Shown: one piece after another, positions 1 through 64,000 of the stretch
Layout: each line of letters starts with the position of its first letter
Numbering within the stretch: position 1 is the stretch's first letter
Assembly: GCF_001561995.1 (NCBI RefSeq)
Contig: NZ_LLWC01000024.1
Span: 1 to 64,000 of the forward strand
DNA from: Polycladidibacter hongkongensis
GTDB taxonomy: Bacteria > Pseudomonadota > Alphaproteobacteria > Rhizobiales > Stappiaceae
Direction: 5' to 3'
Length of the DNA: 64,000 bases
The notes under the pieces: model-generated
Seen by the model: the letters and a program-made list of their open reading frames with translations, nothing else
Told to the model about the DNA's origin: nothing
Database searches by the model: none
Position numbers and translations under genes: made by a program

Positions 1-2
1 AG

Positions 3-1892
3 GTGCACAACGATTTTGCAGGGACGCCGCGCGTTGAGAATAACGGCCCGGGCCGCTACACCATGCAGGATATCGGCGAGCTGGCCTCGCTGCTCTATCG
101 CCAGCTGGATGCGCTGGCTTTGGCGCAATCGCGTCAACGCTTGGCAGACCGCGAGCCACCGGCAAGATACGGCATATTTGCCGATGCGCATGTGGATGAC
201 CGGTTTCGTGATGCGGGGGCAGTGCAGACACTGGCCTCCTCTGGCGGCGTCTTGGCGCTGGCACTGACAACAACCGTGCATAATCTGGCGCTGCAAACGG
301 TAGCGACATTGCCCTACGAATTGGAACCAATTGTCGAGCAGCCCCTTAAAAACGACTGCGTGAAAATCAACCGCTTTGCCAATTTCGAGCCCGATCCGGC
401 AGAGATCGAGGTTACCCCTGCCAGCGATTTCTGGGTGGATGTGCGCGAGGAATGGGCCAGCCAGCGCACCCGCACCATTCGCGGCGGCGGCCCGCGCACA
501 GTGAGCAGCGTGGAGCAACTGGGCGCCCGCGAGGAACCTGCCAGCTTCATCCGCGCGCAAACGCTGGCAATTGAGCTCACCCGCATGGCCGCAGGCGAAC
601 GGCTGCAAAAACTTGAATTTGACGGCGTGGACATGACGCCCGCAGGCGCGCATGTGGCTGATGAGGACGGCGCTTTGCAGATCGCCCTGCAAATACCGGC
701 GCTCACATTCCCCGTAGGAGAAAAACTGGTGCGGGTAACGGGGATGGCCGGATCATGGGCCGAGGCGAGCTTTACCGCACGCGGGCGCACCTTGGTGCAG
801 ATGCGCCGGCGCGTGGTCACACGGTTTGAGCAGTTGCCACGGCGGGTGCGCCGGCGGCGCAATGATCCTCGCGGCCAGATCGTTATCCTGCCAGATCAGG
901 GCCGCCATCTGGGAGCGTTCTGGGCGGAGTTCTGCGCCATTGGCGACAAAACAAAGCCGGTGGTGTGCGAGCTGCGCGCTGTGGGCGGTGATGGCGACGT
1001 GCTGGATGAGGTATTGGCGCAAACGCAGGTGGATATGAGCACTGTGAGCACAGGTAACTGGACACAGTTTGTATTTGCCGATCTGCCCTATCTACCGCGT
1101 GACCGGCGCTATGCGCTGTGCCTGCTCACCGGCGATAACGAGCACGCCATATCGCGCGCTATTGTGGGCAATGCGGTGGATTTTAACGACCAGATCCGCG
1201 TCACCAAAAACGCCTATGCATTGGGGAATGAGGTGGAGAGCTCTACCGGCTCCAGCTGGAACCATTTGCACGATAGTGACTTAAAATTTGCCTTGCATGC
1301 GCCGCGCTTTACCCAGCTGGAAACGCGCCTATCACTTGGCGTGGTGGAGCTAACCGCTTGCTCGGACCTGCTCATTCGCGCCGCTGTGGAGCTGCCCGAG
1401 GCGGGCTGCGCGGTACATTTTGAGGTGGAGCGCGCCAGCGGTGAACTGCTGGTGCTCGAGGCCGATACGCCGCTGCAGCTGGACGCGTTTTTAGATGAGC
1501 ATGTGGAGGTGTTTGCGGTGCTCAAAGGCACGGCCACCGCATCGCCAGTGCTCATGCCCGGTGTGCAGCTGGTTGCAAGCCAGCTCGCCAGCAGCGGCCA
1601 GTATGTCAGCCGCGCGTTTAAAGTAGGCGGTGCGGATAGTCTGCCCGTGCGCGTGGATGCGCGCCTGCCAGCCGGGGCTACCGCCACCATATCGGTGCGC
1701 GATAAATCGGGCGGCTGGGTAGAGCTGGCGCAGGGTAGTGCCGAACCGCTGGACCTGCCGGGCTGGCAGGATGTTCGTTTTAGCGCGGACCTCTCCGGCC
1801 AATTGGGGCAAATGAGTGCGGTAAAAATCGAGCTGACAGGCACACCGGCGGCGCGGCCTTACATTGCCGCCACCCGCGCCGCTGCGATTTAG
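3..1892 (+). CDS. DUF4815-type phage tail-associated protein, 5' end cut by the window
   Basis: The frame is open from the window edge, so the GTG at position 3 need not be the true start. Early residues read RQRLADREPPARYGIF and, later, VEQPLKNDCVKINRFANF. I recognise this pattern from DUF4815 proteins of alphaproteobacterial phages and prophages, which lie next to tail-fibre genes and are probably part of the baseplate or fibre complex. The C-terminal half (about residues 400-629) looks beta-rich and repetitive, as in fibre or adhesin segments. It is followed 15 bases later by the tail-fibre gene, so the two are probably cotranscribed. The biochemical role of the family is unknown. Confidence 0.72.
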   Translation: MHNDFAGTPRVENNGPGRYTMQDIGELASLLYRQLDALALAQSRQRLADREPPARYGIFADAHVDDRFRDAGAVQTLASSGGVLALALTTTVHNLALQTVATLPYELEPIVEQPLKNDCVKINRFANFEPDPAEIEVTPASDFWVDVREEWASQRTRTIRGGGPRTVSSVEQLGAREEPASFIRAQTLAIELTRMAAGERLQKLEFDGVDMTPAGAHVADEDGALQIALQIPALTFPVGEKLVRVTGMAGSWAEASFTARGRTLVQMRRRVVTRFEQLPRRVRRRRNDPRGQIVILPDQGRHLGAFWAEFCAIGDKTKPVVCELRAVGGDGDVLDEVLAQTQVDMSTVSTGNWTQFVFADLPYLPRDRRYALCLLTGDNEHAISRAIVGNAVDFNDQIRVTKNAYALGNEVESSTGSSWNHLHDSDLKFALHAPRFTQLETRLSLGVVELTACSDLLIRAAVELPEAGCAVHFEVERASGELLVLEADTPLQLDAFLDEHVEVFAVLKGTATASPVLMPGVQLVASQLASSGQYVSRAFKVGGADSLPVRVDARLPAGATATISVRDKSGGWVELAQGSAEPLDLPGWQDVRFSADLSGQLGQMSAVKIELTGTPAARPYIAATRAAAI

Positions 1893-1907
1893 GAAAGATG
1901 AGCGATC

Positions 1908-2867
1908 ATGGCAAAAACCGACAATCTCGGCCTCGATCTGATCGATGGCACCACTAAAAACGTTGCCGAGGAATGGAAGAAATTCAACAGCAACAGCCAA
2001 AAACTGGATGGCGCGGTGGCGCAGGTAAAATCGGAGCTGACGGGCAAAGCGGCGGCCGACCATGGCCACCAGATCGAGGAGGTGCAGGGGCTGGCGCTGG
2101 AACTGGCCAAAAAAGCCCCGGCCAATCACGGCCATAAACTGGACCAGTTGAGCGATGTTGAGGCGCAGGCCGCGCCCATCGGGGCGGTGCTGGTGAAGCG
2201 CCCCTCCGGCTGGCAGCCACTGCCCGGCGCGGCAGAGGAAATCGCCAAGGTCAAGGATAAGGCAGATGCAGCCACCACAGCCACCGCTCTCCAGCAGGTA
2301 GAGGCAGATGTACAAACCGCGCTAGAGACGAAGGCGGATAAGGCGGAGGTTGCTGGCTTAAAAACCTATGTAGGAATAGAAGAAAAAATCATTACAAAGT
2401 CGGGTCCATTCCCACTACCTCAAAACGCTTTCGGTCCGTTGAGTATCGAAGTTGTTGGCGGCGGTGGAACTAGGATCAGTGGAGAACCCTATACCGGCTC
2501 TGGCGGGTATTCCAAAAAAATACTGTCTCCAATCCCGATTGGGCTTATTTTGGATTGCGAAGTGGGGCGCTCCTCTCGGCCTACTGGGGGGACAACATCA
2601 GTGACGGCGGTTGGCGTGAGTATGCACGCTACGGGTGGCGGCGAGCGCAAGAATCAAGGGTTGGGTGGCGGTGGAGATGTAAACCTTGGCGGCGGTTATG
2701 GCAACTTCCCTCCGGGGGAATATATTCAAACCAAACGCGCCGCCGTATGGCTCGTGCATGGCATGGGTGCGTGGGCGGGGGGTGGTGTTGAAGCAAATGG
2801 GCAGAACGGTGCAATCCGTCTCAGGTATCTAGTCAATAAGCCGTATAATGATGCAATCACCTTGTGA
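1908..2867 (+). CDS. Phage tail fibre protein with glycine-rich C-terminus
   Basis: The protein has 319 residues. The N-terminal half (about 1-150) is helical and rich in Ala, Lys and Glu with repeating NHGHKLDQL/DHGHQIEEV-like units, as in trimeric fibre shafts. The C-terminal half (about 165-319) is rich in Gly and Ser (GGGGTRISG, GGGERKNQGLGGGGD) and resembles the glycine-rich domain at the tips of tail fibres, which forms polyglycine sandwich structures that touch the receptor. An AGGAAAG stretch 12-18 bases upstream could serve as ribosome-binding site. Host-range specificity probably lies in the glycine-rich tip. Family membership is inferred from composition and position. Confidence 0.65.
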   Translation: MAKTDNLGLDLIDGTTKNVAEEWKKFNSNSQKLDGAVAQVKSELTGKAAADHGHQIEEVQGLALELAKKAPANHGHKLDQLSDVEAQAAPIGAVLVKRPSGWQPLPGAAEEIAKVKDKADAATTATALQQVEADVQTALETKADKAEVAGLKTYVGIEEKIITKSGPFPLPQNAFGPLSIEVVGGGGTRISGEPYTGSGGYSKKILSPIPIGLILDCEVGRSSRPTGGTTSVTAVGVSMHATGGGERKNQGLGGGGDVNLGGGYGNFPPGEYIQTKRAAVWLVHGMGAWAGGGVEANGQNGAIRLRYLVNKPYNDAITL

Positions 2868-2873
2868 GGTCAC

Positions 2874-3290
2874 ATGACAGCAACCTTCAAAATATTGTCT
2901 ACGAAAAATGTGATTGTTGGCCGCGCTACCCCTGAGTTTGAAAACTGGCTCACCGGCAAATACGGCGCGGATGGCTGGGAACGGGTTCCAGATCCAGAAC
3001 CAGAGCCCCCAACCCGCCCCGAGATTATCACCCAGATTAAAGCCGAAGCGCATCGCCGGATTATCGCGTTTTGTCCTGAGTGGAGGCAGCGCAACCTGAC
3101 AGCTCGCGGCACCGAGTTTGCGCTCAAACTCTCACAGGGCGGCACTCTCACTGCGGCAGAGCTGGCAGAGGTCGAGGCTGGGCAGGCGATCTGGGACCAC
3201 ATCACCGCTATCCGCAATGCATCGGATGTAATCGAGGCCATGGAGCCACTGCCTGATGACATAACCGCCGCTGAGTTGTGGCCTGACTAA
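2874..3290 (+). CDS. Tail-fibre-assembly-like protein
   Basis: This 138-residue protein directly follows the fibre gene, where P2- and Mu-like phages carry a fibre-assembly chaperone. The N-terminal part contains an FENWLTGKYGADGWERV segment, then a proline/glutamate linker (DPEPEPPTRPE, about residues 40-50). A helical C-terminal part follows with RRIIAFCPEWRQRNLTARG, which resembles the helical segment often seen in small phage proteins downstream of fibres. I do not recognise a named domain with certainty. Its role as a chaperone for the fibre rests mainly on position and size. Confidence 0.45.
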   Translation: MTATFKILSTKNVIVGRATPEFENWLTGKYGADGWERVPDPEPEPPTRPEIITQIKAEAHRRIIAFCPEWRQRNLTARGTEFALKLSQGGTLTAAELAEVEAGQAIWDHITAIRNASDVIEAMEPLPDDITAAELWPD

Positions 3291-3325
3291 ACTCAATACA
3301 CAGACCTTAATAAGGAGAGGCGTAA

Positions 3326-3550
3326 ATGGACAATCAACACCGTAAAATCAAAGGTTATCGTGAGCTTTCTCAAGATGAAATTGACTTGATGAATGAAATC
3401 AAGATCAAAGGGAAAGAACTTGGCGAATTGACAGAAAAACTATTCAGCTCAGATGCAATAGATAAGCGTTGGTTGGCGATTGGCACTACGAACCTACAGC
3501 AAGGGTTGATGGCGCTAACCCGCTCAGTTGCAAAGCCAGACTTCTTTTAA
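3326..3550 (+). CDS. acb2: Acb2/Tad1-type cyclic-nucleotide sponge (anti-CBASS/anti-Thoeris)
   Basis: This 74-residue protein starts HRKIKGYRELSQDEIDLMNE and ends with RWLAIGTTNLQQGLMALTRS followed by AKPDFF. These are the hallmark blocks of the Acb2/Tad1 hairpin family. Characterised members bind and sequester the signal nucleotides of CBASS (Acb2) or Thoeris (Tad1) and so blind the host defence. The two families share the fold, and I cannot tell which nucleotide this one binds. A strong site (TAAGGAGAGG) precedes the ATG. The gene lies alone between the fibre module and the sheath gene, with a long hairpin and a terminator behind it, so it is probably expressed with the fibre genes. It belongs to the non-structural cargo of the prophage. 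Confidence 0.83.
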   Translation: MDNQHRKIKGYRELSQDEIDLMNEIKIKGKELGELTEKLFSSDAIDKRWLAIGTTNLQQGLMALTRSVAKPDFF

Positions 3551-3599
3551 GATCGGCCTTATGTCTGAAACTAGGAAGGTTTTGAACATAAGGCAGATC
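3551..3599 (+). other. Long stem-loop directly after the acb2 stop codon
   Basis: An 8-bp perfect stem (CCTTATGT at 3557-3564 with ACATAAGG at 3586-3593) is extended by GATC at 3551-3554 pairing with GATC at 3596-3599 across a 2-base mismatch. The loop is 21 bases. No T-run follows, so it is not a classical terminator. It could protect the 3' end of the acb2 message or be a protein-binding site. Confidence 0.5.
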
Positions 3600-3626
3600 T
3601 TATACTCAGTTTCGATGATAACCACC

Positions 3627-3650
3627 ACCCGCCCATTGAGGCGGGTTTCT
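3627..3650 (+). terminator. Terminator-like hairpin before the sheath gene
   Basis: ACCCGCC (3627-3633) pairs with GGCGGGT (3640-3646) over a 6-base loop and is followed by TTCTT. It would separate transcription of the fibre/acb2 genes from the sheath gene that starts at 3667. Confidence 0.55.
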
Positions 3651-3666
3651 TATTGGAGACACGCAC

Positions 3667-4899
3667 ATGAGCAAGCCCGCGATCGGCATGCAATTCTCGT
3701 CGCCCAAAGATCAGTCGTTTCCGGTCACCAAGGGCGATCTAAGCAAAGTTCTGGTAATCGATACCAGTGAAGACGCATCAGAAAGCGAATTCAAGCTGGA
3801 TACGCCGGTTCGTTTTTCATCCTCTGACACTGAGGCAACGGATGCGTTAGGCACAGGGCTCCTAATGAGCCATATGCGCGGAATTCAGGACCAACTAACC
3901 GGCCTCAATTCCTCAGCTGATGTCACTGTTGTGCGCACTAAAAAAGACGCCGACGCAGCAAAAACAGCGGCGTCCATCAAGGGAGTTATTGATGGTATTG
4001 ACCAAATTCCATCAGCTGTAAACGCAACGCCGGGCGTTGTTGTTGCAGGCTCCACGGCCTACCGCGCCGATGACACAACCGCCAGTCCGGTAGTTGCAGC
4101 GCTCGAAGCCAACCTTGGGAAAATCCTCGCTGTTGCGCCAGTTGATGTGGACCCGACCACAAAGGAAAAGTCCATATCAGCACGTGAGAAAATGACCTCT
4201 GGTCGCGTGTTTCCTATCGGGGTTGCAGCTCGTGTTTATGAGGGTGAGAATATCGTTACCCGCGGCATGGCGGCCCGCGTTGCTGGCCTCATGGTGCGCA
4301 CCGATAACCAGCATTTCGGCATGCCATTTCAACCAATCTGCAACCGCCCAATTTATGGGTTAGCAGGGCTCAACCGTACAATTCCGTTTAACTTTCTAGA
4401 TGGGGGCAGCGAAGGACAGCAGATGCTAGAGGCGGACGTCTCGATCATTGCTGAGGGCGAAACTGGCGTTTATGGGTCGGTTGCTGATGGCGGTTACCGC
4501 TTTATTGGTACGGACATGGCTGGGGCCGAGGGTCATTGGAAACAGCTCCACCAAGTGCGCGGCACGGACTATATCAAAACCCAGTTGATCAAGATTACCC
4601 GCGAGCGCTTGGGGCCAAAAATCAGCCGCGGGCTTGTAGAGGCTTGGTTGCAGGACATCACCTACATGCTGCGTGACTTGAAAGCCGGAGGTTACATTCT
4701 AGGCTATACCCCAGCGGAGAAAATGTTCACAGCGGATAAAAACAGCCCTGAAAACATTCGCTTGGGCGAGTTGAATATTGAAGTGGGCCAAGAAGAGGCG
4801 AGCAGCTTTAAGCTCGCAAACATCGAGATGCAGCCCTACCGGCCAGCTGTAAAAGCGCTGGTTCAGGACATCATCAACGGGTTGAACACAACCGTCTAA
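3667..4899 (+). CDS. Phage tail sheath protein (P2 FI-like)
   Basis: The length of 410 residues is normal for P2-type sheath proteins. The C-terminal block with HWKQLHQVRGTDYIKTQL and VEAWLQDITYMLRDLKAGGYILGY is the conserved sheath C-terminal domain, which builds the inner layer around the tube. The region around residues 80-200 (VVAGSTAYRADD) matches the sheath core. The protein polymerises around the tail tube and contracts to drive the tube into the host. The ATG has GGAG 8 bases upstream. The tube gene follows 27 bases downstream, as in P2. Confidence 0.9.
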   Translation: MSKPAIGMQFSSPKDQSFPVTKGDLSKVLVIDTSEDASESEFKLDTPVRFSSSDTEATDALGTGLLMSHMRGIQDQLTGLNSSADVTVVRTKKDADAAKTAASIKGVIDGIDQIPSAVNATPGVVVAGSTAYRADDTTASPVVAALEANLGKILAVAPVDVDPTTKEKSISAREKMTSGRVFPIGVAARVYEGENIVTRGMAARVAGLMVRTDNQHFGMPFQPICNRPIYGLAGLNRTIPFNFLDGGSEGQQMLEADVSIIAEGETGVYGSVADGGYRFIGTDMAGAEGHWKQLHQVRGTDYIKTQLIKITRERLGPKISRGLVEAWLQDITYMLRDLKAGGYILGYTPAEKMFTADKNSPENIRLGELNIEVGQEEASSFKLANIEMQPYRPAVKALVQDIINGLNTTV

Positions 4900-4926
4900 T
4901 CCCCCTGATTTCAGGAGCATACTACC

Positions 4927-5436
4927 ATGCAACAGCCGCTAAATATCGTGGGTGATATTGACCTGCGCCGCAAAGACGCACCGGAGATTTCCCGTGCCAA
5001 CATCCTGACCAAGCTGCACATTCCCAGCCCTAAATTCAAAACGGTTAGCCATGCGCCGGGAGGTGGGCGCGGCAGCGTTGATTTTATCATGCCCCGACTG
5101 GAGGCTCTTGAGCCTAAGGCAGAGATCAAGGGGGAGGACCCTGATCTGCGCAAAATGTTTGGCGAGCCGACGGCATGGACTTTCGCAGCTTCCATGCGCG
5201 TTTTCCCTGAAAACCGCTGGGTCTCCTATCGCGGCGAAATATATGGGGCAATCGCTGAATTTGAAGGCGATGAAATGACCGGGGAGGAGCTGGCGGGCTT
5301 TAACCTAGTGTTCAAAGAGGTGTCCCGCCTTGTCGTGCAGCGAGATGATGAAGAGCTGTTTTACTGGGACTATTGGGAGCGTGAGTTGCGCCCCAGCTCA
5401 ATGGCGCAGGCATCCAAACGCGCCCTTGGTATTTAA
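4927..5436 (+). CDS. Phage major tail tube protein (P2 FII-like)
   Basis: A 169-residue protein directly behind the sheath gene, the position and size of the P2 FII tube protein. It contains an APGGGRGSVDFIMPRLEALE segment and ends in a region (VSRLVVQRDDEELFYWDYW) like the C-terminus of tube proteins. Hexamers of this protein stack to form the inner tube through which DNA passes. A site with AGGAG lies 9 bases before the ATG. A hairpin with T-run follows the stop codon, so sheath and tube form their own highly expressed transcription unit. Confidence 0.88.
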   Translation: MQQPLNIVGDIDLRRKDAPEISRANILTKLHIPSPKFKTVSHAPGGGRGSVDFIMPRLEALEPKAEIKGEDPDLRKMFGEPTAWTFAASMRVFPENRWVSYRGEIYGAIAEFEGDEMTGEELAGFNLVFKEVSRLVVQRDDEELFYWDYWERELRPSSMAQASKRALGI

Positions 5437-5453
5437 ACAATTCTGACCAACTT

Positions 5454-5487
5454 AAGACCCTTAAGGCATTTGCCTTGGGGCTTTTTT
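5454..5487 (+). terminator. Terminator after the tail tube gene
   Basis: AAGGCA and TGCCTT pair around a TT loop. The stem is extended by GU/GC pairs and followed by TTTTTT. It sits between the tube gene and gpE, so the abundant sheath and tube proteins can be made at a higher level than the assembly genes. Confidence 0.6.
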
Positions 5488-5498
5488 ATAGGTGCTGC

Positions 5499-5789
5499 AT
5501 GACAGAAACAACAGGTGTTACAGTTAAACTTGATTATCCAGTTACCCATGATGGCCGCGAGATTAACGAGCTTTCGTTCCGCCGGATGCGGGCAAAGGAT
5601 GCTTTAATCGCCGAGGCCGAGACGAGTGAAGTTAAGGCAGGGTATCTGCTCTTTGCTAATCTGGCGGGTGTTGACGTGGCAGTTGTCGAAGAGCTGGACA
5701 TGGAGGATTTTGTAAAGGTTGGCGAGGCAGTAGCGCCGCTGCTGGGAAAGTCGGGGCTCGATCTCATGAAAGCAAAAGCGGAGGGGTAG
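5499..5789 (+). CDS. Phage tail assembly chaperone (P2 gpE-like)
   Basis: An in-frame ATG at 5475 overlaps the preceding terminator, so the start at 5499 (MTETTGVTV) is preferred, giving 96 residues. P2 E and related proteins begin with a similar strand-rich segment, here VKLDYPVTHDGREINELSFRRM. The position between tube and tape measure is that of gpE, which coats the tape measure during tail assembly. Its last codons GGG TAG overlap the frame of the E' extension, so this protein is probably made both alone and as a fusion. Confidence 0.78.
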   Translation: MTETTGVTVKLDYPVTHDGREINELSFRRMRAKDALIAEAETSEVKAGYLLFANLAGVDVAVVEELDMEDFVKVGEAVAPLLGKSGLDLMKAKAEG

Positions 5790-5917
5790 CTTGGCGCTGC
5801 CTCATTGCGCAGTCCGCAAGGGAACTCAACACACCGATTGATCAGGTGGAGGAGTGGGAGATCGATAAGCTGATATCATACTCCCGCTCCCTGAAAAGCT
5901 TGCGGCCTAATCGATAA
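5783..5917 (+). CDS. gpE' C-terminal extension, reached by -1 frameshift
   Basis: In the -1 frame relative to gpE, an open stretch of 44 codons runs from the GGGG run at 5783-5786 to TAA at 5915-5917. It encodes VAWRCLIAQSARELN, then PIDQVEEWEIDKLISYS. The pattern (WR, small helix, then EEWEIDKL) matches small GpE-family tail proteins, which in P2-like phages are made only as gpE+E' by ribosomal -1 frameshifting. No good start codon or binding site exists for separate translation. The likely slip is on GGG with the gpE stop TAG in the ribosomal A site. The end overlaps the convergent minus-strand gene by 11 bases. Confidence 0.68.
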   Translation, partial: GVAWRCLIAQSARELNTPIDQVEEWEIDKLISYSRSLKSLRPNR

Positions 5918-6233
5918 AACCTGCCGCTTTGGCTGAGCGGCGGGCCTGCATGCAGTGGGCTGCTTTTTGAGAGGCTCCCATGTCGCGGAGATTGTATTTC
6001 GTGCCTTCGATCATCATATCTAACGACCCCATGAAGCTCATGTCATCAGCGGGAATCTTGGCCTCAATCCAGCTTTCAATTGCCGCTTGATCAAGCGTTA
6101 GGTCACAAATGTCCTCCGAGGCAATAAGCCCTCCCAGTTCTGTCGCAAGCTGCATTGATACCAGATCGTTAAATGCAAATGCAGGAGCAGAGAGTAAGCC
6201 GCCTGCAACTGCTATTACCGCTAGATGCCTCAT
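5907..6233 (-). CDS. Small secreted protein of unknown function, prophage cargo
   Basis: The start at 6233 (MRHLAVIAVAGGLLSAPAFA) gives 108 residues with a clear Sec signal peptide cut after AFA. The mature protein of about 88 residues has two cysteines (in EDICDLT and AAHCMQA), which could form a disulfide bond in the periplasm. The start codon overlaps the stop of the upstream membrane protein as ATGA (6230-6233), so the pair is translationally coupled. It reads against all tail genes around it, the mark of a cargo (moron) gene transcribed in the lysogen. I recognise no family. A periplasmic role at the lysogen surface is inference. Confidence 0.6.
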   Translation of the reverse strand: MRHLAVIAVAGGLLSAPAFAFNDLVSMQLATELGGLIASEDICDLTLDQAAIESWIEAKIPADDMSFMGSLDMMIEGTKYNLRDMGASQKAAHCMQARRSAKAAGFID

Positions 6234-6532
6234 TGCACGACCTCCTCGGTAATGACTTTCTTGCCTCTGGTAAAAAGTACAAAGAGACCAAGGATAATAT
6301 CGCCGAGAACCCAAAAGGTCAGCAGCATTCCGCTGCCAATTGTGCCGCCAATGGCAAGGCCTGCCGACTCAGCGTCGCTCTGAATGGATGAACTCATCTC
6401 TCCTAATTCCGCCCAGTAGGCGACAAGCCATATTAGCATTAAGGCATTGAAGATTATGAAAAGCCACTTGAATATTTGACCAAAAAATCCCCGCTGCCGC
6501 TTTTCTATTCTAACTGTCCTCGTCATTCGCAA
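6230..6532 (-). CDS. Small two-span membrane protein of unknown function, prophage cargo
   Basis: The 100 residues begin with a basic stretch (RTVRIEKRQRG). A first membrane span follows at about residues 18-41 (FKWLFIIFNALMLIWLVAYW), then a polar loop and a second span at about 60-86 (IGGTIGSGMLLTFWVLGDII). The tail is basic and then acidic. I have seen proteins of this pattern in phage and alphaproteobacterial genomes as uncharacterised proteins. It is the first gene of a two-gene unit on the strand opposite to the tail genes, between gpE and tape measure. The promoter should lie in 6533-6601, an AT-rich stretch with GAATTC repeats at 6557-6572. Confidence 0.6.
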   Translation of the reverse strand: MRMTRTVRIEKRQRGFFGQIFKWLFIIFNALMLIWLVAYWAELGEMSSSIQSDAESAGLAIGGTIGSGMLLTFWVLGDIILGLFVLFTRGKKVITEEVVQ

Positions 6533-6601
6533 TACCTCGTTTAAGTAAATGCAGATTGAATTCTTCTGAATTCATGTAGAAACGAACGAAAGAAGTTAAT
6601 C

Positions 6602-8953
6602 ATGTCTGTTCTTACGTCACAACTTGTTTTGTCTCTCGTAGATAACGCAACGAAACCTGCGCGAGCTGCCGCGAATAACATTGTGTGGCTGAAGGAAAAG
6701 GTTCGCGATACGTCAAGGCAGATGGGGCATATGCGCGGGGCGATGCTAGAGGCTGCAGGTACTGGCTATTTGCTTGCTCAAGCGATTTCGCAGCCCATTC
6801 AGGCGGCGACAGAGTTTGAGAGCGCAATGTCGGATGTGAAAAAGGTTGTCGATTTCGACACGCCTGACGGCTTTACAGTTCTTTCTCGCGAGATCCGCGA
6901 TTTGGCGCTAGATATTCCGATGGCGGCCACTGAAATCGCATCGCTTGTCGCAGCAGCAGGGCAGGCAGGTATGGCAGGCGGCGAGTTAACTCAATTTGCC
7001 GAGATGGCTGCAAAGGTTGGTGTCGCTTTTGATATTTCCGCAGAGCAAACCGGGGAGTCTCTTGCCAAAATCAAAACAGCGCTGGGTCTTTCTATTGAAG
7101 AAACCCAGCTGCTTGCAGATGCCATGAACCATCTATCTAATAGCAGCGCCTCATCTGCACCAGATATTTTGAATTTTATGCGCCGCGTTGGTTCAATTGG
7201 GCTACAATACGGGTTCACCGCTGAGCAAACGGCAGCCATCGGATCGGCGATGATAGCGGCAGGGGCAGAGGCAGAGGTGGCTGCAACGAGTTTCAGGAAC
7301 GTGGGCAAAGCGCTTGCGCGCGGTGAAAGCGCCACGAAATCACAGCGGGAAGCCTTTGCAAAACTTGGCCTTGATGCAACCAAGGTTAGCAAGTCATTGC
7401 AAAAGGACGCTGTCGGCACACTCAAGGCAATAATTACGCGCATTCGGCAACTGCCCAAGGAAATGCAAGCGGCGACACTCACGGATCTTTTTGGCGATGA
7501 AGCGCGCGCTATTGCGCCTCTCATTGAAAATTCGGAGCTCCTTGAGCAGGCGCTAGGGGCTGTTGGTGATCAGACCAATTATGCAGGCTCAGCTCAGGAG
7601 GAGTACAACGAGCGGGCAAAAACAACTGCAAACGCTATTCAGCTGTTTAAAAACAACATGAACGAACTTGCAATATCACTCGGGAGAGCGCTGCTTCCAG
7701 CTCTAAACGACATTATGGCTGCGATTATTCCGTTCGTGCAGGCGTTGTCGGAGTTCGCTTCAAATCACCCAGAAATAACAGCTGCTGCTGTTGCGATCGC
7801 AGGCAGCCTCGTTGCGCTTCGCGTTGTGACGATTGCATCCCGCTTTGCGTTTCTAAACCTAAAAACTGCTGTGTTTCAGTGCGCTTGGTTTGTCGGCAGG
7901 GCAACAGCGGTGATCCGGACAGCGCTTGTCGGGCTGCGCGCTGCGCTGGTTGGCAGCTGGCTGATGGGAGCGGTATCCGGGGGCGGGTTCTTCGGCGCGT
8001 TGACCGCTGCTGCCTCAGGGGCTGCGGCTGTGATGTCGTGGGTCGCCGGGGCTGTCGGTGCCGCAGTTGCCGCTATATCTGCTCCCATTGTGGCACTTGT
8101 CGCGGCGATCGTGGCTGCAGTCGCTGCAATAGCGCTTGTGATCTACAACTACTGGGAGCCGATCAGTAACTTTGTCTCAGGGTTTGTAGGGGCCATAGCA
8201 GATGCTTTGAGCACCTTGTTTGAGACTTTAGGCAGCTGGTTCGCTAGCCTCGCCTCAATGCTCGGCGAATGGGCAACGCAGCGGCTGATTGATATTGCGG
8301 GGCTGCTGGGCATTGATCCGGAAACTGTTCGCGCCGCTTTAGGTATGGCCTACAATCTCATCCAGAGCAGCCTCAACAATATCGTAGATTTTGTTCTTTC
8401 GATCCCGCAGCGCGTGGGCTCGTGGATCTCTGACATTTTTACAATGAATGATTATTCGGACGCTGCTGAGCAAGGCTTCCGCAACGCGGGTCGGCGCGCT
8501 GGTGAGGCGTTGGTGAACGCGATCAAGGAGGCGTTCTGGGGGTTGATTGAATGGTTCAAAAATCTGCCAGATCTGATTATTGATGCAATCGGCTCTATTG
8601 ACATGAGCAACCTGATCAAATGGCCGGATTTATCTTTTTTGGGTATAGGGACACCTTCTGTAAAAGTCGACGGTGCCCGTGCTGCGGGCGGGCATATCGC
8701 AGGCGGGAAAACCTATCTGGTAGGTGAATACGGCCCTGAACTGGTTACGCCTGGCGCCTCTGGATATGTCCACACAGCAGGCGAGACCGCGGCGATGCTT
8801 TCGGGCGGGCAGGGTGCGGCGCAAGCGGTCGCCGTTAATTTTGGCGATATTCATATCAGCGGGGTTGAGGATGCCGAGGGCGTAATGGCGCAGCTCATGG
8901 ATCGAATTGGCGATGCAATGAACGGCCTACAGGCCGACCTTGAACCGGCATAG
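6602..8953 (+). CDS. Phage tail tape measure protein
   Basis: At 783 residues this is the longest gene of the tail block, and its length sets tail length. Residues about 60-350 carry the TP901-type tape-measure core (TEIASLVAAAGQAGM, SSASSAPDILNFMRR, SFRNVGKAL). Residues about 390-530 form a long hydrophobic stretch with membrane-spanning potential, needed when the protein is ejected into the host. The C-terminal block GGKTYLVGEYGPELVTPG is a signature of tape-measure ends. The start at 6602 follows a GAAAGAAG stretch. Its position after gpE/E', the proteins that coat it, is as in P2. Confidence 0.9.
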   Translation: MSVLTSQLVLSLVDNATKPARAAANNIVWLKEKVRDTSRQMGHMRGAMLEAAGTGYLLAQAISQPIQAATEFESAMSDVKKVVDFDTPDGFTVLSREIRDLALDIPMAATEIASLVAAAGQAGMAGGELTQFAEMAAKVGVAFDISAEQTGESLAKIKTALGLSIEETQLLADAMNHLSNSSASSAPDILNFMRRVGSIGLQYGFTAEQTAAIGSAMIAAGAEAEVAATSFRNVGKALARGESATKSQREAFAKLGLDATKVSKSLQKDAVGTLKAIITRIRQLPKEMQAATLTDLFGDEARAIAPLIENSELLEQALGAVGDQTNYAGSAQEEYNERAKTTANAIQLFKNNMNELAISLGRALLPALNDIMAAIIPFVQALSEFASNHPEITAAAVAIAGSLVALRVVTIASRFAFLNLKTAVFQCAWFVGRATAVIRTALVGLRAALVGSWLMGAVSGGGFFGALTAAASGAAAVMSWVAGAVGAAVAAISAPIVALVAAIVAAVAAIALVIYNYWEPISNFVSGFVGAIADALSTLFETLGSWFASLASMLGEWATQRLIDIAGLLGIDPETVRAALGMAYNLIQSSLNNIVDFVLSIPQRVGSWISDIFTMNDYSDAAEQGFRNAGRRAGEALVNAIKEAFWGLIEWFKNLPDLIIDAIGSIDMSNLIKWPDLSFLGIGTPSVKVDGARAAGGHIAGGKTYLVGEYGPELVTPGASGYVHTAGETAAMLSGGQGAAQAVAVNFGDIHISGVEDAEGVMAQLMDRIGDAMNGLQADLEPA

Positions 8954-8965
8954 GGAGGATTGGCT

Positions 8966-9400
8966 TTGCTCTACATGATCGGGGCTGTGATGGTTGATAC
9001 ATTCCCATTTTCAGCGGATAAAGCCGTACTCACAGGGACTGCAAGCATTGCACGTAAAAGCGTTATCGGGGGCATTCGGCCGGGTGAGTTTACCGGCGAT
9101 GAAGGGCGCAAGCTCAGCATCTCAGGCACAATCCTGCCCTCTAAAATCGGCGGCCTGACGGAGCTAAACTGGCTCAACTCCATGCGGGCGAATGGTGATG
9201 TCGTGCCGGTTACGCGCGGCGATGGGGTTGTGCTTGGGCTGTACGCAATCAAAAGCGTAACGGAAACGCATAAGCACTTGCTCGATGACGGTGTGGGATT
9301 TGAGGTCGAGCATCAGATTGTGCTTGATGAAATGCCGCCAGAATTACCCACTCCCAAGCAGCTCATAGGCCAGCTGCTTTCCCTGTTTGATTTGAGGTGA
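8966..9400 (+). CDS. Phage tail terminator protein (P2 gpU-like)
   Basis: The protein has about 145 residues. GGAGG at 8954-8958 leaves only one base before a TTG at 8960, so the TTG at 8966 (7 bases) is the more likely start; the ATG at 8975 is also possible. The segment FTGDEGRKLSISGTILP fits the U family, in which a ring of gpU closes the head-proximal end of the tail. It lies between tape measure and gpX, as in P2. The stop is followed 5 bases later by the gpX start. Confidence 0.8.
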   Translation: MLYMIGAVMVDTFPFSADKAVLTGTASIARKSVIGGIRPGEFTGDEGRKLSISGTILPSKIGGLTELNWLNSMRANGDVVPVTRGDGVVLGLYAIKSVTETHKHLLDDGVGFEVEHQIVLDEMPPELPTPKQLIGQLLSLFDLR

Positions 9401-9405
9401 TTGGA

Positions 9406-9624
9406 ATGCGTACAATCAAAATTGCAGGCGACAATCTCACTCTGGATCTGCTGCTTGCGCGGGAGTTCGGGGAAGGAGGGGCAGGGCTGCTCAATGCAGC
9501 ACTCTGGCTTAATCGCGGGGTTGCAGCGGGGGTGCTACTAGAGCAGGGATCCTTGATTGCCTTGCCTGATTTACCTGCTCAAGCAGAGCGGCCCAAGCGA
9601 AAAACAATCGACTTATTCGGGTGA
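9406..9624 (+). CDS. Phage tail protein X (P2 gpX-like)
   Basis: The 72 residues begin MRTIKIAGDNLTLDLLLARE and end with IALPDLPAQAERPKRKTIDLFG. This is the LysM-like pattern of gpX, with an N-terminal strand (a GD-type turn followed by LD) and a C-terminal ALPDLP motif. The baseplate hub protein gpX is thought to help anchor the hub. An ATG at 9397 overlapping the gpU stop is in frame, but the start at 9406 gives the family-typical N-terminus. It is followed 6 bases later by gpD. Confidence 0.82.
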   Translation: MRTIKIAGDNLTLDLLLAREFGEGGAGLLNAALWLNRGVAAGVLLEQGSLIALPDLPAQAERPKRKTIDLFG

Positions 9625-9630
9625 TTAGCA

Positions 9631-10653
9631 ATGTCAGGTTGGAAAGTGGACTGGCGCGTTGAAATCGAGGGTGAGGACATATCGCAGGACCTGCGGCCTT
9701 ATCTCATGAGCATCTCTGCAACTGATAAAGTGGGGCTGACATCTGATCGTTGCTCGCTGGTATTGGATGATACGGATGGGCAGATAAAACTGCCTAGCGC
9801 TGGCAGCAAGCTCACGGTGTATCTCGAGAACTACAAAGTATTCGAAGGCGTAACAGAGCGGCCAAAATCAACCGGCTCGCGCGGTGGAGGGATGAAGCTC
9901 ACCGTCAAGGCCAAGGGGACAGATGATGCAAGCAAGATCAAGCAGCCGTTGACACAGCACAAGGACGGTGGCTCGCTTGAAGACTTCTTGCAGGGCCTAG
10001 GCAAAACAACAGGCGTCGAGATCGTCGTAGACAAGGCGCTTGGAGGGATAACGCGAAACTACTGGGGGGTGGCGGGTGTAAGCCTGCTGCAGGCTGGCCA
10101 ACAGCTCGCCAAGGAGCATAGCGGCATCTTTAAAGTGCGGGGCAAAAAGGCAATCCTCAAGGCAAAAGGTACAGATGATAAGTTACCAGAGGTGGTCTGC
10201 GAGCGCGGTAAGAACCTGATCAGCTGGAGTGTTGAGCCTCGTGACTTGAGGCGTGTGTTTGCAGGCGGTAAAGCGCGGCACTTTGATCGCAAAACAGCCA
10301 AAGTCAAAGAAGTGAAGCGCCCATGGAAGCAGGCCGAGATCGATGGAGGACTGTCAAGCGGGGACGAGCGGGTAGATAATGCTTTGCGCGCAATGGCAGC
10401 AGATGAAAGCACCGCAGAAAAAAGCATCGATGCCGCCGAAAGCCGGGGCAGGCGTGAGGGCGGCACTGGCACAGTGACAATAAACCTCGAACCCGCAGCG
10501 CAGGCAGAGGCCCCTTGCAGGCTCAAGGGGCTGCGTTCTGGCATTGATGGGCTTTACCGAATTGAAAGCCGCACGCACAAGGCCTCACGAGGGGCAGGGG
10601 CAACCACAACGCTAAAGATCAAGGATCCTCAAGGCGGGGCCGGAGAGCGTTAG
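9631..10653 (+). CDS. Phage baseplate hub protein (P2 gpD-like)
   Basis: The 340 residues match the late-control gene D family: an N-terminal half with ITDKVG-like ATDKVGLTSDRCSLVLDD and the strand-rich hub fold. A middle part follows with LAKEHSGIFKVRGKKAILKAKG, and the C-terminal GIDGLYRIESRTHKASRGAG block is highly typical. gpD forms the central hub of the baseplate under the tail tube and resembles T4 gp27. The order U-X-D is the canonical P2 order. It is the last tail gene; a small inverted repeat (GCACG/CGTGC, 10672-10687) follows. Confidence 0.88.
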   Translation: MSGWKVDWRVEIEGEDISQDLRPYLMSISATDKVGLTSDRCSLVLDDTDGQIKLPSAGSKLTVYLENYKVFEGVTERPKSTGSRGGGMKLTVKAKGTDDASKIKQPLTQHKDGGSLEDFLQGLGKTTGVEIVVDKALGGITRNYWGVAGVSLLQAGQQLAKEHSGIFKVRGKKAILKAKGTDDKLPEVVCERGKNLISWSVEPRDLRRVFAGGKARHFDRKTAKVKEVKRPWKQAEIDGGLSSGDERVDNALRAMAADESTAEKSIDAAESRGRREGGTGTVTINLEPAAQAEAPCRLKGLRSGIDGLYRIESRTHKASRGAGATTTLKIKDPQGGAGER

Positions 10654-10819
10654 TTTTTGCTAGTTTATCCGCACGTTATAGCGTGCTGATAGAATTACTT
10701 TGGCAGAAAAAGGGGAGGCGGTATTGCAGGATTGCTCTTGCAAATGCAACCAAACACTTTATATCTTTCATATGTAAATGCAAGATTTGTGACTGTTTTA
10801 TTGGAATGGGGAGGTCGAA
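10654..10819 (+). promoter_or_regulatory. Control region of the Xre-RES module
   Basis: The 166-base AT-rich stretch carries a short inverted repeat GCACG/CGTGC (10672-10687), which may end tail transcription. An 8-base direct repeat AAATGCAA occurs at 10742-10749 and 10776-10783, inside larger flanks CTTGCA (10737-10742) and TGCAAG (10779-10784). Xre antitoxins of this type normally bind repeats in their own promoter, so these repeats are candidate operators. GGGAGG lies 6 bases before the antitoxin ATG. Confidence 0.35.
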
Positions 10820-11212
10820 ATGGTTCGCCAAGATAAACGCGATAACCACGTAGACAATAAAGATAATAAGGAACGTGTAATTAGTGGAGCGGTTTTAAAG
10901 GCTGCTGAAAAATTAGGTTTAACCGATACTCAACTTGCTAAGGTATTAAAAATAAGCCCCTCCAAGCTCTCTCGTGGGCGAAAAAGTGGTGCATTCGTGA
11001 AGGAGAGCGGAGCCGAGTATGACCTTGCTCTTCAAGTCATCAGAATTTTTCGTGCACTAGATGCGCTTTCTGGCGAAGACTCTGTCTATGTTCAGAAATG
11101 GATGACAAACAAGAACCTTACTCTTAATGGGCGTCCAATTGACTTGGTTCAGGATATCGGTAGCCTTGTAAGAGTTGCTGATTACTTGGATTCGAGAAGA
11201 GCTATTGTCTAG
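10820..11212 (+). CDS. Xre/MbcA/ParS-type antitoxin
   Basis: The 130 residues have a charged N-terminus (about 1-22) and an HTH region with LTDTQLAKVLKISPSKLSR. The C-terminal domain carries ALDALSGEDSVYVQKWMTN and NGRPIDLVQDIGSLVRVADYLD. This is the MbcA/ParS/Xre toxin-binding domain, whose NxxLxGxxPxxL region sits over the toxin's active site. Its stop overlaps the likely start of the RES toxin by 8 bases, the usual coupling in type II modules. It should bind its own promoter and neutralise the toxin. Base composition is more AT-rich than the flanking tail genes, which suggests separate acquisition. Confidence 0.85.
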   Translation: MVRQDKRDNHVDNKDNKERVISGAVLKAAEKLGLTDTQLAKVLKISPSKLSRGRKSGAFVKESGAEYDLALQVIRIFRALDALSGEDSVYVQKWMTNKNLTLNGRPIDLVQDIGSLVRVADYLDSRRAIV

Positions 11213-11996
11213 GAAAAACTTACTTCTTTGTGAGCCTTATCCCTATGAGAAAAGAGTGTGCTGGCGTCTTGTCGAGGCGCAGCACATCAATAGTTGTCGA
11301 AAAATTACCGAAAGCACTGAAGACTATGATCTGCTCGAAAGTGAACTGGAAAAGATCAAGCCGCCTGTAAGTGAAGAATTTCAAAATAAACACTTTTTGT
11401 TTTTTACACCAACTCGATACAAGCCATATCCAGCTTCGCGGTTTCGAGTATCAGACTCTGATCATGCTGTTTATTACGCAAGTGAAGATGTAAAAACTGC
11501 AGTCTACGAATGTTTGTTCTACAAACTAAAAACTTTTGCGGCTTCTCCAGATAGCGGGCTACCTGCGAACTGGATCAATAAGTCAGCGATAAAAACGCCA
11601 GTTAAAGCCTGTAGGCATTTAGACCTCACGAAATCGCCGTATGTTGAGCTTTCCAATCAATGGACTGATCGAAAAGACTACAGCTGCTGCATCGGTCTAG
11701 CCGATGAGGCATACAAAAATGATGTTGAGCTTATTCGCTATCAGTCAGTTCGGGACCCTGAAAAAGGTGCGAATTTAGCGATAATGCGAGCAAGTGCCTT
11801 TCTGGAAAGAGAGCCGAATGTTGCCGGGAGCTGGAAGGTTCTTTTTAATAAAACCAATATCAGCCTTGTTTGCGAAAACCCGGTGCAGCGCTTTGACATA
11901 TCTTTGGATGCCTTTGATTATGACGAAGACATCCGTAAGTTTGTCAGATCGCTAAGAGGCGATGTATTCGGCGAAGTTTTACGTGAGGATGCGTAG
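11205..11996 (+). CDS. RES-domain toxin (NAD+-degrading family)
   Basis: About 263 residues from a TTG at 11205 preceded by GAGAAGAG; an earlier TTG at 11175 is possible but lies deep in the antitoxin gene. The RES pattern is visible: an early arginine (RVCWRLVEA or ASRFRV), DHAVYYASEDVKTAVYECLF with the conserved Glu, and YQSVRD with the conserved Ser. Characterised RES toxins (e.g. MbcT, Res) break down cellular NAD+ and stop growth. The N-terminal stretch is longer than in minimal RES proteins, and no metal site is seen there. In a prophage it may stabilise the lysogen or act in defence by abortive infection. Confidence 0.8.
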   Translation: MSRKNLLLCEPYPYEKRVCWRLVEAQHINSCRKITESTEDYDLLESELEKIKPPVSEEFQNKHFLFFTPTRYKPYPASRFRVSDSDHAVYYASEDVKTAVYECLFYKLKTFAASPDSGLPANWINKSAIKTPVKACRHLDLTKSPYVELSNQWTDRKDYSCCIGLADEAYKNDVELIRYQSVRDPEKGANLAIMRASAFLEREPNVAGSWKVLFNKTNISLVCENPVQRFDISLDAFDYDEDIRKFVRSLRGDVFGEVLREDA

Positions 11997-12020
11997 AGAC
12001 CACCCACAACCCTAGACGCT

Positions 12021-12236
12021 CTAGCCTTTGCCTTGCGGCCATTCAGGCGGGCGAAACCCTGACAGGAACCAGCCCATAGCCCGCACCATTGTTGCATGGG
12101 GCTTGGATGATGATTTCTTCTCTGCCGGTATCTCCGAGCGCTGAACGGTGATCAGGCTAACGCCCAGAACCTTTGCTAGCTCGGACTGGGTGAGCCCGAG
12201 CTGTTTACGCGCTGCCTTGAATTCCTCAGGTGCCAT
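12021..12236 (-). CDS. Small XRE-family HTH protein
   Basis: The 71 residues begin MAPEEFKAARKQLGLTQSEL and continue with AKVLGVSLITVQRSE, a Cro/CI-type helix-turn-helix occupying nearly the whole first half. The C-terminal part (MVRAMGWFLSGFRPPEWPQG) is short and non-catalytic. It lacks the dimerisation/peptidase half of a CI repressor, so it is more likely an accessory regulator. It reads against the late genes and is coupled to the upstream 29-codon membrane peptide through a TAATG overlap (12234-12238). It converges on the RES toxin gene with a gap of 24 bases. Confidence 0.72.
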   Translation of the reverse strand: MAPEEFKAARKQLGLTQSELAKVLGVSLITVQRSEIPAEKKSSSKPHATMVRAMGWFLSGFRPPEWPQGKG

Positions 12237-12325
12237 TAGACCCAGCCAAAGTTTACGGCCATCAGGCCAAGGATTACGAGGGATAGGGCAATAGAGAGGT
12301 AAGTCAGTTTATCTTGCTTTGACAT
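12236..12325 (-). CDS. 29-residue single-span membrane peptide
   Basis: This small gene starts MSKQDKLTYL and has one hydrophobic span (SIALSLVILGLMAVNF) with a GWV end. An excellent AGGAGC site lies 6 bases before its ATG, and its stop codon overlaps the start of the HTH gene (TAATG), so it appears to be a real translated gene coupled to the regulator. The charged N-terminus and hydrophobic rest suggest a Type I-toxin-like or signalling membrane peptide, but there is no homology I can name. Its control region is the 340-base gap to the right. Confidence 0.55.
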   Translation of the reverse strand: MSKQDKLTYLSIALSLVILGLMAVNFGWV

Positions 12326-12664
12326 TTCTGTGCTCCTATATTGAAGAAAGGAGTGCAACCCCCTCGGCCAAGGGGGCTGCGTCGCTCACCTTACCAGTGG
12401 TGCAGGATGTTTATAATAAACAGCCCGACTTACACCAGTTGGAGAGCGATAGAGACGATTTGCAAGTTCATCTCTTTCTCCTTTCGTATGTGGCGGGGAT
12501 GGCCTATCCATCCCCCCTCACCACACTTATTTTTATACTACGCAATGTAGTATTTTCCAACCTTAGTTTCAGAAAATTCCGCTGTTTTTCGCCGTTCTGT
12601 GAGAAATCACGAGCGGTTTTTTTGTGTTGGTAACCCTGTCAAAACCAAATCAGGAAAATCAATC
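12326..12664. other. Hairpin-rich gap between the HTH unit and the lysozyme gene
   Basis: No convincing gene is present. There are three hairpins. CCCCCT/AGGGGG occurs near 12359-12377. A strong GGGGATGG/CCATCCCC stem (12495-12515) has outer GTGG/CCAC pairs (12490-12524) and is followed by ACTTATTTTTA. A terminator lies at 12592-12623. The AT-rich leftmost part should hold the promoter of the minus-strand membrane-peptide/HTH unit. Two terminator-like hairpins on the plus strand without an upstream coding gene suggest a short non-coding transcript, but no promoter is obvious. Confidence 0.35.
12592..12623 (+). terminator. Terminator upstream of the lysozyme gene
   Basis: CCGTTC-GTG pairs with CACGAGCGG (one GU pair, one bulge) and is followed by TTTTTTT (12617-12623). 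It stops plus-strand transcripts about 40 bases before the lysozyme start. Confidence 0.5.
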
Positions 12665-13510
12665 ATGGCAAATCGTTTATCGAGCCGTGGTGCGCGGTTT
12701 ATTGCGCGCCACGAGGGCATTGTGACGACCGCGTACCGCTGCTCTGCCGGGGTGATGACCATCGGCTGCGGCTTTACCGAGCGCAGTCGCATATTCAAAA
12801 GTTGGTGGCGGGCCAAGCACGGCCGCCCGTTGCGGCTGGGGGACAAAATCAATCGTGGTGATTGCCACATGCTGCTGAAAAAGATGTGTGATGAGGAATA
12901 CGGGGCGGCGGTGAGCCGTATGCTGCCCAAGCTGCGCGGCTATGAGCACGACGCCTGCACCTCTGTCACGTTTAATCTGGGCACGGGCGCGCTCAAGTGG
13001 CGGTGGGCGCAGCCGCTAAAATCTGGCGGGGTGAAACAGGCCGCGCAAATTCTGCGAGGGGGCTACAATCGGGCGGGCGGTCGTGTGCTGCCGGGGCTGA
13101 CTGCGCGGCGTGAAAGCGAGGCGCGCCTGCTCGTATCAGGTGATTATGGTCTTGATGCCCCTGCGCCGCTCCCAGCTAAAGCCCCGGCGTTCCCAACCGC
13201 CAAAAAACAACTGGCGGCGCTTGGCTATGGTGGTGCGCATTTTGCCCGTGAGCTCAAGCGGTTTCAGAAAGCCAATCCGCCGCTGGTGGCAGATGGCATA
13301 TGGGGACCTGCCTCGGCAGCAGCTGTGCGGCGCAAGCTGGAGCGCAAACGGGCCGCGCAAAGCGGTGGCGGGCTGGCAATCATCGGGGCGGCAGCTGTTG
13401 GCGGCGGTGGGCTTGATCCGGCCTCGCTCGCGATCGGGCTGGCCTGCGCTGGGGTCCTGTTTGGTCTCTACCAGTTCCGCGGCAAGATTTTAAAGCGCAG
13501 GCGCGCGTAA
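12665..13510 (+). CDS. Phage lysozyme with peptidoglycan-binding domain and C-terminal membrane span
   Basis: Start at 12665 (MANRLSSRGARFIARHEG) gives 281 residues. Residues 1-~150 are a GH24 lysozyme: Glu17 in RHEG is the catalytic acid, followed by YRCSAGVMTIGCGFT. There the usual Asp of T4 lysozyme is replaced by Cys, as in the P2/P21-like subgroup with RCPAG motifs. Residues ~170-220 (KKQLAALGYGG..FQKANPPLVADGIWGPASAAAV) are a peptidoglycan-binding repeat. Residues ~235-275 contain a hydrophobic span (ASLAIGLACAGVLFGLYQF) ending in KILKRRRA, so the enzyme is probably held in the membrane with a cytoplasmic basic tail. It cleaves the host wall at the end of infection. Three holin-like genes follow. 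Confidence 0.85.
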   Translation: MANRLSSRGARFIARHEGIVTTAYRCSAGVMTIGCGFTERSRIFKSWWRAKHGRPLRLGDKINRGDCHMLLKKMCDEEYGAAVSRMLPKLRGYEHDACTSVTFNLGTGALKWRWAQPLKSGGVKQAAQILRGGYNRAGGRVLPGLTARRESEARLLVSGDYGLDAPAPLPAKAPAFPTAKKQLAALGYGGAHFARELKRFQKANPPLVADGIWGPASAAAVRRKLERKRAAQSGGGLAIIGAAAVGGGGLDPASLAIGLACAGVLFGLYQFRGKILKRRRA

Positions 13511-13554
13511 GCGCAAACCTTACATCTCCCAAACAAAGGTTCATGGAGGCACGA

Positions 13555-13764
13555 ATGTCACTTCTAAAAGGTTGGCGCACGCGACTTGCGGCGCTGTCAC
13601 TGTTTTTGCTCGGGCTATTGGAGGCGGTAGATCCGCATCTGTTGGTGACGTTGCTGGGCGAAGAGGCCCGCTCAGGGGTGCTGTTGTTCTACGCGGTTGC
13701 ATTTTATGGCCTGCGGCAGATCACCAGCACACCCGCAGGCCGCAGCGGGGAGCCGCCGCGATGA
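13555..13764 (+). CDS. Small holin-like membrane protein
   Basis: The start at 13555 (MSLLKGWRTRLAAL) has GGAGG 4 bases upstream and gives 69 residues; an ATG at 13543 precedes the binding site. Two hydrophobic segments are seen (LAALSLFLLGLLEAV and SGVLLFYAVAFYGL) with a polar end. It lies directly behind the lysozyme gene, where phages carry holins, and its stop overlaps the next start as ATGA. The holin role is inferred from size, hydrophobicity and position. Confidence 0.5.
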   Translation: MSLLKGWRTRLAALSLFLLGLLEAVDPHLLVTLLGEEARSGVLLFYAVAFYGLRQITSTPAGRSGEPPR

Positions 13765-14156
13765 CTTGGTTCCTCTCTAAAATTATGGGAGCGTTGGGGG
13801 GCGGTTTGTTTGACCGCCTTTTTCAATCCATCGATCACGCGGGCCTGCAGGAAACCGAACGCCAACGCCTGCGGGCGCGGGTGATCGAGGCGCAGGTTGA
13901 GGCGGATGCTGCAACGCGGATGCGAGCCATGCAAAACAAATGGTTTTGGCGGGCGTGGTCATTGTTTGCCCTGCCTCTGGGGCTGTGGTGGGCGCTGGTT
14001 CTCATCGATACGGCTCTCGATCTGCCCATTGTGGTGCACGATTTGCCAGACTCAGTGCGGCCATGGGCCGATACGATTTTTTATGGGCTGTTTGGGGCAG
14101 GCGCAGGCCTGCGTACGGCTGAAACCATAGCGAGCGCCATCACGCGGCGGCGCTAA
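13761..14156 (+). CDS. Holin-like membrane protein with coiled N-terminal half
   Basis: The 131 residues start MTWFLSKIMGALGGGLFDRL. An amphipathic, charged helix follows (about 25-58, ETERQRLRARVIEAQVEADA). Two membrane spans follow: FWRAWSLFALPLGLWWALVLI (about 61-81) and one near TIFYGLFGAGAGL (about 106-118). The order of helix, WxWRA and two spans resembles three-helix holin-type proteins of alphaproteobacterial phages and gene transfer agents, but I am not certain of the family. Its start overlaps the previous stop. It probably takes part in membrane permeabilisation together with the flanking small proteins. Confidence 0.45.
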   Translation: MTWFLSKIMGALGGGLFDRLFQSIDHAGLQETERQRLRARVIEAQVEADAATRMRAMQNKWFWRAWSLFALPLGLWWALVLIDTALDLPIVVHDLPDSVRPWADTIFYGLFGAGAGLRTAETIASAITRRR

Positions 14157-14171
14157 CTAACTGGAGCAAAC

Positions 14172-14498
14172 ATGAGCGACCCAATTCAGGCCCTGCTGGG
14201 TCTCAAAATTATGCATCTGATCGCCGGGCTCTGTGGTGGGCTCGTCCGGGTGATCGTGCATCCGCGGGCCAGCCTCGCCAACACCATCGGCGCAACGGTG
14301 GTGGGCGCGCTGGTGGCGGGCTATCTAACCCCTGTGGTCGCGCCCGTGCTGGAGCGCTGGCTCGGCCCGACTGATGCAGGCGTGGAGGGCGCCACCGGCT
14401 TTATGCTGGGCATGTGCGGGCTGGCGCTGAGTGAAGGGCTGATCAAACTCGCCCGCCGCTGGCGTGATGATCCTGGCGTGCCAAAATTTCCTAAATAG
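14172..14498 (+). CDS. Small phage membrane protein in the lysis block
   Basis: The 108 residues contain three hydrophobic segments (MHLIAGLCGGLVRVIV, TIGATVVGALVAGYLTPVVAPV and ATGFMLGMCGLALSEGLI), then a basic end (ARRWRDDPGVPKFPK). It sits between the holin-like genes and the metallophosphoesterase in the same direction with short gaps, so it is probably cotranscribed. It resembles uncharacterised phage proteins found beside holins. A role as holin, antiholin or pinholin cannot be separated by sequence. Confidence 0.45.
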   Translation: MSDPIQALLGLKIMHLIAGLCGGLVRVIVHPRASLANTIGATVVGALVAGYLTPVVAPVLERWLGPTDAGVEGATGFMLGMCGLALSEGLIKLARRWRDDPGVPKFPK

Positions 14499-14510
14499 AG
14501 AGAGGTGCCC

Positions 14511-15764
14511 ATGGCGACGCCACCCGTACCAGATGAGCAGCTGAGACAAGCTGCACAGGCGCTTTCTACTTTTCCTACAAAAGCGGCGGCGGCTGAGGCA
14601 CTCGGTCTGCCAATTGGGACATTTAATAATCGCATTCGCAGAGCCGCCGAGCGTGGGTTTGTTGAGTTTACCGCGCAACCTCCTGATGGGTTTGCGGTCC
14701 GCTCAGTCTCGTTACAATGCGATGCGCAGGGACAGGTAAAAAGCAAATCGGTAAAGCTCGCAAAAGAGGCAGGCGAGCGCCTCGAAATTCCTGCGGGGCA
14801 GGCGGTGAGGGGTGTTTCCGTGCTCACCGATGAGGAGGGACGAGAGGTCGCCCGCTGGACTAAAACCAGCCGTGAGGAGGCGGGGCAGCTCGAAGCGCTC
14901 AGGGCTGCATTTGCAGCCATGTCAGAGACAATAGAGCGCGTCCCCTCATTACCTGCGCCAAGCACGCTAGATAGCTCACTGACAACAGCTTATATCGTCA
15001 CTGATTTCCACCTTGGCCTTCTCGCATGGGGTGAGGAAACAGGGGGTGAGGATTGGGATATTCAAAAGGCCGAGCAAACTTTTCAGGGCTTTTTTGAACT
15101 CGCGGTAAATCGAGCGCCAAATTCGAAAAACGCGGTCATCGCAATTAACGGAGATCAGTTTCATTGGGATGGCATGGACGCGGTAACCCCTACGAGCAGG
15201 CATCTGCTGGACGCCGACACCCGCTTCCCTAAACTGGTGCGGGTTGGGATTCGCTCTATCCGGCGCGCGATTGATCTTGCGCTCTTAAAACATGAACAGG
15301 TCAGCGTTTACTGGGTGACAGGGAATCACGATATCAGCAGCTCAATTATGATGCGGGAATGGCTTGCAATTCTCTATGAGCTAGAGCCGCGCGTCTGGAT
15401 CGACACCACTCCATCGCTTTACCACTGCCACGAAGCAGGGCAAGTCGCGCTGTTTTTCCATCACGGACACAAGCGCAATATGACCAATGTTGCCGAGACG
15501 TGGGTTGCTAAGTTCCGTGAAATTTACGGGCGAACGACACACCACTATGGGCACCTAGGACACCTGCATCATAAAGAAGTGCGGGCAAAAGAGAGCGGGT
15601 TGATGGTAATAGAGCAACACCAGACCCTCGCGCCATCGGACGCGCACGCAGCGCAGGGCGGTTATATTTCCAAGCGCGCGGCGCAGGTCATTACCTATGA
15701 TCACGCGCTTGGTGAGGTTGGGCGCCTAACAATCTCACCAGAGATGATAAAGCGGGCAGCTTAG
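14511..15764 (+). CDS. Phage metallophosphoesterase with N-terminal HTH
   Basis: ATG at 14511 with AGAGG 6 bases upstream gives 417 residues. Residues about 15-50 (TKAAAAEALGLPIGTFNNRIRRAAERG) look like a helix-turn-helix of the kind that selects introns or binds DNA. From about residue 160 a calcineurin-like phosphoesterase follows with all metal motifs: TDFHLG, NGDQFHWDG, VTGNHD, HHGHK and GHLHH. Known phage relatives are annotated as phosphoesterases of unknown substrate. A DNA-binding part joined to a two-metal phosphodiesterase suggests action on nucleic acid, but this is inference. It is the last late gene before the prophage end. Confidence 0.7.
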   Translation: MATPPVPDEQLRQAAQALSTFPTKAAAAEALGLPIGTFNNRIRRAAERGFVEFTAQPPDGFAVRSVSLQCDAQGQVKSKSVKLAKEAGERLEIPAGQAVRGVSVLTDEEGREVARWTKTSREEAGQLEALRAAFAAMSETIERVPSLPAPSTLDSSLTTAYIVTDFHLGLLAWGEETGGEDWDIQKAEQTFQGFFELAVNRAPNSKNAVIAINGDQFHWDGMDAVTPTSRHLLDADTRFPKLVRVGIRSIRRAIDLALLKHEQVSVYWVTGNHDISSSIMMREWLAILYELEPRVWIDTTPSLYHCHEAGQVALFFHHGHKRNMTNVAETWVAKFREIYGRTTHHYGHLGHLHHKEVRAKESGLMVIEQHQTLAPSDAHAAQGGYISKRAAQVITYDHALGEVGRLTISPEMIKRAA

Positions 15765-15922
15765 AGCCAGTACTCGGGTTCGAGCTCTTCAAGTTCGGAG
15801 CCAAACAATAAAATTCTCTCAAGTTCCTCAGGTGTCAGGTTGATTAAAAGCTCTATTGTTTCATCATCATTGCAAATTATTCTTGCGCGAACAGCGATGT
15901 AGTCAATCAAAACCTGAAACAT
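15761..15922 (-). CDS. Small acidic protein of unknown function
   Basis: Start at 15922 (MFQVLIDYIAVRARIICNDD) has TAGGA 6-7 bases upstream and gives 53 residues. The sequence is acidic (TPEELERILLFGSELEELEPEYW) and helical, with no known domain. It ends 4 bases inside the stop region of the convergent metallophosphoesterase gene. Good binding site and regular codon use make it a likely gene, transcribed in the lysogen or early. No function is proposed. Confidence 0.45.
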   Translation of the reverse strand: MFQVLIDYIAVRARIICNDDETIELLINLTPEELERILLFGSELEELEPEYWL

Positions 15923-16149
15923 TATTATTCCTAACGCATAGTCATTGAACAAATTACATGAACAATTTTGCGATATGGACAGCGCAAAACAATGGCAACA
16001 GTCTCAAAATGCCCTAGGGTTCGCTACTTTAGTATTATTGCATGTATGTGGAGGAGTGTGGATGGGCCGCGCACTATGCCGCGATAGCGTTCACGCTCCA
16101 TTTTGGCCCACTCAGGGTCAGACTGGTAATGCGGGGTTTTTTGAGAAAT

Positions 16150-16219
16150 TTGTTAGGGGTTGGATGTTAAAACGCTAATGATTTCAAAAGGCGAAATGGG
16201 CCGATTTTGCCCCTAACAA
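16150..16219. repeat. 10-bp inverted repeat near the prophage end
   Basis: TTGTTAGGGG (16150-16159) and CCCCTAACAA (16210-16219) are perfect inverted copies 50 bases apart, about 35 bases from the putative attachment core. They could be integrase arm sites or form a long-looped stem; the spacing argues against a terminator. Confidence 0.4.
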
Positions 16220-16252
16220 GTCCAAGAAACCGCAGAAAACAGCCATTGCTCT

Positions 16253-16271
16253 AATCCCTCCGTGTCCGCCA
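16253..16271. other. Putative prophage attachment site (tRNA 3'-end remnant)
   Basis: AATCCCTCCGTGTCCGCCA reads like the T-arm and acceptor end of a tRNA, most like tRNA-Ser (…AATCCC…CCGCCA). No tRNA 5' part precedes it, as expected when a phage integrates into a tRNA gene and leaves a duplicate of its 3' end at the far side. Prophage-type genes end just left and host-type genes start just right. The intact tRNA copy should lie at the other prophage end, outside the window. Confidence 0.5.
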
Positions 16272-16284
16272 TCCTCTTTCAAAT

Positions 16285-17268
16285 TCAATAGTTTATGTTT
16301 GCCCGAGATAGATACGGTGTTTGGTCTCTACTCGTTTTCGAGTATGCGGGCTTGACTTTGCATTTATCGTCTTTGTCGCAGGTGATGAAACGGAACGCGA
16401 GTTCTGTGCCGCCAAGGGGCAGGGTGTAGATGTATTTTCTATCAGGCTGACCAGTTACTTTTTCCAGTTCATGCAGAATTTTATCATCTTGGCGCGTGAA
16501 GTTAGCAAAGGTGAATTCGTGGCAACGGGTAACTTTGTCAGTGTAATGTTTTAGGTAGCGACCGGCGTTGTAGTGGGTGAATTTTTCAGGGCCAAGTAGG
16601 CGCTCGTTGGTGCCGACCAGTGGCTTGCAGCGACCTTTGCCTGTTTGAAAAACATAGTCTTCACTTTGGTGCTGATGTAAATCTTTTAGGAACATGCCAA
16701 AGTCGGCAAGTGTGCCGTTACGAGTGATCAGCTCCTCGTTAAAATAGGCATCTTGCAGGCTTATCAAACCATCGGAGAGCTGAACCAGAGTGACGACATG
16801 TGTTGCTTGTACCTCTGGAATGCCAACGTCAATAATTCCGGCTTCAAATCCAAAGAGCTTGTAGAGATCCGCAAGGAAAAGTCCGGTCCCACCGCACCAA
16901 TAGCCAAGTCCTTGATCGATCGCCATATAGCTGACTTCAAAAGGGGGATGATGATAGATCTGGTAGCCGACTTCCTCCTCAAACAAACACTGTGAATCTG
17001 CCCGATTTATGTTTGCGTAGGCCCATTCGCGTATCTTACGAATGCGGCTGCGCTCAGAGTCTGCAGGGGCTATATCTGCTTCTACGGTAATGGCGCGCTG
17101 CAGCCAGAATTGCCCGGCGTCCGTGAGCCGTACTTGCTCTTGCGTGAGTTGTTGGTAACGTAGTTTAGCTTGTTTCGCGCTATGACGATGTACATGGTGG
17201 GTGATGATTATGCTTGCCGCAATTAGAAAAACAGCGACAATCCAAGAATAAATGAGTGAACGGCGCAT
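16285..17268 (-). CDS. Membrane-anchored transglutaminase-like protein of unknown function
   Basis: The 327 residues have an uncleaved-type N-terminal membrane span (about 5-24, LIYSWIVAVFLIAASIIITH), then a largely periplasmic domain. A transglutaminase-like catalytic arrangement is visible: Cys125 in GYWCGGTGLFLADLY, His157 in QATHVVTLVQL and Asp173 in LQDAYF. These are the expected Cys-His-Asp order and spacing of papain-fold transglutaminase/protease relatives. A GxCGGTG loop with a following helix (LYKLFGF) is common in such proteins. It is not in an operon with its neighbours and lies next to the prophage end. Substrate unknown; the call rests on motif geometry. Confidence 0.6.
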   Translation of the reverse strand: MRRSLIYSWIVAVFLIAASIIITHHVHRHSAKQAKLRYQQLTQEQVRLTDAGQFWLQRAITVEADIAPADSERSRIRKIREWAYANINRADSQCLFEEEVGYQIYHHPPFEVSYMAIDQGLGYWCGGTGLFLADLYKLFGFEAGIIDVGIPEVQATHVVTLVQLSDGLISLQDAYFNEELITRNGTLADFGMFLKDLHQHQSEDYVFQTGKGRCKPLVGTNERLLGPEKFTHYNAGRYLKHYTDKVTRCHEFTFANFTRQDDKILHELEKVTGQPDRKYIYTLPLGGTELAFRFITCDKDDKCKVKPAYSKTSRDQTPYLSRANINY

Positions 17269-17344
17269 CGTGTTTCCTCAATGGGTTCGATGCGCCGATT
17301 TTACCTGCTGGAGCTGTGCGAAACAGCCTTCAAATACCGTGGAC

Positions 17345-18406
17345 TTAGTTAGCGAAGATGTGCAGCTTGTCCGTTGGTAACGAGAGGGTCACCTCCGCGT
17401 TGCTAGCAAGATCTTGCAGGGTATTATCGGTTGCTGTGATGGTGTTCTTGCCGAATTTCACCTTGAGGTGGTTTTGTGCGCCGGTGGGCTCCACATGGTC
17501 CAGACGTCCGGTGATGTTGATCGCGCCCGCTGCTGCCTCGCCTAGATGAAGATGTTCGGGACGCATGCCGATGATAACCCTGCCCGAAGCACTTTGGGGC
17601 GCCGTTTGGGGGCAAGGCAAGGTTACGCCGCCGTCCAGTTCGATTTGAATGGTATCGCCGGACTGGGTGAGTTTGCCCTCTAGCAGGTTCATGCTTGGAG
17701 AGCCGATAAACCCAGCGACGAACGGGTTGGCGGGTTTGGTGTATAGTTCTTTCGGAGTGCCGACTTGCTGGATGATGCCCTCGTTTAAAATAACGATGCG
17801 ATCTGCCAAGGTCATGGCCTCGATTTGATCGTGGGTGACGTAGATTGAGGTGGTGCGGACTTTGGCGTGGAGGCGCTTGATTTCCTCGCGCATTTGCACA
17901 CGCAGCTTGGCATCCAGATTGGAGAGAGGCTCGTCGAACAAAAACAGGCTCGGATTGCGCACTAGAGCGCGGCCCATGGCGACGCGCTGACGCTGGCCGC
18001 CGGATAGTTGCGAGGGCTTGCGGGTGAGCAACTCTGTCAGATCAAGAATGGCGGCAGTGTCGGCGACCCGTTGATTTATTTCTGCCTTGGGTACGCCGGA
18101 AATGCGCAGGTTGAAGCCGATGTTTTCGGCCACATTCATGTGCGGGTAGAGGGCGTAGGACTGAAAAACCATGGCCACGTTGCGCTCGCGCGGGGTGAGA
18201 TCGTTGACCACATGCTGGCCAAGAACGACGTCACCGGAGGTGGGCTCGTCAAGGCCGGAGATGAGGCGGAGCAAGGTGCTTTTGCCACAGCCTGAGGGGC
18301 CAACCAGCGCTATGAATTCGCCCTCGCTTACATGAATATCGATGTTTTTCAGCACCTCTGTTGCTCCAAAGGATTTGCTGATGCCAAGAAGATCGAGTGA
18401 AGACAT
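17345..18406 (-). CDS. ugpC: Sugar ABC transporter ATP-binding protein (UgpC/MsmK type)
   Basis: Start at 18406 ([20 protein letters not shown]) gives 353 residues; an upstream in-frame ATG at 18448 would overlap the permease gene. Walker [10 protein letters not shown] is at residues 36-44, followed by QSYALYPHM, the signature LSGGQRQR, Walker B and the switch His in [15 protein letters not shown]. The C-terminal third is the OB-fold regulatory domain of CUT1-family ATPases ([10 protein letters not shown]). It energises uptake through the two permeases upstream and is the last gene of the operon. The symbol marks the family, not glycerol-phosphate specificity. Confidence 0.9.
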
Positions 18407-18431
18407 GAAAATGGATCCTTCTGGTTCGGCC

Positions 18432-19271
18432 TTAGCCTTTGACAGCACCCGCGGTCAGGCCTGCCATCATTTGACGGGAGAAAAAGAGGAAGGCGATCAG
18501 CAGCGGCAACATGGAAAGGAAGGTACCGAGCATAACTGCGCCCCACGGCGTGTTGGCAAAGGATTGCACCGAACGCAGTGCAAGGGTGAGGACGTATTTA
18601 TCTGGTGAGGACAGGACGATGAGCGGCGAGAGGAAATTGTTCCAAAGGCCAATGAACATGACAATGCCAACAGTGGCCATCGCCGGTTTGATAAGCGGCA
18701 TGACCACGGACCAGAAAATACGAAAGTGCGAACAGCCATCGATTTTTGCGGCGTCCAGCAGCTCCTTAGAGATAGAGGAGACCATGTATTGGCGTACAAG
18801 GAAGATGCCAAACGCGTTGGCCACGCCGGGAAACCAGATGGCAAAGTGGGTATCAAGCAGGCCGAGGAATTTTACCGTTAGAAAGAACGGGATCAACATC
18901 AAGACCGGCGGTACCATCATGGAGGCTACCATGAGGCCGAAGACGATGTTTTTGCCGCGAAACTCGAAGGCAAAGAAGCCGTAGGCGCACAGGGAGCAGA
19001 AGAACACCGCCCCGATTGTACCCAAGGTGGCAACGGTGAGGGAGTTCCACAGCACCAGCCAGAAGGGCATGATTTCTAAAAGGCGCTGGTAGTTGTTGAG
19101 AATGTCATCGCCAAAATAAAAGGGAGGCGGCGCGGAGAAGATTTCCGCCCGTGTGTGCGAGCCCATCATGGCGACCCAGACAAAGGGGAAAATCGTTATC
19201 AGCACGCTGACAATCAAGAAGCCGTATTTGGCGGTGGCGGTTGCGCTGAGGGAAAGGGATTTTGTCGACAT
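18432..19271 (-). CDS. Carbohydrate ABC transporter permease (MalG type)
   Basis: Start at 19271 ([20 protein letters not shown]) overlaps the stop of the preceding permease (TAATG), giving 279 residues. Six membrane spans are apparent, starting at about residues 16-38. The EAA loop that contacts the ATPase reads [20 protein letters not shown], the classic DAAxxDGA-like sequence of CUT1 permeases. The end LTAGAVKG is typical for MalG-type proteins. It forms the channel with the partner encoded just upstream. Cotranscribed with the sugar-binding protein and the ATPase. Confidence 0.9.
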
Positions 19272-20311
19272 TAGCGGTTGCCCTCCATGCCTTTGCGGCC
19301 ATTGAAATAAAAGTGGATCGAGGTAGCAATGGCGATGATGAGGAACAGTATCCAAGAGATAGCGGCGGCGGCGCCCATTTCCAGCCATTCCCAGCCCACC
19401 AGATAGAGGTAGTAGGAGGTGGTCAGCCCTGCTTGGCCCACACCGCCGGTGTCGCCTGAGGTGAGGATGAACGGCTCTTCAAAGAGTTGCAGATTGCCGA
19501 TGATGGTAAGGGTCATGGCGAAGAAGATGAAGGGGCGGATCATCGGCAGGGCCACGTGCCAGAATTGTTGCAGGCGGTTACAGCCATCCACTTTGGCAGC
19601 ATCGTATACATCTTGGGGCACGGTGACGAAGCCAGCGGAATAGATGACGATGTTGAAGCCGGTGTATTTCCAGATGACCACCGCGGCAATGGCGGGTTTG
19701 ATCAGGTCTGACTTGGTGAGCCATTTGATGGGCATCACGTCTGGTACCCACGCGAACAGGGCGCCAATGAGCGGAAGTTTGGAGGCGCCCAGCAGCATTT
19801 GGTTTAAAATGCCGGTGTTGGCCGAGTAGATAGAGTAGAAGATCAGCGCCACGGCGACAGTGGAGGTAATGAAGGGGATGAACATGGTGGCGGTGAGCAC
19901 ATGGCGCAAGCTGGAGCGCACGGCGTAGACCAAGAGATAGGCAACTGGTACGGCGATTAGGTGTTGCGGTACACCGGAGACAATGGCCAGCCAAAAGGTG
20001 TTATAGAGCGACTTCCAAAGCCAAGGGTCGTCATAGGCCTCCACATAGTTTTGCACGCCGACATAGTTCATGCCGGAAAGACCGGTTACTGGGTTCCACT
20101 CTTGAAAGGAGAGGTAAACAGAGAAGGTTAGGGGGAAGAGCGTAAACAGGCAGAAAATAATGATAAAGGGGCTGATAAATAGCCACGGCTGAAGAGAGTT
20201 AAACAGTCGGCGTCCGCGTTTTTTGGGGGGGCGGATGAAATGGGTTTCAGGCAGCGGGGGATGACTGGTCTCAGCGCTGCGGGGAGCAGGGGATAGGGCC
20301 TGATCACTCAT
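19271..20311 (-). CDS. Carbohydrate ABC transporter permease (MalF type)
   Basis: Start at 20311 (MSDQALSPAPRSAETSHPPL) has AGGAA 7 bases upstream and gives 346 residues. A long polar N-terminus (about 1-40) precedes the first span (PWLFISPFIIIFCLFTLFPL). The EAA loop reads VPQDVYDAAKVDGCNRLQQF. A SPFIIIF..FPL..SVYLSFQEWNP opening is typical of CUT1 MalF/UgpA permeases. Pairs with the MalG-type protein. A 231-base gap with a hairpin separates it from the binding-protein gene. Confidence 0.9.
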   Translation of the reverse strand: MSDQALSPAPRSAETSHPPLPETHFIRPPKKRGRRLFNSLQPWLFISPFIIIFCLFTLFPLTFSVYLSFQEWNPVTGLSGMNYVGVQNYVEAYDDPWLWKSLYNTFWLAIVSGVPQHLIAVPVAYLLVYAVRSSLRHVLTATMFIPFITSTVAVALIFYSIYSANTGILNQMLLGASKLPLIGALFAWVPDVMPIKWLTKSDLIKPAIAAVVIWKYTGFNIVIYSAGFVTVPQDVYDAAKVDGCNRLQQFWHVALPMIRPFIFFAMTLTIIGNLQLFEEPFILTSGDTGGVGQAGLTTSYYLYLVGWEWLEMGAAAAISWILFLIIAIATSIHFYFNGRKGMEGNR

Positions 20312-20523
20312 GAGTGGTTCCTGATGCTTGGTGTACGGCAGGGCAATTCCTTGATGCCTTGTGCCATGGCACTGGAGAACTGAAAGGCTGCTGTTTGTAA
20401 AAAAGAAAAAGAAGCTGCGCACGTTGCGAGAGCCAATAGGGACAGGGCAATCGGGTTGCCCTGCCATTGCTTTTAAACTCTGCTGAGTTTGGGTATTGAT
20501 CGCCCGCGAAGCTTTGGAGTTGC

Positions 20524-20541
20524 CAAGCCCCGCGGAGCTTG
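20524..20541 (-). other. Inverted repeat just behind the sugar-binding protein gene
   Basis: The palindrome-like CAAGCCCCGCGGAGCTTG lies 2-19 bases behind the stop codon and is not followed by a T-run. In ABC operons such a hairpin usually protects or separates the abundant binding-protein message from the downstream permease part. The rest of the 231-base gap (20312-20542) contains no gene. Confidence 0.45.
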
Positions 20542-20542
20542 C

Positions 20543-21775
20543 CTATTTCACGCGGCGCTTGATGAGACGCTCTGCTTCCTTCAGGGCCTGTTCGACAGGC
20601 TTGCCTTCGTTTAGCACCTCGCGCAGGACCCCGTTCAGCACCACATCTTCGGCGATGAGATCGCCTTTCATTGGTGCAACGGCAGGCACGCGCTGGGCCA
20701 CATGGGCGAAGAGCTGACGACCTTGCTGCCCTGCTAGGAAATCGATCGGCTCATCAAAGGCGCTGTCGGTGTAGGTTTGGGTCAGCACAGGGAAGGCACC
20801 AATGTTTTTCAAGCCAGCTATCTGCGCGCGCGGATCGGCACTCATAAACTTGATGAATTCCCAAGCTTCCTTTTTGTTCTTCGCCTGTTTTGGAATGGCG
20901 AGGAAAGAGCCGCCCCAAGAACCGTAGATACCATTTGGCAGGTTGGAGACGCCCCAAAGGCCGGCGGTGTCTGGTGCCATCCAGTTTTGCAAGTGCCCCA
21001 GTAGCCATGCGCCAGAGAGCTGGGTGGCGACACTGCCGGATTTAAAGGCATCATACCATTCGTTGGTCCATGAGCCGATTTCGGCGTCCAAGCCTTCATC
21101 GCGGATGGTTTTGGCCAGATTGAAGGCGGTGACAAAGCGCTGCGACGTGATGAGCGAGTTGCCGTCCTTATCGAAGTAGAAGCCCTCGCCTTCTTTAACT
21201 GTCGTGCGGATGATAAGCCCCGCCACATCCGCGGCATCGGCGATCAGGTAGATGTTGCGCTTTTTCAGCTCGCGGCCATAGGCAATGTAGCTGTCCCAAT
21301 CCTTGATGACACTGTCGATGTCGGTGCCAACGGCTTTGAGTGCATCGCGGCGGTAGTACATAACGCCCGGCCCGATGTCGACTGGAATACCGTATTGATT
21401 GCCATCGGCGCCTTTGCCTTGTGCCCATGCATAGCCGACAAACTGGTCTGCAAGGGCGTCGGCGCCGTAGTCCGCACCGGAGAGATTTTCAAAGCCACCG
21501 GAATTGATGAAGGTGCCAATAAAGCCCACATCCACAATCGCGATATCACCGGCACCGGAACCGGTGGCAAGGTTGGTGGTGAGGCGCTTGTGGTGATCGC
21601 CGTGGTTGTTCATCTGGTAGGTGATGTTGGCGTCAGCATGGTCTTCTTGATAGACCGGAATGATTTTGTCCAAATGCGAGTTGAAATCGGGGAAACCGTC
21701 AAGGCGGATGTCCCCTGCTTGAGCTGAAAATGCCATTAGTGACGCGGCAATCCCAAGTGCCAATGTCTTACGCAT
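20543..21775 (-). CDS. Extracellular sugar-binding protein of ABC transporter
   Basis: Start at 21775 (MRKTLALGIAASLMAFSAQA) has GGGAGG 6 bases upstream, giving 410 residues with a signal peptide cut after AQA. The mature domain follows the CUT1 binding-protein pattern: GDIRLDGFPDFNSHLDKIIPVY, GAGDIAIVDVGFIGTFI, a KKEAWEFIKFMSADPRAQ block and a C-terminal helix. It captures the sugar in the periplasm. It lies 43 bases behind the LacI gene in the same direction. With the divergent GH9 enzyme the substrate is probably a beta-glucan oligosaccharide, but this is inference from context. Confidence 0.88.
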   Translation of the reverse strand: MRKTLALGIAASLMAFSAQAGDIRLDGFPDFNSHLDKIIPVYQEDHADANITYQMNNHGDHHKRLTTNLATGSGAGDIAIVDVGFIGTFINSGGFENLSGADYGADALADQFVGYAWAQGKGADGNQYGIPVDIGPGVMYYRRDALKAVGTDIDSVIKDWDSYIAYGRELKKRNIYLIADAADVAGLIIRTTVKEGEGFYFDKDGNSLITSQRFVTAFNLAKTIRDEGLDAEIGSWTNEWYDAFKSGSVATQLSGAWLLGHLQNWMAPDTAGLWGVSNLPNGIYGSWGGSFLAIPKQAKNKKEAWEFIKFMSADPRAQIAGLKNIGAFPVLTQTYTDSAFDEPIDFLAGQQGRQLFAHVAQRVPAVAPMKGDLIAEDVVLNGVLREVLNEGKPVEQALKEAERLIKRRVK

Positions 21776-21818
21776 ATAAACCTCCCTATGCGTGCTAAAA
21801 TCAGGCAATTAATCTATT

Positions 21819-22826
21819 CTAGCTTCCAAGCGAGGTGACAGACGCACGCTGTTTGACTGTCGCCTCGAACTCTCTCTTTCCGTCAAAAAATTCTTGCTTT
21901 CCGGTGAACTCGGCCAGAGCCAAAAGGCCTGCAGCCTTGCCGATTTCATTGAGGGGCTGGCGCATGGTGGTGAGCTTTGGTGTGAGATATTGCGCCGCTT
22001 CAACATCATCAAACCCCAGAACGGAGAAGTCAGCGGGGGCGGATAGGCCATACTCTTGTGCTGCTTCTATGCCAGCGATTGCCATCTCATCGCTTTGGAA
22101 GAAAATGGCAGTGTAGGGCACAGCGCGCTTTTGCAGCTGTTTGAAGCCATCGTAACCGCCCTTAAAGCCAAAGCGGCTTTTGACAACCAGATCCTCATTG
22201 AGCTCCAAACCACGTTTTTCAAAGGCACGTCGAAAGCCTTTGGTACGGGCCAATGCTTCATGAAACTCATCGGAGCCGGTGATCATGGCGATCTGGCGGT
22301 GACCGCAATCCAGCAGATAGTTTGCAGCGCGCTCCCCGGCGGCTTCATTGTCCAGATAAATGCAGCGCTGGCAGTAACCCTCCAAGTGCCTATTAAGCAG
22401 AATGATGGGCTGTTTTTCCTGCAGGAGGGGGCGCAGCTGTGCGTCCGTGAGCTGGTTGGTATGCATAACAATAGCATCGCACTGGCGATCTAGCAGAGAG
22501 GTGAGGGCCTCCTGCTCGCCTTTTGCGCTTTCGCGCGAGGATTCTGCTATGGTTTTGTAGCCGTGCACTTCCAACGCTGTTTCAACTCCCTCCAGCATCT
22601 GGCCGTAGTAGGTTGAGGCAAAACGGTTCACGATGACCCCTATGGTGCGTGAGGTTTTGCTGGCCAGAGTTCGTGCATAGTGATTGGGCCTGTAGCCGAG
22701 TTCCTTGATGGTTTTCTCCACCAATTCCCGGGTTCTTTTGTCTACCTTTTCCGGCTGGTTTATGACCCTTGATACCGTGGCGGTAGAAACTCCCGCAGCG
22801 CGGGAAACAGTTGCTAGTGTGACCAA
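21819..22826 (-). CDS. LacI-family transcriptional regulator
   Basis: The 335 residues begin at a TTG (22824-22826) with VTLATVSRAAGVSTATVSRV, a typical LacI HTH with hinge helix RPNHYARTLASKTSRTIGVI. A periplasmic-binding-like effector domain follows (about 60-335). An ATG with good binding site is absent, so TTG is accepted because it gives the family-typical N-terminus. It heads the ABC operon and is divergent from the GH9 gene. The perfect palindrome at 22934-22947 is the obvious binding site. The likely effector is a sugar released by the GH9 enzyme. Confidence 0.87.
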   Translation of the reverse strand: MVTLATVSRAAGVSTATVSRVINQPEKVDKRTRELVEKTIKELGYRPNHYARTLASKTSRTIGVIVNRFASTYYGQMLEGVETALEVHGYKTIAESSRESAKGEQEALTSLLDRQCDAIVMHTNQLTDAQLRPLLQEKQPIILLNRHLEGYCQRCIYLDNEAAGERAANYLLDCGHRQIAMITGSDEFHEALARTKGFRRAFEKRGLELNEDLVVKSRFGFKGGYDGFKQLQKRAVPYTAIFFQSDEMAIAGIEAAQEYGLSAPADFSVLGFDDVEAAQYLTPKLTTMRQPLNEIGKAAGLLALAEFTGKQEFFDGKREFEATVKQRASVTSLGS

Positions 22827-22892
22827 ATTGTTATTCGCCAGTTTTTGTTAGACCGGACGCTCCCTATTTTCTCGGCCCTTTTTTCTTGTCGG

Positions 22893-22921
22893 TTGCTGCG
22901 TAGCGCAACTGCAATCATAAT
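22893..22921 (+). promoter_or_regulatory. Candidate promoter of the GH9 gene
   Basis: TTGCTG (22893-22898) and CATAAT (22916-22921) are separated by 17 bases. Transcription would start just upstream of or within the LacI-type palindrome at 22934-22947, a position that gives repression. Confidence 0.45.
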
Positions 22922-22933
22922 CATTCTGATATA

Positions 22934-22947
22934 TGAAAGCGCTTTCA
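22934..22947. promoter_or_regulatory. LacI-family operator
   Basis: TGAAAGCGCTTTCA is a perfect 14-bp palindrome with the central CG of LacI/GalR operators. It lies between the divergent lacI-type gene and the GH9 gene. It coincides with an ATG at 22933 that would otherwise look like a start of the GH9 gene, which argues against that start. Confidence 0.75.
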
Positions 22948-22977
22948 TCAAGTGATTTTAAGCGGTGTGGGGGGCAA

Positions 22978-25380
22978 ATGACTGGAATTCGTTGGGTGAA
23001 CTTAGCCGGGGTTCTTGGTATCTCTATGAAAAAATTGGGATATTTTGTTGGTATTCTGTCATTTGTGCTGTGTTTTTCCAGTGTCAGCCTAGCGCCGTTG
23101 GCGGCAGAAGAGAGGCCGCAAAAAACTGTGGTTCAGTTGTCTATCCCTGAAGTCTCGGGGGATTTATGGAAAAAGGGCCGCTTGAAGGCTTCGATAGATT
23201 CGCGAGGCGGCATTACACTGCGTGATGAAACGCAGCAGCCATTTGATGACGCGACGTTCTGGAGTTTGCGTTTTAATCAGGCGCTTCCCTTTGGGCGCAA
23301 ATATTTTGAGATGCGTATTGAGATCGGTGCTTCTCACACGCCGTTGTGGGCGGGCAAGTTGTTGCAGCCCATACTCAACGGGCAGGAAGCTGTGAGCGCG
23401 ATGGCAGATAATGGCGTGCCCTCGTTTCAGCTTTCACGCGGGCCAGACGGGAAGGGGTTCCTGCCGCCGCGCGCGGGAGTTTTCCGGATGGTTTTGGGTC
23501 GCGATGAACTGTCGCTCTCCGAGTTTTCGTTTATGACCGCCGGTGCCGAGGCCACGCAGATAAGGCTGAGTGATTTTCGGATTGTTGTGTGGCCTGAAAA
23601 GGATGAGCGCGTATTTGCGCAGCGTCCGCGCGCATCTGCCTTGCCGTTTGCGCCCAACGAGCCCAAAGGGGTGTTCATCGATTGGCGTGATGGGCTCGGC
23701 AAAGGCGACGATCTGCAAGAGTTTGCCGATGTGGCGGTGCAACTGGCGGGACCGGTACAAGCTTTGGATGCGCAGGCATTGGCACATGCGGAGCAGTGGT
23801 TGGAGACCGTCCCTGTAAGCCGGGTGCGCTCGCGGGCGTCGCATAGCCGGGTTTCCCGCCTTTATCTGGAGCATCTGCAGGACAAGGGGCATTATCAAGT
23901 GTTTGTGCCCGCCACGCATGAGCGGACGACAGGGCAGGCAACCGCAATCCAAATTGGTAAGGCTTATGACGCGGTGGCGCAGGAGGCCAAAAAGGCTTGG
24001 GGGGCATTTTATACGCTTTCCAGCGGAGATGAGGGGCCCTATGCCGGGGCGCATAGGCAAGACAAAGCTGCGCTGCTTTTCCCTAATGGCGCGCGCAGGA
24101 TGGATGTTGCAGGCGGTTGGTATGATGCGGGTGACTATGGCCGCTATACGGTGAATGGTGCCTACTCGCTGGCGTTGATGCTAGTGACAGCCTTGCATGC
24201 AAAAGATGCGCTACCGGAGGACGTTTCACCGCTGGCAAAGCCGTCGCAGATGAATGATGCTGCGTGGACGAGCAGCTGGCACGCGGTGGCGCTGCATGAG
24301 CTGCGCTGGTTGCTTAAAATGCAAAGGGCGGATGGTGCTGTTTATCATAAGGTCGCCAGTCAGCGGTGGCCGCTGGATACAACGACACCCTTTACCGATA
24401 GTGCTGACAAGTGGGTCATGCCCGTCACAACAACAGCAACAGCAGATTTTGCCTCGGTGATGTTGTTGGCAAGTGAGGTTTATGCGCAGCTTGGCGGGCA
24501 AGGCGCGGATGCTTTGGCGTTCAGGTTTCGCGAAGCTGGGGAGCGGGCGATGACATGGCTTCGGGCGAACCGCGAGCTTGAAATGGTTGAGCTCATGTAT
24601 GGTGGCTATGAATATGGCGGGCCATATGATGATGACGATGATCTGGACGAGCGCCTGTTTGCGGAGGCAGCGTATTGGTATGCAACTGGGAGTGAAGTTT
24701 CCTTGAATTTTATCACGCAGCACTTGGGGGAGATGGTGGTGTCCACCGTGCATCCGAAGAAGGGGTTGGCGTGGGATGAAATGGCGGTGCTGGCGCACTG
24801 GGCTTTGTGGACAAAGCGGGATCAATTGCCAGAACAACTGGCAAGCGACGTGGAGCGGGGCCTGCGCAAGGCGGCACATCATGCAAGAGTGCTGATGCAA
24901 CGGTCATTCTGGGATATTCCCTTGAAAGAGGGGGAGAACACGGTATGGGGGTCGAACAGTGTTTTGGCCGGAACCGGTTGGCATTGGCTGATGTGGGCGC
25001 GAGCCAGTGGTGATGGGCGATACAGCGAGAGCGCGGCGCAGCTGCGGCACTGGTTTTACGGAGCCAATCCGCTGGGCCGCACTTATGTAACCGGTGGGCC
25101 GGTGTCGGCGGAGGTGGGCTCGGTTACCAAGTTGCCCCATTTTCGACCGGCGATGTCTGGAGCAATCACGATGCCCGCGGGTTTTCTGATTGGGGGGCCA
25201 AATACCACCTTCTTAAAGGGCGACCCGGCCTTGGGCAGGCTAAAGGGGAAAGCGCCGCTTCGCGCCTATGCGGACCATCCTGGCTCATTTGCAACCAATG
25301 AAATTGCCGTGAACTGGCAGGCGATGTGGGCGGTGTACCTAAGCTTGCTAATGGCAGAGTGGCCATATTTGCGGGAATGA
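22978..25380 (+). CDS. Secreted GH9 glycoside hydrolase (endoglucanase family)
   Basis: About 800 residues. ATG at 22978 has a GGGGGG stretch just upstream; ATG at 23026 (MKKLGYFVGILSFVLCF) would give a more compact signal peptide, cut near LAAEE. Residues ~40-220 form a beta-rich N-terminal domain. The (alpha/alpha)6 GH9 domain holds GGWYDAGDYGRY, with catalytic Asp candidates in DAGD (383-386), and NEIAVNW with the catalytic acid Glu775. GH9 enzymes cut beta-1,4-glucans. An acidic run PYDDDDDLDERL (about residue 545) may bind calcium. It is transcribed from its own promoter under the LacI-type operator and would supply oligosaccharides to the divergent ABC importer. Confidence 0.85.
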   Translation: MTGIRWVNLAGVLGISMKKLGYFVGILSFVLCFSSVSLAPLAAEERPQKTVVQLSIPEVSGDLWKKGRLKASIDSRGGITLRDETQQPFDDATFWSLRFNQALPFGRKYFEMRIEIGASHTPLWAGKLLQPILNGQEAVSAMADNGVPSFQLSRGPDGKGFLPPRAGVFRMVLGRDELSLSEFSFMTAGAEATQIRLSDFRIVVWPEKDERVFAQRPRASALPFAPNEPKGVFIDWRDGLGKGDDLQEFADVAVQLAGPVQALDAQALAHAEQWLETVPVSRVRSRASHSRVSRLYLEHLQDKGHYQVFVPATHERTTGQATAIQIGKAYDAVAQEAKKAWGAFYTLSSGDEGPYAGAHRQDKAALLFPNGARRMDVAGGWYDAGDYGRYTVNGAYSLALMLVTALHAKDALPEDVSPLAKPSQMNDAAWTSSWHAVALHELRWLLKMQRADGAVYHKVASQRWPLDTTTPFTDSADKWVMPVTTTATADFASVMLLASEVYAQLGGQGADALAFRFREAGERAMTWLRANRELEMVELMYGGYEYGGPYDDDDDLDERLFAEAAYWYATGSEVSLNFITQHLGEMVVSTVHPKKGLAWDEMAVLAHWALWTKRDQLPEQLASDVERGLRKAAHHARVLMQRSFWDIPLKEGENTVWGSNSVLAGTGWHWLMWARASGDGRYSESAAQLRHWFYGANPLGRTYVTGGPVSAEVGSVTKLPHFRPAMSGAITMPAGFLIGGPNTTFLKGDPALGRLKGKAPLRAYADHPGSFATNEIAVNWQAMWAVYLSLLMAEWPYLRE

Positions 25381-25617
25381 TAAAGCGGACCTACGTGATT
25401 TTGCGAATCTGAACAAGCGGGCGCAAGAGCTGCCCTTGAGGGTGCAACGTAAAAAAGCTGCGAGATCTAGTGTCATAAAAAGGATATATTCTGGTGTAGT
25501 ACGTAGCGTCTATCAACTAGTTACAGTCTGCTTCAAATAACTTTAAAAATAACGTCATCGCACTGTAACATTGCTATGGCCTTTGCGTAGTTGAAAACGT
25601 AACGCATGAGGTCTTTC
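25381..25617 (+). promoter_or_regulatory. Control region of the phn operon with a weak Pho-box candidate
   Basis: No gene. A TGTCATAAAA stretch (around 25470) and CGTCATCGCACTGTAACA (25553-25570) resemble half-sites of alphaproteobacterial Pho boxes (CTGTCAT/CTGTAAC repeats at 11-base steps). Neither is a full match. phn genes are commonly under PhoB, so phosphate starvation control is plausible but not shown. Confidence 0.25.
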
Positions 25618-26463
25618 GTGATCCAGTTCGAAGCCGTTCGAAAAGAATTTGGCGCCCATGTGGCTGTAAAAGGTGCAAGTTTTTGTGTCGACAAGCCGCA
25701 GATGATCGGAATTATTGGCCGTTCCGGCGCTGGCAAGTCCACCTTGCTGCGCATGGTGAACCGCCTGACGCCAGCGACGGCTGGCTCCTTGAAAATTGAT
25801 GGTGTTGATGTGTTGGCCCTGAAGGGCGCTGAGAAACGCCGCTGGCAGCATGATTGCGCGATGATTTTTCAGCAGTTCAACCTTGTGCCTCGCCTTGATG
25901 TGCTGACTAACGTTATGCTCGGTCGGCTCAACAAGCACTCGACAGTAGCCAGCCTTTTAAAAATGTTTAGCCGCGAAGAGCGGGCGCAGGCACTGATGAA
26001 GCTGGAGCGTCTTGGTATTGCCGAGACAGCGATGAAGCGGGCGGAGAACCTCTCCGGTGGCCAGCAGCAGCGCGTGGCGATTGCCCGTGCATTGATGCAG
26101 GAGCCGAAAATGCTGCTTGCAGATGAGCCGATTGCTTCGCTCGACCCGATGAATGCGCAGGTGGTGATGGATGCGCTGCGGGCCATTCATACCGAAGATG
26201 GGCTGACTGTTATTTGTAACTTGCATACCCTTGATACAGCGCGGAATTATTGTGACCGCGTGATCGGGATGCGTGATGGTGAAATCGTATTTGATGGTTT
26301 GCCGAGCGAGCTTTCTACCGCTGTTGCCCGCGATATTTACGGGGCAGACGAGAGCTTTGACGAGGCGACAACGAAAACCTCTCTTGCTGGCAGTGGTGCA
26401 ACGCGTGCCGATGAGGGGGAAGCTGTGGCAGTGATGCCAATACCAGCTTCGATACCGGCCTAA
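25618..26463 (+). CDS. phnC: Phosphonate-type ABC transporter ATP-binding protein
   Basis: GTG at 25618 has GAGG 5 bases upstream and gives [20 protein letters not shown]; an ATG at 25606 lacks a binding site. The protein has 281 residues with Walker [25 protein letters not shown], the signature LSGGQQQR, Walker B and [15 protein letters not shown]. The [10 protein letters not shown] and NLHxxDTAxxYCDR blocks are specific for PhnC. A C-terminal tail of about 35 residues is longer than usual and of low complexity. It powers uptake of phosphonate-type anions with PhnD and the two PhnE proteins downstream. Confidence 0.92.
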
Positions 26464-26502
26464 GGGTCTCTTTATTTTTCTAAAAACACATGGAGTGTTC
26501 CG

Positions 26503-27432
26503 ATGAAGTTTGTTGCTAAACTGGCAGTTGCTGCTGCTGTTTCTGCTGCTGCACTATCCGGCTCTGCCGCTGTTGCTGCAGACAAGATCACTGAATTCCG
26601 TATTGGTATTCTGGGCGGTGAGAACGAGGCGGACCGTCTGCGTTCCAACCAGTGTCTGGTTGATCGCTTTGAAAAGCTGCTGGGCGTGCCTGTTAAACTG
26701 TTCCCGGCTGCTGACTACGCCGGTACCATCGAGGGCCTGAAGGGTGGCAATCTGGACTATGCCGAGCTGGGCGCCTCCGGTTACTCCGCAATCTATCTGG
26801 CAGACCCGAAGGCTGTTGAGCCGGTTCTGACCACCAAACAGACAGACGGTGCGACCGGTTACTATTCTGTGATGGTTGCTCGCGCTGATAGCGGCATCGA
26901 GACCCTAGAAGATCTTAAGGGTAAGCGTCTTGGCTTTGCGGATCCTAACTCCACTTCCGGTTACCTGATCCCGTCCGTTGCGTTTGACGACATGGGCCTG
27001 AATGTTAAAGAGTACTTTGCCTCCACCCAGTTCTCTGGTGGTCATGAGCAAAACGTTCTTGCCGTTTTGAACGGTGATGTTGACGGCGGCGTAACATGGG
27101 CCTCTGGCGTTGGTGAATGGGAAGAAGGTTACACCTCCGGTAACCTGCGCAAGATGGTCGACAAAGGCATGGTTGATATGTCTGATCTGGTGCAGATCTG
27201 GCAGTCACCACTGATCCCGAATGGCCCGCTCGTGCTGCGCTCTTCTTTGCCAGCTGACGTTAAAGAGAAAGTCATCGCTTCCCTGAAAGCCATGGTGCAT
27301 GACGACACCGAGTGTTTCTATTCCGCGCAAGGCGGCGAGTATGCTGACTTTATCGATGTTGACCACAGCTTCTACAAAACCATTGTTGAAGCGCGTCGTC
27401 GCAAAATCGAAGCGAAGAAAAAAGCTAACTAA
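26503..27432 (+). CDS. phnD: Phosphonate-type ABC transporter substrate-binding protein
   Basis: The 309 residues have a signal peptide (MKFVAKLAVAAAVSAAALSG, cut near AVAA). The PhnD fold follows: FRIGILGGENEADRL, PVKLFPAADYAGTIEGLKGG and LDYAELGASGYSAIYL. The SATSTSGxL-type ligand loop reads ADPNSTSGYLIPS. It binds the phosphonate (or phosphite or similar anion) in the periplasm. Ligand specificity cannot be read. A strong hairpin with T-run right behind the gene should raise its level over the permeases. Confidence 0.92.
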   Translation: MKFVAKLAVAAAVSAAALSGSAAVAADKITEFRIGILGGENEADRLRSNQCLVDRFEKLLGVPVKLFPAADYAGTIEGLKGGNLDYAELGASGYSAIYLADPKAVEPVLTTKQTDGATGYYSVMVARADSGIETLEDLKGKRLGFADPNSTSGYLIPSVAFDDMGLNVKEYFASTQFSGGHEQNVLAVLNGDVDGGVTWASGVGEWEEGYTSGNLRKMVDKGMVDMSDLVQIWQSPLIPNGPLVLRSSLPADVKEKVIASLKAMVHDDTECFYSAQGGEYADFIDVDHSFYKTIVEARRRKIEAKKKAN

Positions 27433-27440
27433 TTAATGCC

Positions 27441-27475
27441 GGGCGCGGAAAGAGGAGATCTTTTTCCGCGCCCTT
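27441..27475 (+). terminator. Partial terminator inside the phn operon
   Basis: GGGCGCGGAAA (27441-27451) pairs perfectly with TTTCCGCGCCC, followed by TTTTT. Located between phnD and the first phnE, it probably lets part of the transcripts through and makes binding protein more abundant than permease. Confidence 0.7.
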
Positions 27476-27544
27476 TTTGCGCGGGGTTTTTAAGCTGGCA
27501 AACAAGTTGCCAGAATACCCTTACTGCCTCTTCAGGAGATGATC

Positions 27545-28420
27545 GTGGCCGCTAGAGACTTTGTTGCTGCCTCCCCTAAACTCAATGAAATTGAGCTGGC
27601 TTACCACCGGGTTTCCCGGCAGCGAAATTTGTACACCTTGTTGCTGTTGGCGGCATGTGTTTTTGCCATCTTTGGCGGGCTGATGATTGCCAATGAAGCC
27701 AACTCGGGAGATTTTTGGGTTGGGCTATCGCAGTTTTTTGATTACCCGGTAGATTTGTTTGTTGGTGCCTATGAAAAAGGGTTGGCCGGGCTTGGCAGTC
27801 TTGTGGTGCACTACTTCCCCTTTTTGCTTGAAACACTGAATATTGCGTTGGTCTCGACCGTGATTGCCTTTGGGCTAGGGGGCGCGCTTTCCTTTGTTGC
27901 GAGCCGCAATCTGGTGCAAAGTCGGCTGTTGGTGTTTTGTATGCGCCGGATCATGGATGTGACACGCGCCTTTCCTGAAATTGTGATTGCGCTGCTTCTG
28001 GTGCTCATATTCGGACCGACGCCTGTTGCTGCGGTGGCTGCGGTGACGTTTCACACCATTGGGGCGCTGGCCAAACAGTTTTCAGAGACCAATGAGAACG
28101 CAGATATGAAGTCGGTGGAAGGCATTCAATCTGTTGGCGGAAACTGGTTTGAGCAAGTGCGTTTTGGTGTGTTGCCGCAGGTGCTGCCGAACTTCTTCTC
28201 CTATGGTTTGTTGCGGCTGGAAATCAATGTACGTGCCTCAGCCATCTTGGGGTTTGTGGGCGCAGGTGGCCTTGGGGCCGAGCTAAAGGCCGTGGTGGAT
28301 TGGAACTACGGTGCGGACATTCTGGTGATTATCTTCATGCTGGTTATATCAATCACCACAATTGATTACCTCTCTGGCCTTGTGCGCCGGAAACTTATCG
28401 GCACAGCCGGTGCGCACTAG
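27545..28420 (+). CDS. phnE: Phosphonate-type ABC transporter permease 1
   Basis: GTG at 27545 has AGGAG 6 bases upstream and gives 291 residues; the ATG at 27539 touches the binding site. The PhnE pattern is clear: DVTRAFPEIVIALLLVLIFG, GALAKQFSETNENADMKSVE and QVLPNFFSYGLLRLEINVRA followed by GFVGAGGLGAEL. About five to six membrane spans. It forms the channel as heterodimer with the second PhnE, whose gene starts 12 bases downstream. Confidence 0.9.
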   Translation: MAARDFVAASPKLNEIELAYHRVSRQRNLYTLLLLAACVFAIFGGLMIANEANSGDFWVGLSQFFDYPVDLFVGAYEKGLAGLGSLVVHYFPFLLETLNIALVSTVIAFGLGGALSFVASRNLVQSRLLVFCMRRIMDVTRAFPEIVIALLLVLIFGPTPVAAVAAVTFHTIGALAKQFSETNENADMKSVEGIQSVGGNWFEQVRFGVLPQVLPNFFSYGLLRLEINVRASAILGFVGAGGLGAELKAVVDWNYGADILVIIFMLVISITTIDYLSGLVRRKLIGTAGAH

Positions 28421-28432
28421 GGGATGGATGCT

Positions 28433-29788
28433 ATGAGCAAGACAAATATTGCAGATGTTGAAGCAATGGCAGCGAAGTATCCCGATGTAGTCGCCTTACC
28501 GCTGGCGAAGCGGCTGGTTGGCCCGCTGGCGACATTGGCGGTGGCCTGTTATCTGGTTTTCAGCTTCTTTGCCTTTGATGTATCCGGTGTACTTGGCAAA
28601 GCGCGGATGGATATGGCTAGCCTTTACGCGCTGGATGCGTACGCACACAAAGTGCATGTGAAGTACCAGTTCAAAAAGCCAGAACAAGGCTACATTGTTT
28701 CGCTTGAGGGCAGCAAGCGGGCTGTTTACGAGCAGCATCCAGAATGGGTGCAGACAAATGGCGCAGATGCACAGATTGACCTTGGGGATGACGGGATCTT
28801 ACAGATATCGGGTGGGATTATGAGCTACAGCCATCCCGATTATGCCGAGCCGCTGCGCTTTGCTGTGGGGGATGGGGTGCCGCGTTATTTGGGCGGTGAA
28901 CTGCCGGAATGGTTGAAGCTGTCCAAAACCCAAGTGAATGCAAGGCCGACGCTTTACACCCGTATCTGGGCAACCAAAAGCAAGGTGGAAGTGCAGCGCT
29001 ATTTTAATGGCTGGGAGAACTTCTGGTTTGATTTTGACAGTGTGCTGAATGGTATGAGCTTTGGGCAGATTTGGGCCCTTGTGTTTTCCGCGGAGCGCAT
29101 TGAGCCCGAGCGTTCTAATCTTTCACTGGTGTTCTCTGAATTCTGGACGAATGCGGAGTGGCAGCATGGTGAGGTAGCTTATGCCCTGTTGCAAACGCTG
29201 GTGATGGCGGTTGTGGGTACGTTGATCGGTGGGATCGTTGCTTTGCCGCTGGCCTTTGCAGCGGCGAATAACGTGAACCCTTCCAAGCTTGGCCGTTTTA
29301 CTCTGCGCCGCTGTTTTGACTTTCTGCGCGGCGTTGACAACCTGATCTGGTCGTTGATTTTCATCCGTGCGTTCGGACTTGGGCCGCTTTCAGGAACGTT
29401 TGCAATTTTCTTCACGGATACGGGAACGTTCGGCAAGTTGTTCTCAGAGGCGATTGAAAACGCGGATAAAAAGCAGGTGGAGGGGATGCAGGCAACGGGT
29501 GCTTCGCCGGTACAGAAGTATCGCTTTGGCGTGTTTCCGCAGATCTTGCCGCTGTTCGTTTCGCAGATGCTGTATTATTTGGAATCCAACACCCGCTCGG
29601 CGACGGTTATCGGCGCGCTGGGGGCCGGGGGGATTGGCTTGAAGCTGCTGGAAACAATGCGCACCCGGCAGGATTGGGAGAATACCACCTATTTGATCGT
29701 GCTGATTATCGCGGTGGTGATTTTGATGGACAACATGTCTGGCTGGCTGCGCCGCAAACTAATTGCGGGAGGTGCTGAGGGCAAGTGA
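28433..29788 (+). CDS. phnE: Phosphonate-type ABC transporter permease 2, with long insertion
   Basis: Start at 28433 (MSKTNIADVEAMAAKYPDVV) behind GGGGATGGA gives 451 residues, much longer than the usual ~270. After the first span (about 31-51) there is a soluble insertion of about 185 residues (to about 240) with GILQISGGIMSYSHPDYAEP and WATKSKVEVQRYFNGWENFW. Then come the normal permease core and C-terminal GALGAGGIGLKL. Long second PhnE proteins of this type are known in alphaproteobacteria. The insertion is probably periplasmic and may contact PhnD. It ends the operon. Confidence 0.87.
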   Translation: MSKTNIADVEAMAAKYPDVVALPLAKRLVGPLATLAVACYLVFSFFAFDVSGVLGKARMDMASLYALDAYAHKVHVKYQFKKPEQGYIVSLEGSKRAVYEQHPEWVQTNGADAQIDLGDDGILQISGGIMSYSHPDYAEPLRFAVGDGVPRYLGGELPEWLKLSKTQVNARPTLYTRIWATKSKVEVQRYFNGWENFWFDFDSVLNGMSFGQIWALVFSAERIEPERSNLSLVFSEFWTNAEWQHGEVAYALLQTLVMAVVGTLIGGIVALPLAFAAANNVNPSKLGRFTLRRCFDFLRGVDNLIWSLIFIRAFGLGPLSGTFAIFFTDTGTFGKLFSEAIENADKKQVEGMQATGASPVQKYRFGVFPQILPLFVSQMLYYLESNTRSATVIGALGAGGIGLKLLETMRTRQDWENTTYLIVLIIAVVILMDNMSGWLRRKLIAGGAEGK

Positions 29789-29810
29789 TACCACTCTTTG
29801 TTTGAATTGA

Positions 29811-29849
29811 GTTAATTGGGGAGGGCAGGTTGCTGCGCTCCCCTTTAAC
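29811..29849. terminator. Bidirectional terminator between phnE and the HAD gene
   Basis: GGGGAG and CTCCCC pair around a 14-base loop, flanked by GTTAA/TTAAC. It serves the convergent phn operon and the sulfatase/HAD operon. Confidence 0.55.
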
Positions 29850-29860
29850 TTGTTCAGCTC

Positions 29861-30853
29861 TTACTTGCTGAAAACCGAGCGCCAATCCTGCACCATGTCG
29901 ATGACAGTCCAGCCGTGTTTTTGGGCGTTTGTCATTACTTTATCAGTGTGGCTGTCGTAGGCGGTTTCGCGCTTGTCATCTGTATGGTGTACCAGCAGCG
30001 ACAGGCCGCCATTGGCGCTGGTGTATTGCAGCATTTGCAGGTCGCCATTGGAATTGCCAGCTGCCAGTGTCGGCGCATGGCCGAAAGTGGCATTGATCAG
30101 CCGTGCTTTGGCGCTCCAGTTGTTGATGTATTGAATGCGGTAGGCGCGGGTTATAGCGGTGCCTTCCTCGCGCATGGTGAAGTCACGATGCACACTGGAG
30201 CCGAAGACATTTTGCGGCGGGATGCCGTAGAGCTCTTGCGAGAACAGTTTTAGAAAGTCGCCTTCATCGGCGGTAAAGATGTAAACTTGGAACTGATTGT
30301 CTTTTAGATAGGTGATCAATTCGCGCATGGGCGCGTAGGTGAGCTGGTTCAGGGGGCGCTTGAACTTGGGGTGCTGCCAGTCCTTGGCCCAGTTGCGTAT
30401 CCAGTTCGCGTAGTCGTTTGTGGTCATGCCGCCGTAGGGGACCGCCATTAATTGGCCCACAAGAGAGTCTAGTCCCTGATTTTCATAGAGGGCCTTGAAG
30501 TAATCCAGTTTTTTACTGGCAATGGCTGTATAAGGTTGCTGTTTTTTGAGCGATGGGTTTTGCTGCATCTGCTCTTTCATGCGTTCAAAATTGGCGAGCA
30601 CATGGATATAGAGCGGCTTTTCTGTCCACAAGGTGCCGTCATTGTCCAAAGTCGCAATGCGTTGATCTTGTGGTACAAATCGCGGGTTATCCGGATCGAT
30701 AACGGCTTGAACAAACGCAGTGATCGCGGCTTTGGTTTGCGTGTCCTGCCATGAGGGGAGCGGATCAGCGGCAGAAGCGAGAAGGGATGTTGGCCCGATT
30801 GAGCAAATGCCAAGAAAAATGAGCGTGACGGCTCGTTTGAGTGTTTTATGCAT
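29861..30853 (-). CDS. Secreted HAD-family phosphatase
   Basis: ATG at 30853 has GAGGG 7 bases upstream; a GTG just before it is possible. 330 residues with signal peptide (MHKTLKRAVTLIFLGICSIG … ASA). HAD motifs: TLDNDGTLW (motif 1, two Asp), VYIFTADEGDFLKLF (motif 2) and AAGNSNGDLQML (motif 3/4). The pattern fits phosphoserine-phosphatase-like HAD enzymes acting in the periplasm. It is the second gene of a unit headed by a sulfatase (gap about 70 bases). It may release phosphate from an organic substrate, but the substrate is unknown. Confidence 0.78.
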   Translation of the reverse strand: MHKTLKRAVTLIFLGICSIGPTSLLASAADPLPSWQDTQTKAAITAFVQAVIDPDNPRFVPQDQRIATLDNDGTLWTEKPLYIHVLANFERMKEQMQQNPSLKKQQPYTAIASKKLDYFKALYENQGLDSLVGQLMAVPYGGMTTNDYANWIRNWAKDWQHPKFKRPLNQLTYAPMRELITYLKDNQFQVYIFTADEGDFLKLFSQELYGIPPQNVFGSSVHRDFTMREEGTAITRAYRIQYINNWSAKARLINATFGHAPTLAAGNSNGDLQMLQYTSANGGLSLLVHHTDDKRETAYDSHTDKVMTNAQKHGWTVIDMVQDWRSVFSK

Positions 30854-30925
30854 CACCTAACCCTCTAGATAGAATTAAGAAAGGACAGTGCGTCCTTCCC
30901 TTTTGCTGGTTTCAAAGGTCAAGGG

Positions 30926-32548
30926 CTATTGATTGACCTCAATGCCTTGCTTCTTCAAGATCGGTTTTACCTTTTCCATCAAACGGAAGCGGTTGATCGT
31001 GATCGGGCCGGTATAGGATTCCGATTGCAGTTTGCGGGGCGGGTACTTCTCGTAGCTCTTGACCACCTTCTCCAGCTCTCCCATGAAGAACGGGACGGTC
31101 CATGTATTCTCACGGCCAGTGGTCATGAATATATCGTAGCGCTCCTGCGGGTCTTCCCAGAGGTTGTAGACTTGGGGGACAGTGGCGACATATTTTTCAG
31201 CTCCGCGCCAGCCGAGTTCCGGTGCTGGTGCGTCGGAGCCAGCTTTGGCGCCATTGTCACCGCGCATGTTGAAGACCGCTTTCCATGGGCCCATGCGAAT
31301 GGCGCCGGGTGAGAGCTCTTGCTCTGTGAAATAGAGCCAGTGGTTGCGTGAGGATTTGCCTTCGCCAAACAGAACCGGGCTCATATCGTGGCTGTCGAAG
31401 ATCATGGGTTTGCCTTCTCGATCTTCTTTGGGTAGATCGACGCCCGCAAGCGCGGCGAAGGTGGCCATGAGATCAAGTCCGCCGACGATTTCCGAACTTT
31501 TAGAGCCTGGTTCAATTTTCCCTTTCCACTTGAAGATGGCAGGAACGCGCCAGCCACCATCACGGTCAGTGCCTTTGGTACCGCGGAATGGGGTCATGCC
31601 AGCATCAGGGTGGACATCTTGCCAAGCGCCATTGTCAACAGTGTAGAAAACGAGTGTGTTTTCCTCGATACCAAGCTCTTTCACCTTGTCGAGCAGCTTG
31701 CCGGTATGGAAATCCAGCTCAACGACCTTATCGCCGTATTTGTTTTTGATTGCCGATTTGCCCACAAAGTCCTTGGAGGGTAGGTTGGGCTGGTGGTTGG
31801 CAGCCCAATTGATCGACATGAAGAAGGGCTTGTCTTGCTTTGCGAGCCGTTCCAGTTCCGCAATTGATTTTTGCTGGGTTACCGCATCAAGATTGGCAAG
31901 GTCTTCGACTGTCATGTTTGCCGCTGTCAGGACTTCCTTGGTCTTGCCGCCAGCTTCTCCCTCTAGGACACCCGTGGTAATTTTGCGAAAGAACGCGCGT
32001 TGTTCATCCGACATTTGCGGATTGAACTCTTTCATCATGTAGGTGTAGGCGTTGAGGTGATAGAGAAAAGTGTTCTCCATTTTGTCGTAGCCATGCGCGG
32101 TGGGCAAGGCGTAGTCGCTTTCGCCCAAGTGCCATTTCCCCGCGAAGTAAGTGTTGTATCCGGCTTCTTTCAAGAGTGAGGCCAACGTCCACTCAGCGGC
32201 TGGAAGACCGCCGCCTTGACCTTGGAAGGCAACTGTTGTCATGCCGGAGCGATTTGGGATACGGCCGGTTTGCATTGCTGCGCGTCCAGGTGTGCACGAC
32301 GCCTGAGCATAAAAATCGGTAAAGATCATTCCTTCATGCGCCATTTGATCAAGATTTGGCGTATCCATACCTCGCGCCTTGCCGCCGAAATAGGGGCCAA
32401 GATCCCAGTATCCGGTATCGTCGGAGATGATCATTAAAATGTTTGGCTTGCTGCCAGCGGCGCTGCTTGTCTTTTCCGCTTGGGCGTAAGTGGAGGAGGG
32501 GACAGCGAGCAGGCTTAGCGTCATGGCATATTTTAGCAGTGTATTCAT
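30926..32548 (-). CDS. Secreted sulfatase-family hydrolase
   Basis: 540 residues with signal peptide (MNTLLKYAMTLSLLAVPSST, cut near YAQA). Residues 35-50 (KPNILMIISDDTGYWD) hold the metal-binding Asp pair. ASCTPGRAAMQTGR at 82-95 is the sulfatase signature; Cys85 would be converted to formylglycine by a separate enzyme. KWHLGE and the GAWQDVHPDAG region give further active-site residues. The superfamily covers arylsulfatases and phosphonate/phosphate-ester hydrolases. The neighbouring HAD phosphatase and phn importer allow either a sulfate-ester or a phospho-ester substrate. Confidence 0.85.
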   Translation of the reverse strand: MNTLLKYAMTLSLLAVPSSTYAQAEKTSSAAGSKPNILMIISDDTGYWDLGPYFGGKARGMDTPNLDQMAHEGMIFTDFYAQASCTPGRAAMQTGRIPNRSGMTTVAFQGQGGGLPAAEWTLASLLKEAGYNTYFAGKWHLGESDYALPTAHGYDKMENTFLYHLNAYTYMMKEFNPQMSDEQRAFFRKITTGVLEGEAGGKTKEVLTAANMTVEDLANLDAVTQQKSIAELERLAKQDKPFFMSINWAANHQPNLPSKDFVGKSAIKNKYGDKVVELDFHTGKLLDKVKELGIEENTLVFYTVDNGAWQDVHPDAGMTPFRGTKGTDRDGGWRVPAIFKWKGKIEPGSKSSEIVGGLDLMATFAALAGVDLPKEDREGKPMIFDSHDMSPVLFGEGKSSRNHWLYFTEQELSPGAIRMGPWKAVFNMRGDNGAKAGSDAPAPELGWRGAEKYVATVPQVYNLWEDPQERYDIFMTTGRENTWTVPFFMGELEKVVKSYEKYPPRKLQSESYTGPITINRFRLMEKVKPILKKQGIEVNQ

Positions 32549-33159
32549 GACTTCCTCTCTTTAGCGACGTGCTTACCAATTCAACGGTGTTTAAGTTGAG
32601 GACTTGCTAAAGAGTCTGGTCAATTTCTGCTTACACGATGGCATAAAATATGAGGGATTGCGCTGTTGACTTGGAAATAACTGGTGGGTGGTGTTTGAGT
32701 ATTTGACAACTTAGCAAGTGTGGTTTGTTGGCGGATTTTGTTTAGGTGGATTGTTGCTTGGTGACATGAATCTTTGTTGTTTGCAGGGCGAGATATTAAT
32801 TTTATGGATATTGTATATGTGTAGTATTTAATAACTTTGCTTCGCTTATGACTGTTGTAAATTTTGAATTTACAAAAGTTATACGAAGTATGTAATCTCA
32901 ATCACAATTTAAAATCTATAGTATGCATCTTTATGTGATCAATATCACAAAGTATATAGTGTGATTTAGATGCAACAATACGTAAATTGATCGGTTTTTA
33001 TCTTCGTTTGCGGGTTCTGCGTCCCTGATTTTCCATTAGACAAGAGCTGCGGACGTTGGTTCGGGACAGGCTTTCTTAGCGAGTATGCCCGGGCTAGGCG
33101 TCTGACAGGAATAAATCTCGATGACAACATCGAGCAAAAACAAAGTTTGGAAGATCGAA
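32549..33159. promoter_or_regulatory. AT-rich control region between sulfatase and porin 1
   Basis: No gene seen. The region has the promoter of the sulfatase unit on the left and the long leader of porin 1 on the right. It contains a palindrome at 32934-32949 and a 7-bp hairpin CTCGATG/CATCGAG at 33117-33134 in the porin leader. That hairpin covers an upstream ATG (33121), so the porin start at 33160 is preferred. Confidence 0.5.
32934..32949. promoter_or_regulatory. CRP/FNR-type palindrome upstream of porin 1
   Basis: TGTGATCAATATCACA fits the perfect CRP/FNR-superfamily pattern TGTGA-N6-TCACA. A further half-site (GTGTGATTTAG) follows at 32959-32969. It lies about 210 bases before the porin 1 start, so it acts on porin 1 only if the leader is long. 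Confidence 0.5.
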
Positions 33160-34224
33160 ATGAACTTTAAGGCTCTTGCAATCGCTGCTGCTGCAGCTGC
33201 TGCTGCAACTTCTGCTCAAGCTGCTGACCTGCCAGCAGTAGATGCTCCTGTTGATTACGTTCAGGCTTGTGATGCTTTTGGCGCTGGCTTCTTCAAGCTG
33301 CCGGGCAAAGACACCTGCATCCGCGTTGGTGGTCGTGTGCGTACTCAGGTTGTTTCCGGCGACCTGAAAGGTGATGCGAACGACTACGAAGGTTACGCAA
33401 AAGGTTACCTGCGCCTGACTTCCATGACCGATTCTGAAATCGGCCTGATCAAGACCTACGCAGAAGTATCTGCAGCGCATCACATTCATGGCATTTCCGA
33501 TGATGCGACTGCCGAAGATGTATACATCCAGATTTCTTCCAATGTTGGTAGCTTCCTGATCGGTAAAACCACTTCGCAGTTTGACGGTTTCACTGGTAAA
33601 GCTGCGGTTGGTGTAATCGGCCGTAACTTCTCCGACACCGGCACCTTGCAGGTTTCCTACACCGCAGCTCTGGGTAATGGCGTAAGCGCAGCTGTTGCAG
33701 CTGAATCTTCTTCCTACCGTGGCGGTGAAGATCACAAGGTTGACCTTGTTGGTAAGCTGAAAGTTGCACAAGGTTGGGGTTCTGCTCAGCTGGTTGGCGC
33801 TTACCACGATGTATATGGTACGGATGATTCCGGTTACGCAGTTGGCGGTACTGTTAACCTCGGCCTTGGCGCTGTTGGTCTTGCTGGTGCGTCTGCAAAC
33901 TTCCAAGCTCAGTACGCTGACAAGGCAATGGACTACCTCGGCTTTGAAGCTGCTGGAGAAGCAACCCAAAAGGGTTATGCTCTTTCCGCAGGTCTTGGTT
34001 TTGCGCTGACCGAAACTGTTTCCTTCGAAGTTGATGGTTCCTACCTGAAAGTGGAAGATTCTGCCGTAGCATTCGACACCAAGCGTTCCGCAGTTGACGG
34101 TTCTGTATCTTGGAAGCCTGCTGCTGGCCTGCTGCTTGCAGTTGACGCTGGTTACGCTGAAACCAAAACCGATGCGAAAACAAAAGAAGCAAAACTCGGT
34201 GCGCGCGTACAGTACACCTTCTAA
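33160..34224 (+). CDS. Porin 1 (Porin_2 family, shortest loop)
   Basis: Start at 33160 (MNFKALAIAAAAAAAATSAQ) gives 354 residues; GGAAGA lies upstream. Signal peptide cut after AQA, then ADLPAVDAPVDYVQACDAFG with the two conserved cysteines (QACD and KDTC) of the alphaproteobacterial Omp2b/RopA family. A 16-strand outer-membrane barrel is expected, ending in ARVQYTF with the terminal Phe recognised by the Bam machinery. This copy has only about 11 residues in the loop that is expanded in its paralogues. Its leader differs from the others and lacks the common AAGGTCAG sequence. Confidence 0.9.
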   Translation: MNFKALAIAAAAAAAATSAQAADLPAVDAPVDYVQACDAFGAGFFKLPGKDTCIRVGGRVRTQVVSGDLKGDANDYEGYAKGYLRLTSMTDSEIGLIKTYAEVSAAHHIHGISDDATAEDVYIQISSNVGSFLIGKTTSQFDGFTGKAAVGVIGRNFSDTGTLQVSYTAALGNGVSAAVAAESSSYRGGEDHKVDLVGKLKVAQGWGSAQLVGAYHDVYGTDDSGYAVGGTVNLGLGAVGLAGASANFQAQYADKAMDYLGFEAAGEATQKGYALSAGLGFALTETVSFEVDGSYLKVEDSAVAFDTKRSAVDGSVSWKPAAGLLLAVDAGYAETKTDAKTKEAKLGARVQYTF

Positions 34225-34623
34225 TCAGTTTACCAGATAAGCTGGTTATTGTTGGTGAGGCCCGTCAGCCATGTGCTGGTGGGCCTCACTGTGTTTTGGG
34301 CTGTGAAAAAGCGATTCATCGCAATTAATTTTCACTTATCGCGGATTTCTGCGGTTTTTTAGCAAATGCTTCGACAATTCTAAATTCACCACGCATAATA
34401 TGTGTGCTGCATTTGCAACAGAAGTTCCCTACAGAAAGTGGTGTGGCCTTTCAATCGTTCTATCTGGGTTGCGTTCCAGCATTTTGTGATGCACTCATAC
34501 GTTCGTTGGCGAGGCACGAACACGTATAGTTTGTGCTGCCGACACGGGATTTCAGCTCGGGCGCTGCTCCAAACAGCGCGCAAGAGAAGCTGAATACAGA
34601 GACTTATTGGAAGGTCAGGACTA
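34225..34623 (+). promoter_or_regulatory. Spacer porin 1 to porin 2
   Basis: Contains the porin 1 terminator (34255-34289). The remainder is promoter and leader of porin 2, with a GCGC-TGCTCCAAACA-GCGC hairpin around 34561-34580. The ribosome-binding region 34598-34620 is complementary to the sRNA candidate at 44431-44452 over 22 bases with one mismatch and one bulge. No gene. Confidence 0.5.
34255..34289 (+). terminator. Terminator of porin 1
   Basis: GTGAGGCCC pairs with GGGCCTCAC, with an inner CAGC/GCTG stem. The following T-tract (TGTGTTTTGGG) is weak. Confidence 0.7.
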
Positions 34624-36066
34624 ATGAACGCTAAACTTATTGCTATGGCTGCCGCTGCTGCAGCTGCTGCAACCTCCGCACAGGCAGCTGATCTGCCTGT
34701 TGCTGCTGAGCCAGTAGACTACGTACAGGCTTGTGACACTTTTGGCGCAGGCTTTTTCAAGCTGCCAGGTAAAGACACCTGCATCAAAGTTGGTGGTCGT
34801 ATTCGTGCAAACGCAGTAACCGGCAACTTCAAAAAAGGCGCTGACGGTAAATCTCAGGCGAAAGAATACTCTTTCTACACCAAAGGTTACCTGTACCTGA
34901 CATCCATGACCGACACTGAAATCGGTCTGATCAAGACTTACTCCGAGTTCACTGCAACTCACGATCAGGCAGGTGCTTCTACCGTAGGTATCGGCAATGC
35001 TTACATCGATCTGGGTATCGCTGGTGGTCAGCTGGTTATCGGTCGTGCCGGTTCTAAATTCAACGGCTTCACCGGTTATGCAGCTGTTGGTGTTGTAGAC
35101 CGCAAGATGTTTGATAACGACGTTCTGCAGGTTTCCTACACCGCTTCTTTGGGTAACGGCATCTCCGCAGCGCTGTCCTTGGAAGATTCCAACAAGTACG
35201 GCGGCGCAGACAACAAAGTTGACTTTGTTGGTGCTCTTGAAGTTTCCCAGGGTTGGGGTTCTGCGAAAATCGCAGCAGCTGCACACCAGAACGAATACAA
35301 GAAAACCGGTTACGGCGTAAACGGTAAGGTTGAGCTGGATCTGGGTCAGTATGTTGCTGGCACCAAAGTTGCCTTCGGCGCTGCTTACGCAAAAGACGCT
35401 CTGGCATATGTTGATGCGAAGAACGCAGACGTAACCTACACAGCAGAAGGTTGGCAGAACTTTATCAGCGCAAAAGATTACGCTGATATTAAGCTTGCAG
35501 GTAAGCTTGATGCAACCATTCTAACAGCGGCAGAGCAAGAAATTGCGAAGGCAGCAGGCTTGGCTCTCGATGCAGATGGTTCTCTTGATGCTGACTTCGC
35601 TGTATTCGATGCGGATGATGAAGCAGCAGCAGTTACTGTAACCGATGAAAACGTTCTGCTGAGCACTGCTCTTGCTGGCGCGCTTAATGCAAAAGGCGCT
35701 AAAGCCTACGCATTGTCTGGCGGCGTGAAGTTTGCTGTTACTGAAGAAGTTACTTTCGCAGTTGATGGCTCCTACATGAAGCTCGACAACAAAGGTACAC
35801 TGGCTCACACCGGTACAGCAATCGCCGCAGCGGACTACGGCTACAACTTCGAGCAAAAAGCTTACGCAGTAGATGGTTCGATTTCTTATGCTCCAGTTGC
35901 AGGTCTTGTGCTTGCTCTTGACGCTGGTTGGGAAAAGAAAGACACCACCTTTAAGTATGACTCTGTTGGCTCAATCGTTGGTGGTGCTGCTGTTAAGGCA
36001 GCCCGTAAGGTTAAGTCTTCTGCTGACACCGTTAAAGTTGGTGCACGCGTACAGTACACCTTCTAA
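34624..36066 (+). CDS. Porin 2 (Porin_2 family)
   Basis: 480 residues with the signal MNAKLIAMAAAAAAAATSAQ, then ADLPVAAEPVDYVQACDTFG. The family end is GARVQYTF. The first ~265 residues are almost identical to porin 6 at DNA level, and the first ~40 to porin 3. The variable loop of about 96 residues (between DALAYVD and AYALSGG) is rich in Ala and Asp (AAGLALDADGSLDADF). The binding site is AAGGTCAGGA. A nonspecific outer-membrane channel is expected, the loop probably modifying the surface or the pore entry. Confidence 0.9.
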   Translation: MNAKLIAMAAAAAAAATSAQAADLPVAAEPVDYVQACDTFGAGFFKLPGKDTCIKVGGRIRANAVTGNFKKGADGKSQAKEYSFYTKGYLYLTSMTDTEIGLIKTYSEFTATHDQAGASTVGIGNAYIDLGIAGGQLVIGRAGSKFNGFTGYAAVGVVDRKMFDNDVLQVSYTASLGNGISAALSLEDSNKYGGADNKVDFVGALEVSQGWGSAKIAAAAHQNEYKKTGYGVNGKVELDLGQYVAGTKVAFGAAYAKDALAYVDAKNADVTYTAEGWQNFISAKDYADIKLAGKLDATILTAAEQEIAKAAGLALDADGSLDADFAVFDADDEAAAVTVTDENVLLSTALAGALNAKGAKAYALSGGVKFAVTEEVTFAVDGSYMKLDNKGTLAHTGTAIAAADYGYNFEQKAYAVDGSISYAPVAGLVLALDAGWEKKDTTFKYDSVGSIVGGAAVKAARKVKSSADTVKVGARVQYTF

Positions 36067-36762
36067 TTGCCTACCGGCCTCGCCGGTGCGTAATGCATGA
36101 TTTGAGCCCGCCAGCAGCTTGCTGGCGGGCTTTTTTGTGATTTGGCCTGTAGGCACTGACATCAAGGGATCGCGCAACGTGGGCACGCGCCCTTAGGAGC
36201 TGCGCGCCTCTCAGAGCGCAGGGGCTGCTGAGGTGTGGCTGATGAACTCACAATCAAACGAGATTATTGCAGTATTTAGGCGTATCCTGCCGATCTGCTG
36301 CGAGACCGCTTAGGAAAATTGAAGATCATCAAAAAGGCAGCTTGATAACCCGTCATTCGAGAATCAATATGCAGATGACAGTGCCATTTGCATGAAATCA
36401 CACAAAGTATGCATGATTTCTGTCTGGTGCTGTTGATAAGGCGTTCTTATGGATTTCATAATAGATATTCTTATTAACGTACTGAAAATATACAATTTAT
36501 TCCAATAGACAAAACCAAGTTTCTCGAAAAATCGAAAGCATGTGCAGTATGCAAAAGAGGTAAAATTGCAACACAACCTATGAGAGAACAATGTGAGACA
36601 CATAGAACATTAATTGCATACTTGCGCCAACCGCGCCGTTCATTAGGTTGAAGGCCATCGAAATAAATCAACTTAAGGTTGTTTTTGCTCGTACTTGTGC
36701 TGAGCCTGAAGTTATCAGCTTTGCACCTTCCAATGAAATTTCTGAATTTAAGGTCAGGACTA
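36067..36762 (+). promoter_or_regulatory. Spacer porin 2 to porin 3 (about 700 bases)
   Basis: Holds the porin 2 terminator and then a GC-rich stretch with short inverted repeats (36176-36235). An AT-rich stretch follows (36360-36660) with no convincing gene, and the porin 3 leader ends in AAGGTCAGGA (36750-36759). The leader shares CCTTCCAATGA (36726-36736) with porin 4 and could pair there with the AAGG of the binding site. Confidence 0.45.
36106..36136 (+). terminator. Terminator of porin 2
   Basis: GCCCGCCAGCA pairs perfectly with TGCTGGCGGGC around a GCT loop, followed by TTTTTT. Confidence 0.9.
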
Positions 36763-38292
36763 ATGAACGCTAAACTTATTGCTATGGCTGCCGCTGCTGC
36801 AGCTGCTGCAACCTCCGCGCAGGCAGCTGATCTGCCTGTTGCTGCTGAGCCAGTAGATTACGTACAGGCTTGTGACACTTTCGGTGCCGGTTACTTCAAA
36901 CTGCCAGGCAAAGACACCTGCGTTAAAATCGGTGGCCGCATCCGTGCGAACATCAAATCCGGTAACCTGAAAGTTAAAAACGAAGGTAAGAACTACGAGT
37001 TCTACACCAAAGGTTACTTCTATCTGACCTCCATGACCGACACTGAAATCGGCATGATCAAAACCTACAGCGAGTTCGTTGCGCAACATACCGCGCATGA
37101 CGTGGACTCCGATAAGGATGGTCACCAGAATGTAGCAATTGGTCTTGGTGATGCGTACGTTCAGTTCACCTTGGGCAACACCGACGTTTCCGTTGGTAAA
37201 ATGGGCGATGCTTTCGCTGGCTTCACCGGTTATGCTGCTGTAGGCGTTGCGCACCGCGACTGGGCTGACACCGGCTCCTTGCAGGCGCGTGTTGTTTCTT
37301 CCTTGGGTAATGGTCTGTCCGCTACTCTCGCAGTTGCAGATTCTGACTACCTTAAAGGTGGTAAGAACAAAGTTGACCTACAGGGTGCTTTGGAATTCGC
37401 ACAGGGCTGGGGCAAGGTTAAAGTTTCCGGTGCAGCGCACCAGACTGCCTACGACAAAACCGGTTATGCTGTGAACGCTAACGGCGAATTCACCTACGAC
37501 ATGGTTACTGTTGGTCTTGGCGCCCAGTACTCCAAAGACGCGCTGAAATACGTTGGTGCTAAAGCTGGTGATATCACCGGTTTCGGCGTTGATGTTAAGG
37601 AAGGTTTGTATCTGGCTGCAAATACCGATGCTGTAAAGTACAAGTACGATGCTGCTAAGATTAAAGCGCTTTCAGACTTGGGTATTGCGGCAAACGCCGC
37701 TGGCGACAATCTGGTAGTTACCGCTGTGGATGCGGGTGATTACACCGATGCGCATAAAGCCGCAATCAAGGTGCTTGGCGGTGACGCTAGTGCGAATCTT
37801 GATGATGCTGCTGCGCTTGCATACGTAAATGGCGTGTTCGGTTCTGGTAATGCGGCAACTGCTGGTGCGGCGTTCAAACGCGTTGAACTCGTAACTGCCT
37901 ACAACACAGCAGCTGCTGCTGCGCTGGCAAACAGCGAAGCAAAAGGTGCAAAAGCTTACAACGTACACGGTGGTGTGAAGTTTGCACTGACCGACGAAGT
38001 AACTCTTGCGGTTGACGGTTCTTACCAGAAAATCACTGCAAGCGGTTCCTTCTCCGATGCCAAAATCGGCGACGGTAAAGCATACGGCTTTGACACTGAC
38101 CGTAAGGCATATGGTGTAGACGGTTCTATCGCTTACTCCCCAGTTGCCGGTCTGGTTCTGGCGCTGGACGCTGGCTGGAACAAGTCTGAAACCACCTTCA
38201 CTGCTGAATCTCTGGACCGTAAGAGCAAAGCTAAGCAGACAACTTCTGCTGACGACGTTCGCGTTGGTGCACGTGTACAGTACACCTTCTAA
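36763..38292 (+). CDS. Porin 3 (Porin_2 family)
   Basis: Start at 36763 behind AAGGTCAGGA gives 509 residues; the frame is open 84 bases further upstream but without binding site. Signal and first mature residues are the same as porin 2. The loop between KYVG and AYNVHGG is about 132 residues long (AAKIKALSDLGIAANAAGDN, SGNAATAGAAF) and Ala-rich. The middle region (HRDWADTGSLQARVVSS) is closer to porin 4 than to porin 2, so the gene is a mosaic. Ends in GARVQYTF. Confidence 0.9.
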   Translation: MNAKLIAMAAAAAAAATSAQAADLPVAAEPVDYVQACDTFGAGYFKLPGKDTCVKIGGRIRANIKSGNLKVKNEGKNYEFYTKGYFYLTSMTDTEIGMIKTYSEFVAQHTAHDVDSDKDGHQNVAIGLGDAYVQFTLGNTDVSVGKMGDAFAGFTGYAAVGVAHRDWADTGSLQARVVSSLGNGLSATLAVADSDYLKGGKNKVDLQGALEFAQGWGKVKVSGAAHQTAYDKTGYAVNANGEFTYDMVTVGLGAQYSKDALKYVGAKAGDITGFGVDVKEGLYLAANTDAVKYKYDAAKIKALSDLGIAANAAGDNLVVTAVDAGDYTDAHKAAIKVLGGDASANLDDAAALAYVNGVFGSGNAATAGAAFKRVELVTAYNTAAAAALANSEAKGAKAYNVHGGVKFALTDEVTLAVDGSYQKITASGSFSDAKIGDGKAYGFDTDRKAYGVDGSIAYSPVAGLVLALDAGWNKSETTFTAESLDRKSKAKQTTSADDVRVGARVQYTF

Positions 38293-38869
38293 GGTGATTG
38301 GCTAATTCTTGGCAGCATGGCTGCTATAGAGTTGACGGGCTCGCGGGGGGTAACTCCGCGGGCCTTTTTGCGTCCTGCGCAGGGGGGGTGGTGATTGACT
38401 CGCGTGGTTGGTGGTTAATAGCCATCTGCCCCTGATGTCATGGGGGTGGTATGGGGGTGGCATGGGGCTCGCGTCGGGGTGTTATCGAGCGGTTTCTTTC
38501 CACAGAGCCAATAAATTTAAACAGTTTTGGAAGTATTTATGTATTCTCGATGGAGAATTTTTCCAAGAAACCGAAACTCCAATAGTCTAGATAGATAGAA
38601 TTTTATCTATGTGGAATGAATAGTAGGCATTCGTTGATTTTGTTGCATTTTTGACCGTGTTTATTTTGACACACCCAATATTGATGGAGCGATCAAACTA
38701 GATAATCTTGACAGTGCTGCGTTGTCGGGGGCGCGGAAAAACATATGGTTGGTGCAGCGCTGAACGGCACTCCTCTTGGATGGCTGAACGGGGCTGACAG
38801 TTTGCGCGGGGATCTTCCAAACATTTTCGCGCCTTCCAATGAGACTTTATATTCCGAAGGTCAGGATTT
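38293..38869 (+). promoter_or_regulatory. Spacer porin 3 to porin 4
   Basis: After the porin 3 terminator no gene is seen. GGAATGAATAG (38613-38623) and GTGTTTATTTTGAC (38657-38670) recur at the same spacing upstream of porin 5. The leader has CCTTCCAATGA (38832-38842) able to pair with GAAGG of the binding site, which is GAAGGTCAGGATTTAT (38856-38871). Confidence 0.5.
38338..38369 (+). terminator. Terminator of porin 3
   Basis: GGCTCGCGG pairs with CCGCGGGCC (one GU), followed by TTTTT. Confidence 0.85.
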
Positions 38870-40276
38870 ATGAACGCTAAACTTATTGCTATGGCTGCCG
38901 CCGCTGCTGCTGCTGCAACCTCTGCTCAAGCTGCTGATTTGCCAGCTGCTGCCGAGCCAGTTGACTACGTACAGGCTTGTGACGCTTTTGGTGCCGGCTT
39001 CTTTAAACTGCCAGGCAAAGACACCTGCATCAAAGTTGGTGGCCGTATCCGCGTAGATGCGACTTCCGGCGATCTGCAGGATTCCAAAGGCGACGAGTAC
39101 AAGTTCTCTTCCAAGGGTTACCTGTACCTCACCTCCATGACCGACACCGAAATCGGCATCATCAAAACCTACACCGAGTTCACCGGCAAGCACGATGAAA
39201 AGGGTGGCGAGAAAATCGGTTCTGGCGACACCTACATCCAGTTCTCTCTGGGTGCTGGCGATCTGTCCTTCGGTAAAATGGGCGATGCCTTTGCCGGCTT
39301 CACCGGTTTTGCCGAGGTTGGCGTAGCTGACCGTGACTGGGCTGACACCGGTTCCTTGCAGGTTCGTTTTGCTGCTCCGCTTGGCAACGGCGTAACTGCA
39401 ACCATGGCGCTGGCAGATTCCAACGCTCTTGACGGTGCAGATCACAAAGTTGACCTGCAGGGTGCTTTGGAAATGGCACAGGGCTGGGGCAAAGTTAAGG
39501 TTTCTGCTGCTGCGCACCAGAGTGCCTTTGACAAAGTCGGCTATGCTGTGAACGCAAATGGCGAGTTCACCATGGACGCGATCACCATCGGCCTTGGCGG
39601 TCAATACGCGAAAGACGCTCTGAAATACGCTGGTGCTTCTAACGATGATGTGACCTTTGCTAAGGAAACTGGCGCGTATCTCGCAACTGCTGATGATGCG
39701 AAGAAAGTTGCTTTGAACGAAGCTATGGCTGGAAAAGGTGAAGGTCATCTCGTAACAACTGAAGAAAAGGCGCTTTATGCGGCAGCTGGCGTTACTCTTG
39801 ATGTTGATGATGACGGCGAGTTAAAAGATACATTCACCGCTGTGGACCTATCCGATACTGCTGTAGCGAACTATGCAATTAGTGATGCAGTCTCAAAGGC
39901 GCTTAACGCAAAAGGTGCGACTGCATACTCCTTCGGTGGTGGTATGAAGTTTGCCGTTACCGACGAAGTGACCTTCGCCATCGACGGTTCTTACCTGAAT
40001 GTATCTAACGACGGTTCCGTGTCTTACGAAATCGACAGCGAAGATGTTGCGTTCGGTTATGACTTCAATCAGGTTTCCTATGGTGTAGACGGTTCTATCG
40101 CCTATGCGCCGGTTGCTGGTCTTGTGCTGGCTCTGGATGCCGGTTGGGACCGCACCGAAACCGACGTTACCTACGACATCGTAGACACTAAAGACGACAG
40201 CAAGAAGGCGTCACGCAAGTCTTCTATCGAAGACGACAACTTCAAAGTCGGTGCACGTATCCAGTACACCTTCTAA
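38870..40276 (+). CDS. Porin 4 (Porin_2 family)
   Basis: 468 residues with the common signal, then ADLPAAAEPVDYVQACDAFG and the KDTCIKVGGRIR block. The loop between KYAG and AYSFGGG is about 96 residues, highly acidic (DVDDDGELKDTF, VDLSDTAVANY). Barrel end GARIQYTF. Its binding site is the one with the longest uninterrupted complementarity (16 bases) to the sRNA candidate. The 3' end of its region and terminator resembles porin 3. Confidence 0.9.
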   Translation: MNAKLIAMAAAAAAAATSAQAADLPAAAEPVDYVQACDAFGAGFFKLPGKDTCIKVGGRIRVDATSGDLQDSKGDEYKFSSKGYLYLTSMTDTEIGIIKTYTEFTGKHDEKGGEKIGSGDTYIQFSLGAGDLSFGKMGDAFAGFTGFAEVGVADRDWADTGSLQVRFAAPLGNGVTATMALADSNALDGADHKVDLQGALEMAQGWGKVKVSAAAHQSAFDKVGYAVNANGEFTMDAITIGLGGQYAKDALKYAGASNDDVTFAKETGAYLATADDAKKVALNEAMAGKGEGHLVTTEEKALYAAAGVTLDVDDDGELKDTFTAVDLSDTAVANYAISDAVSKALNAKGATAYSFGGGMKFAVTDEVTFAIDGSYLNVSNDGSVSYEIDSEDVAFGYDFNQVSYGVDGSIAYAPVAGLVLALDAGWDRTETDVTYDIVDTKDDSKKASRKSSIEDDNFKVGARIQYTF

Positions 40277-40858
40277 GGTGTTTGGCTAAATCTCTTGCAG
40301 CCGAGCTGCAGGTGAATTTGATGGCTCGCGGGGGCGACTCCGCGGGCCATTTTCGTTTGCCAGAGTGTCTTTTTTGCGTGTGGGCCGACCAAGAATTTGC
40401 GGCAGATTCTGTTGTTTGCGGCGCGGCGGGCTGTTGGCGGGCGCCGAATTTGATTGTTGCGGATGCCTAGGTTTTTAGCTGCATGGAAGCGCATCTGGTA
40501 ATTGTTGCAGGGCTGTTGAAAAACAAAACCATAGAAATGATTGAGTATTCGTGCGGAATGAATAGCTAATGGAAGCTTATGGTTCCTGTCTGAAACTTGT
40601 GTTTATTTCGACTTTAGTATTTTGGAACTGTGATTTTTGTGCAAGTGGGTCGCTGTTGCTTCAGAGCTACAGTTTATGCCCCACCATTTGATGCAATGGC
40701 AAAACTGCCCCCGATATTCTTGAGGAAGGAGCGGGAAGGGCGCATGGTCCTCTCCAGCGGCGGTGCTTTGGCGATCCTGTCGCTGATGAACATAACCTTT
40801 GCCCCACGCGTTTTCCACCTATGCGGGGGCTGATATCTCATTGTGAAGGTCAGAATTT
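40277..40858 (+). promoter_or_regulatory. Spacer porin 4 to porin 5
   Basis: Terminator of porin 4, then no gene. GGAATGAATAG (40555-40565) and GTGTTTATTTCGAC (40599-40612) repeat the pair found upstream of porin 4 with identical 44-base offset. The leader ends with TGAAGGTCAG (40844-40853) and ATTTAT. Confidence 0.5.
40323..40353 (+). terminator. Terminator of porin 4
   Basis: GGCTCGCGG/CCGCGGGCC stem as for porin 3, followed by ATTTTCG. Confidence 0.7.
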
Positions 40859-42133
40859 ATGAATGCGAAATTGATTGCGTTGGCAGCAGCGGCTGCCGCG
40901 AGCGCTGGCTCTGTATCTGCTGCGGATCTGCCAGCGGTTGCTGAACCTGTCGATTATGTGCAAGCGTGTGATGCGTTTGGCGCCGGTTACTTCAAGCTGC
41001 CGGGTAAAGACACCTGCATCAAGATCGGCGGGCGTTATCGCGGCACCATCATCTCCGGCAATATGCAGGATGACAATGATGGCAAAAGCCATGGTGACGA
41101 GTACACCTTTGAAAGCCGTGGTTATCTCTATCTCGACAGCATGACCGAGACCGAGATCGGTCTTATCAAAACCCATGCGGAGTGGATCACCGAATACACC
41201 GAGGATGGTAAGAGTAAAGCCAAGGTGGACGATACCTACATCCAGTTTGGCATTGGCAATGGCACATTGACCATTGGTAAGCTTGGCTCTGTCTTTGATG
41301 GCTTTACCGGTGCAGCGGAAGTTGGCGTTGTCGGGCGTAACTTCTCTGATACCGGCCTGTTGCAGGTGAACTATCGTGCTGCGCTGGGTAACGGCGTGAG
41401 CGCCGCGATTGGCCTTGATGATTCCAATTCCCGTGGCGGTGCTGACCACAGCGTTGATGTGGTGGGTGAGCTTGGCATCGAGCAGGGCTGGGGCTCCTTC
41501 TCTGTGGGTGCGGCGATGCACGCGGTGAAGGATGACTTTGTATTGAAGGATACTGCTGCGGGTTCTGAAACCGTTCTCGATCTCGATCCTGAAAGTGATT
41601 ATGGCTATGCGGGCCGTGCAACCTTGGGCTTGAATCTTGATAGCTTGGGCATTGGCGGCGCGGAAGTCACCTTCCAGGCGGCATATGCCAAGGCTGCGCT
41701 TGACTATCTTGGTCTGGGCGATAACGTCGGCAAGGTGACCTATGTTTCCAGTGATACTACACCGGTGACCTATGAATCATCTGATTCGATTGCGCTGCTT
41801 GAGGCCATTGACGCTGATGGTTACAGCTTTGGCGGTGGTATGAGCTTTGCGCTGACCGAAGAGGTGACGTTCGCCGTTGACGGGTCATATGTGCAGGTTG
41901 ATGCGGACTACGAGAACTACGACTGGGACATCAAGCGTAGCGCCGTGGATGCGTCAATCACTTGGGCGCCGGTTGCAGGTCTGAAAGTTGCCTTGGATGC
42001 GGGTTACGCCACAGCTGAGCTGAAGCAGAAGGTGACTACTCCAGCTAGTGGCAGCGCTGCTGCATCAGTTAAAACAACGAAATACGACTCGGATGAGGCA
42101 AAAGTTGGTGCGCGCGTTCAGTACACCTTCTAG
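40859..42133 (+). CDS. Porin 5 (Porin_2 family)
   Basis: 424 residues. The signal (MNAKLIALAAAAAASAGSVS) and codon choice differ from porins 2-4, with more GCG/GTG, so it is an older or separately derived copy. The mature part starts ADLPAVAEPVDYVQACDAFG. The variable loop is about 35 residues (VGKVTYVSSDTTPVTYESSD). Two further short insertions relative to porin 1 occur (near VLKDTAAGSETVLDLDPESD and KVTTPASGSAAASVKT). Barrel end GARVQYTF. Confidence 0.9.
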   Translation: MNAKLIALAAAAAASAGSVSAADLPAVAEPVDYVQACDAFGAGYFKLPGKDTCIKIGGRYRGTIISGNMQDDNDGKSHGDEYTFESRGYLYLDSMTETEIGLIKTHAEWITEYTEDGKSKAKVDDTYIQFGIGNGTLTIGKLGSVFDGFTGAAEVGVVGRNFSDTGLLQVNYRAALGNGVSAAIGLDDSNSRGGADHSVDVVGELGIEQGWGSFSVGAAMHAVKDDFVLKDTAAGSETVLDLDPESDYGYAGRATLGLNLDSLGIGGAEVTFQAAYAKAALDYLGLGDNVGKVTYVSSDTTPVTYESSDSIALLEAIDADGYSFGGGMSFALTEEVTFAVDGSYVQVDADYENYDWDIKRSAVDASITWAPVAGLKVALDAGYATAELKQKVTTPASGSAAASVKTTKYDSDEAKVGARVQYTF

Positions 42134-42520
42134 GCATTCTGATTTGGTTTAAAAACCAAAGAGTTTTCGCGAAAAATACGAAGCCCGTTGCGCAGTAATG
42201 CGCTGCGGGCTTTCACTTATGGGTTGTGCACGCAAAAAGGGCAAGTGTGACTAAATTTGTATGCATCTTGAAGCTGTGCAAATCTGCGAACACTATTAAC
42301 ACATTGAATATTTTAGTGAAATTTAGCTCTCATTAGTTGCCTCGTTGCGTGAATGCAACACGCAGTAGAATGTGCCTTATTATGCATGCGTGTAACTAAA
42401 ACTTTTGGTTGCGTTTTGTGTGTGCATATAGCAATGAATGGTACATCAACTAATCCTAAGGTTGTGCCTGTGGCGTATTTCGCCGTGGGTCTCGATTTTC
42501 TGAATTTAAGGTCAGGACTA
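42134..42520 (+). promoter_or_regulatory. Spacer porin 5 to porin 6
   Basis: Terminator of porin 5, then AT-rich promoter region with no gene. The last 25 bases (TCTGAATTTAAGGTCAGGAC then TA) are the same as before porin 3. Confidence 0.5.
42182..42213 (+). terminator. Terminator of porin 5
   Basis: AGCCCG..GCGCA pairs with TGCGC..CGGGCT around GTAA, followed by TTC. The T-tract is weak. Confidence 0.65.
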
Positions 42521-44164
42521 ATGAACGCTAAACTCATTGCTATGGCTGCCGCTGCTGCAGCTGCTGCAACCTCCGCACAGGCAGCCGATCTGCCTGTTGC
42601 TGCTGAGCCAGTCGATTACGTACAGGCTTGTGACAGCTTCGGCGCTGGCTTCTTCCAGCTGCCAGGTAAAGACACCTGCATTAAAGTTGGTGGCCGCATC
42701 CGTGCGCAGGCAACCTCCGGCAACTTCAAAAAAGGCGCTGACGGTAAAACCCAAGCGAAGAACTACGAGTTCTACACTAAGGGCTACCTGTACCTGACAT
42801 CCATGACCGACACTGAAATCGGCATGATCAAAACCTACACCGAGTTCGCTGCAAAGCATGACCAGGCAGGCGACGCCAGCATTGGTATCGGCAATGCCTA
42901 CATCGATCTGGGTATCGCTGGTGGCCAGCTGGTTATCGGTCGTGCCGGTTCCAAATTCAACGGCTTCACCGGTTATGCAGCTGTTGGCGTTGTTGATCGC
43001 TCCATGTTTGATAACGACGTTCTGCAGGTGTCCTACACCGCTAACTTGGGCAACGGCATTTCTGCTGCGGTTTCCTTGGAAGATTCCAACGCATATGGCG
43101 GTGCGGACAACAAAGTTGACTTCGTTGGTGCTCTGGAAGCAAAAGGCGACTGGGGTTCTGCGAAAATCGCAGCTGCTGCTCACCAGAACAAATTCGAGAA
43201 AACCGGTTACGGCGTAAACGGTAAGGTTGAGCTGGATCTGGGTCAGTACGTTGCCGGCACCAAAGTTGCCTTCGGCGCTGCTTACGCAAAAGACGCTTTG
43301 GCATATGTAGATGCGAAAAACTCTGTTGTCAGCTACACAGCGCAGACACTTGCCGAAATCAACCCGACGGCTGATGCTGACGCTAAGATCGTGAAAAGAC
43401 ACGAAGATGTTACTCTAGTCTCTGGAATGGCTGGAGATAAACTGGATGCTTACACTGATGGCGTAGCAGGGTTGAATGGTGGTCTTGCTGCAACTCGTGG
43501 CGATTTTGATGCTGCGGTGTTGAGTGATGCAGAGATTAAAGCGGCAAAGGATCTTGGTCTCACAGTGACCGAAGTTGTTTATTCATCGGCTGATGGTGCA
43601 AATGACTTGAAGGGTACAATTCTCGGTCAGGTATATGCTGAGCCTGCTGACTACACAGCGTGGGAAGCAACTTTCGCTGATGATGCAGAGCGCGATGCAG
43701 CGCTTGGTGTGCTTAGAGCAAAAGCAGTTGTTGGCACTGAACAGCTTGCGATCAGCAACAAGCTTGCTGGTTCGTTGAACGCACAGGGTGCAAAAGCCTA
43801 TGCGCTTTCCGGTGGTCTGAAGTTCGCACTGTCTGAAGAAGTAACCTTCGCGATTGATGGTTCCTACCAGAAAATCACCAATTCCGGCAGCTTCAAATAT
43901 GCTAAAGCTGGTGTGGTGAATGAATCTACCTATGGCTATGATTTTGATCGTAAAGCCTACGGTGTAGACGGTTCTCTGGCTTATGCTCCGGTTGCAGGTC
44001 TGGTTCTGGCGCTTGATGCGGGTTGGCAGCGTGTCGACACCACCACCAAGTATGACACTGTAGACACCATTACAGCTGCTGATAACTTCACTAAGAAGAA
44101 GCAGAAGTCTTCTAGCAAGACTGACACCATCAAAGTTGGTGCGCGTGTACAGTACACCTTCTAA
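42521..44164 (+). CDS. Porin 6 (Porin_2 family, longest loop)
   Basis: Start at 42521 behind AAGGTCAGGA gives 547 residues, the largest of the array and unusually long for the family. The frame is open 168 bases further upstream, but that part looks non-coding. The first ~265 residues are nearly identical to porin 2. The loop between AYVD and AYALSGG reaches about 161 residues (SDAEIKAAKDLGLTVTEVVY, AEPADYTAWEATFADDAERD). Ends GARVQYTF. A larger surface-exposed part is expected, but loop position in the barrel is inferred. Confidence 0.9.
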   Translation: MNAKLIAMAAAAAAAATSAQAADLPVAAEPVDYVQACDSFGAGFFQLPGKDTCIKVGGRIRAQATSGNFKKGADGKTQAKNYEFYTKGYLYLTSMTDTEIGMIKTYTEFAAKHDQAGDASIGIGNAYIDLGIAGGQLVIGRAGSKFNGFTGYAAVGVVDRSMFDNDVLQVSYTANLGNGISAAVSLEDSNAYGGADNKVDFVGALEAKGDWGSAKIAAAAHQNKFEKTGYGVNGKVELDLGQYVAGTKVAFGAAYAKDALAYVDAKNSVVSYTAQTLAEINPTADADAKIVKRHEDVTLVSGMAGDKLDAYTDGVAGLNGGLAATRGDFDAAVLSDAEIKAAKDLGLTVTEVVYSSADGANDLKGTILGQVYAEPADYTAWEATFADDAERDAALGVLRAKAVVGTEQLAISNKLAGSLNAQGAKAYALSGGLKFALSEEVTFAIDGSYQKITNSGSFKYAKAGVVNESTYGYDFDRKAYGVDGSLAYAPVAGLVLALDAGWQRVDTTTKYDTVDTITAADNFTKKKQKSSSKTDTIKVGARVQYTF

Positions 44165-44188
44165 GGTTTCTTAGTGGATTGTGATGTG

Positions 44189-44230
44189 TGGCGGCGCAGG
44201 CATTAATGGCTTGCGCCGCCGCTTTGTTTT
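44189..44230 (+). terminator. Terminator of porin 6
   Basis: GCGGCGCA and TGCGCCGC pair with inner GC/GC, followed by TTTGTTTT. Confidence 0.8.
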
Positions 44231-44349
44231 CTAGGCCTCGTAGGATATAACAAGGGCCTAGGTGGGGGCGCGAATTTAAGGATGGAACGAGCTTGTCCTG
44301 TATGCTTAAGCTTTGCACAGGCCGCAGCACATAGTCTGGGCGCGTAAAC

Positions 44350-44378
44350 TTGACAATATGTGTTGCGAGACACGTTCT
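44350..44378 (+). promoter_or_regulatory. Candidate promoter of the porin-array sRNA
   Basis: A perfect -35 TTGACA (44350-44355, preceded by C) lies 17 bases before CGTTCT (44373-44378), a poor -10. Alphaproteobacterial -10 boxes are often loose. A transcript would begin near 44385. Confidence 0.4.
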
Positions 44379-44384
44379 CTTTGC

Positions 44385-44488
44385 AGTTTCTCCGATATAA
44401 GCGGAGACAATTCTCTGGTTGAAGAATAAATCCTGACCTTCAATCAGTCTCTGGCCCGGCGGTTCCAACCCGCCGGGCTTCCCATTTT
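44385..44488 (+). ncRNA. Candidate small RNA antisense to porin ribosome-binding sites
   Basis: Seen in the sequence: a 5' stem-loop TCTCCG-ATATAAG-CGGAGA (44389-44407), then an unpaired stretch, then a 9-bp perfect hairpin GCCCGGCGG/CCGCCGGGC (44454-44478) followed by TTCCCATTTT. In the unpaired stretch, ATAAATCCTGACCTTC (44426-44441) is the exact reverse complement of the porin 4 ribosome-binding site and AU of its start codon (38856-38871). Bases 44431-44452 are complementary to the porin 2 leader (34598-34620) with one mismatch and one bulge. Porins 3, 5 and 6 match over 10 bases including AAGGTCAG. This is the layout of a trans-acting repressor RNA of the MicF/MicC kind. The alternative is a decayed inverted porin leader without function. 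No expression evidence exists here. Confidence 0.5.
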
Positions 44489-44765
44489 AAGGGGCTATTT
44501 TCTTAGTGTTCCTTATCAAACTCATGCAGTTATGGGCAGTTTTTCAAATTTCATAGATTTTCTCTGAAAATCCTAGATCCTCCTTAAGAAGACGTAGATG
44601 GTAAATGCTGGGATGCATCTAGGGTTATGGCTTTGACTTGGCTTTTGTTCAGGATTGCGAGCAATCTCTATTGGCAAATATTCTCCTAGTCATGAAGTGG
44701 CGAAGAAACATCTAGTGCTTAGGTGCTTGGCAATCTCTTCGCGACCAAGGTGAGTGGAGAGTGGT

Positions 44766-45995
44766 ATGGGGCTAAGGGGATTTAGCTTTGCAGCAATGAT
44801 GTGCGCTGCGGCGGCAGCGCAGGCCAGTGATTTGCCGAGGCAGGGGCGCGCGCAAGCCGAGCCGTTTACGCTGTTAGAGCCTGTCGATTATGTGCGCGTA
44901 TGCGACCAGTACGGCGCCGGTTTCTGGTTTATACCCGGGACCGACACGTGCCTGCGCGTTGGTGGGCGGGTGCGCGGTGAAGTATTACATAACAATTTAG
45001 GAGCGCGGCCAGATGGCTGGTTGCTCGCGCCGGACCCAACCTTTGACAGCCGCTTTCGCGAGGGATTGCTGTTTCGCTCAAGGGCTAGTGTGCGCCTAGA
45101 TGCGCGTACGCAGAGCGAGTTTGGCTTGCTGCGTGGTTACATCGACATGGAAGCGCGGCTCATCTCAAAGCGCGATGGGGTGCATGGGGCGGATGACAAT
45201 CCGCTGCGGCTGAACAAGGCCTATGTGCAGGTGGGGGGCTTTACTTTTGGCAGGGCGCGCTCGCAGTTTGACTACTTCACAGGGGCGACGATGGGGGCTG
45301 TAAAGCGAAACTGGTCCGATCGCGATACTTTTTCAGCCGCTTACACGGCACAGAGCGGGCAGGGGACGGCGTTCACACTGGCGCTTGAAGATAGAACGGC
45401 GCGCGATAGCGGCGTTTATGTGGGAAAGAGTGGTCTAAATGGTGTGGCGGCCAACCGATATCCGGATTTGGTGGCAGCACTGCGCACAGACCAGTATTGG
45501 GGCAGCTTTCAGGTGGCCGGTGCGTTGTCGGAAGTTCGCTCTAGGGACGCAGATGTTGACAGCACGGTTGGTTATGCCGCGATGGCCGGGCTGATGTTGG
45601 CCGTGCCGCAACTTGGGGCGAGTGATGCGCTTGCCTTGCAGGTGCAATGGGCACAAGGGGCTATGGATTATATGGGCATTGACAATGTTTACAATGCAGC
45701 GCTGAGCGCAGGGAAAACCAAACTAACGCAGGGTGTGTCGGTTTCAGGCGGTTTTACCCACTATTTCAATGCGCAGTGGCGCAGCGATCTGGATGGCAGT
45801 TATGCCGTGGTGCATGTGCCGCAAGGTGCGCCGCAGGACAGCTATTCGCGGGTCGCGGTGGATTTTGATGTGGTTTACGAGCCGGTGCGCGGTTTTGAGT
45901 TGGGTGTTGATGTGGGCGCGGCGCGGGCGTTCATTGAAAACGAGAAAGACTTTAATGAAGTCAGTGCATTGATGCGTGTGCAGCGGGTGTTTTAA
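44766..45995 (+). CDS. Porin 7 (divergent Porin_2 family member)
   Basis: Start at 44766 (MGLRGFSFAAMMCAAAAAQA) with GGAGA 5 bases upstream gives 409 residues; a GTG at 44754 is in frame. The mature part begins SDLPRQGRAQ, then LEPVDYVRVCDQYGAGFWFI and GTDTCLRVGGRVRGEV, so the family cysteines are kept. The sequence is far from porins 1-6, richer in GC and lacks the common leader. It ends in a basic RVQRVF with terminal Phe. It probably has its own regulation and would escape the sRNA candidate. Confidence 0.85.
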   Translation: MGLRGFSFAAMMCAAAAAQASDLPRQGRAQAEPFTLLEPVDYVRVCDQYGAGFWFIPGTDTCLRVGGRVRGEVLHNNLGARPDGWLLAPDPTFDSRFREGLLFRSRASVRLDARTQSEFGLLRGYIDMEARLISKRDGVHGADDNPLRLNKAYVQVGGFTFGRARSQFDYFTGATMGAVKRNWSDRDTFSAAYTAQSGQGTAFTLALEDRTARDSGVYVGKSGLNGVAANRYPDLVAALRTDQYWGSFQVAGALSEVRSRDADVDSTVGYAAMAGLMLAVPQLGASDALALQVQWAQGAMDYMGIDNVYNAALSAGKTKLTQGVSVSGGFTHYFNAQWRSDLDGSYAVVHVPQGAPQDSYSRVAVDFDVVYEPVRGFELGVDVGAARAFIENEKDFNEVSALMRVQRVF

Positions 45996-46024
45996 CGGGT
46001 ATTGCGTCACCGCTGCGAGAGTGG

Positions 46025-46055
46025 AAACAGGCTGGCAGATGCCAGCCTGTTTCGC
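46025..46055. terminator. Bidirectional terminator between porin 7 and the lytic transglycosylase
   Basis: AAACAGGCTGGCA pairs perfectly with TGCCAGCCTGTTT around a GA loop. AT-rich ends serve both directions of the convergent genes. Confidence 0.75.
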
Positions 46056-46081
46056 ATTAATGCGGGCAAAACTGTTGCTGG

Positions 46082-48334
46082 CTAACCGCGTGTCAGGTCG
46101 GAGATGATGGCCAGTTGCGTCTTGCCCATTTTGCTGCGGTAAACCTGCACTGCTTCTAAAACACGCTGTACGTAATTTCGGGTCTCGCCATAGGGAATCT
46201 TCTCGACCCAGTCGATCGGATCTATCTTCGGATCACGCGGATCTCCAAACCGATCGATCCACTCGTATGCCTTGGATTTCCCTGCGTTATAAGCGACAAA
46301 GGCAAGAATGTAAGAGCCGTTGAACTCTCGGGTGAGTTGGGCCAGCAGATTGCCACCAAGGGTGGCGTTGTAAGCTGGATCCGATGTAAGCCGGGATTTG
46401 GAGTAGCGCAGCGATAGGCTTTTTGCGGTGCGCTTCGCCGTTGCAGGCATCAGCTGCATCAGGCCCAGTGCGCCAGCGTGGCTTTTTGCTTTTGGATCAA
46501 ATGCGCTTTCCTTGCGCGAAATGGCGTAGATTACCGGCAGTTCGATTGGTGGAGTTTTGATGGCGCGTGGTGGCAGTGTTTCTAACGGAAAGGACACCCC
46601 GGATAGTTGCGGGTGCTGGGTTGTTGCCCGCTTGCCGGCCATGACGGACCAGGCCGGCTTGCCCATGTAAGTGGCCAGATGCGTGAGCAGACGCAACTCG
46701 CCCTTATGGGCCAAGTTACTGGCAAGATGGGCGTAGAGGCGTACGGCCTTGTCATGTTCACCTATGGCTTTTAGCCGGTAGATGGCCATGACGAGTTCAT
46801 TTTGATTGAAGCTTTGCGCCTCAATATCAGTGAAGCTATAAGCAGGCTCGAGGGGGAGGCGGCTTTCACCTAGCTTGGCCATTGCCAGTTGACCGTAGTA
46901 CGTGGCCGGGAATGTGGTGGCGGCGGAGTAGTGCTGAATAGCGGCGGTGGTGTTTCCAAGGGCTTCATGGCTGCGGGCCTGCCAGTACTGCGCGCGCGCA
47001 CTGGATACGGGTTTCTTGGCGATTTTCTCCAGTTTCTTAAAATGGGGTAGAGCGCGACGTGGGTCGTTCATTGCGCGTAAGGCAAACCATCCAGCATGAA
47101 ATTCAGCCTCAGCAATGTCCGATGGTTTTTGTGACTGGTGCGCGGCGGCGACTTTGTATGCGGCCGCGCCATGGCCTGTTTCCGCAAGGTGCCGGGAGAC
47201 GACGCGCCGTTGAATCCACCATTCCGCGGGATCGGTCGCAGCCTCGGCGCTTGCGGAAAGCGCCGCGAGCCAGCGTCCGGCAAGGTCGTAGTCTCCGCTG
47301 GCACGGGCGGCCTTCACCATTGCATAAATGTAAAGTGGCTCATCCCTAGAGGATTTGGAAAGCGCTGCCAATTTACTGGCTCCGCCTTTTTGGCCGCGAA
47401 GCCGGGTGATGGCCGCAGAGAGAAGGCGCTGTTGTTCGCTCGTGAGGTAGCTTGCCAGTTTGGAGGCACGGGTGTAGCGGCCCTCCATCACGTGTGTCTG
47501 GGCGCGCAGCCAGTGTAGCTGAGCAGGAATGAGACGGGCCAGATCTTTTAAGGCCTCGGCTTCTTGCTCATTGGTAAGCGCGTCGCTTTGCCAAACGTTT
47601 GTGATAAGTTTGGTGGCTTCACTTGTATTACCGATTGTCAGGTAAGCGCGGGCGAGGGCAAGTTTTCCAGCTGCAGCCTCAGGCGTGCTTTGGCCGAAGG
47701 CTCCAATGACTTGCGTGGGCGTAAGCTTTGCGGCAGCCAAAGACTGTTCTGCTTTGGCGCGAAACGTTTTTACACTTGGCCAATTGCCAGCGGTTGCGGC
47801 AAACTGGGAAATGTAGGCAGGGGGGATTTGCGGTCCGCCATAAGTTACCAAGAGCCAGTCAGCAAGGCGCTTGTCAAGACCGCGCGAGATTGTACGGCGC
47901 TGCTGCAGAGCCTCTGCAGTTTTGCCCTCGTCAATGAATTTGATAAGGCGGGATAGGTTGGATTTTCCTGTGTGAACCTGTTGCCTCTCAAGTCCTTTTG
48001 CAAACAGGCGGTGCGCTTGCGCCCGCATTTCATTCGTAGTTCTTGCAGTTGGTAGCGTGCTGTAGCGAGACCGGGTAGGCGGAGCGTAGGCGAGCTGCTG
48101 AGCTGCCGCGGTGCCGAGGTGCTGCGCCTGTGGTTTTTGCCGGGGAAAGGGGACGGCGATGCCGCCGTCAGACATGGTTGGTGCGCCATACCCCGCTGGC
48201 TTGGGCAAGGGCTTCGAGCTGGTGTAACCAAATCTTTGGGCGGATAATGCGTGGGCCGACGTGGAGGCAAAGCACAGCACAGCAAAAACTTGGGCGGCAA
48301 GAAGGGCGCCCGCTTTGATCGGTCGAGATGGCAT
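46082..48334 (-). CDS. slt: Soluble lytic murein transglycosylase
   Basis: Start at 48334 (MPSRPIKAGALLAAQVFAVL) has AGGA 5 bases upstream; ATG at 48340 is also possible. 750 residues with signal peptide cut after AHA. Residues ~90-600 form a long helical superhelix (Slt70 U/L-like repeats; AQYWQARSHEALGNTTAAIQ). The C-terminal catalytic domain has AISRKESAFDPKAKSHAGAL with the catalytic Glu, GLMQLMPATA, and NAGKSKAYEWI. It cleaves peptidoglycan to 1,6-anhydromuropeptides in the periplasm. It lies beside dapA, as often in Hyphomicrobiales. Confidence 0.9.
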   Translation of the reverse strand: MPSRPIKAGALLAAQVFAVLCFASTSAHALSAQRFGYTSSKPLPKPAGYGAPTMSDGGIAVPFPRQKPQAQHLGTAAAQQLAYAPPTRSRYSTLPTARTTNEMRAQAHRLFAKGLERQQVHTGKSNLSRLIKFIDEGKTAEALQQRRTISRGLDKRLADWLLVTYGGPQIPPAYISQFAATAGNWPSVKTFRAKAEQSLAAAKLTPTQVIGAFGQSTPEAAAGKLALARAYLTIGNTSEATKLITNVWQSDALTNEQEAEALKDLARLIPAQLHWLRAQTHVMEGRYTRASKLASYLTSEQQRLLSAAITRLRGQKGGASKLAALSKSSRDEPLYIYAMVKAARASGDYDLAGRWLAALSASAEAATDPAEWWIQRRVVSRHLAETGHGAAAYKVAAAHQSQKPSDIAEAEFHAGWFALRAMNDPRRALPHFKKLEKIAKKPVSSARAQYWQARSHEALGNTTAAIQHYSAATTFPATYYGQLAMAKLGESRLPLEPAYSFTDIEAQSFNQNELVMAIYRLKAIGEHDKAVRLYAHLASNLAHKGELRLLTHLATYMGKPAWSVMAGKRATTQHPQLSGVSFPLETLPPRAIKTPPIELPVIYAISRKESAFDPKAKSHAGALGLMQLMPATAKRTAKSLSLRYSKSRLTSDPAYNATLGGNLLAQLTREFNGSYILAFVAYNAGKSKAYEWIDRFGDPRDPKIDPIDWVEKIPYGETRNYVQRVLEAVQVYRSKMGKTQLAIISDLTRG

Positions 48335-48757
48335 TCTCATCCTTTCTTCGCCCAAAAAACTTAGAAAACTGGTTATTTGGACGTGCTGGCCAAACGACTG
48401 GCCCTAAAACACGTGGTTTCATGTCATTGCTGAGATTTGCGGCGGCAATATGAGGGCAACAAAAACGCAGCTTCATTCTTGCGCCTAAAAGACACTTTTA
48501 AGGTAAATTTTGCTTTAAACCCAGTGTTGAATTAAGGCTTGCTTTATCCCTAAGATCTTTATGTTGTTATTTTTGCATATCGGGACGACAAGGTTTTGCC
48601 CAAAGCCTTTGCCAAAGCTTCAAAAAGCTGAGGATGCCTTGTGGGATTGGCTTTTGGGTACATTGCGAGGGGCGCTTGTGGTGATTAATGTGGCAAAGCA
48701 ATTTTGACTCATCTAGCAAGGCGCACGAGGCGCCTGCCATTTTACGAGGACCCTGAG
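48335..48757. promoter_or_regulatory. Divergent promoter region slt / dapA
   Basis: 423 bases without a gene. It should hold the promoters of the two divergent genes. Short AAGCTT-type repeats near 48610-48640 are the only structure noted; no operator recognised. Confidence 0.4.
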
Positions 48758-49636
48758 ATGTTTAAAGGATCAATCCCTGCCCTGGTCACCCCTTTCAAGG
48801 ATGGTGCGGTGGATGAAAAGGCCTTCCAGGAATTCGTGGATTGGCAGATAAAACGGGGCTCCCACGGGCTTGTTCCCGTGGGCACTACTGGTGAAAGCCC
48901 AACGCTGACCCATGATGAGCACAAACGCGTTATCGCGATGGCCGTGGAGGTTTCTGCAGGCCGGGTGCCGATTATTGCCGGTGCTGGTTCAAACAACACT
49001 GTCGAGGCCATTGATTTTTGCCAGCACGCGCAAAAAGTGGGCGCTGATGGGCTGCTGATTGTGACGCCTTATTACAACAAGCCCAATCAGGCGGGCCTAA
49101 AAGCGCATTTCTCGGCGTTGGCCAGCGAGGTGGATCTACCAATCCTGATCTACAACATTCCCGGGCGGTCGGTGATCGATATGAGTGCGGATACTATGGC
49201 AGAGTTGCATAGTGCGCACAAAAACATCATCGGCGTGAAAGACGCTACTGCAAATATGGCACGGGTTAGCGAGCAACGGCAGGCCTGCGGCTCGGACTTT
49301 TTGCAGCTTTCTGGCGAGGATATAACAGCGCTAGGCTTCAACGCGCATGGTGGGCTTGGCTGTATTTCGGTAACGGCAAATATTGCTCCTGATCTGTGTA
49401 GCCAGTTCCAAGAGGCGACACTTGCGGGTGATTACGCAGCAGCGCTGGCGATACAGGATAAGCTCGCGCCATTGCATAACGCATTGTTTATCGAGCCAAA
49501 TCCGACCGGCGCAAAATACGCGCTCTCTCTGCTTGGCAAAATGAGCAATGAGCTGCGATTGCCATTGGTGCCGGTGAGTGAGGCGACACAGGTTGCCATT
49601 CGCGCGGCAATGGTGCATGCAGGGCTTATTGACTAA
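48758..49636 (+). CDS. dapA: 4-hydroxy-tetrahydrodipicolinate synthase
   Basis: Start at 48758 ([20 protein letters not shown]) gives 292 residues, the normal family length. GTTGESPTL at 43-51 is the substrate loop, Tyr132 (IYNIPGR) and Lys161 (GVKDAT) the catalytic pair; Lys161 forms the Schiff base with pyruvate. It condenses pyruvate with aspartate semialdehyde in the diaminopimelate/lysine pathway. smpB follows 54 bases downstream beyond a stem-loop. Confidence 0.96.
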
Positions 49637-49645
49637 TTATCGTGA

Positions 49646-49667
49646 CGGGCGGTGCCTGCACCGCCCG
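49646..49667 (+). other. Stem-loop between dapA and smpB
   Basis: CGGGCGGTGC pairs perfectly with GCACCGCCCG around CT. There is no T-run, so it is more likely an mRNA stabiliser or weak attenuator than a full terminator. Confidence 0.5.
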
Positions 49668-49690
49668 CACGCAAGCTTTAAGGAAGATCC

Positions 49691-50170
49691 ATGGCTGCCA
49701 AAAAAGGTAGCGCACCAGAGCGCACCGTGATTAGTGATAACCGCCGGGCGCGCTTCAACTACGAGATTGAAGAGGTGTTTGAGGCTGGGATCGAGCTAAA
49801 AGGCACAGAAGTAAAATCGCTGCGAACGGGCAAGAGCAATATCGCTGAATCCTATGCAGCCGAGTATCAGGGCGAGATGTGGATCTACAATATCTACATT
49901 CCCGAATACAAGCAGGGCAACCGGTTTAACCACGAGCCGCGCAGGCCACGGCGTCTGTTGTTGCACAAGCGGCAGATCAATAAACTATCCGGTGCTGTGC
50001 AGAAAGACGGTAAAACCGTCGTGCCATTGAAAATTTACTTCAATGCAGATGGCCGTGCAAAGATCGAGATTGCGTTGGCTCGCGGGAAAAAGTTGCACGA
50101 CAAGCGGCAAAACGAGAAGACGCGGGACTGGAACCGCGAGAAGCAACGCTTACTTAAGACAAGCGTTTAA
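49691..50170 (+). CDS. smpB: SsrA-binding protein
   Basis: 159 residues with [20 protein letters not shown], the [19 protein letters not shown] block and C-terminal [20 protein letters not shown], whose basic helix reaches into the mRNA path. It carries tmRNA to stalled ribosomes for trans-translation. AGGAAGA precedes the ATG. Ends with a strong terminator. Confidence 0.96.
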
Positions 50171-50187
50171 ATTCAGAGTTAAAGTTC

Positions 50188-50215
50188 AAGGCAGCGGGTA
50201 ACCGCTGCCTTTTTT
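50188..50215 (+). terminator. Terminator of dapA-smpB
   Basis: AAGGCAGCGG pairs with CCGCTGCCTT around GTAA, followed by TTTT. Confidence 0.9.
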
Positions 50216-50229
50216 GTTTGGAGAGAAGT

Positions 50230-50757
50230 ATGCTGGTAATTGTGGGCTCCACCAATCCTGTGAAAGTTCGCGCAGTACAAAGAGCGTTTGCGACAGTGTT
50301 TGCGCCTGATGCACTAGAGGTGCGCGGTGTTACAGCAGCGTCAAAAGTTCCAGATCAGCCGATGGGGGATGCCCAAACCCTACTTGGCGCTCGAAACCGA
50401 GTGGCTGATGCACGCCATCATGTGCCCGGCGCAGACTTTTATGTGGCCCCGGAGGGGGGAATCGATTGCATCGGCACACATGAGTTTGCGTTCGCGTGGT
50501 TGGTTGCAGAAGACAAAAATGGACGAGAAAGCATTGGCCGGTCCATGACTTTACCCTTGCCCGAAACTATTATGAGCAAGGTTCACGCAGGTGTGGAACT
50601 GGGTATTGCGTTTGATCAGGTGTTCGGAACAGAGAATTCAAAGCATAATGACGGGGCTTTTGGAGTGATAACCGGCGGGCTACACACGCGCGAGAGCATC
50701 TACTACGACACATTGTGCTCTTCTCTTATGTTATTCAAAAATAAGGAATTTTCCTGA
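50230..50757 (+). CDS. yjjX: Inosine/xanthosine triphosphatase (YjjX family)
   Basis: Start at 50230 (MLVIVGSTNPVKVRAVQRAF) behind GGAGAGAAG gives 175 residues. The VGSTNPVKVRAV opening, APEGGIDCIG and DGAFGVITGGLHTRESIY blocks are those of the YjjX/DUF84 family. Such enzymes hydrolyse damaged purine nucleoside triphosphates. Located alone behind the smpB terminator, with its own hairpin about 95 bases downstream. Confidence 0.87.
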   Translation: MLVIVGSTNPVKVRAVQRAFATVFAPDALEVRGVTAASKVPDQPMGDAQTLLGARNRVADARHHVPGADFYVAPEGGIDCIGTHEFAFAWLVAEDKNGRESIGRSMTLPLPETIMSKVHAGVELGIAFDQVFGTENSKHNDGAFGVITGGLHTRESIYYDTLCSSLMLFKNKEFS

Positions 50758-50851
50758 TGTCTTAGAGGTAGTGATGTCCTTATGAAAGGAATTTTCAAAA
50801 AAGCGTAGACGAGAATCGATAGATACTTGTCGTGATATTTTTGTATAGTGG

Positions 50852-50874
50852 CACTAATGAATATTAGTGTTTTT
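50852..50874 (+). terminator. Terminator downstream of yjjX
   Basis: CACTAAT pairs with ATTAGTG around GAAT, followed by TTTTT. The region to 51011 holds the promoter of the chemotaxis receptor. Confidence 0.7.
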
Positions 50875-51011
50875 CTAAACTGAAGTATAATAGGTGCTTT
50901 TAAGCTTAAACTGTTGACGCATACACAGGAAACTACGTAAACCTGAGGTATTATATGGATGCATAACAATTTGTGATGTATGCATATTTTTTTCATGTGT
51001 TGGAGGGCCTT

Positions 51012-52724
51012 ATGCAAGGACTTTGGGCGCGTCGCAGTTTGATCACCAAAGGGGCGACTTTGGTCGCGGTGGCTATCCTGTTGGCGCTTGGAACGCTTAC
51101 AGCGATTACGGATTATCTACTACAAAATACGTTGGAAAAGGAAGTTATACACCGGCAGGAGTTTAACATCCGGGTGGCTGCCGAGCAGTTTGCCCTCGAC
51201 CAAGAAGAGGTTAAAGTCAACTACACAAGCGCCAATCAGGTTGAGCGAATTTCCCTAGCGCAACTGCCTGAATTTACTGACCACAGGATGATTGACCACA
51301 TAGGTGAGTTGATTGGTGAAACGGCGACCGTTTTTGCGTGGGATGAAGCGACACAAGACTTTTGGCGCAAGACCACCAACATCAAAAAGTCTGATGGTAG
51401 CCGTGCGGTTGGCACCCGTCTTGGTCAGAATGGCAAGGTATATCCAGTCGTTACCAAAGGCGAGACTTATCTAGGTGAAGCCATTATCCTTGGAATTCCC
51501 TATTACACACTTTACGAGCCTATTTTCTCCGGATCGAAGGTTGTGGGCATTCTTTACGTAGGTATGGAAAAGGCCAATGTGGATGCAATGGTCGAACGGG
51601 TCCGTGATGGTTTGATGATGGGGCTGCTGATCCTTGCAGTTCTGCTGACAGGCGCTGCGGTTGTCGGTATGCGGATTATGCTGGCACCGATACCGGTTAT
51701 AACTTCGGCGCTGCATGCATTGGCAGAAAACCGTGATGATGTGGAAGTGCCCTATGCCAAACGTCAGGATGAAATTGGCCGCATGGCGCAAGCGTTTCTG
51801 GTGCTGCGTGACAATAATGCTGAGCGGTTGCGCCTGCAAGAAGCGCAGGTTGCCGAGCAAGCTGAGCGTTTGAAGCGGCAGGAGCACATTGATGTCTTGC
51901 TAAATGAATTTGACACAGCCATTCAACAAAGCCTTACTGAAGTTGGCAAGTGGGCTGATGAGATGGAGCATACTGCCGAGGGGCTGTCGTCGATTGCCGA
52001 GGCAAGCGCAGAGCAATCCACCGGCGCCGCGGCTGCTTCTGAAGAGGCCTCGACAAATGTTGGGGCCGTGGCCACAGCAGCTGAAGAGCTAAGTGTATCG
52101 ATTGGTGAAATTCGCCGCCAAATCAGTGAGACTTCAAAAGTAATCACCGGTGCGAGCGATAGCGCACAGCAGACCAATGAACGGGTTGAGGCGCTGGATC
52201 AATCTACTCAAAAAATCGGAGAAGTGGTTGATCTTATTCGTGATATTGCAGAGCAGACCAACTTGTTGGCTCTGAATGCCACCATTGAAGCGGCACGTGC
52301 CGGTGAGATGGGGCGTGGTTTTGCAGTGGTCGCGAGCGAAGTGAAGGAGCTTGCAACACAAACCTCCAAAGCTACTGAGGAAATCTCGGCGCAGGTTGAG
52401 GGGATTCAGGGGTCATCACAGGCAGTGGTCGGAGATATCGCTTCGATTAGCGAGACCATGGCACAGGTAAACAGTTATGCTGCAACTGTTGCGTCTGCGG
52501 TTGATCAACAAAGCGGAGCCTCGGAAGAGATTAGCCAGAATGTGCAGATGGCGGCGAGCGGCACGCAGCAAGTGGCTGCGGGTATGGCGGAGCTGGCCGA
52601 AGCGGTTGACAAAACACGCGGTTCAGCAGAGCGGGTACTTAATGTTTCGCAGGCACTGAACGCGCAGGCACAAATGATCCGTGATGCGTTTACCAAGTTG
52701 ATGCAGGATGTGCGCGCTGCCTAG
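51012..52724 (+). CDS. Methyl-accepting chemotaxis protein with Cache-type sensor
   Basis: Start at 51012 ([20 protein letters not shown]) has GGAGG 6 bases upstream, giving 570 residues. First span ~13-35; periplasmic sensor ~36-190 with [20 protein letters not shown] and [19 protein letters not shown] (single Cache pattern); second span ~196-220. HAMP follows, and a signalling domain with the hairpin tip [40 protein letters not shown]. It binds an unknown ligand, probably a small organic acid, and controls CheA. No CheW/CheA genes are near. Confidence 0.92.
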
Positions 52725-52749
52725 GCCTGTGGCTGCGTATTAAGAATAA

Positions 52750-52781
52750 AAGCCGCTGCGTTGAAGCAGCGGCCTTTTTTT
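52750..52781 (+). terminator. Terminator of the chemotaxis receptor gene
   Basis: AGCCGCTGC pairs with GCAGCGGC(C) around GTTGAA, followed by TTTTTTT. Confidence 0.9.
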
Positions 52782-52809
52782 ATGTTTGAACTGTATCGTC
52801 GGTTATCTG

Positions 52810-55059
52810 CTAGAGGCTATTGCCGCCAAACTTGTTGGTGCGCGGGAAGCCGTTTGGAGGGAGGCGCCCAGCCTGCCCGCGATCGCCTAGCCAATCCACC
52901 AGATCGTCCATTGTGCGGGTGAAGGTACGCCCAGAGCTGTCGTGCCAGCTCAGACCGTCCTCGGACTTGAACACCTTGGCATCAGCAATGCCGCCGTCAC
53001 GGTAGCGCTGCAGGCGGACACCACGGCCGCGGGTCATTTCAGCGATTTGCGCAAGCGGGAACACAAGCAGTTTACGATTGTCGCCAATGACGGCCACTTG
53101 ATCGCCATGGGCTGGAATGCAGAGCTTGGCCTCTTCGGGGGCGCTTACGTTCAGGACCTGTTTGCCCTTGCGGGTGTTGGCAACAACGTCGCCTTCCTTG
53201 ACGATGAAACCACGTGCGTCGGTTGTGGTGAGCAGGAGTTTGCGTTCTGGATCATGCGGGAAGACTGTTAGAATGTCTTGCGCCTCGTCCATATCTACCA
53301 TGAGGCGGATTGGTTCGCCATGGCCGCGGCCTCCGGGCAGTTTGTCCGCACCCAGGGTAAAGAATTTGCCGCCGGTGGTGAAGACCAGCAATTTGCTAGT
53401 AGTCTCGGCGTGGAAGGAGAGTTTGAGCGCGTCGCCTTGCTTGAACGAGACATTGCTTACATCCTGCGCATGGCCTTTCATGGCGCGGATCCAGCCTTTT
53501 TCTGAAACAAGAACCGTGATGGGCTCTTTTTCAATCATAGCTTGCTGAATGTCTTCCAGATCGCGGTCATTGGCCGTGCCGAACTGGCTGCGGCGTTTGC
53601 CGATCTCTGTTTCTGGACCATAGGCCTTGGCAATCTCGCCGATATTCTTGGCGACCCGCTTCCATAGTTTGGCGGGTGAGGCGAGCATGGCCTCTAGGCT
53701 GTCGCGTTCTTTGGACAGCTTGTCATGTTCGGCGCGAATTTCGATTTCTTCCAGCTTGCGCAAGGAGCGCAGGCGCATGTTGAGAATCGCTTCGGCTTGT
53801 ACATCGGTCAGCTCAAAGGCGCGAATAAGTTCGGCTTTGGCGTCGTCTTCCTCACGGATAATGCGGATGACTTCGTCAATGTTGAGATAAGCGGCCAGAT
53901 AGCCTTCCAGCACTTCCATGCGGTGGCGGATCTGCTCTAGCCGGTGGTTGGAGCGTCGCACCAGCACATCTTTCTGGTGGTCAAGCCATTCTTGCAAGAC
54001 ATCTTTTAGCCCCATCACTTTTGGGACAACGCCGCCGGAAAGTACGTTCATGTTGAGCGAGAAACGGCTTTCCAGATCGGTGAGTTTGAAGAGTGAGGCC
54101 ATGAGCAATTCCGGATCAACGGTTTTGCTACGCGGCACCAGAACCAAGCGGATGTCTTCGGCAGATTCGTCCTGCACATCATCAAGAAGTGGCAGTTTGC
54201 GTGCGGTAAGGAGCTCGGCAATTTTTTCGATCAGGCGGGATTTTTGTACCTGATAGGGGATCTGCGTGACAACAATGTTGTAGGTGCCGCGCGGGCCTTC
54301 TTCCTTGTGCCACTTGGCGCGGGTGCGGAAACTGCCGCGTCCGGTTTTGTATGCCTCGACAATAGAGCCTTGATCATTGACGATTACGCCGCCGGTTGGG
54401 AAATCCGGCCCCTTGACATGGGTGAGCAGCTCTTCTGTGGTAGCGTCCGGTTCCTTGATCAGGTGCAGACAGGCATTGCACAGCTCATAAGCGTTGTGTG
54501 GGGGAATTGATGTGGCCATGCCAACAGCGATACCGGTGGAGCCATTGGCCAAGAGATTGGGAAAGGCACCGGGCAGAACAACGGGTTCTTTATCGAGGCC
54601 ATCATAAGTTTCGCGAAAATCAATGGCGTTTTCGTCCAGTCCGTCAAGCAAGCGGATGGCAACATCGGTCATGCGCGCTTCGGTGTAACGCATGGCTGCG
54701 GCGCTGTCGCCATCGATATTGCCGAAGTTGCCTTGGCCATCAACCATCGGATAACGGACCGAGAAATCCTGCGCCAAGCGCACCAGTGCGTCGTAAATCG
54801 CCGCATCACCGTGCGGGTGGTATTTACCCATGACATCGCCAACCACGCGGGCACACTTTTTGAAACCGGCTTTGGGGTCCAGTTTAAGCAAGCGCATGCC
54901 GTAAAGAATGCGCCGGTGTACGGGCTTGAGGCCATCGCGCACATCCGGCAAGGCGCGGTGCATGATCGTTGTCAGCGCGTAGGACAGGTAGCGTTCTTCC
55001 AGAGCATCTTTGAGATTGATGGTCTGGGACGCGTCAAAATCAGTGCGTTCGTTTCCCAT
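52810..55059 (-). CDS. parC: DNA topoisomerase IV subunit A
   Basis: 749 residues beginning [20 protein letters not shown]. The catalytic Tyr is Tyr125 (AMRYTEARM). [15 protein letters not shown] at 78-92 is the quinolone region; Ala86 stands where E. coli ParC has Ser80, as in other alphaproteobacteria. C-terminal beta-pinwheel repeats ([27 protein letters not shown]) are shorter than in GyrA. With ParE it decatenates daughter chromosomes. First of the minus-strand block after recO. Confidence 0.94.
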
Positions 55060-55115
55060 GGCCCTTGACTAGCTTCTTAAAGGGGGTTTCGCAAGATGTT
55101 TGCAGGTGAAAATGG

Positions 55116-55898
55116 CTAATCTGTCACATTTTCACTGGCGGAATGCTGACTTCGCCGCAACGCGTTTAAGTAGCTATCGCGGGCGGGTGGCCAGTTTAAC
55201 GTGCGAGGTTCGTAGATGTATTTATGAAGAAAGTAGCCGGTGAGCTCGAAGCCCTTGACGATCTCCTCAATAGGTTGAGGCAGCATTGCTTGAGTGGCAA
55301 GAAAACTATTGCTCTCATCGTTGCTGCGTAAAAACGCGGGGAGTTCGAGCAGCTTTGCCGCGTATGGCGCGCCTGCAGTGCGGCAGACGGCGCGTCCTGA
55401 ACGGGGCGAGACCCAGATTAGATCTTCTGTCGCACCCGTTGCCGCGCAATTCGTAAGATCCAAGCCGAATCCAAGTTCTCCCAGCAGCTCAAGCTCAAAG
55501 CGCACGAGCAGCAGTGCGCCGATATGTGGATCATCCAAATGATCAAGGATTACATCGAGCGCATGAAAGAGACGGGGGTGCGGATCGCGCTCGGGCAAAA
55601 GGCGCAGGAGGGCGCAAAGGGTTTGCAGGGCGTGTAAGGAGTGCGCCGCTTGCATAAGCGCGGCGGCTCGTTGTTGCAGTGGCTCGATGGTGAATGCGCC
55701 CAAATGCTCATCCAGGCGGCCACGCCAGGCCAGCGAGACATGATTGCCCGGTTGCAGAGAAGGCTGTTGGCGGCGCGAACGGCCTCCGCGTACAAGCCCC
55801 ATGCAACGGCCCCGCTCCAGTGTCATTACCTCCAGCACAAGGTTGTTTTCCCCTTGCTTGCGGCTGCCGATAATAATGCCTTCGCCCTGCCACTGCAT
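55116..55898 (-). CDS. recO: DNA repair protein RecO
   Basis: 260 residues. The N-terminal OB-fold starts MQWQGEGIIIGSRKQGENNL, followed by GRCMGLVRGGRSRRQQPSLQ and PGNHVSLAWRGRLDEHLG. The C-terminal helical part has the family pattern FELELLGELGFGLDLTNC; the zinc cysteines of some RecO proteins are only partly present. It loads RecA with RecR in gap repair. 27 bases behind era, one operon. Confidence 0.93.
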   Translation of the reverse strand: MQWQGEGIIIGSRKQGENNLVLEVMTLERGRCMGLVRGGRSRRQQPSLQPGNHVSLAWRGRLDEHLGAFTIEPLQQRAAALMQAAHSLHALQTLCALLRLLPERDPHPRLFHALDVILDHLDDPHIGALLLVRFELELLGELGFGLDLTNCAATGATEDLIWVSPRSGRAVCRTAGAPYAAKLLELPAFLRSNDESNSFLATQAMLPQPIEEIVKGFELTGYFLHKYIYEPRTLNWPPARDSYLNALRRSQHSASENVTD

Positions 55899-55925
55899 GT
55901 TTGTTCCTCTTGGGTTTGCAGCTGG

Positions 55926-56870
55926 TTAAAGCGGGAAGTCCAGCCCCATCTGGCGGTAGCGCTCGGGGTCATCCGACCAGTTTTCACGCACTTTAACGAA
56001 GACAAACAGGTGAATTTTTTGCTCGAAGGCTTCTTGCATTTCTTCACGAGCGGCGGAGGAGATAGCTTTGATCGCCTTGCCATTTTTGCCCAGAACAATG
56101 GATTTTTGGCTGTCGCGCTCTACAAAAATGGTTTGTTCGATACGTACAGAGCCATCTTTGCGCTCTTGCCAAAGATCGGTTTCCACCGTGGAGATGTAGG
56201 GTAGCTCTTCATGCAAGCGCAGATAAAGCTTTTCGCGGGTGATCTCGGCAGCGAGCATGCGCAGCGGAACGTCTGATGCCTGATCTTCTGGGTAGAGCCA
56301 CGGCCCCTCCGGCATTTCACCGGCGAAATATTCCAGAATGTCCTTGGTGCCGCTGCCGGAGAGGGCAGAGATCATGAAGGTCTGGTTGAATTTGGTGTAC
56401 TCGTTGGCTTTCTTGGCCAGATCGAGCAGTTTTTCGCGCTTGGTGATATCGACTTTGTTGAGCAGCAGCACCTTGGGCATTTTGATGTTTTGCAGCTCGG
56501 TCAGAATACGCTCGACGGCTTCGGTAATGCCGCGGGTGGCATCAATGAGAACGGCGATAACGTCGGCGTCTTTGGCGCCGCCCCATGCACTGTCGACCAT
56601 GGCGCGATCCAAGCGGCGGCGGGGGCGGAAAATGCCCGGCGTGTCGACGAAGACAATCTGGCTTTCGTCTTTGATGGCAACCCCGCGGATCATAGTGCGG
56701 GTGGTCTGCACCTTATGGGTGACAATGGAAACTTTCAGGCCGACCAGTTGGTTCAGCAGGGTGGATTTGCCTGCATTGGGCGCGCCGATCAGCGCGACAA
56801 AGCCCGCCTTGGTTGGCTGTTGGCCCGCTGGGGTCTCTTCCGGTGTTGGTTCTGGTGTGAATTCGGTCAT
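55926..56870 (-). CDS. era: GTPase Era
   Basis: 314 residues. G1 GAPNAGKSTLLN, G2 TTRTMIRG, G3 DTPGI and G4 NKVD are complete. The C-terminal KH domain has VRIEQTIFVERDSQKSIVLG. The N-terminus is extended by about 20 residues rich in Pro, Thr and Glu (EFTPEPTPEETPAGQQPTK). It binds 16S rRNA and helps assemble the 30S subunit. Order rnc-era-recO is conserved in the group. Confidence 0.96.
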   Translation of the reverse strand: MTEFTPEPTPEETPAGQQPTKAGFVALIGAPNAGKSTLLNQLVGLKVSIVTHKVQTTRTMIRGVAIKDESQIVFVDTPGIFRPRRRLDRAMVDSAWGGAKDADVIAVLIDATRGITEAVERILTELQNIKMPKVLLLNKVDITKREKLLDLAKKANEYTKFNQTFMISALSGSGTKDILEYFAGEMPEGPWLYPEDQASDVPLRMLAAEITREKLYLRLHEELPYISTVETDLWQERKDGSVRIEQTIFVERDSQKSIVLGKNGKAIKAISSAAREEMQEAFEQKIHLFVFVKVRENWSDDPERYRQMGLDFPL

Positions 56871-56903
56871 TTATGGATGTCCCTTTGCGGTGATTGGCGG
56901 GGC

Positions 56904-57614
56904 CTAGCTCTCGGCCCAAACGCCTTCACGGACAAGAATTTCGGTTGCGGCGGCTTGCTCGGCTGCGCGGCGACTTTTGCCTTCAGCTCTGGCCGGATGT
57001 GTGTCGGAGATGGTGACCTCAACAACAAAGAGCGGCGCGTGGTCGGGGCCTTTGCGGTCGATGATAGCATAAGTCGGGGTGGGTTTGCCTTTGCCCTGTA
57101 CCCATTCTTGCAAGGTGGTTTTGGCGTCGCGCAGGGGGCCAGCGTAGGACTTCATGCGCGGGGCGAAAAACTTGCGGGTGATGCGGTCGGCCTCGGCGTA
57201 GCCGCTGTCCAGATAGATGGCGGCGAGGATGCTCTCGCACATATCGGCAAGCAGAGCTGCTTTGGTGCGGCCACCTGAACGGGCCTCGGCATCGCCAACG
57301 CGCATGTGATTGCCCAGCCGCCATTCTTTGGCGACTTCGGCGCATGTTTCTTTCTTTACAAGCTGGTTGAGCCGGCGGGCGAGTTCACCTTCTTCCGCTT
57401 TGGGGTATTCAGCCTCCAGCATGGTGGCGACGGAAAGGCCCAAGACGCGGTCACCGAGGAATTCCAGGCGCTGGTAGCTGCTGTCGGCGGCTGCGTGCAG
57501 AGGTAAGGCGCTGGCGTGGGTGAGGGCGCGCTTTAACAGGAGCTTGTCTTTAAAGGTATAGCCGATCCGCTCTTCCAGCTTGTGATCGTTCTCGTTTTTT
57601 TTGTTCTTTATCAT
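56904..57614 (-). CDS. rnc: Ribonuclease III
   Basis: 236 residues with LEERIGYTFKDKLLLKRALT and the signature YQRLEFLGDRVLGLS. ADMCESILAAIYLDSGY gives the catalytic acidic residues. The C-terminal double-stranded-RNA-binding domain (TLQEWVQGKGKPTPTYAI onwards) is complete. It processes rRNA and structured mRNA and would also cut sRNA-mRNA duplexes. Lies between lepB and era. Confidence 0.96.
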   Translation of the reverse strand: MIKNKKNENDHKLEERIGYTFKDKLLLKRALTHASALPLHAAADSSYQRLEFLGDRVLGLSVATMLEAEYPKAEEGELARRLNQLVKKETCAEVAKEWRLGNHMRVGDAEARSGGRTKAALLADMCESILAAIYLDSGYAEADRITRKFFAPRMKSYAGPLRDAKTTLQEWVQGKGKPTPTYAIIDRKGPDHAPLFVVEVTISDTHPARAEGKSRRAAEQAAATEILVREGVWAES

Positions 57615-57631
57615 TTACGTGCTTACGGTGT

Positions 57632-57668
57632 GAAAATTCGAAGCGCCGGGCTGAAGGGCCCGGCGCCA
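57632..57668 (-). terminator. Hairpin between lepB and rnc
   Basis: GCGCCGGGC pairs with GCCCGGCGC on the minus strand, followed by TTCGAATTTT. It could partly end lepB transcripts. Confidence 0.6.
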
Positions 57669-57684
57669 GTATGCGCTTAAAAGC

Positions 57685-58437
57685 TTAAAGGGTTGTCCCC
57701 AAGCGTTCCCAGCGAATGGACCAAGGCCATTTCCAGAACATCCATGGGGCGGCGCCTTCTTCCAGCGAGAAGAAGATTACATCGGCCCGGCCCACGAAAT
57801 TTTCGAAGGGCACAAAGCCCACAGCGCTCATGACGCGGCTGTCCTGCGAGTTGTCGCGGTTGTCACCCATCATGAAATAGTGTCCAGCTGGGACTTTAAA
57901 CACGCGCGTGTTGTCGGTGGTGCCGTTGGCAAACAAATCCAGCGTGTGGTAGGAAACGCCGTTCGGTAGGGTTTCCATGTAACGGGTAACGCGGCGCGGG
58001 GTGCCAGAGGCATCCTTTTCGATAAAGTCATCAATGCGCTCGCGCTTTACAGCTTTGCCATTGATGAACAGTACGCCATTTTGCATCTGAATCTCATCGC
58101 CCGGCAGGCCGATAACGCGTTTTATGTAGTCGGTGGAATTGTCGCTCGGCAGTTTAAATACTGCGACATCGCCGCGTTTGGGTTCGCCGGACCAGACACG
58201 TCCATCCATGGGTACCAAGCCAAAGGGGAACGAGTATTGGCTGTAGCCATAGCTGAATTTGGAGACGAAGAGGTAGTCGCCGATCAGCAGGGTATCTTTC
58301 ATCGAGCCGGAGGGAATGTTGAACGGCTGAAACAGAAATGTGCGCACAACAAGAGCGAGCAGTAGCGCCTGTACAACAACCTTGATGGTCTCGTAGACGC
58401 CACCATCCTGTTCTTTGCTATCTTGGGACACGCTCAT
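57685..58437 (-). CDS. lepB: Signal peptidase I
   Basis: 250 residues. One N-terminal span (ETIKVVVQALLLALVVRTFL) is followed by NIPSGSMKDTLLIGDYLFVS with the nucleophile Ser. GDVAVFKLPSDNSTDYIKRV has the general-base Lys, and GDNRDNSQDSR is the third signature. It cleaves Sec signal peptides, including those of the porins here. Part of the acpS-lepB-rnc-era order. Confidence 0.96.
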   Translation of the reverse strand: MSVSQDSKEQDGGVYETIKVVVQALLLALVVRTFLFQPFNIPSGSMKDTLLIGDYLFVSKFSYGYSQYSFPFGLVPMDGRVWSGEPKRGDVAVFKLPSDNSTDYIKRVIGLPGDEIQMQNGVLFINGKAVKRERIDDFIEKDASGTPRRVTRYMETLPNGVSYHTLDLFANGTTDNTRVFKVPAGHYFMMGDNRDNSQDSRVMSAVGFVPFENFVGRADVIFFSLEEGAAPWMFWKWPWSIRWERLGTTL

Positions 58438-58665
58438 GATTATCCTTAGTTGTCAAAAAGAAAGCGGCCCAGCTGCCGCGCTAAAGCTTCTTGTGCTGCA
58501 AGTTGCAAATGCATGGGCAACCTGCGCTATCTAACATAGTAGGCACTCATAGCCGTTCAAGAGCCACTGTGCAATGACAACGGGGCAGCTCTGCGGTTTT
58601 TTATGGGAAGAAGGGGCGAGGGCTGTCTATATGTCGCGTAGATCGGTTTTCGTGGTCACCGGCGG

Positions 58666-59085
58666 TTATGCTTGCGGCTCCGGCCAATCGACGGGGCGGG
58701 CGGAGATGACAACGAACGCTTGTGCCCACGGAAAGTCATCGGTGATGGTGACATCAATCTGCGCGGTAAAGCCGGTGGGCGTCATGGCGGAGAGGCGTTC
58801 AGCGGCTTTGCCGGTCAAGTGCATGGTGGGTTTGCCGCTTTTCAGGTTAACAACGCCCATTTCTTTCCAAGCGGTGCCCATGGACAGGCCGGTACCGAGG
58901 GCCTTTGAGCAAGCTTCTTTGGCGGCGAAGCGTTTGGCATAGGAGGCGCTGCGGTTTTTCCGGGTTTCCGACTTTGTTTGTTCGATCTGGGTGAAGACGC
59001 GCTCCTGAAAACGTTGGCCAAATCGGGCGAGCGTTTTGTCGATGCGGCGGATATCGCAAAGATCTGAACCGATACCTAGAATCAT
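58666..59085 (-). CDS. acpS: Holo-[acyl-carrier-protein] synthase
   Basis: 139 residues with [12 protein letters not shown] (metal Asp) and [19 protein letters not shown] (metal Glu). It transfers phosphopantetheine from CoA to ACP. A gap of 228 bases to lepB contains no gene; the gap to the DUF2062 gene is 54 bases. Confidence 0.94.
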
Positions 59086-59139
59086 CTGCGCGACCTTTCT
59101 TCAGCTGACTTGAAACAGGATGGGCGACGAAAAGCCTGC

Positions 59140-59757
59140 TTAGGCCTCCGGGTCTTGCATCTCCATGATATGCTGGGCGCGGCGCTTTTGGAAATGCTGA
59201 AAGCGGTTGCGCTGATAGGCTTCTACGGCGCGGCGTACAGGAAAGTAGAAGGCCAAGCCACAAATCAGGGCCAGTGGTAGGGAGCCTACCAGCATTGGCA
59301 CAAAGGTATCCATGGAGTGGCTGAGGAAGGCCTGCGCTTTTTCAAGCAGTGGCATGTCAGCGTGTTTAAACTTTTTTGCGGTAAGCTTTAGTGCCTTGAT
59401 TGGCGGGGCATCCTTAGCCTCTTGATAAAGCAGGAAACTGCCGAGCTTGTAGGTGGTCGCCCAGATGAACGGAAAAGTGAGCGGGTTGCCTACAGCTGTG
59501 CCGAGTGCGGCGGCCAGCATGTTGCCTCTGGTCACAAATGCCAGAATGAAGCTGAATATGAAATGAAAGCCCACAAATGGCGTGATCGAGGCGGCGGCGC
59601 CGCAAGCAAACCCCATGGAGACGGTGTGGGGGCTGGCGGAAAGACGCAACACCCGCTTGCCGAAGTATTTGGCCGAGCGCAGCCAACTGCGGCGCGGCCA
59701 CACGGCCACGCGAAGGCGCTCTAGGCGAGATGGGGTCTGTCGGCGTTTAAAGAGCAT
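59140..59757 (-). CDS. DUF2062 membrane protein
   Basis: 205 residues. A basic N-terminus (about 1-30) is followed by ASPHTVSMGFACGAAASITP and spans around FHFIFSFILAFVTRGNMLAA, LGTAVGNPLTFPFIWATTYK and MLVGSLPLALICGLAFYFPV, the DUF2062 pattern. Proteins of this family occur beside rsh and acpS in Hyphomicrobiales. Function unknown; three or four membrane segments. Probably cotranscribed with acpS. Confidence 0.85.
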   Translation of the reverse strand: MLFKRRQTPSRLERLRVAVWPRRSWLRSAKYFGKRVLRLSASPHTVSMGFACGAAASITPFVGFHFIFSFILAFVTRGNMLAAALGTAVGNPLTFPFIWATTYKLGSFLLYQEAKDAPPIKALKLTAKKFKHADMPLLEKAQAFLSHSMDTFVPMLVGSLPLALICGLAFYFPVRRAVEAYQRNRFQHFQKRRAQHIMEMQDPEA

Positions 59758-59950
59758 TCCCTGAACTTCTTTTGTTGGGCATCTGCCTTTTTACATCCCT
59801 AAAGTTATGGGGCGCTTTAGCCGGATACACTGCGATTAAACGAGGTTCAAGGAAAAATCCGGCTATCGTGTGGTTGCAAACCATTTTTCCTTGCAGCTAC
59901 TGGTGGCCCGGATAACGTTAGGTTGCTTTCGTCATCCGGGTGCCTGATTT

Positions 59951-62194
59951 TTAACCGTTAATGCGCTTTGCATTGGAGATGTTGGCCTTGGAGCGCAACT
60001 GATTCAGGATCTGATTGAGGTGTTTGAGATCCCAGACTTCCAAATCTATCCGCATCTCGTGGAAATCCGAGGCCTTGCGGATCATCTTGATGTTGTCGAT
60101 GTTGCCTTGCAACTCGGCGATAACCTTGGTGATGGTGGCCAGCGAACCGGGCTCGTTGACTGCAAAAACCGCGATCTGCGCCGGGAAACGCTCCGGGTTG
60201 TCGGGATTTAGTTCCCAGCGGACATCGAGCCAACGCTCCGGTTGATCTTCAAAATCTTTTAGATCAGGTGATTGAATTGGGTAGATCGTGATGCCAACAC
60301 CGGGGCTGAGGATACCGACGATGCGGTCGCCGGGCACTGCGCCGCCATTTGGTGCAAAGCGCACGGGAAGCGTGTTGCCCATGGCGCGGATTGGAAACGG
60401 GCTCGCCTTTTCTTCGCCCTCAGCGCCACCACGCGCACTTGTTTCCGGAACCTTGAATTTAACCGATGAGCTTTGACCAAGGTCGAACCAGCCATCGGCT
60501 GCGGTGGCTGCGGGCAGGGCAGTTTTTGCCCGCTCTGCGGCTTCTGGCTTTACATCGGGGTAGACCACTTGCAGGATTTGCTCGGCTGACAACTCGCCGC
60601 GGCCAACGGCAGCGTAGATGTCCAACAGGTTTTCTTTGCTCCAAGAACCGGCAAGGCCCTCCAGATCTTCTGGCACCAGTTGTTTACCAGCGCTTTCAAA
60701 CGCGCGCTCCAAGATATGGCGACCCAAGTCGCCATATTGCTGGCGGGCTGAGGCTCGGGTGGCGCGGCGAATTGCGGCGCGTGCCTTACCGGTGACGGCG
60801 ATATTTTCCCAAGCTGGCGGCGGGGTTTGCGCTTTGGAGCGAACGATTTCAACTTCGTCCCCGTTGGCCAGCACAGTGACCAGCGAAGAAATGCGGCCAT
60901 TCACTTTACAGCCGACACAGGTGTTGCCGATGTCTGTGTGGACGGCGTAGGCAAAATCGATTGGTGTGGCGCCGCGAGGTAAAGCAATGAGTCGCCCTTT
61001 TGGCGTAAAGCAGAAGACCTGATCGTGGAATAACTCCAATTTGGTGTGCTCAAGGAATTCTTCTGGGGTATCGCCATGGGCGAGCATATCAATGGTGGAG
61101 CGCAGCCAGCCATAGGCGCGCGATTCTGCTGTCAGACCAGAGATATCGCGCCCGCCGGAAACGCCATCCTTATAAAGCGCATGCGCGGCAATCCCGTTTT
61201 CGGCGATGCGATGCATGGTGTCGGTGCGGATTTGCAGCTCGACACGCTGGCGCTTGGGGCCGACCACGGTGGAGTGCAGCGAGCGGTAATCGTTTTGCTT
61301 TGGCGTAGAGATGTAGTCCTTAAAGCGACCCGGCACACAGGGCCAAACTGTATGGATAACCCCAAGAACCCGATAGCAGGCCTCGACAGTGTTAACGATA
61401 ACACGGAAGCCGTAAATATCGGAGAGCTGCTCGAAACCAAGGGATTTTTGCTCCATTTTGCGAAAAATGGAGTAGGCACGTTTTTCGCGGCCGCTGACCT
61501 TGGCGGTGATGCCACGCTCGGCGAGGCGCTGGGTAAGATCCGCCTCAATGTCAGCGATGATGCCTTCGTTTTTCCCGTGCAGCTGCGACAGGCGCTCTTT
61601 GATGGTCGCGCAGGCTTCAGGATAGAGGGTTTCAAAGGCAATATCCTCCAGCTCGTCGCGAATCTCCTGCATCCCCATTCGGCCTGCGAGCGGTGCGTAG
61701 ATCTCCATGGTTTCTTCGGCGATGCGGGCGCGCTTGTCTTCGCGCATGTGATGCAGCGTGCGCATGTTGTGCAAGCGGTCGGCCAATTTGACCAGTAGGA
61801 CGCGCACATCATCGGAGATGGCGAGCAGCAACTTGCGGAAGTTTTCCGCTTGTTTGGCTCTGCGTGATACCAAATCAAGCCGCGAAATTTTGGTAAGACC
61901 TTCAACCAGCTTGCCGATCTCTTCGCCAAACAGCTGGTCGATTTCGGCGCGGGTGGCGTCGGTGTCCTCAATGGTGTCGTGCAAGAGCGCTACGGCGATG
62001 GTTGCGTCATCCAGCTTTAGTTTTGTGAGGATTGCTGCAACTTCGAGGGGGTGGGAAAAATAGGGGTCGCCGGAGGCGCGGAATTGGGAGCCGTGCTTTT
62101 GCATGGCATAGACGTAGGCCTTGTTGAGGAGTGCCTCATCGGCATTGGCGTTGTAACTGGTAACGCTTTCAACAAGTTCGTACTGACGCATCAT
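59951..62194 (-). CDS. rsh: Bifunctional (p)ppGpp synthetase/hydrolase
   Basis: 747 residues. HD hydrolase domain (~25-180) with HDTIEDT; synthetase domain (~235-360) with YGFRVIVNT and RVELQIRTDTMH; TGS domain (~390-450) with CFTPKGRLIALPRGATPIDF. A C-terminal ACT domain (~670-745) has SLATITKVIAELQGNIDNIK. Hyphomicrobiales normally have one such long enzyme for stringent response. It is separated from rpoZ by 92 bases with a perfect terminator, so has its own promoter or depends on read-through. Confidence 0.95.
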   Translation of the reverse strand: MMRQYELVESVTSYNANADEALLNKAYVYAMQKHGSQFRASGDPYFSHPLEVAAILTKLKLDDATIAVALLHDTIEDTDATRAEIDQLFGEEIGKLVEGLTKISRLDLVSRRAKQAENFRKLLLAISDDVRVLLVKLADRLHNMRTLHHMREDKRARIAEETMEIYAPLAGRMGMQEIRDELEDIAFETLYPEACATIKERLSQLHGKNEGIIADIEADLTQRLAERGITAKVSGREKRAYSIFRKMEQKSLGFEQLSDIYGFRVIVNTVEACYRVLGVIHTVWPCVPGRFKDYISTPKQNDYRSLHSTVVGPKRQRVELQIRTDTMHRIAENGIAAHALYKDGVSGGRDISGLTAESRAYGWLRSTIDMLAHGDTPEEFLEHTKLELFHDQVFCFTPKGRLIALPRGATPIDFAYAVHTDIGNTCVGCKVNGRISSLVTVLANGDEVEIVRSKAQTPPPAWENIAVTGKARAAIRRATRASARQQYGDLGRHILERAFESAGKQLVPEDLEGLAGSWSKENLLDIYAAVGRGELSAEQILQVVYPDVKPEAAERAKTALPAATAADGWFDLGQSSSVKFKVPETSARGGAEGEEKASPFPIRAMGNTLPVRFAPNGGAVPGDRIVGILSPGVGITIYPIQSPDLKDFEDQPERWLDVRWELNPDNPERFPAQIAVFAVNEPGSLATITKVIAELQGNIDNIKMIRKASDFHEMRIDLEVWDLKHLNQILNQLRSKANISNAKRING

Positions 62195-62242
62195 GGGAAT
62201 TGGGTCGCTTCAGGCAAGGTTTTGGGAATTCCTGCAGCGCCA

Positions 62243-62276
62243 AAGAAAAACCGGCGCCGACAGGGTCGGCGCCGGC
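62243..62276 (-). terminator. Terminator of rpoZ
   Basis: GCCGGCGCCGAC pairs with GTCGGCGCCGG(T) around a CCT loop and is followed by TTTTTCTTT on the minus strand. Confidence 0.9.
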
Positions 62277-62286
62277 AAAATTGGGC

Positions 62287-62682
62287 TTAGTAGTCGTCTG
62301 TCCGCTCTGGCGGAACCAGACCCTCTAGACCTTTAAGCAGGTCTTCCTCGGTCATGGTATCAAAGACAACTTCGCTGTCGTCGGTGGACGACATTTCAAC
62401 GGCTGCCGGATCGCTCGGAATCATCGGGGCGGTCTCTGGCTCTGGCTCATCTACTTCTACATATTTTTGTAGGGAGTGAATGAGATCTTCCTTGAGATCC
62501 TCTGGGCTGACGGTTTCATCAGCGATTTCGCGCAGGGATACGACGGGGTTCTTGTCGTTGTCGCGGTCGATCGTCAGAGGGGAGCCGCTGGAAATCATCC
62601 GGGCGCGATGGCTGGCAAGTAGGACCAGCTCGAACCGGTTTTCGACTTTGTCGATGCAATCTTCGACGGTCACGCGCGCCAT
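62287..62682 (-). CDS. rpoZ: RNA polymerase omega subunit
   Basis: 131 residues beginning [20 protein letters not shown] and [13 protein letters not shown], the conserved omega core. [20 protein letters not shown] follows. The C-terminal acidic tail ([20 protein letters not shown]) is long, as in alphaproteobacteria. It stabilises the beta' subunit; next to rsh as usual. Confidence 0.96.
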
Positions 62683-63409
62683 AGATATACTCCGTATTGG
62701 TGGGAATTCAGTCCGACACTCTTATATGGCTTTTATTTTGCAAGCAAGAGCCTATCTGCGTTTTTCTAAGAAGATATGAAGGGGTGTCTGTATGCTATTT
62801 GAAATAGCGAAGATGAAGATTGAAATAACGTAACGATAATGCATTTGCATGTAACCGTTTTCAGGGTCAAATTTTTAGAAAATTTTCGTTTAACTGAAAT
62901 TTGTGAAAGGAATGATTGTCCGGTGGCAAAAAACTCGGCGACTATTTTCTCGATAATTTCATGAAATCCGTTGAAAATACAATGCGCTTCCGATTTTTCT
63001 TGTGTGATAGGTTCTTTGAAAACTTAGTTGCTTTGCTTTGGGTTAAATTATTCTTAGAATTTTGTGTGCGCTTGCGTATGGTTTTCGCTGGATATTTGCT
63101 TTTGATTCTTAATAAGTACTAATAGATGCTGAGTTTCTGTTGATTTTAATATGCTAAATCTGTCAATTTTTTTCAGCATGCTTTAGTTTCGTTTTTCGAG
63201 AGATGGGGGCGTTCGACCTTTATTAACGGGTCCGTCTCATATAGGAGGTAGTGGTCAGTGTCGGCTGGTGATATAAATCTATCACGAGGGCCGCATGATT
63301 GCGCGGCCATGTAAAAAGTCTGTAAGAAGAAAGCCAGATCAGATTTTTTACTGGATTGTGTTAGAGTTTAAAACAAGCGTTGCTGTGCACTGGAAAGGCA
63401 AACGAGATT
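62683..63409. promoter_or_regulatory. AT-rich divergent region rpoZ / NYN gene
   Basis: About 730 bases with the rpoZ promoter on the left. No recognised gene. The right part is structured: AGGAGG at 63244-63249, a short frame 63258-63314 and two hairpins (63268-63285 and 63289-63308) about 100 bases before the NYN gene. Confidence 0.4.
63258..63314 (+). CDS. Possible 18-codon leader peptide upstream of the NYN gene
   Basis: GTG at 63258 stands 8 bases behind AGGAGG and opens a frame of 18 codons (VSAGDINLSRGPHDCAAM) ending at TAA 63312-63314. Two hairpins, GTGATA/TATCAC and GGCCGC/GCGGCC, lie inside it, so translation would change the folding of the leader. It may be a regulatory upstream frame or chance. 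Confidence 0.25.
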   Translation: MSAGDINLSRGPHDCAAM

Positions 63410-63994
63410 ATGTTCGATCCTCGCGAAAAAATAGCTTTATTTATTGATGGAGCAAATCTTTATTCAACTGCCAAGGCCATCGGTTTTGACATTGATTACA
63501 AACGATTGCTTAAGGAGTTTCAAGCCAAGGGGTACTTATTACGTGCCTACTACTATACAGCGCTTGTCGAGGAGCAGGAATACTCGTCTATCCGGCCGCT
63601 GATCGATTGGTTGGATTATAACGGTTATAAGGTGGTGACCAAGCCGGTTAAGGAGTTTGTTGATTCTACCGGGCGCCGCAAAATTAAAGGTAACATGGAC
63701 ATCGAGCTTGCCGTCGACGCCATGCAGTTGGTTGATCATGTTGATCACGTGGTGTTGTTCTCAGGTGATGGTGACTTCCGATCTTTGGTTGAGGCGTTGC
63801 AGCGCCGTGGCCGCAAAGTATCTGTTGTCTCTACTTTGCAAACGCAGCCGCCGATGATTGCCGATGATCTGCGCCGTCAGGCGGATCACTTTATCGAGCT
63901 CAGCACGCTGATGCAGAAGGTTGGGCGAGATCCTAGTGAGCGTCCGCAGCGTATGATGGATGAGGATGAGGGTGCGGTGGAAGACGACTACTGA
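63410..63994 (+). CDS. NYN-domain (LabA/DUF88) putative ribonuclease
   Basis: Start at 63410 (MFDPREKIALFIDGANLYST) gives 194 residues. FIDGANLY, GNMDIELAVDAMQL and LFSGDGDFRSLVEAL give the acidic residues of the PIN-like NYN fold. The acidic C-terminus (MMDEDEGAVEDDY) is variable. Relatives occur beside rpoZ in Hyphomicrobiales; the fold suggests RNase activity but the substrate is unknown. Confidence 0.85.
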   Translation: MFDPREKIALFIDGANLYSTAKAIGFDIDYKRLLKEFQAKGYLLRAYYYTALVEEQEYSSIRPLIDWLDYNGYKVVTKPVKEFVDSTGRRKIKGNMDIELAVDAMQLVDHVDHVVLFSGDGDFRSLVEALQRRGRKVSVVSTLQTQPPMIADDLRRQADHFIELSTLMQKVGRDPSERPQRMMDEDEGAVEDDY

Positions 63995-64000
63995 TCGCAC

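Follow-up and report, generated by a model that had tools for sequence, protein, structure and literature searches.

The window, the whole stretch of 64,000 nt of Polycladidibacter hongkongensis DNA that was analyzed, carries seven tandem genes of the Porin_2 family (PF02530, confirmed with Pfam), a family to which porins of Brucella and rhizobia also belong. A conserved unit of 78 nt (44412-44489), the parts of which are listed in Table 1, is situated between porins 6 and 7. It begins 247 nt past the stop codon of porin 6, behind a terminator-like hairpin. The original prediction had placed here an antisense small RNA (sRNA) that would repress porins of the same array. For the analysis of pairing, the start codons of the porin leaders were chosen by the signal peptide. 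The listed open reading frame (ORF) starts of porins 3 (36679) and 6 (42353) are apparently too early; the ribosome-binding site (RBS) and the MNAKLIAM signal peptide place them at 36763 and 42521, respectively.

Table 1. Features of the porin-array RNA element and its predicted target sites in the window
Feature	Position	Strand	Basis
Whole conserved RNA element (putative standalone sRNA)	44412-44489	+	covariance model R3, 78.4 bits, E 2.4e-16 in window (the window copy is itself among the rows used to build R3)
Stem-loop 1	44415-44447	+	folding; covariation analysis, which took in 7 of the 10 pairs
Pairing region (loop, 3' arm, UCUCU)	44426-44452	+	complementarity to the RBS of porins and to AGAGAC upstream
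GC-rich 9-bp hairpin, probable terminator	44454-44478	+	folding, family covariation
Candidate -10 box GACAAT, weak	44406-44411	+	3 nt before stem-loop 1 in window
Porin 6 terminator-like hairpin, would part porin 6 transcript from the RNA	44188-44222	+	terminator scan
Predicted target site, porin 2 leader (start 34624)	34610-34620	+	duplex -33.6 kcal/mol, z -4.1, 0/200 shuffles
Predicted target site, porin 4 leader (start 38870)	38856-38871	+	duplex -32.3 kcal/mol, z -4.9, 0/200 shuffles
Predicted target site, porin 5 leader (start 40859)	40845-40860	+	duplex -34.3 kcal/mol, z -4.7, 0/200 shuffles
Weaker predicted target site, porin 3 leader (likely start 36763)	36750-36759	+	duplex -20.5 kcal/mol, z -2.8, 2/200 shuffles
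Weaker predicted target site, porin 6 leader (likely start 42521)	42508-42517	+	duplex -20.5 kcal/mol, z -1.2, 24/200 shuffles, not significant

The element folds more stably than its shuffled versions (z -4.1; none of the 200 shuffles was equally stable) into two hairpins joined by a UCUCU linker. Stem-loop 1 has 10-bp arms (44415-44424 and 44438-44447; CUGGUUGAAG / CUUCAAUCAG) and a 13-nt loop (44425-44437; AATAAATCCTGAC) carrying UCCUGAC. The stretch that had been taken for open and single stranded is actually the loop and the 3' arm of this stem-loop. The 9-bp GC-rich hairpin proposed downstream of it is real, and its loop, UUCCAAC, provides another anti-RBS motif. The T-rich end claimed for the unit is less marked than described: the tail CTTCCCATTTTA is only weakly U-rich, with no classic U run, and the terminator scan of the window gave no flag for the hairpin and its tail. 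Since the U-richness of the tail is modest, the assignment of the hairpin as a terminator is only probable.

A TTGACA -35 box (44350) and a 5' stem-loop (44389-44407) had also been counted as parts of the unit. Both sequences are present, but they lie outside the conserved BLAST matches, which in the 15 relatives begin at query position 64 to 83, i.e., at 44413 or later. The 5' dyad was equaled in stability by 32 of 300 shuffles, and its equivalents did no better than shuffles in most of the 11 lineages folded. Directly before stem-loop 1, at a distance of 4 to 6 nt, we found a TAnnnT box in 14 of the 16 Pseudovibrio genomes; the two exceptions have GACAAT (the window, 3 nt) and TATAGC (G012, 4 nt). 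The box is suggestive of a promoter belonging to the sRNA itself, as a plain count over genomes several of which are closely related. From its position, the transcript would begin at stem-loop 1, at about 44415-44419.

Inverted repeats that differ by lineage overlie this presumed promoter region in the window (44389-44407) and in G001, G011, G013, and G015. They read, for example, TCTCCG/CGGAGA or AAAGGCT/AGCCTTT, 11 to 51 of 300 shuffles being equally stable in these five, and could, weakly, be operators. A separate long imperfect hairpin, CTTGATGTGATACTTG...GGTATCACTTCAAG, lies between the porin C terminator and the sRNA in the main-clade genome G015 (L096, about 6600-6720). Hairpins of this type also occur in G009, G007, G005, and G014, likewise of the main clade, with apparent compensatory differences across species, and none was present at the equivalent place in the fold of the window.

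A BLAST search of 151 genomes and a covariance model located the element in each of the 16 Pseudovibrio genomes, that of the window included, always within the porin array. It is on the strand of the porins in every one of them, and in 15 it separates the final two porins of the array; in G001 the last porin found on the contig precedes it, and the 2.8 kb read beyond it contain no porin. Two further genomes of the 151 matched by BLAST only in the linker and the hairpin. Three records, L024 and L025 from other genera and L027, matched in the linker and the GC hairpin only, appeared by eye to be coding DNA, and were rejected. A pattern scan of named genomes returned 24 stretches, 12 of them from Pseudovibrio; the 12 others include five Sphingomonas records (L032, L036, L038, L048, and L051) that match the sRNA scan pattern.

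The 16 Pseudovibrio copies (15 distinct) form base pairs in 98.4% of the pair cells of the alignment, compared to 23 to 51% in controls in which the structure was slid. Three pairs are changed on both sides, a number reached by 11 of 500 shuffles, and the covariation score was reached by none of the 500. By eye, compensatory combinations include UUGAAG/CUUCAA, UUGGAG/UUCCAA, and AAUGAAG/CUUCUUU, the third of which has one U-U mismatch. The structure of the element thus appears to be under selection. The first RNAalifold structure, in which alignment gaps had misplaced helix 1, and R1, which was derived from it, were left unused. The conservation that the original prediction called for was found, as the seed does not drift but is nearly invariant in relatives that keep the array, and compensatory changes support both helices.

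We then examined the complementarity to the porin leaders of the window. As had been noted, 44426-44441 is the exact reverse complement, over 16 nt, of 38856-38871, the RBS of porin 4. Inspection by eye also bore out the match to the porin 2 leader, which spans about 22 nt and is broken by one mismatch and one bulge, and porins 3 and 6 do share 10 nt with the element (starting at 36750 and 42508). The 10-base match attributed to porin 5 was found as 9 exact nucleotides, 15 of 16 positions agreeing by eye. The five sites all lie directly before the likely start codon. Allowing at most one mismatch, GAAGGTCAGGA occurs six times in the window, in these five leaders and the element, against 0.74 expected, and none of 100 shuffles reached this count. 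The motif AGGTCAGRA-N1-8-ATG has eight matches in the genome of the window, five of them porins 2 to 6 (reversed control, 2). The pairing claimed for all of porins 2 to 6 is predicted to be strong for porins 2, 4, and 5 and weak for porins 3 and 6. Porins 1 and 7, which had been expected to escape, lack the site, and their scores were equaled by 96 and 57 of 200 shuffles, respectively.

When 191 start sites of the window were ranked by pairing, porins 5, 2, and 4 took ranks 1, 3, and 4 to 5 (a tie), the rest of the top five being in-frame ATGs of porins 2 and 4. Porins 3 and 6 ranked 33 (a tie), porin 7 ranked 12, and porin 1 ranked 141. Later in-frame ATGs of porin 7 hold ranks 6 and 7, which counts against the prediction, as does the fact that part of the pairing region lies inside the 10-bp stem, which has to open. 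With the structures of both partners taken into account, the net cofolding gain was -18.4, -15.0, and -12.6 kcal/mol for porins 2, 5, and 4. For porins 3 and 6 it was -5.6 and -7.4 kcal/mol, barely different from the -6.3 kcal/mol of porin 7; for porin 1 it was 0.

The same analysis was extended to the other arrays by pairing the 5' part of the RNA of each genome with the leaders of its array porins and a few others and comparing the result with that of 200 shuffled RNAs. In all 16 genomes at least one array leader beat every shuffled RNA (z -4.3 to -7.6), and in 14 of them the best leader reached -38.4 to -46.6 kcal/mol. In the 10 main-clade genomes the best was always the leader of porin B (TTGAGAGACATTGGAAGGTCAGGA-n-ATG; -40.3 to -46.6 kcal/mol). 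Site-bearing porins have multiplied in the Pseudovibrio exalbescens genomes and in the species of the window. The D-type porins were close to chance, and so were most of the C type, the best being porin C of G005 (5/200). Seven of the nine main-clade A-type leaders, at -22 to -29 kcal/mol, were equaled by 0 to 5 of 200 shuffles, and in G008 and G012 the porin at the head of the array was equaled by 2 and 1, respectively. The predicted specificity is therefore not sharp. In 12 sRNA-leader pairs examined, the duplexes are interrupted, with 24 to 38 pairs in total and a longest unbroken helix of 10 to 17 bp.

For coevolution of seed and leader no general pattern emerged: a genome's own sRNA was the best of the 16 for just 4 of 27 leaders, with no general advantage, and 156 to 394 of 5,040 permutations were at least as good in a test of the flanks past the core. 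Apparently matched flanks were seen only in P. exalbescens (G008 and G012; GUGUCC/GGACAC) and in G013. The pairing core is nearly invariant and leaves little room for covariation between sRNA and leader. TTGGA, the complement of the second loop, was present in 18 of 36 and 17 of 30 porin leaders versus 4 of 86 ORF leaders of the window, a frequency that comes partly from leader homology.

Two candidates that arose in the reading of these arrays were rejected. Porins of G008 and G012 that seemed to be interrupted have open frames, the stops being due to profile (HMM) matches that run over the terminal stop, and a hairpin of the porin B RBS with its own coding region was dropped since the complementary stretch belongs to porins C and A. 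There, the codons for ADLP, the mature N terminus, read GCTGACCTTCC at +63, like the pairing stretch of the sRNA, and are complementary to GGAAGGTCAG of the porin B RBS; this was seen in porin C or A of G001, G002, G003, G004, G006, G009, G010, G014, and G015 and is possibly another RNA-RNA contact in trans.

Outside Pseudovibrio the RNA has relatives at a different position. Searches with covariance models R2 and then R3 (E <= 1e-4) detected it in 49 of 87 Stappiaceae genomes belonging to three of seven genera (Pseudovibrio, 16/16; g7, 3/3; g2, 30/45), and in none of the 23 genomes of the other four genera. Before R3 was built, the g7 sources, L123, and all rows above E 1e-6 were removed, leaving 43 rows in alignment A3 against 49 in A2. 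Beyond the family, a sample of 297 genomes of the order, Stappiaceae included, yielded only four weak matches (E 2.9e-4 to 8e-4), none of them a porin locus by eye; one (L157) follows an ORF with an outer membrane-like C terminus. Forty-eight of the 53 copies outside Pseudovibrio lie 9 to 53 nt after an ORF that matches the porins of the window. By eye, the ORFs before two of the remaining five (G081 and G042a) also end in RLQRTF-stop, two copies (G065c and G057) stand behind a disrupted porin-like end, and that of G016 is not behind a porin. Elsewhere in the Stappiaceae the module is therefore an element of the porin 3' untranslated region (3'UTR).

In the alignment of the 49 family copies, 14 of 17 pairs showed changes on both sides, and 97.5% of the cells were paired, compared to at most 45% in slid controls, figures that lean towards the structure since the alignment was fitted to it. 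The hallmarks found were the CUGAnCUYC loop, a CAGUC linker, a GC hairpin with a UCCAA loop, covariation, and an adjoining Porin_2 gene. The loop 1 motif is present in 38 and UCCAA in 36 of the 53 non-Pseudovibrio copies, and both are present in all 16 standalone copies. No Rfam family reached its gathering score in the window, and a lax scan of 44300-44560 gave only ncS025 (E 4.4) and anti-hemB (E 9.2). We rate the porin-linked RNA of the Stappiaceae as a putative new RNA family, matching no family in Rfam.

These relatives bear on the origin and on the nature of the element. The original prediction had derived it from the inverted duplication of a porin leader, an unlikely origin given that its relatives in other genera follow porin ORFs as 3'UTRs. 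For the same reason we consider it highly improbable that the locus merely holds inverted DNA repeats serving recombination or inversion of porin genes, or the remnant of a duplicated leader, with no function as RNA. The 16-nt inverted repeat is indeed exact in the window; yet the element keeps the orientation of the porins in all 16 genomes, compensatory changes are retained in both helices, and in the main clade the pairing survives through G-U pairs where DNA identity is lost (CCTGATCTT versus AAGGTCAGG).

A cis-acting element, either a 5' leader or attenuator of porin 7 or a processing or stability element in the 3'UTR of porin 6, is a reading that the 3'UTR location in other genera would favor, and so would the fact that in 15 of 16 genomes the porins on either side of the element point the same way. 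We nevertheless hold it to be unlikely. The terminator-like hairpin of porin 6 precedes the element, the TAnnnT box stands directly before it in 14 of 16 genomes, and G001 has the RNA with no porin in the downstream sequence read; besides, a role in cis leaves the pairing with leaders kilobases away unexplained.

We also asked whether the copies in the other genera pair with the leader of their own porin. Leaders were available for 36 of the 53 copies, the other 17 having none in reach; a few were taken from a later in-frame ATG (e.g., G062 and G027a). In G021, G026, and G031, where the splitter found no hairpin start, pairing was computed with the entire element. Support for autoregulation in these genera was weak, with a median z of -0.96 and 11 of 36 copies at 5% or better. 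Pairing this close to chance is what one would expect if the complementarity were a by-product, the RNA having a general anti-Shine-Dalgarno (SD) or protein-binding loop with other main targets, or if any SD-rich leader paired with a CCU-rich loop. Loop 1 and the UCCAA loop are both SD complementary, and most shuffles scored worse than several A-type leaders that lack the full site. The motif AGGTCAGRA-N1-8-ATG had 5 to 20 matches in the other 15 genomes versus 2 to 11 in the control, mostly not array porins among the matches listed, so that this short motif alone is not porin specific outside the genome of the window. Against such a by-product, the pairing extends past the SD sequence to the upstream AGAGAC (24 to 38 pairs in the 12 cases), porins of type D and most of type C stay near chance, and array porins account for five of the eight site matches in the genome of the window; on balance we regard it as improbable. 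The core of the original prediction, an sRNA encoded in the array that would pair with porin RBSs, is well supported.

A further line of evidence for pairing comes from porin A, the 3'UTR of which carries a second copy of the element in nine of the 10 main-clade Pseudovibrio genomes. In the six of these nine that were analyzed, this copy pairs in silico with the leader of porin B at -27.4 to -45.3 kcal/mol (z -3.5 to -8.3; 0/200), with 27 contiguous pairs in G014, and with the other leaders of the same genomes mostly at about chance, the best being porin D of G015 (4/200). Two RNAs of the family thus seem to converge on the leader of porin B, which we regard as the best evidence that the pairing is in use. 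As porins A and B are adjacent, the second copy may also act in cis on read-through transcripts.

Taken together, the element is probably a standalone, trans-acting, porin-repressing sRNA of the MicF/MicC kind, with its own promoter, that stems from, or shares descent with, the porin 3'UTR module. The comparisons show its conservation, a covarying structure, complementarity to porin leaders, synteny, and relatives in porin 3'UTRs; its transcription, its 3' end, the repression, the conditions for it, and the participation of any chaperone are inferred. An RNA of about 75 to 80 nt would be made from a promoter within the porin array, and its stem-loop 1 would offer the anti-RBS loop UCCUGACC for the first contact with leaders of the type GAGAC-n-AAGGUCAGGA-n-AUG. 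After contact the stem would open, and its 3' arm and the UCUCU linker would lengthen the duplex upstream along the leader. The duplex would obstruct ribosome binding and thereby lower a subset of the porins, while porins whose leaders differ (1 and 7 in the window, and types C and D in the relatives) would for the most part be spared.

A broader reading, which we advance only tentatively, is that the porin 3'UTR module of the Stappiaceae can silence sibling porins at their RBS and that its duplicate in Pseudovibrio has become a free sRNA presiding over an expandable set of porins. Expression of one porin would then turn another off, as porin A might do to porin B in the main clade through its 3'UTR. 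If true, a self-contained RNA circuit for porin choice resides inside a single gene array, which would explain how many near-identical porins could be kept and chosen among, and the family would offer a plausible route from a porin 3'UTR to a free sRNA directed at its own gene family. The predicted pairings, which in one 3'UTR copy reach 27 contiguous base pairs, are directly testable in marine bacteria.

Repression of porins by sRNAs is a classic theme in enterobacteria, where the gene for MicC adjoins the porin gene ompN. In titles and abstracts of the open-licence literature, the matches listed included no porin-repressing sRNA for the Porin_2 family and no description of this RNA. MicF and MicC are described as modulating porins by pairing with their mRNAs (PMC5745476), and the element likewise is complementary to the translation start region of porin mRNAs. 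It differs from them in structure, in having several paralogous porins of one array as predicted targets, and in having porin 3'UTRs as relatives. Among alphaproteobacterial sRNAs, ChvR of Caulobacter is described as repressing an outer membrane protein via two pairing sites, of which one is close to the start codon; predicted pairing with the start region of mRNAs for outer membrane proteins is thus common to both RNAs, but their loci are unrelated and the target of ChvR is a TonB-dependent receptor (PMC6237742). The alpha-r14/NfeR1 sRNAs of the Rhizobiales, as described, have three hairpins with an anti-SD motif in each loop (PMC7143759). The element resembles them in its alphaproteobacterial origin, anti-SD hairpin loops, variable stems, and predicted mRNA targets that encode transport proteins, whereas it has two conserved hairpins and is bound to porin loci, and the Rfam scans, whatever their coverage of alpha-r14, gave no match.

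The sRNAs derived from 3'UTRs make up the remaining comparison. They include OppZ and CarZ (PMC7398697) and two that are described as repressing porins, FadZ (PMC10703908) and MalH (PMC9438474). The relatives in the Stappiaceae and the second copy in Pseudovibrio are likewise porin 3'UTRs and could be released as sRNAs. A 3'UTR-derived sRNA lies directly after a stop codon and has no promoter of its own; the position of the 48 non-Pseudovibrio copies close behind porin ORFs agrees with the first of these features, but the window copy has neither, standing alone with a promoter-like box. Unlike what is described for OppZ, CarZ, FadZ, and MalH, moreover, the parent gene and the predicted target of this RNA would both be porins.
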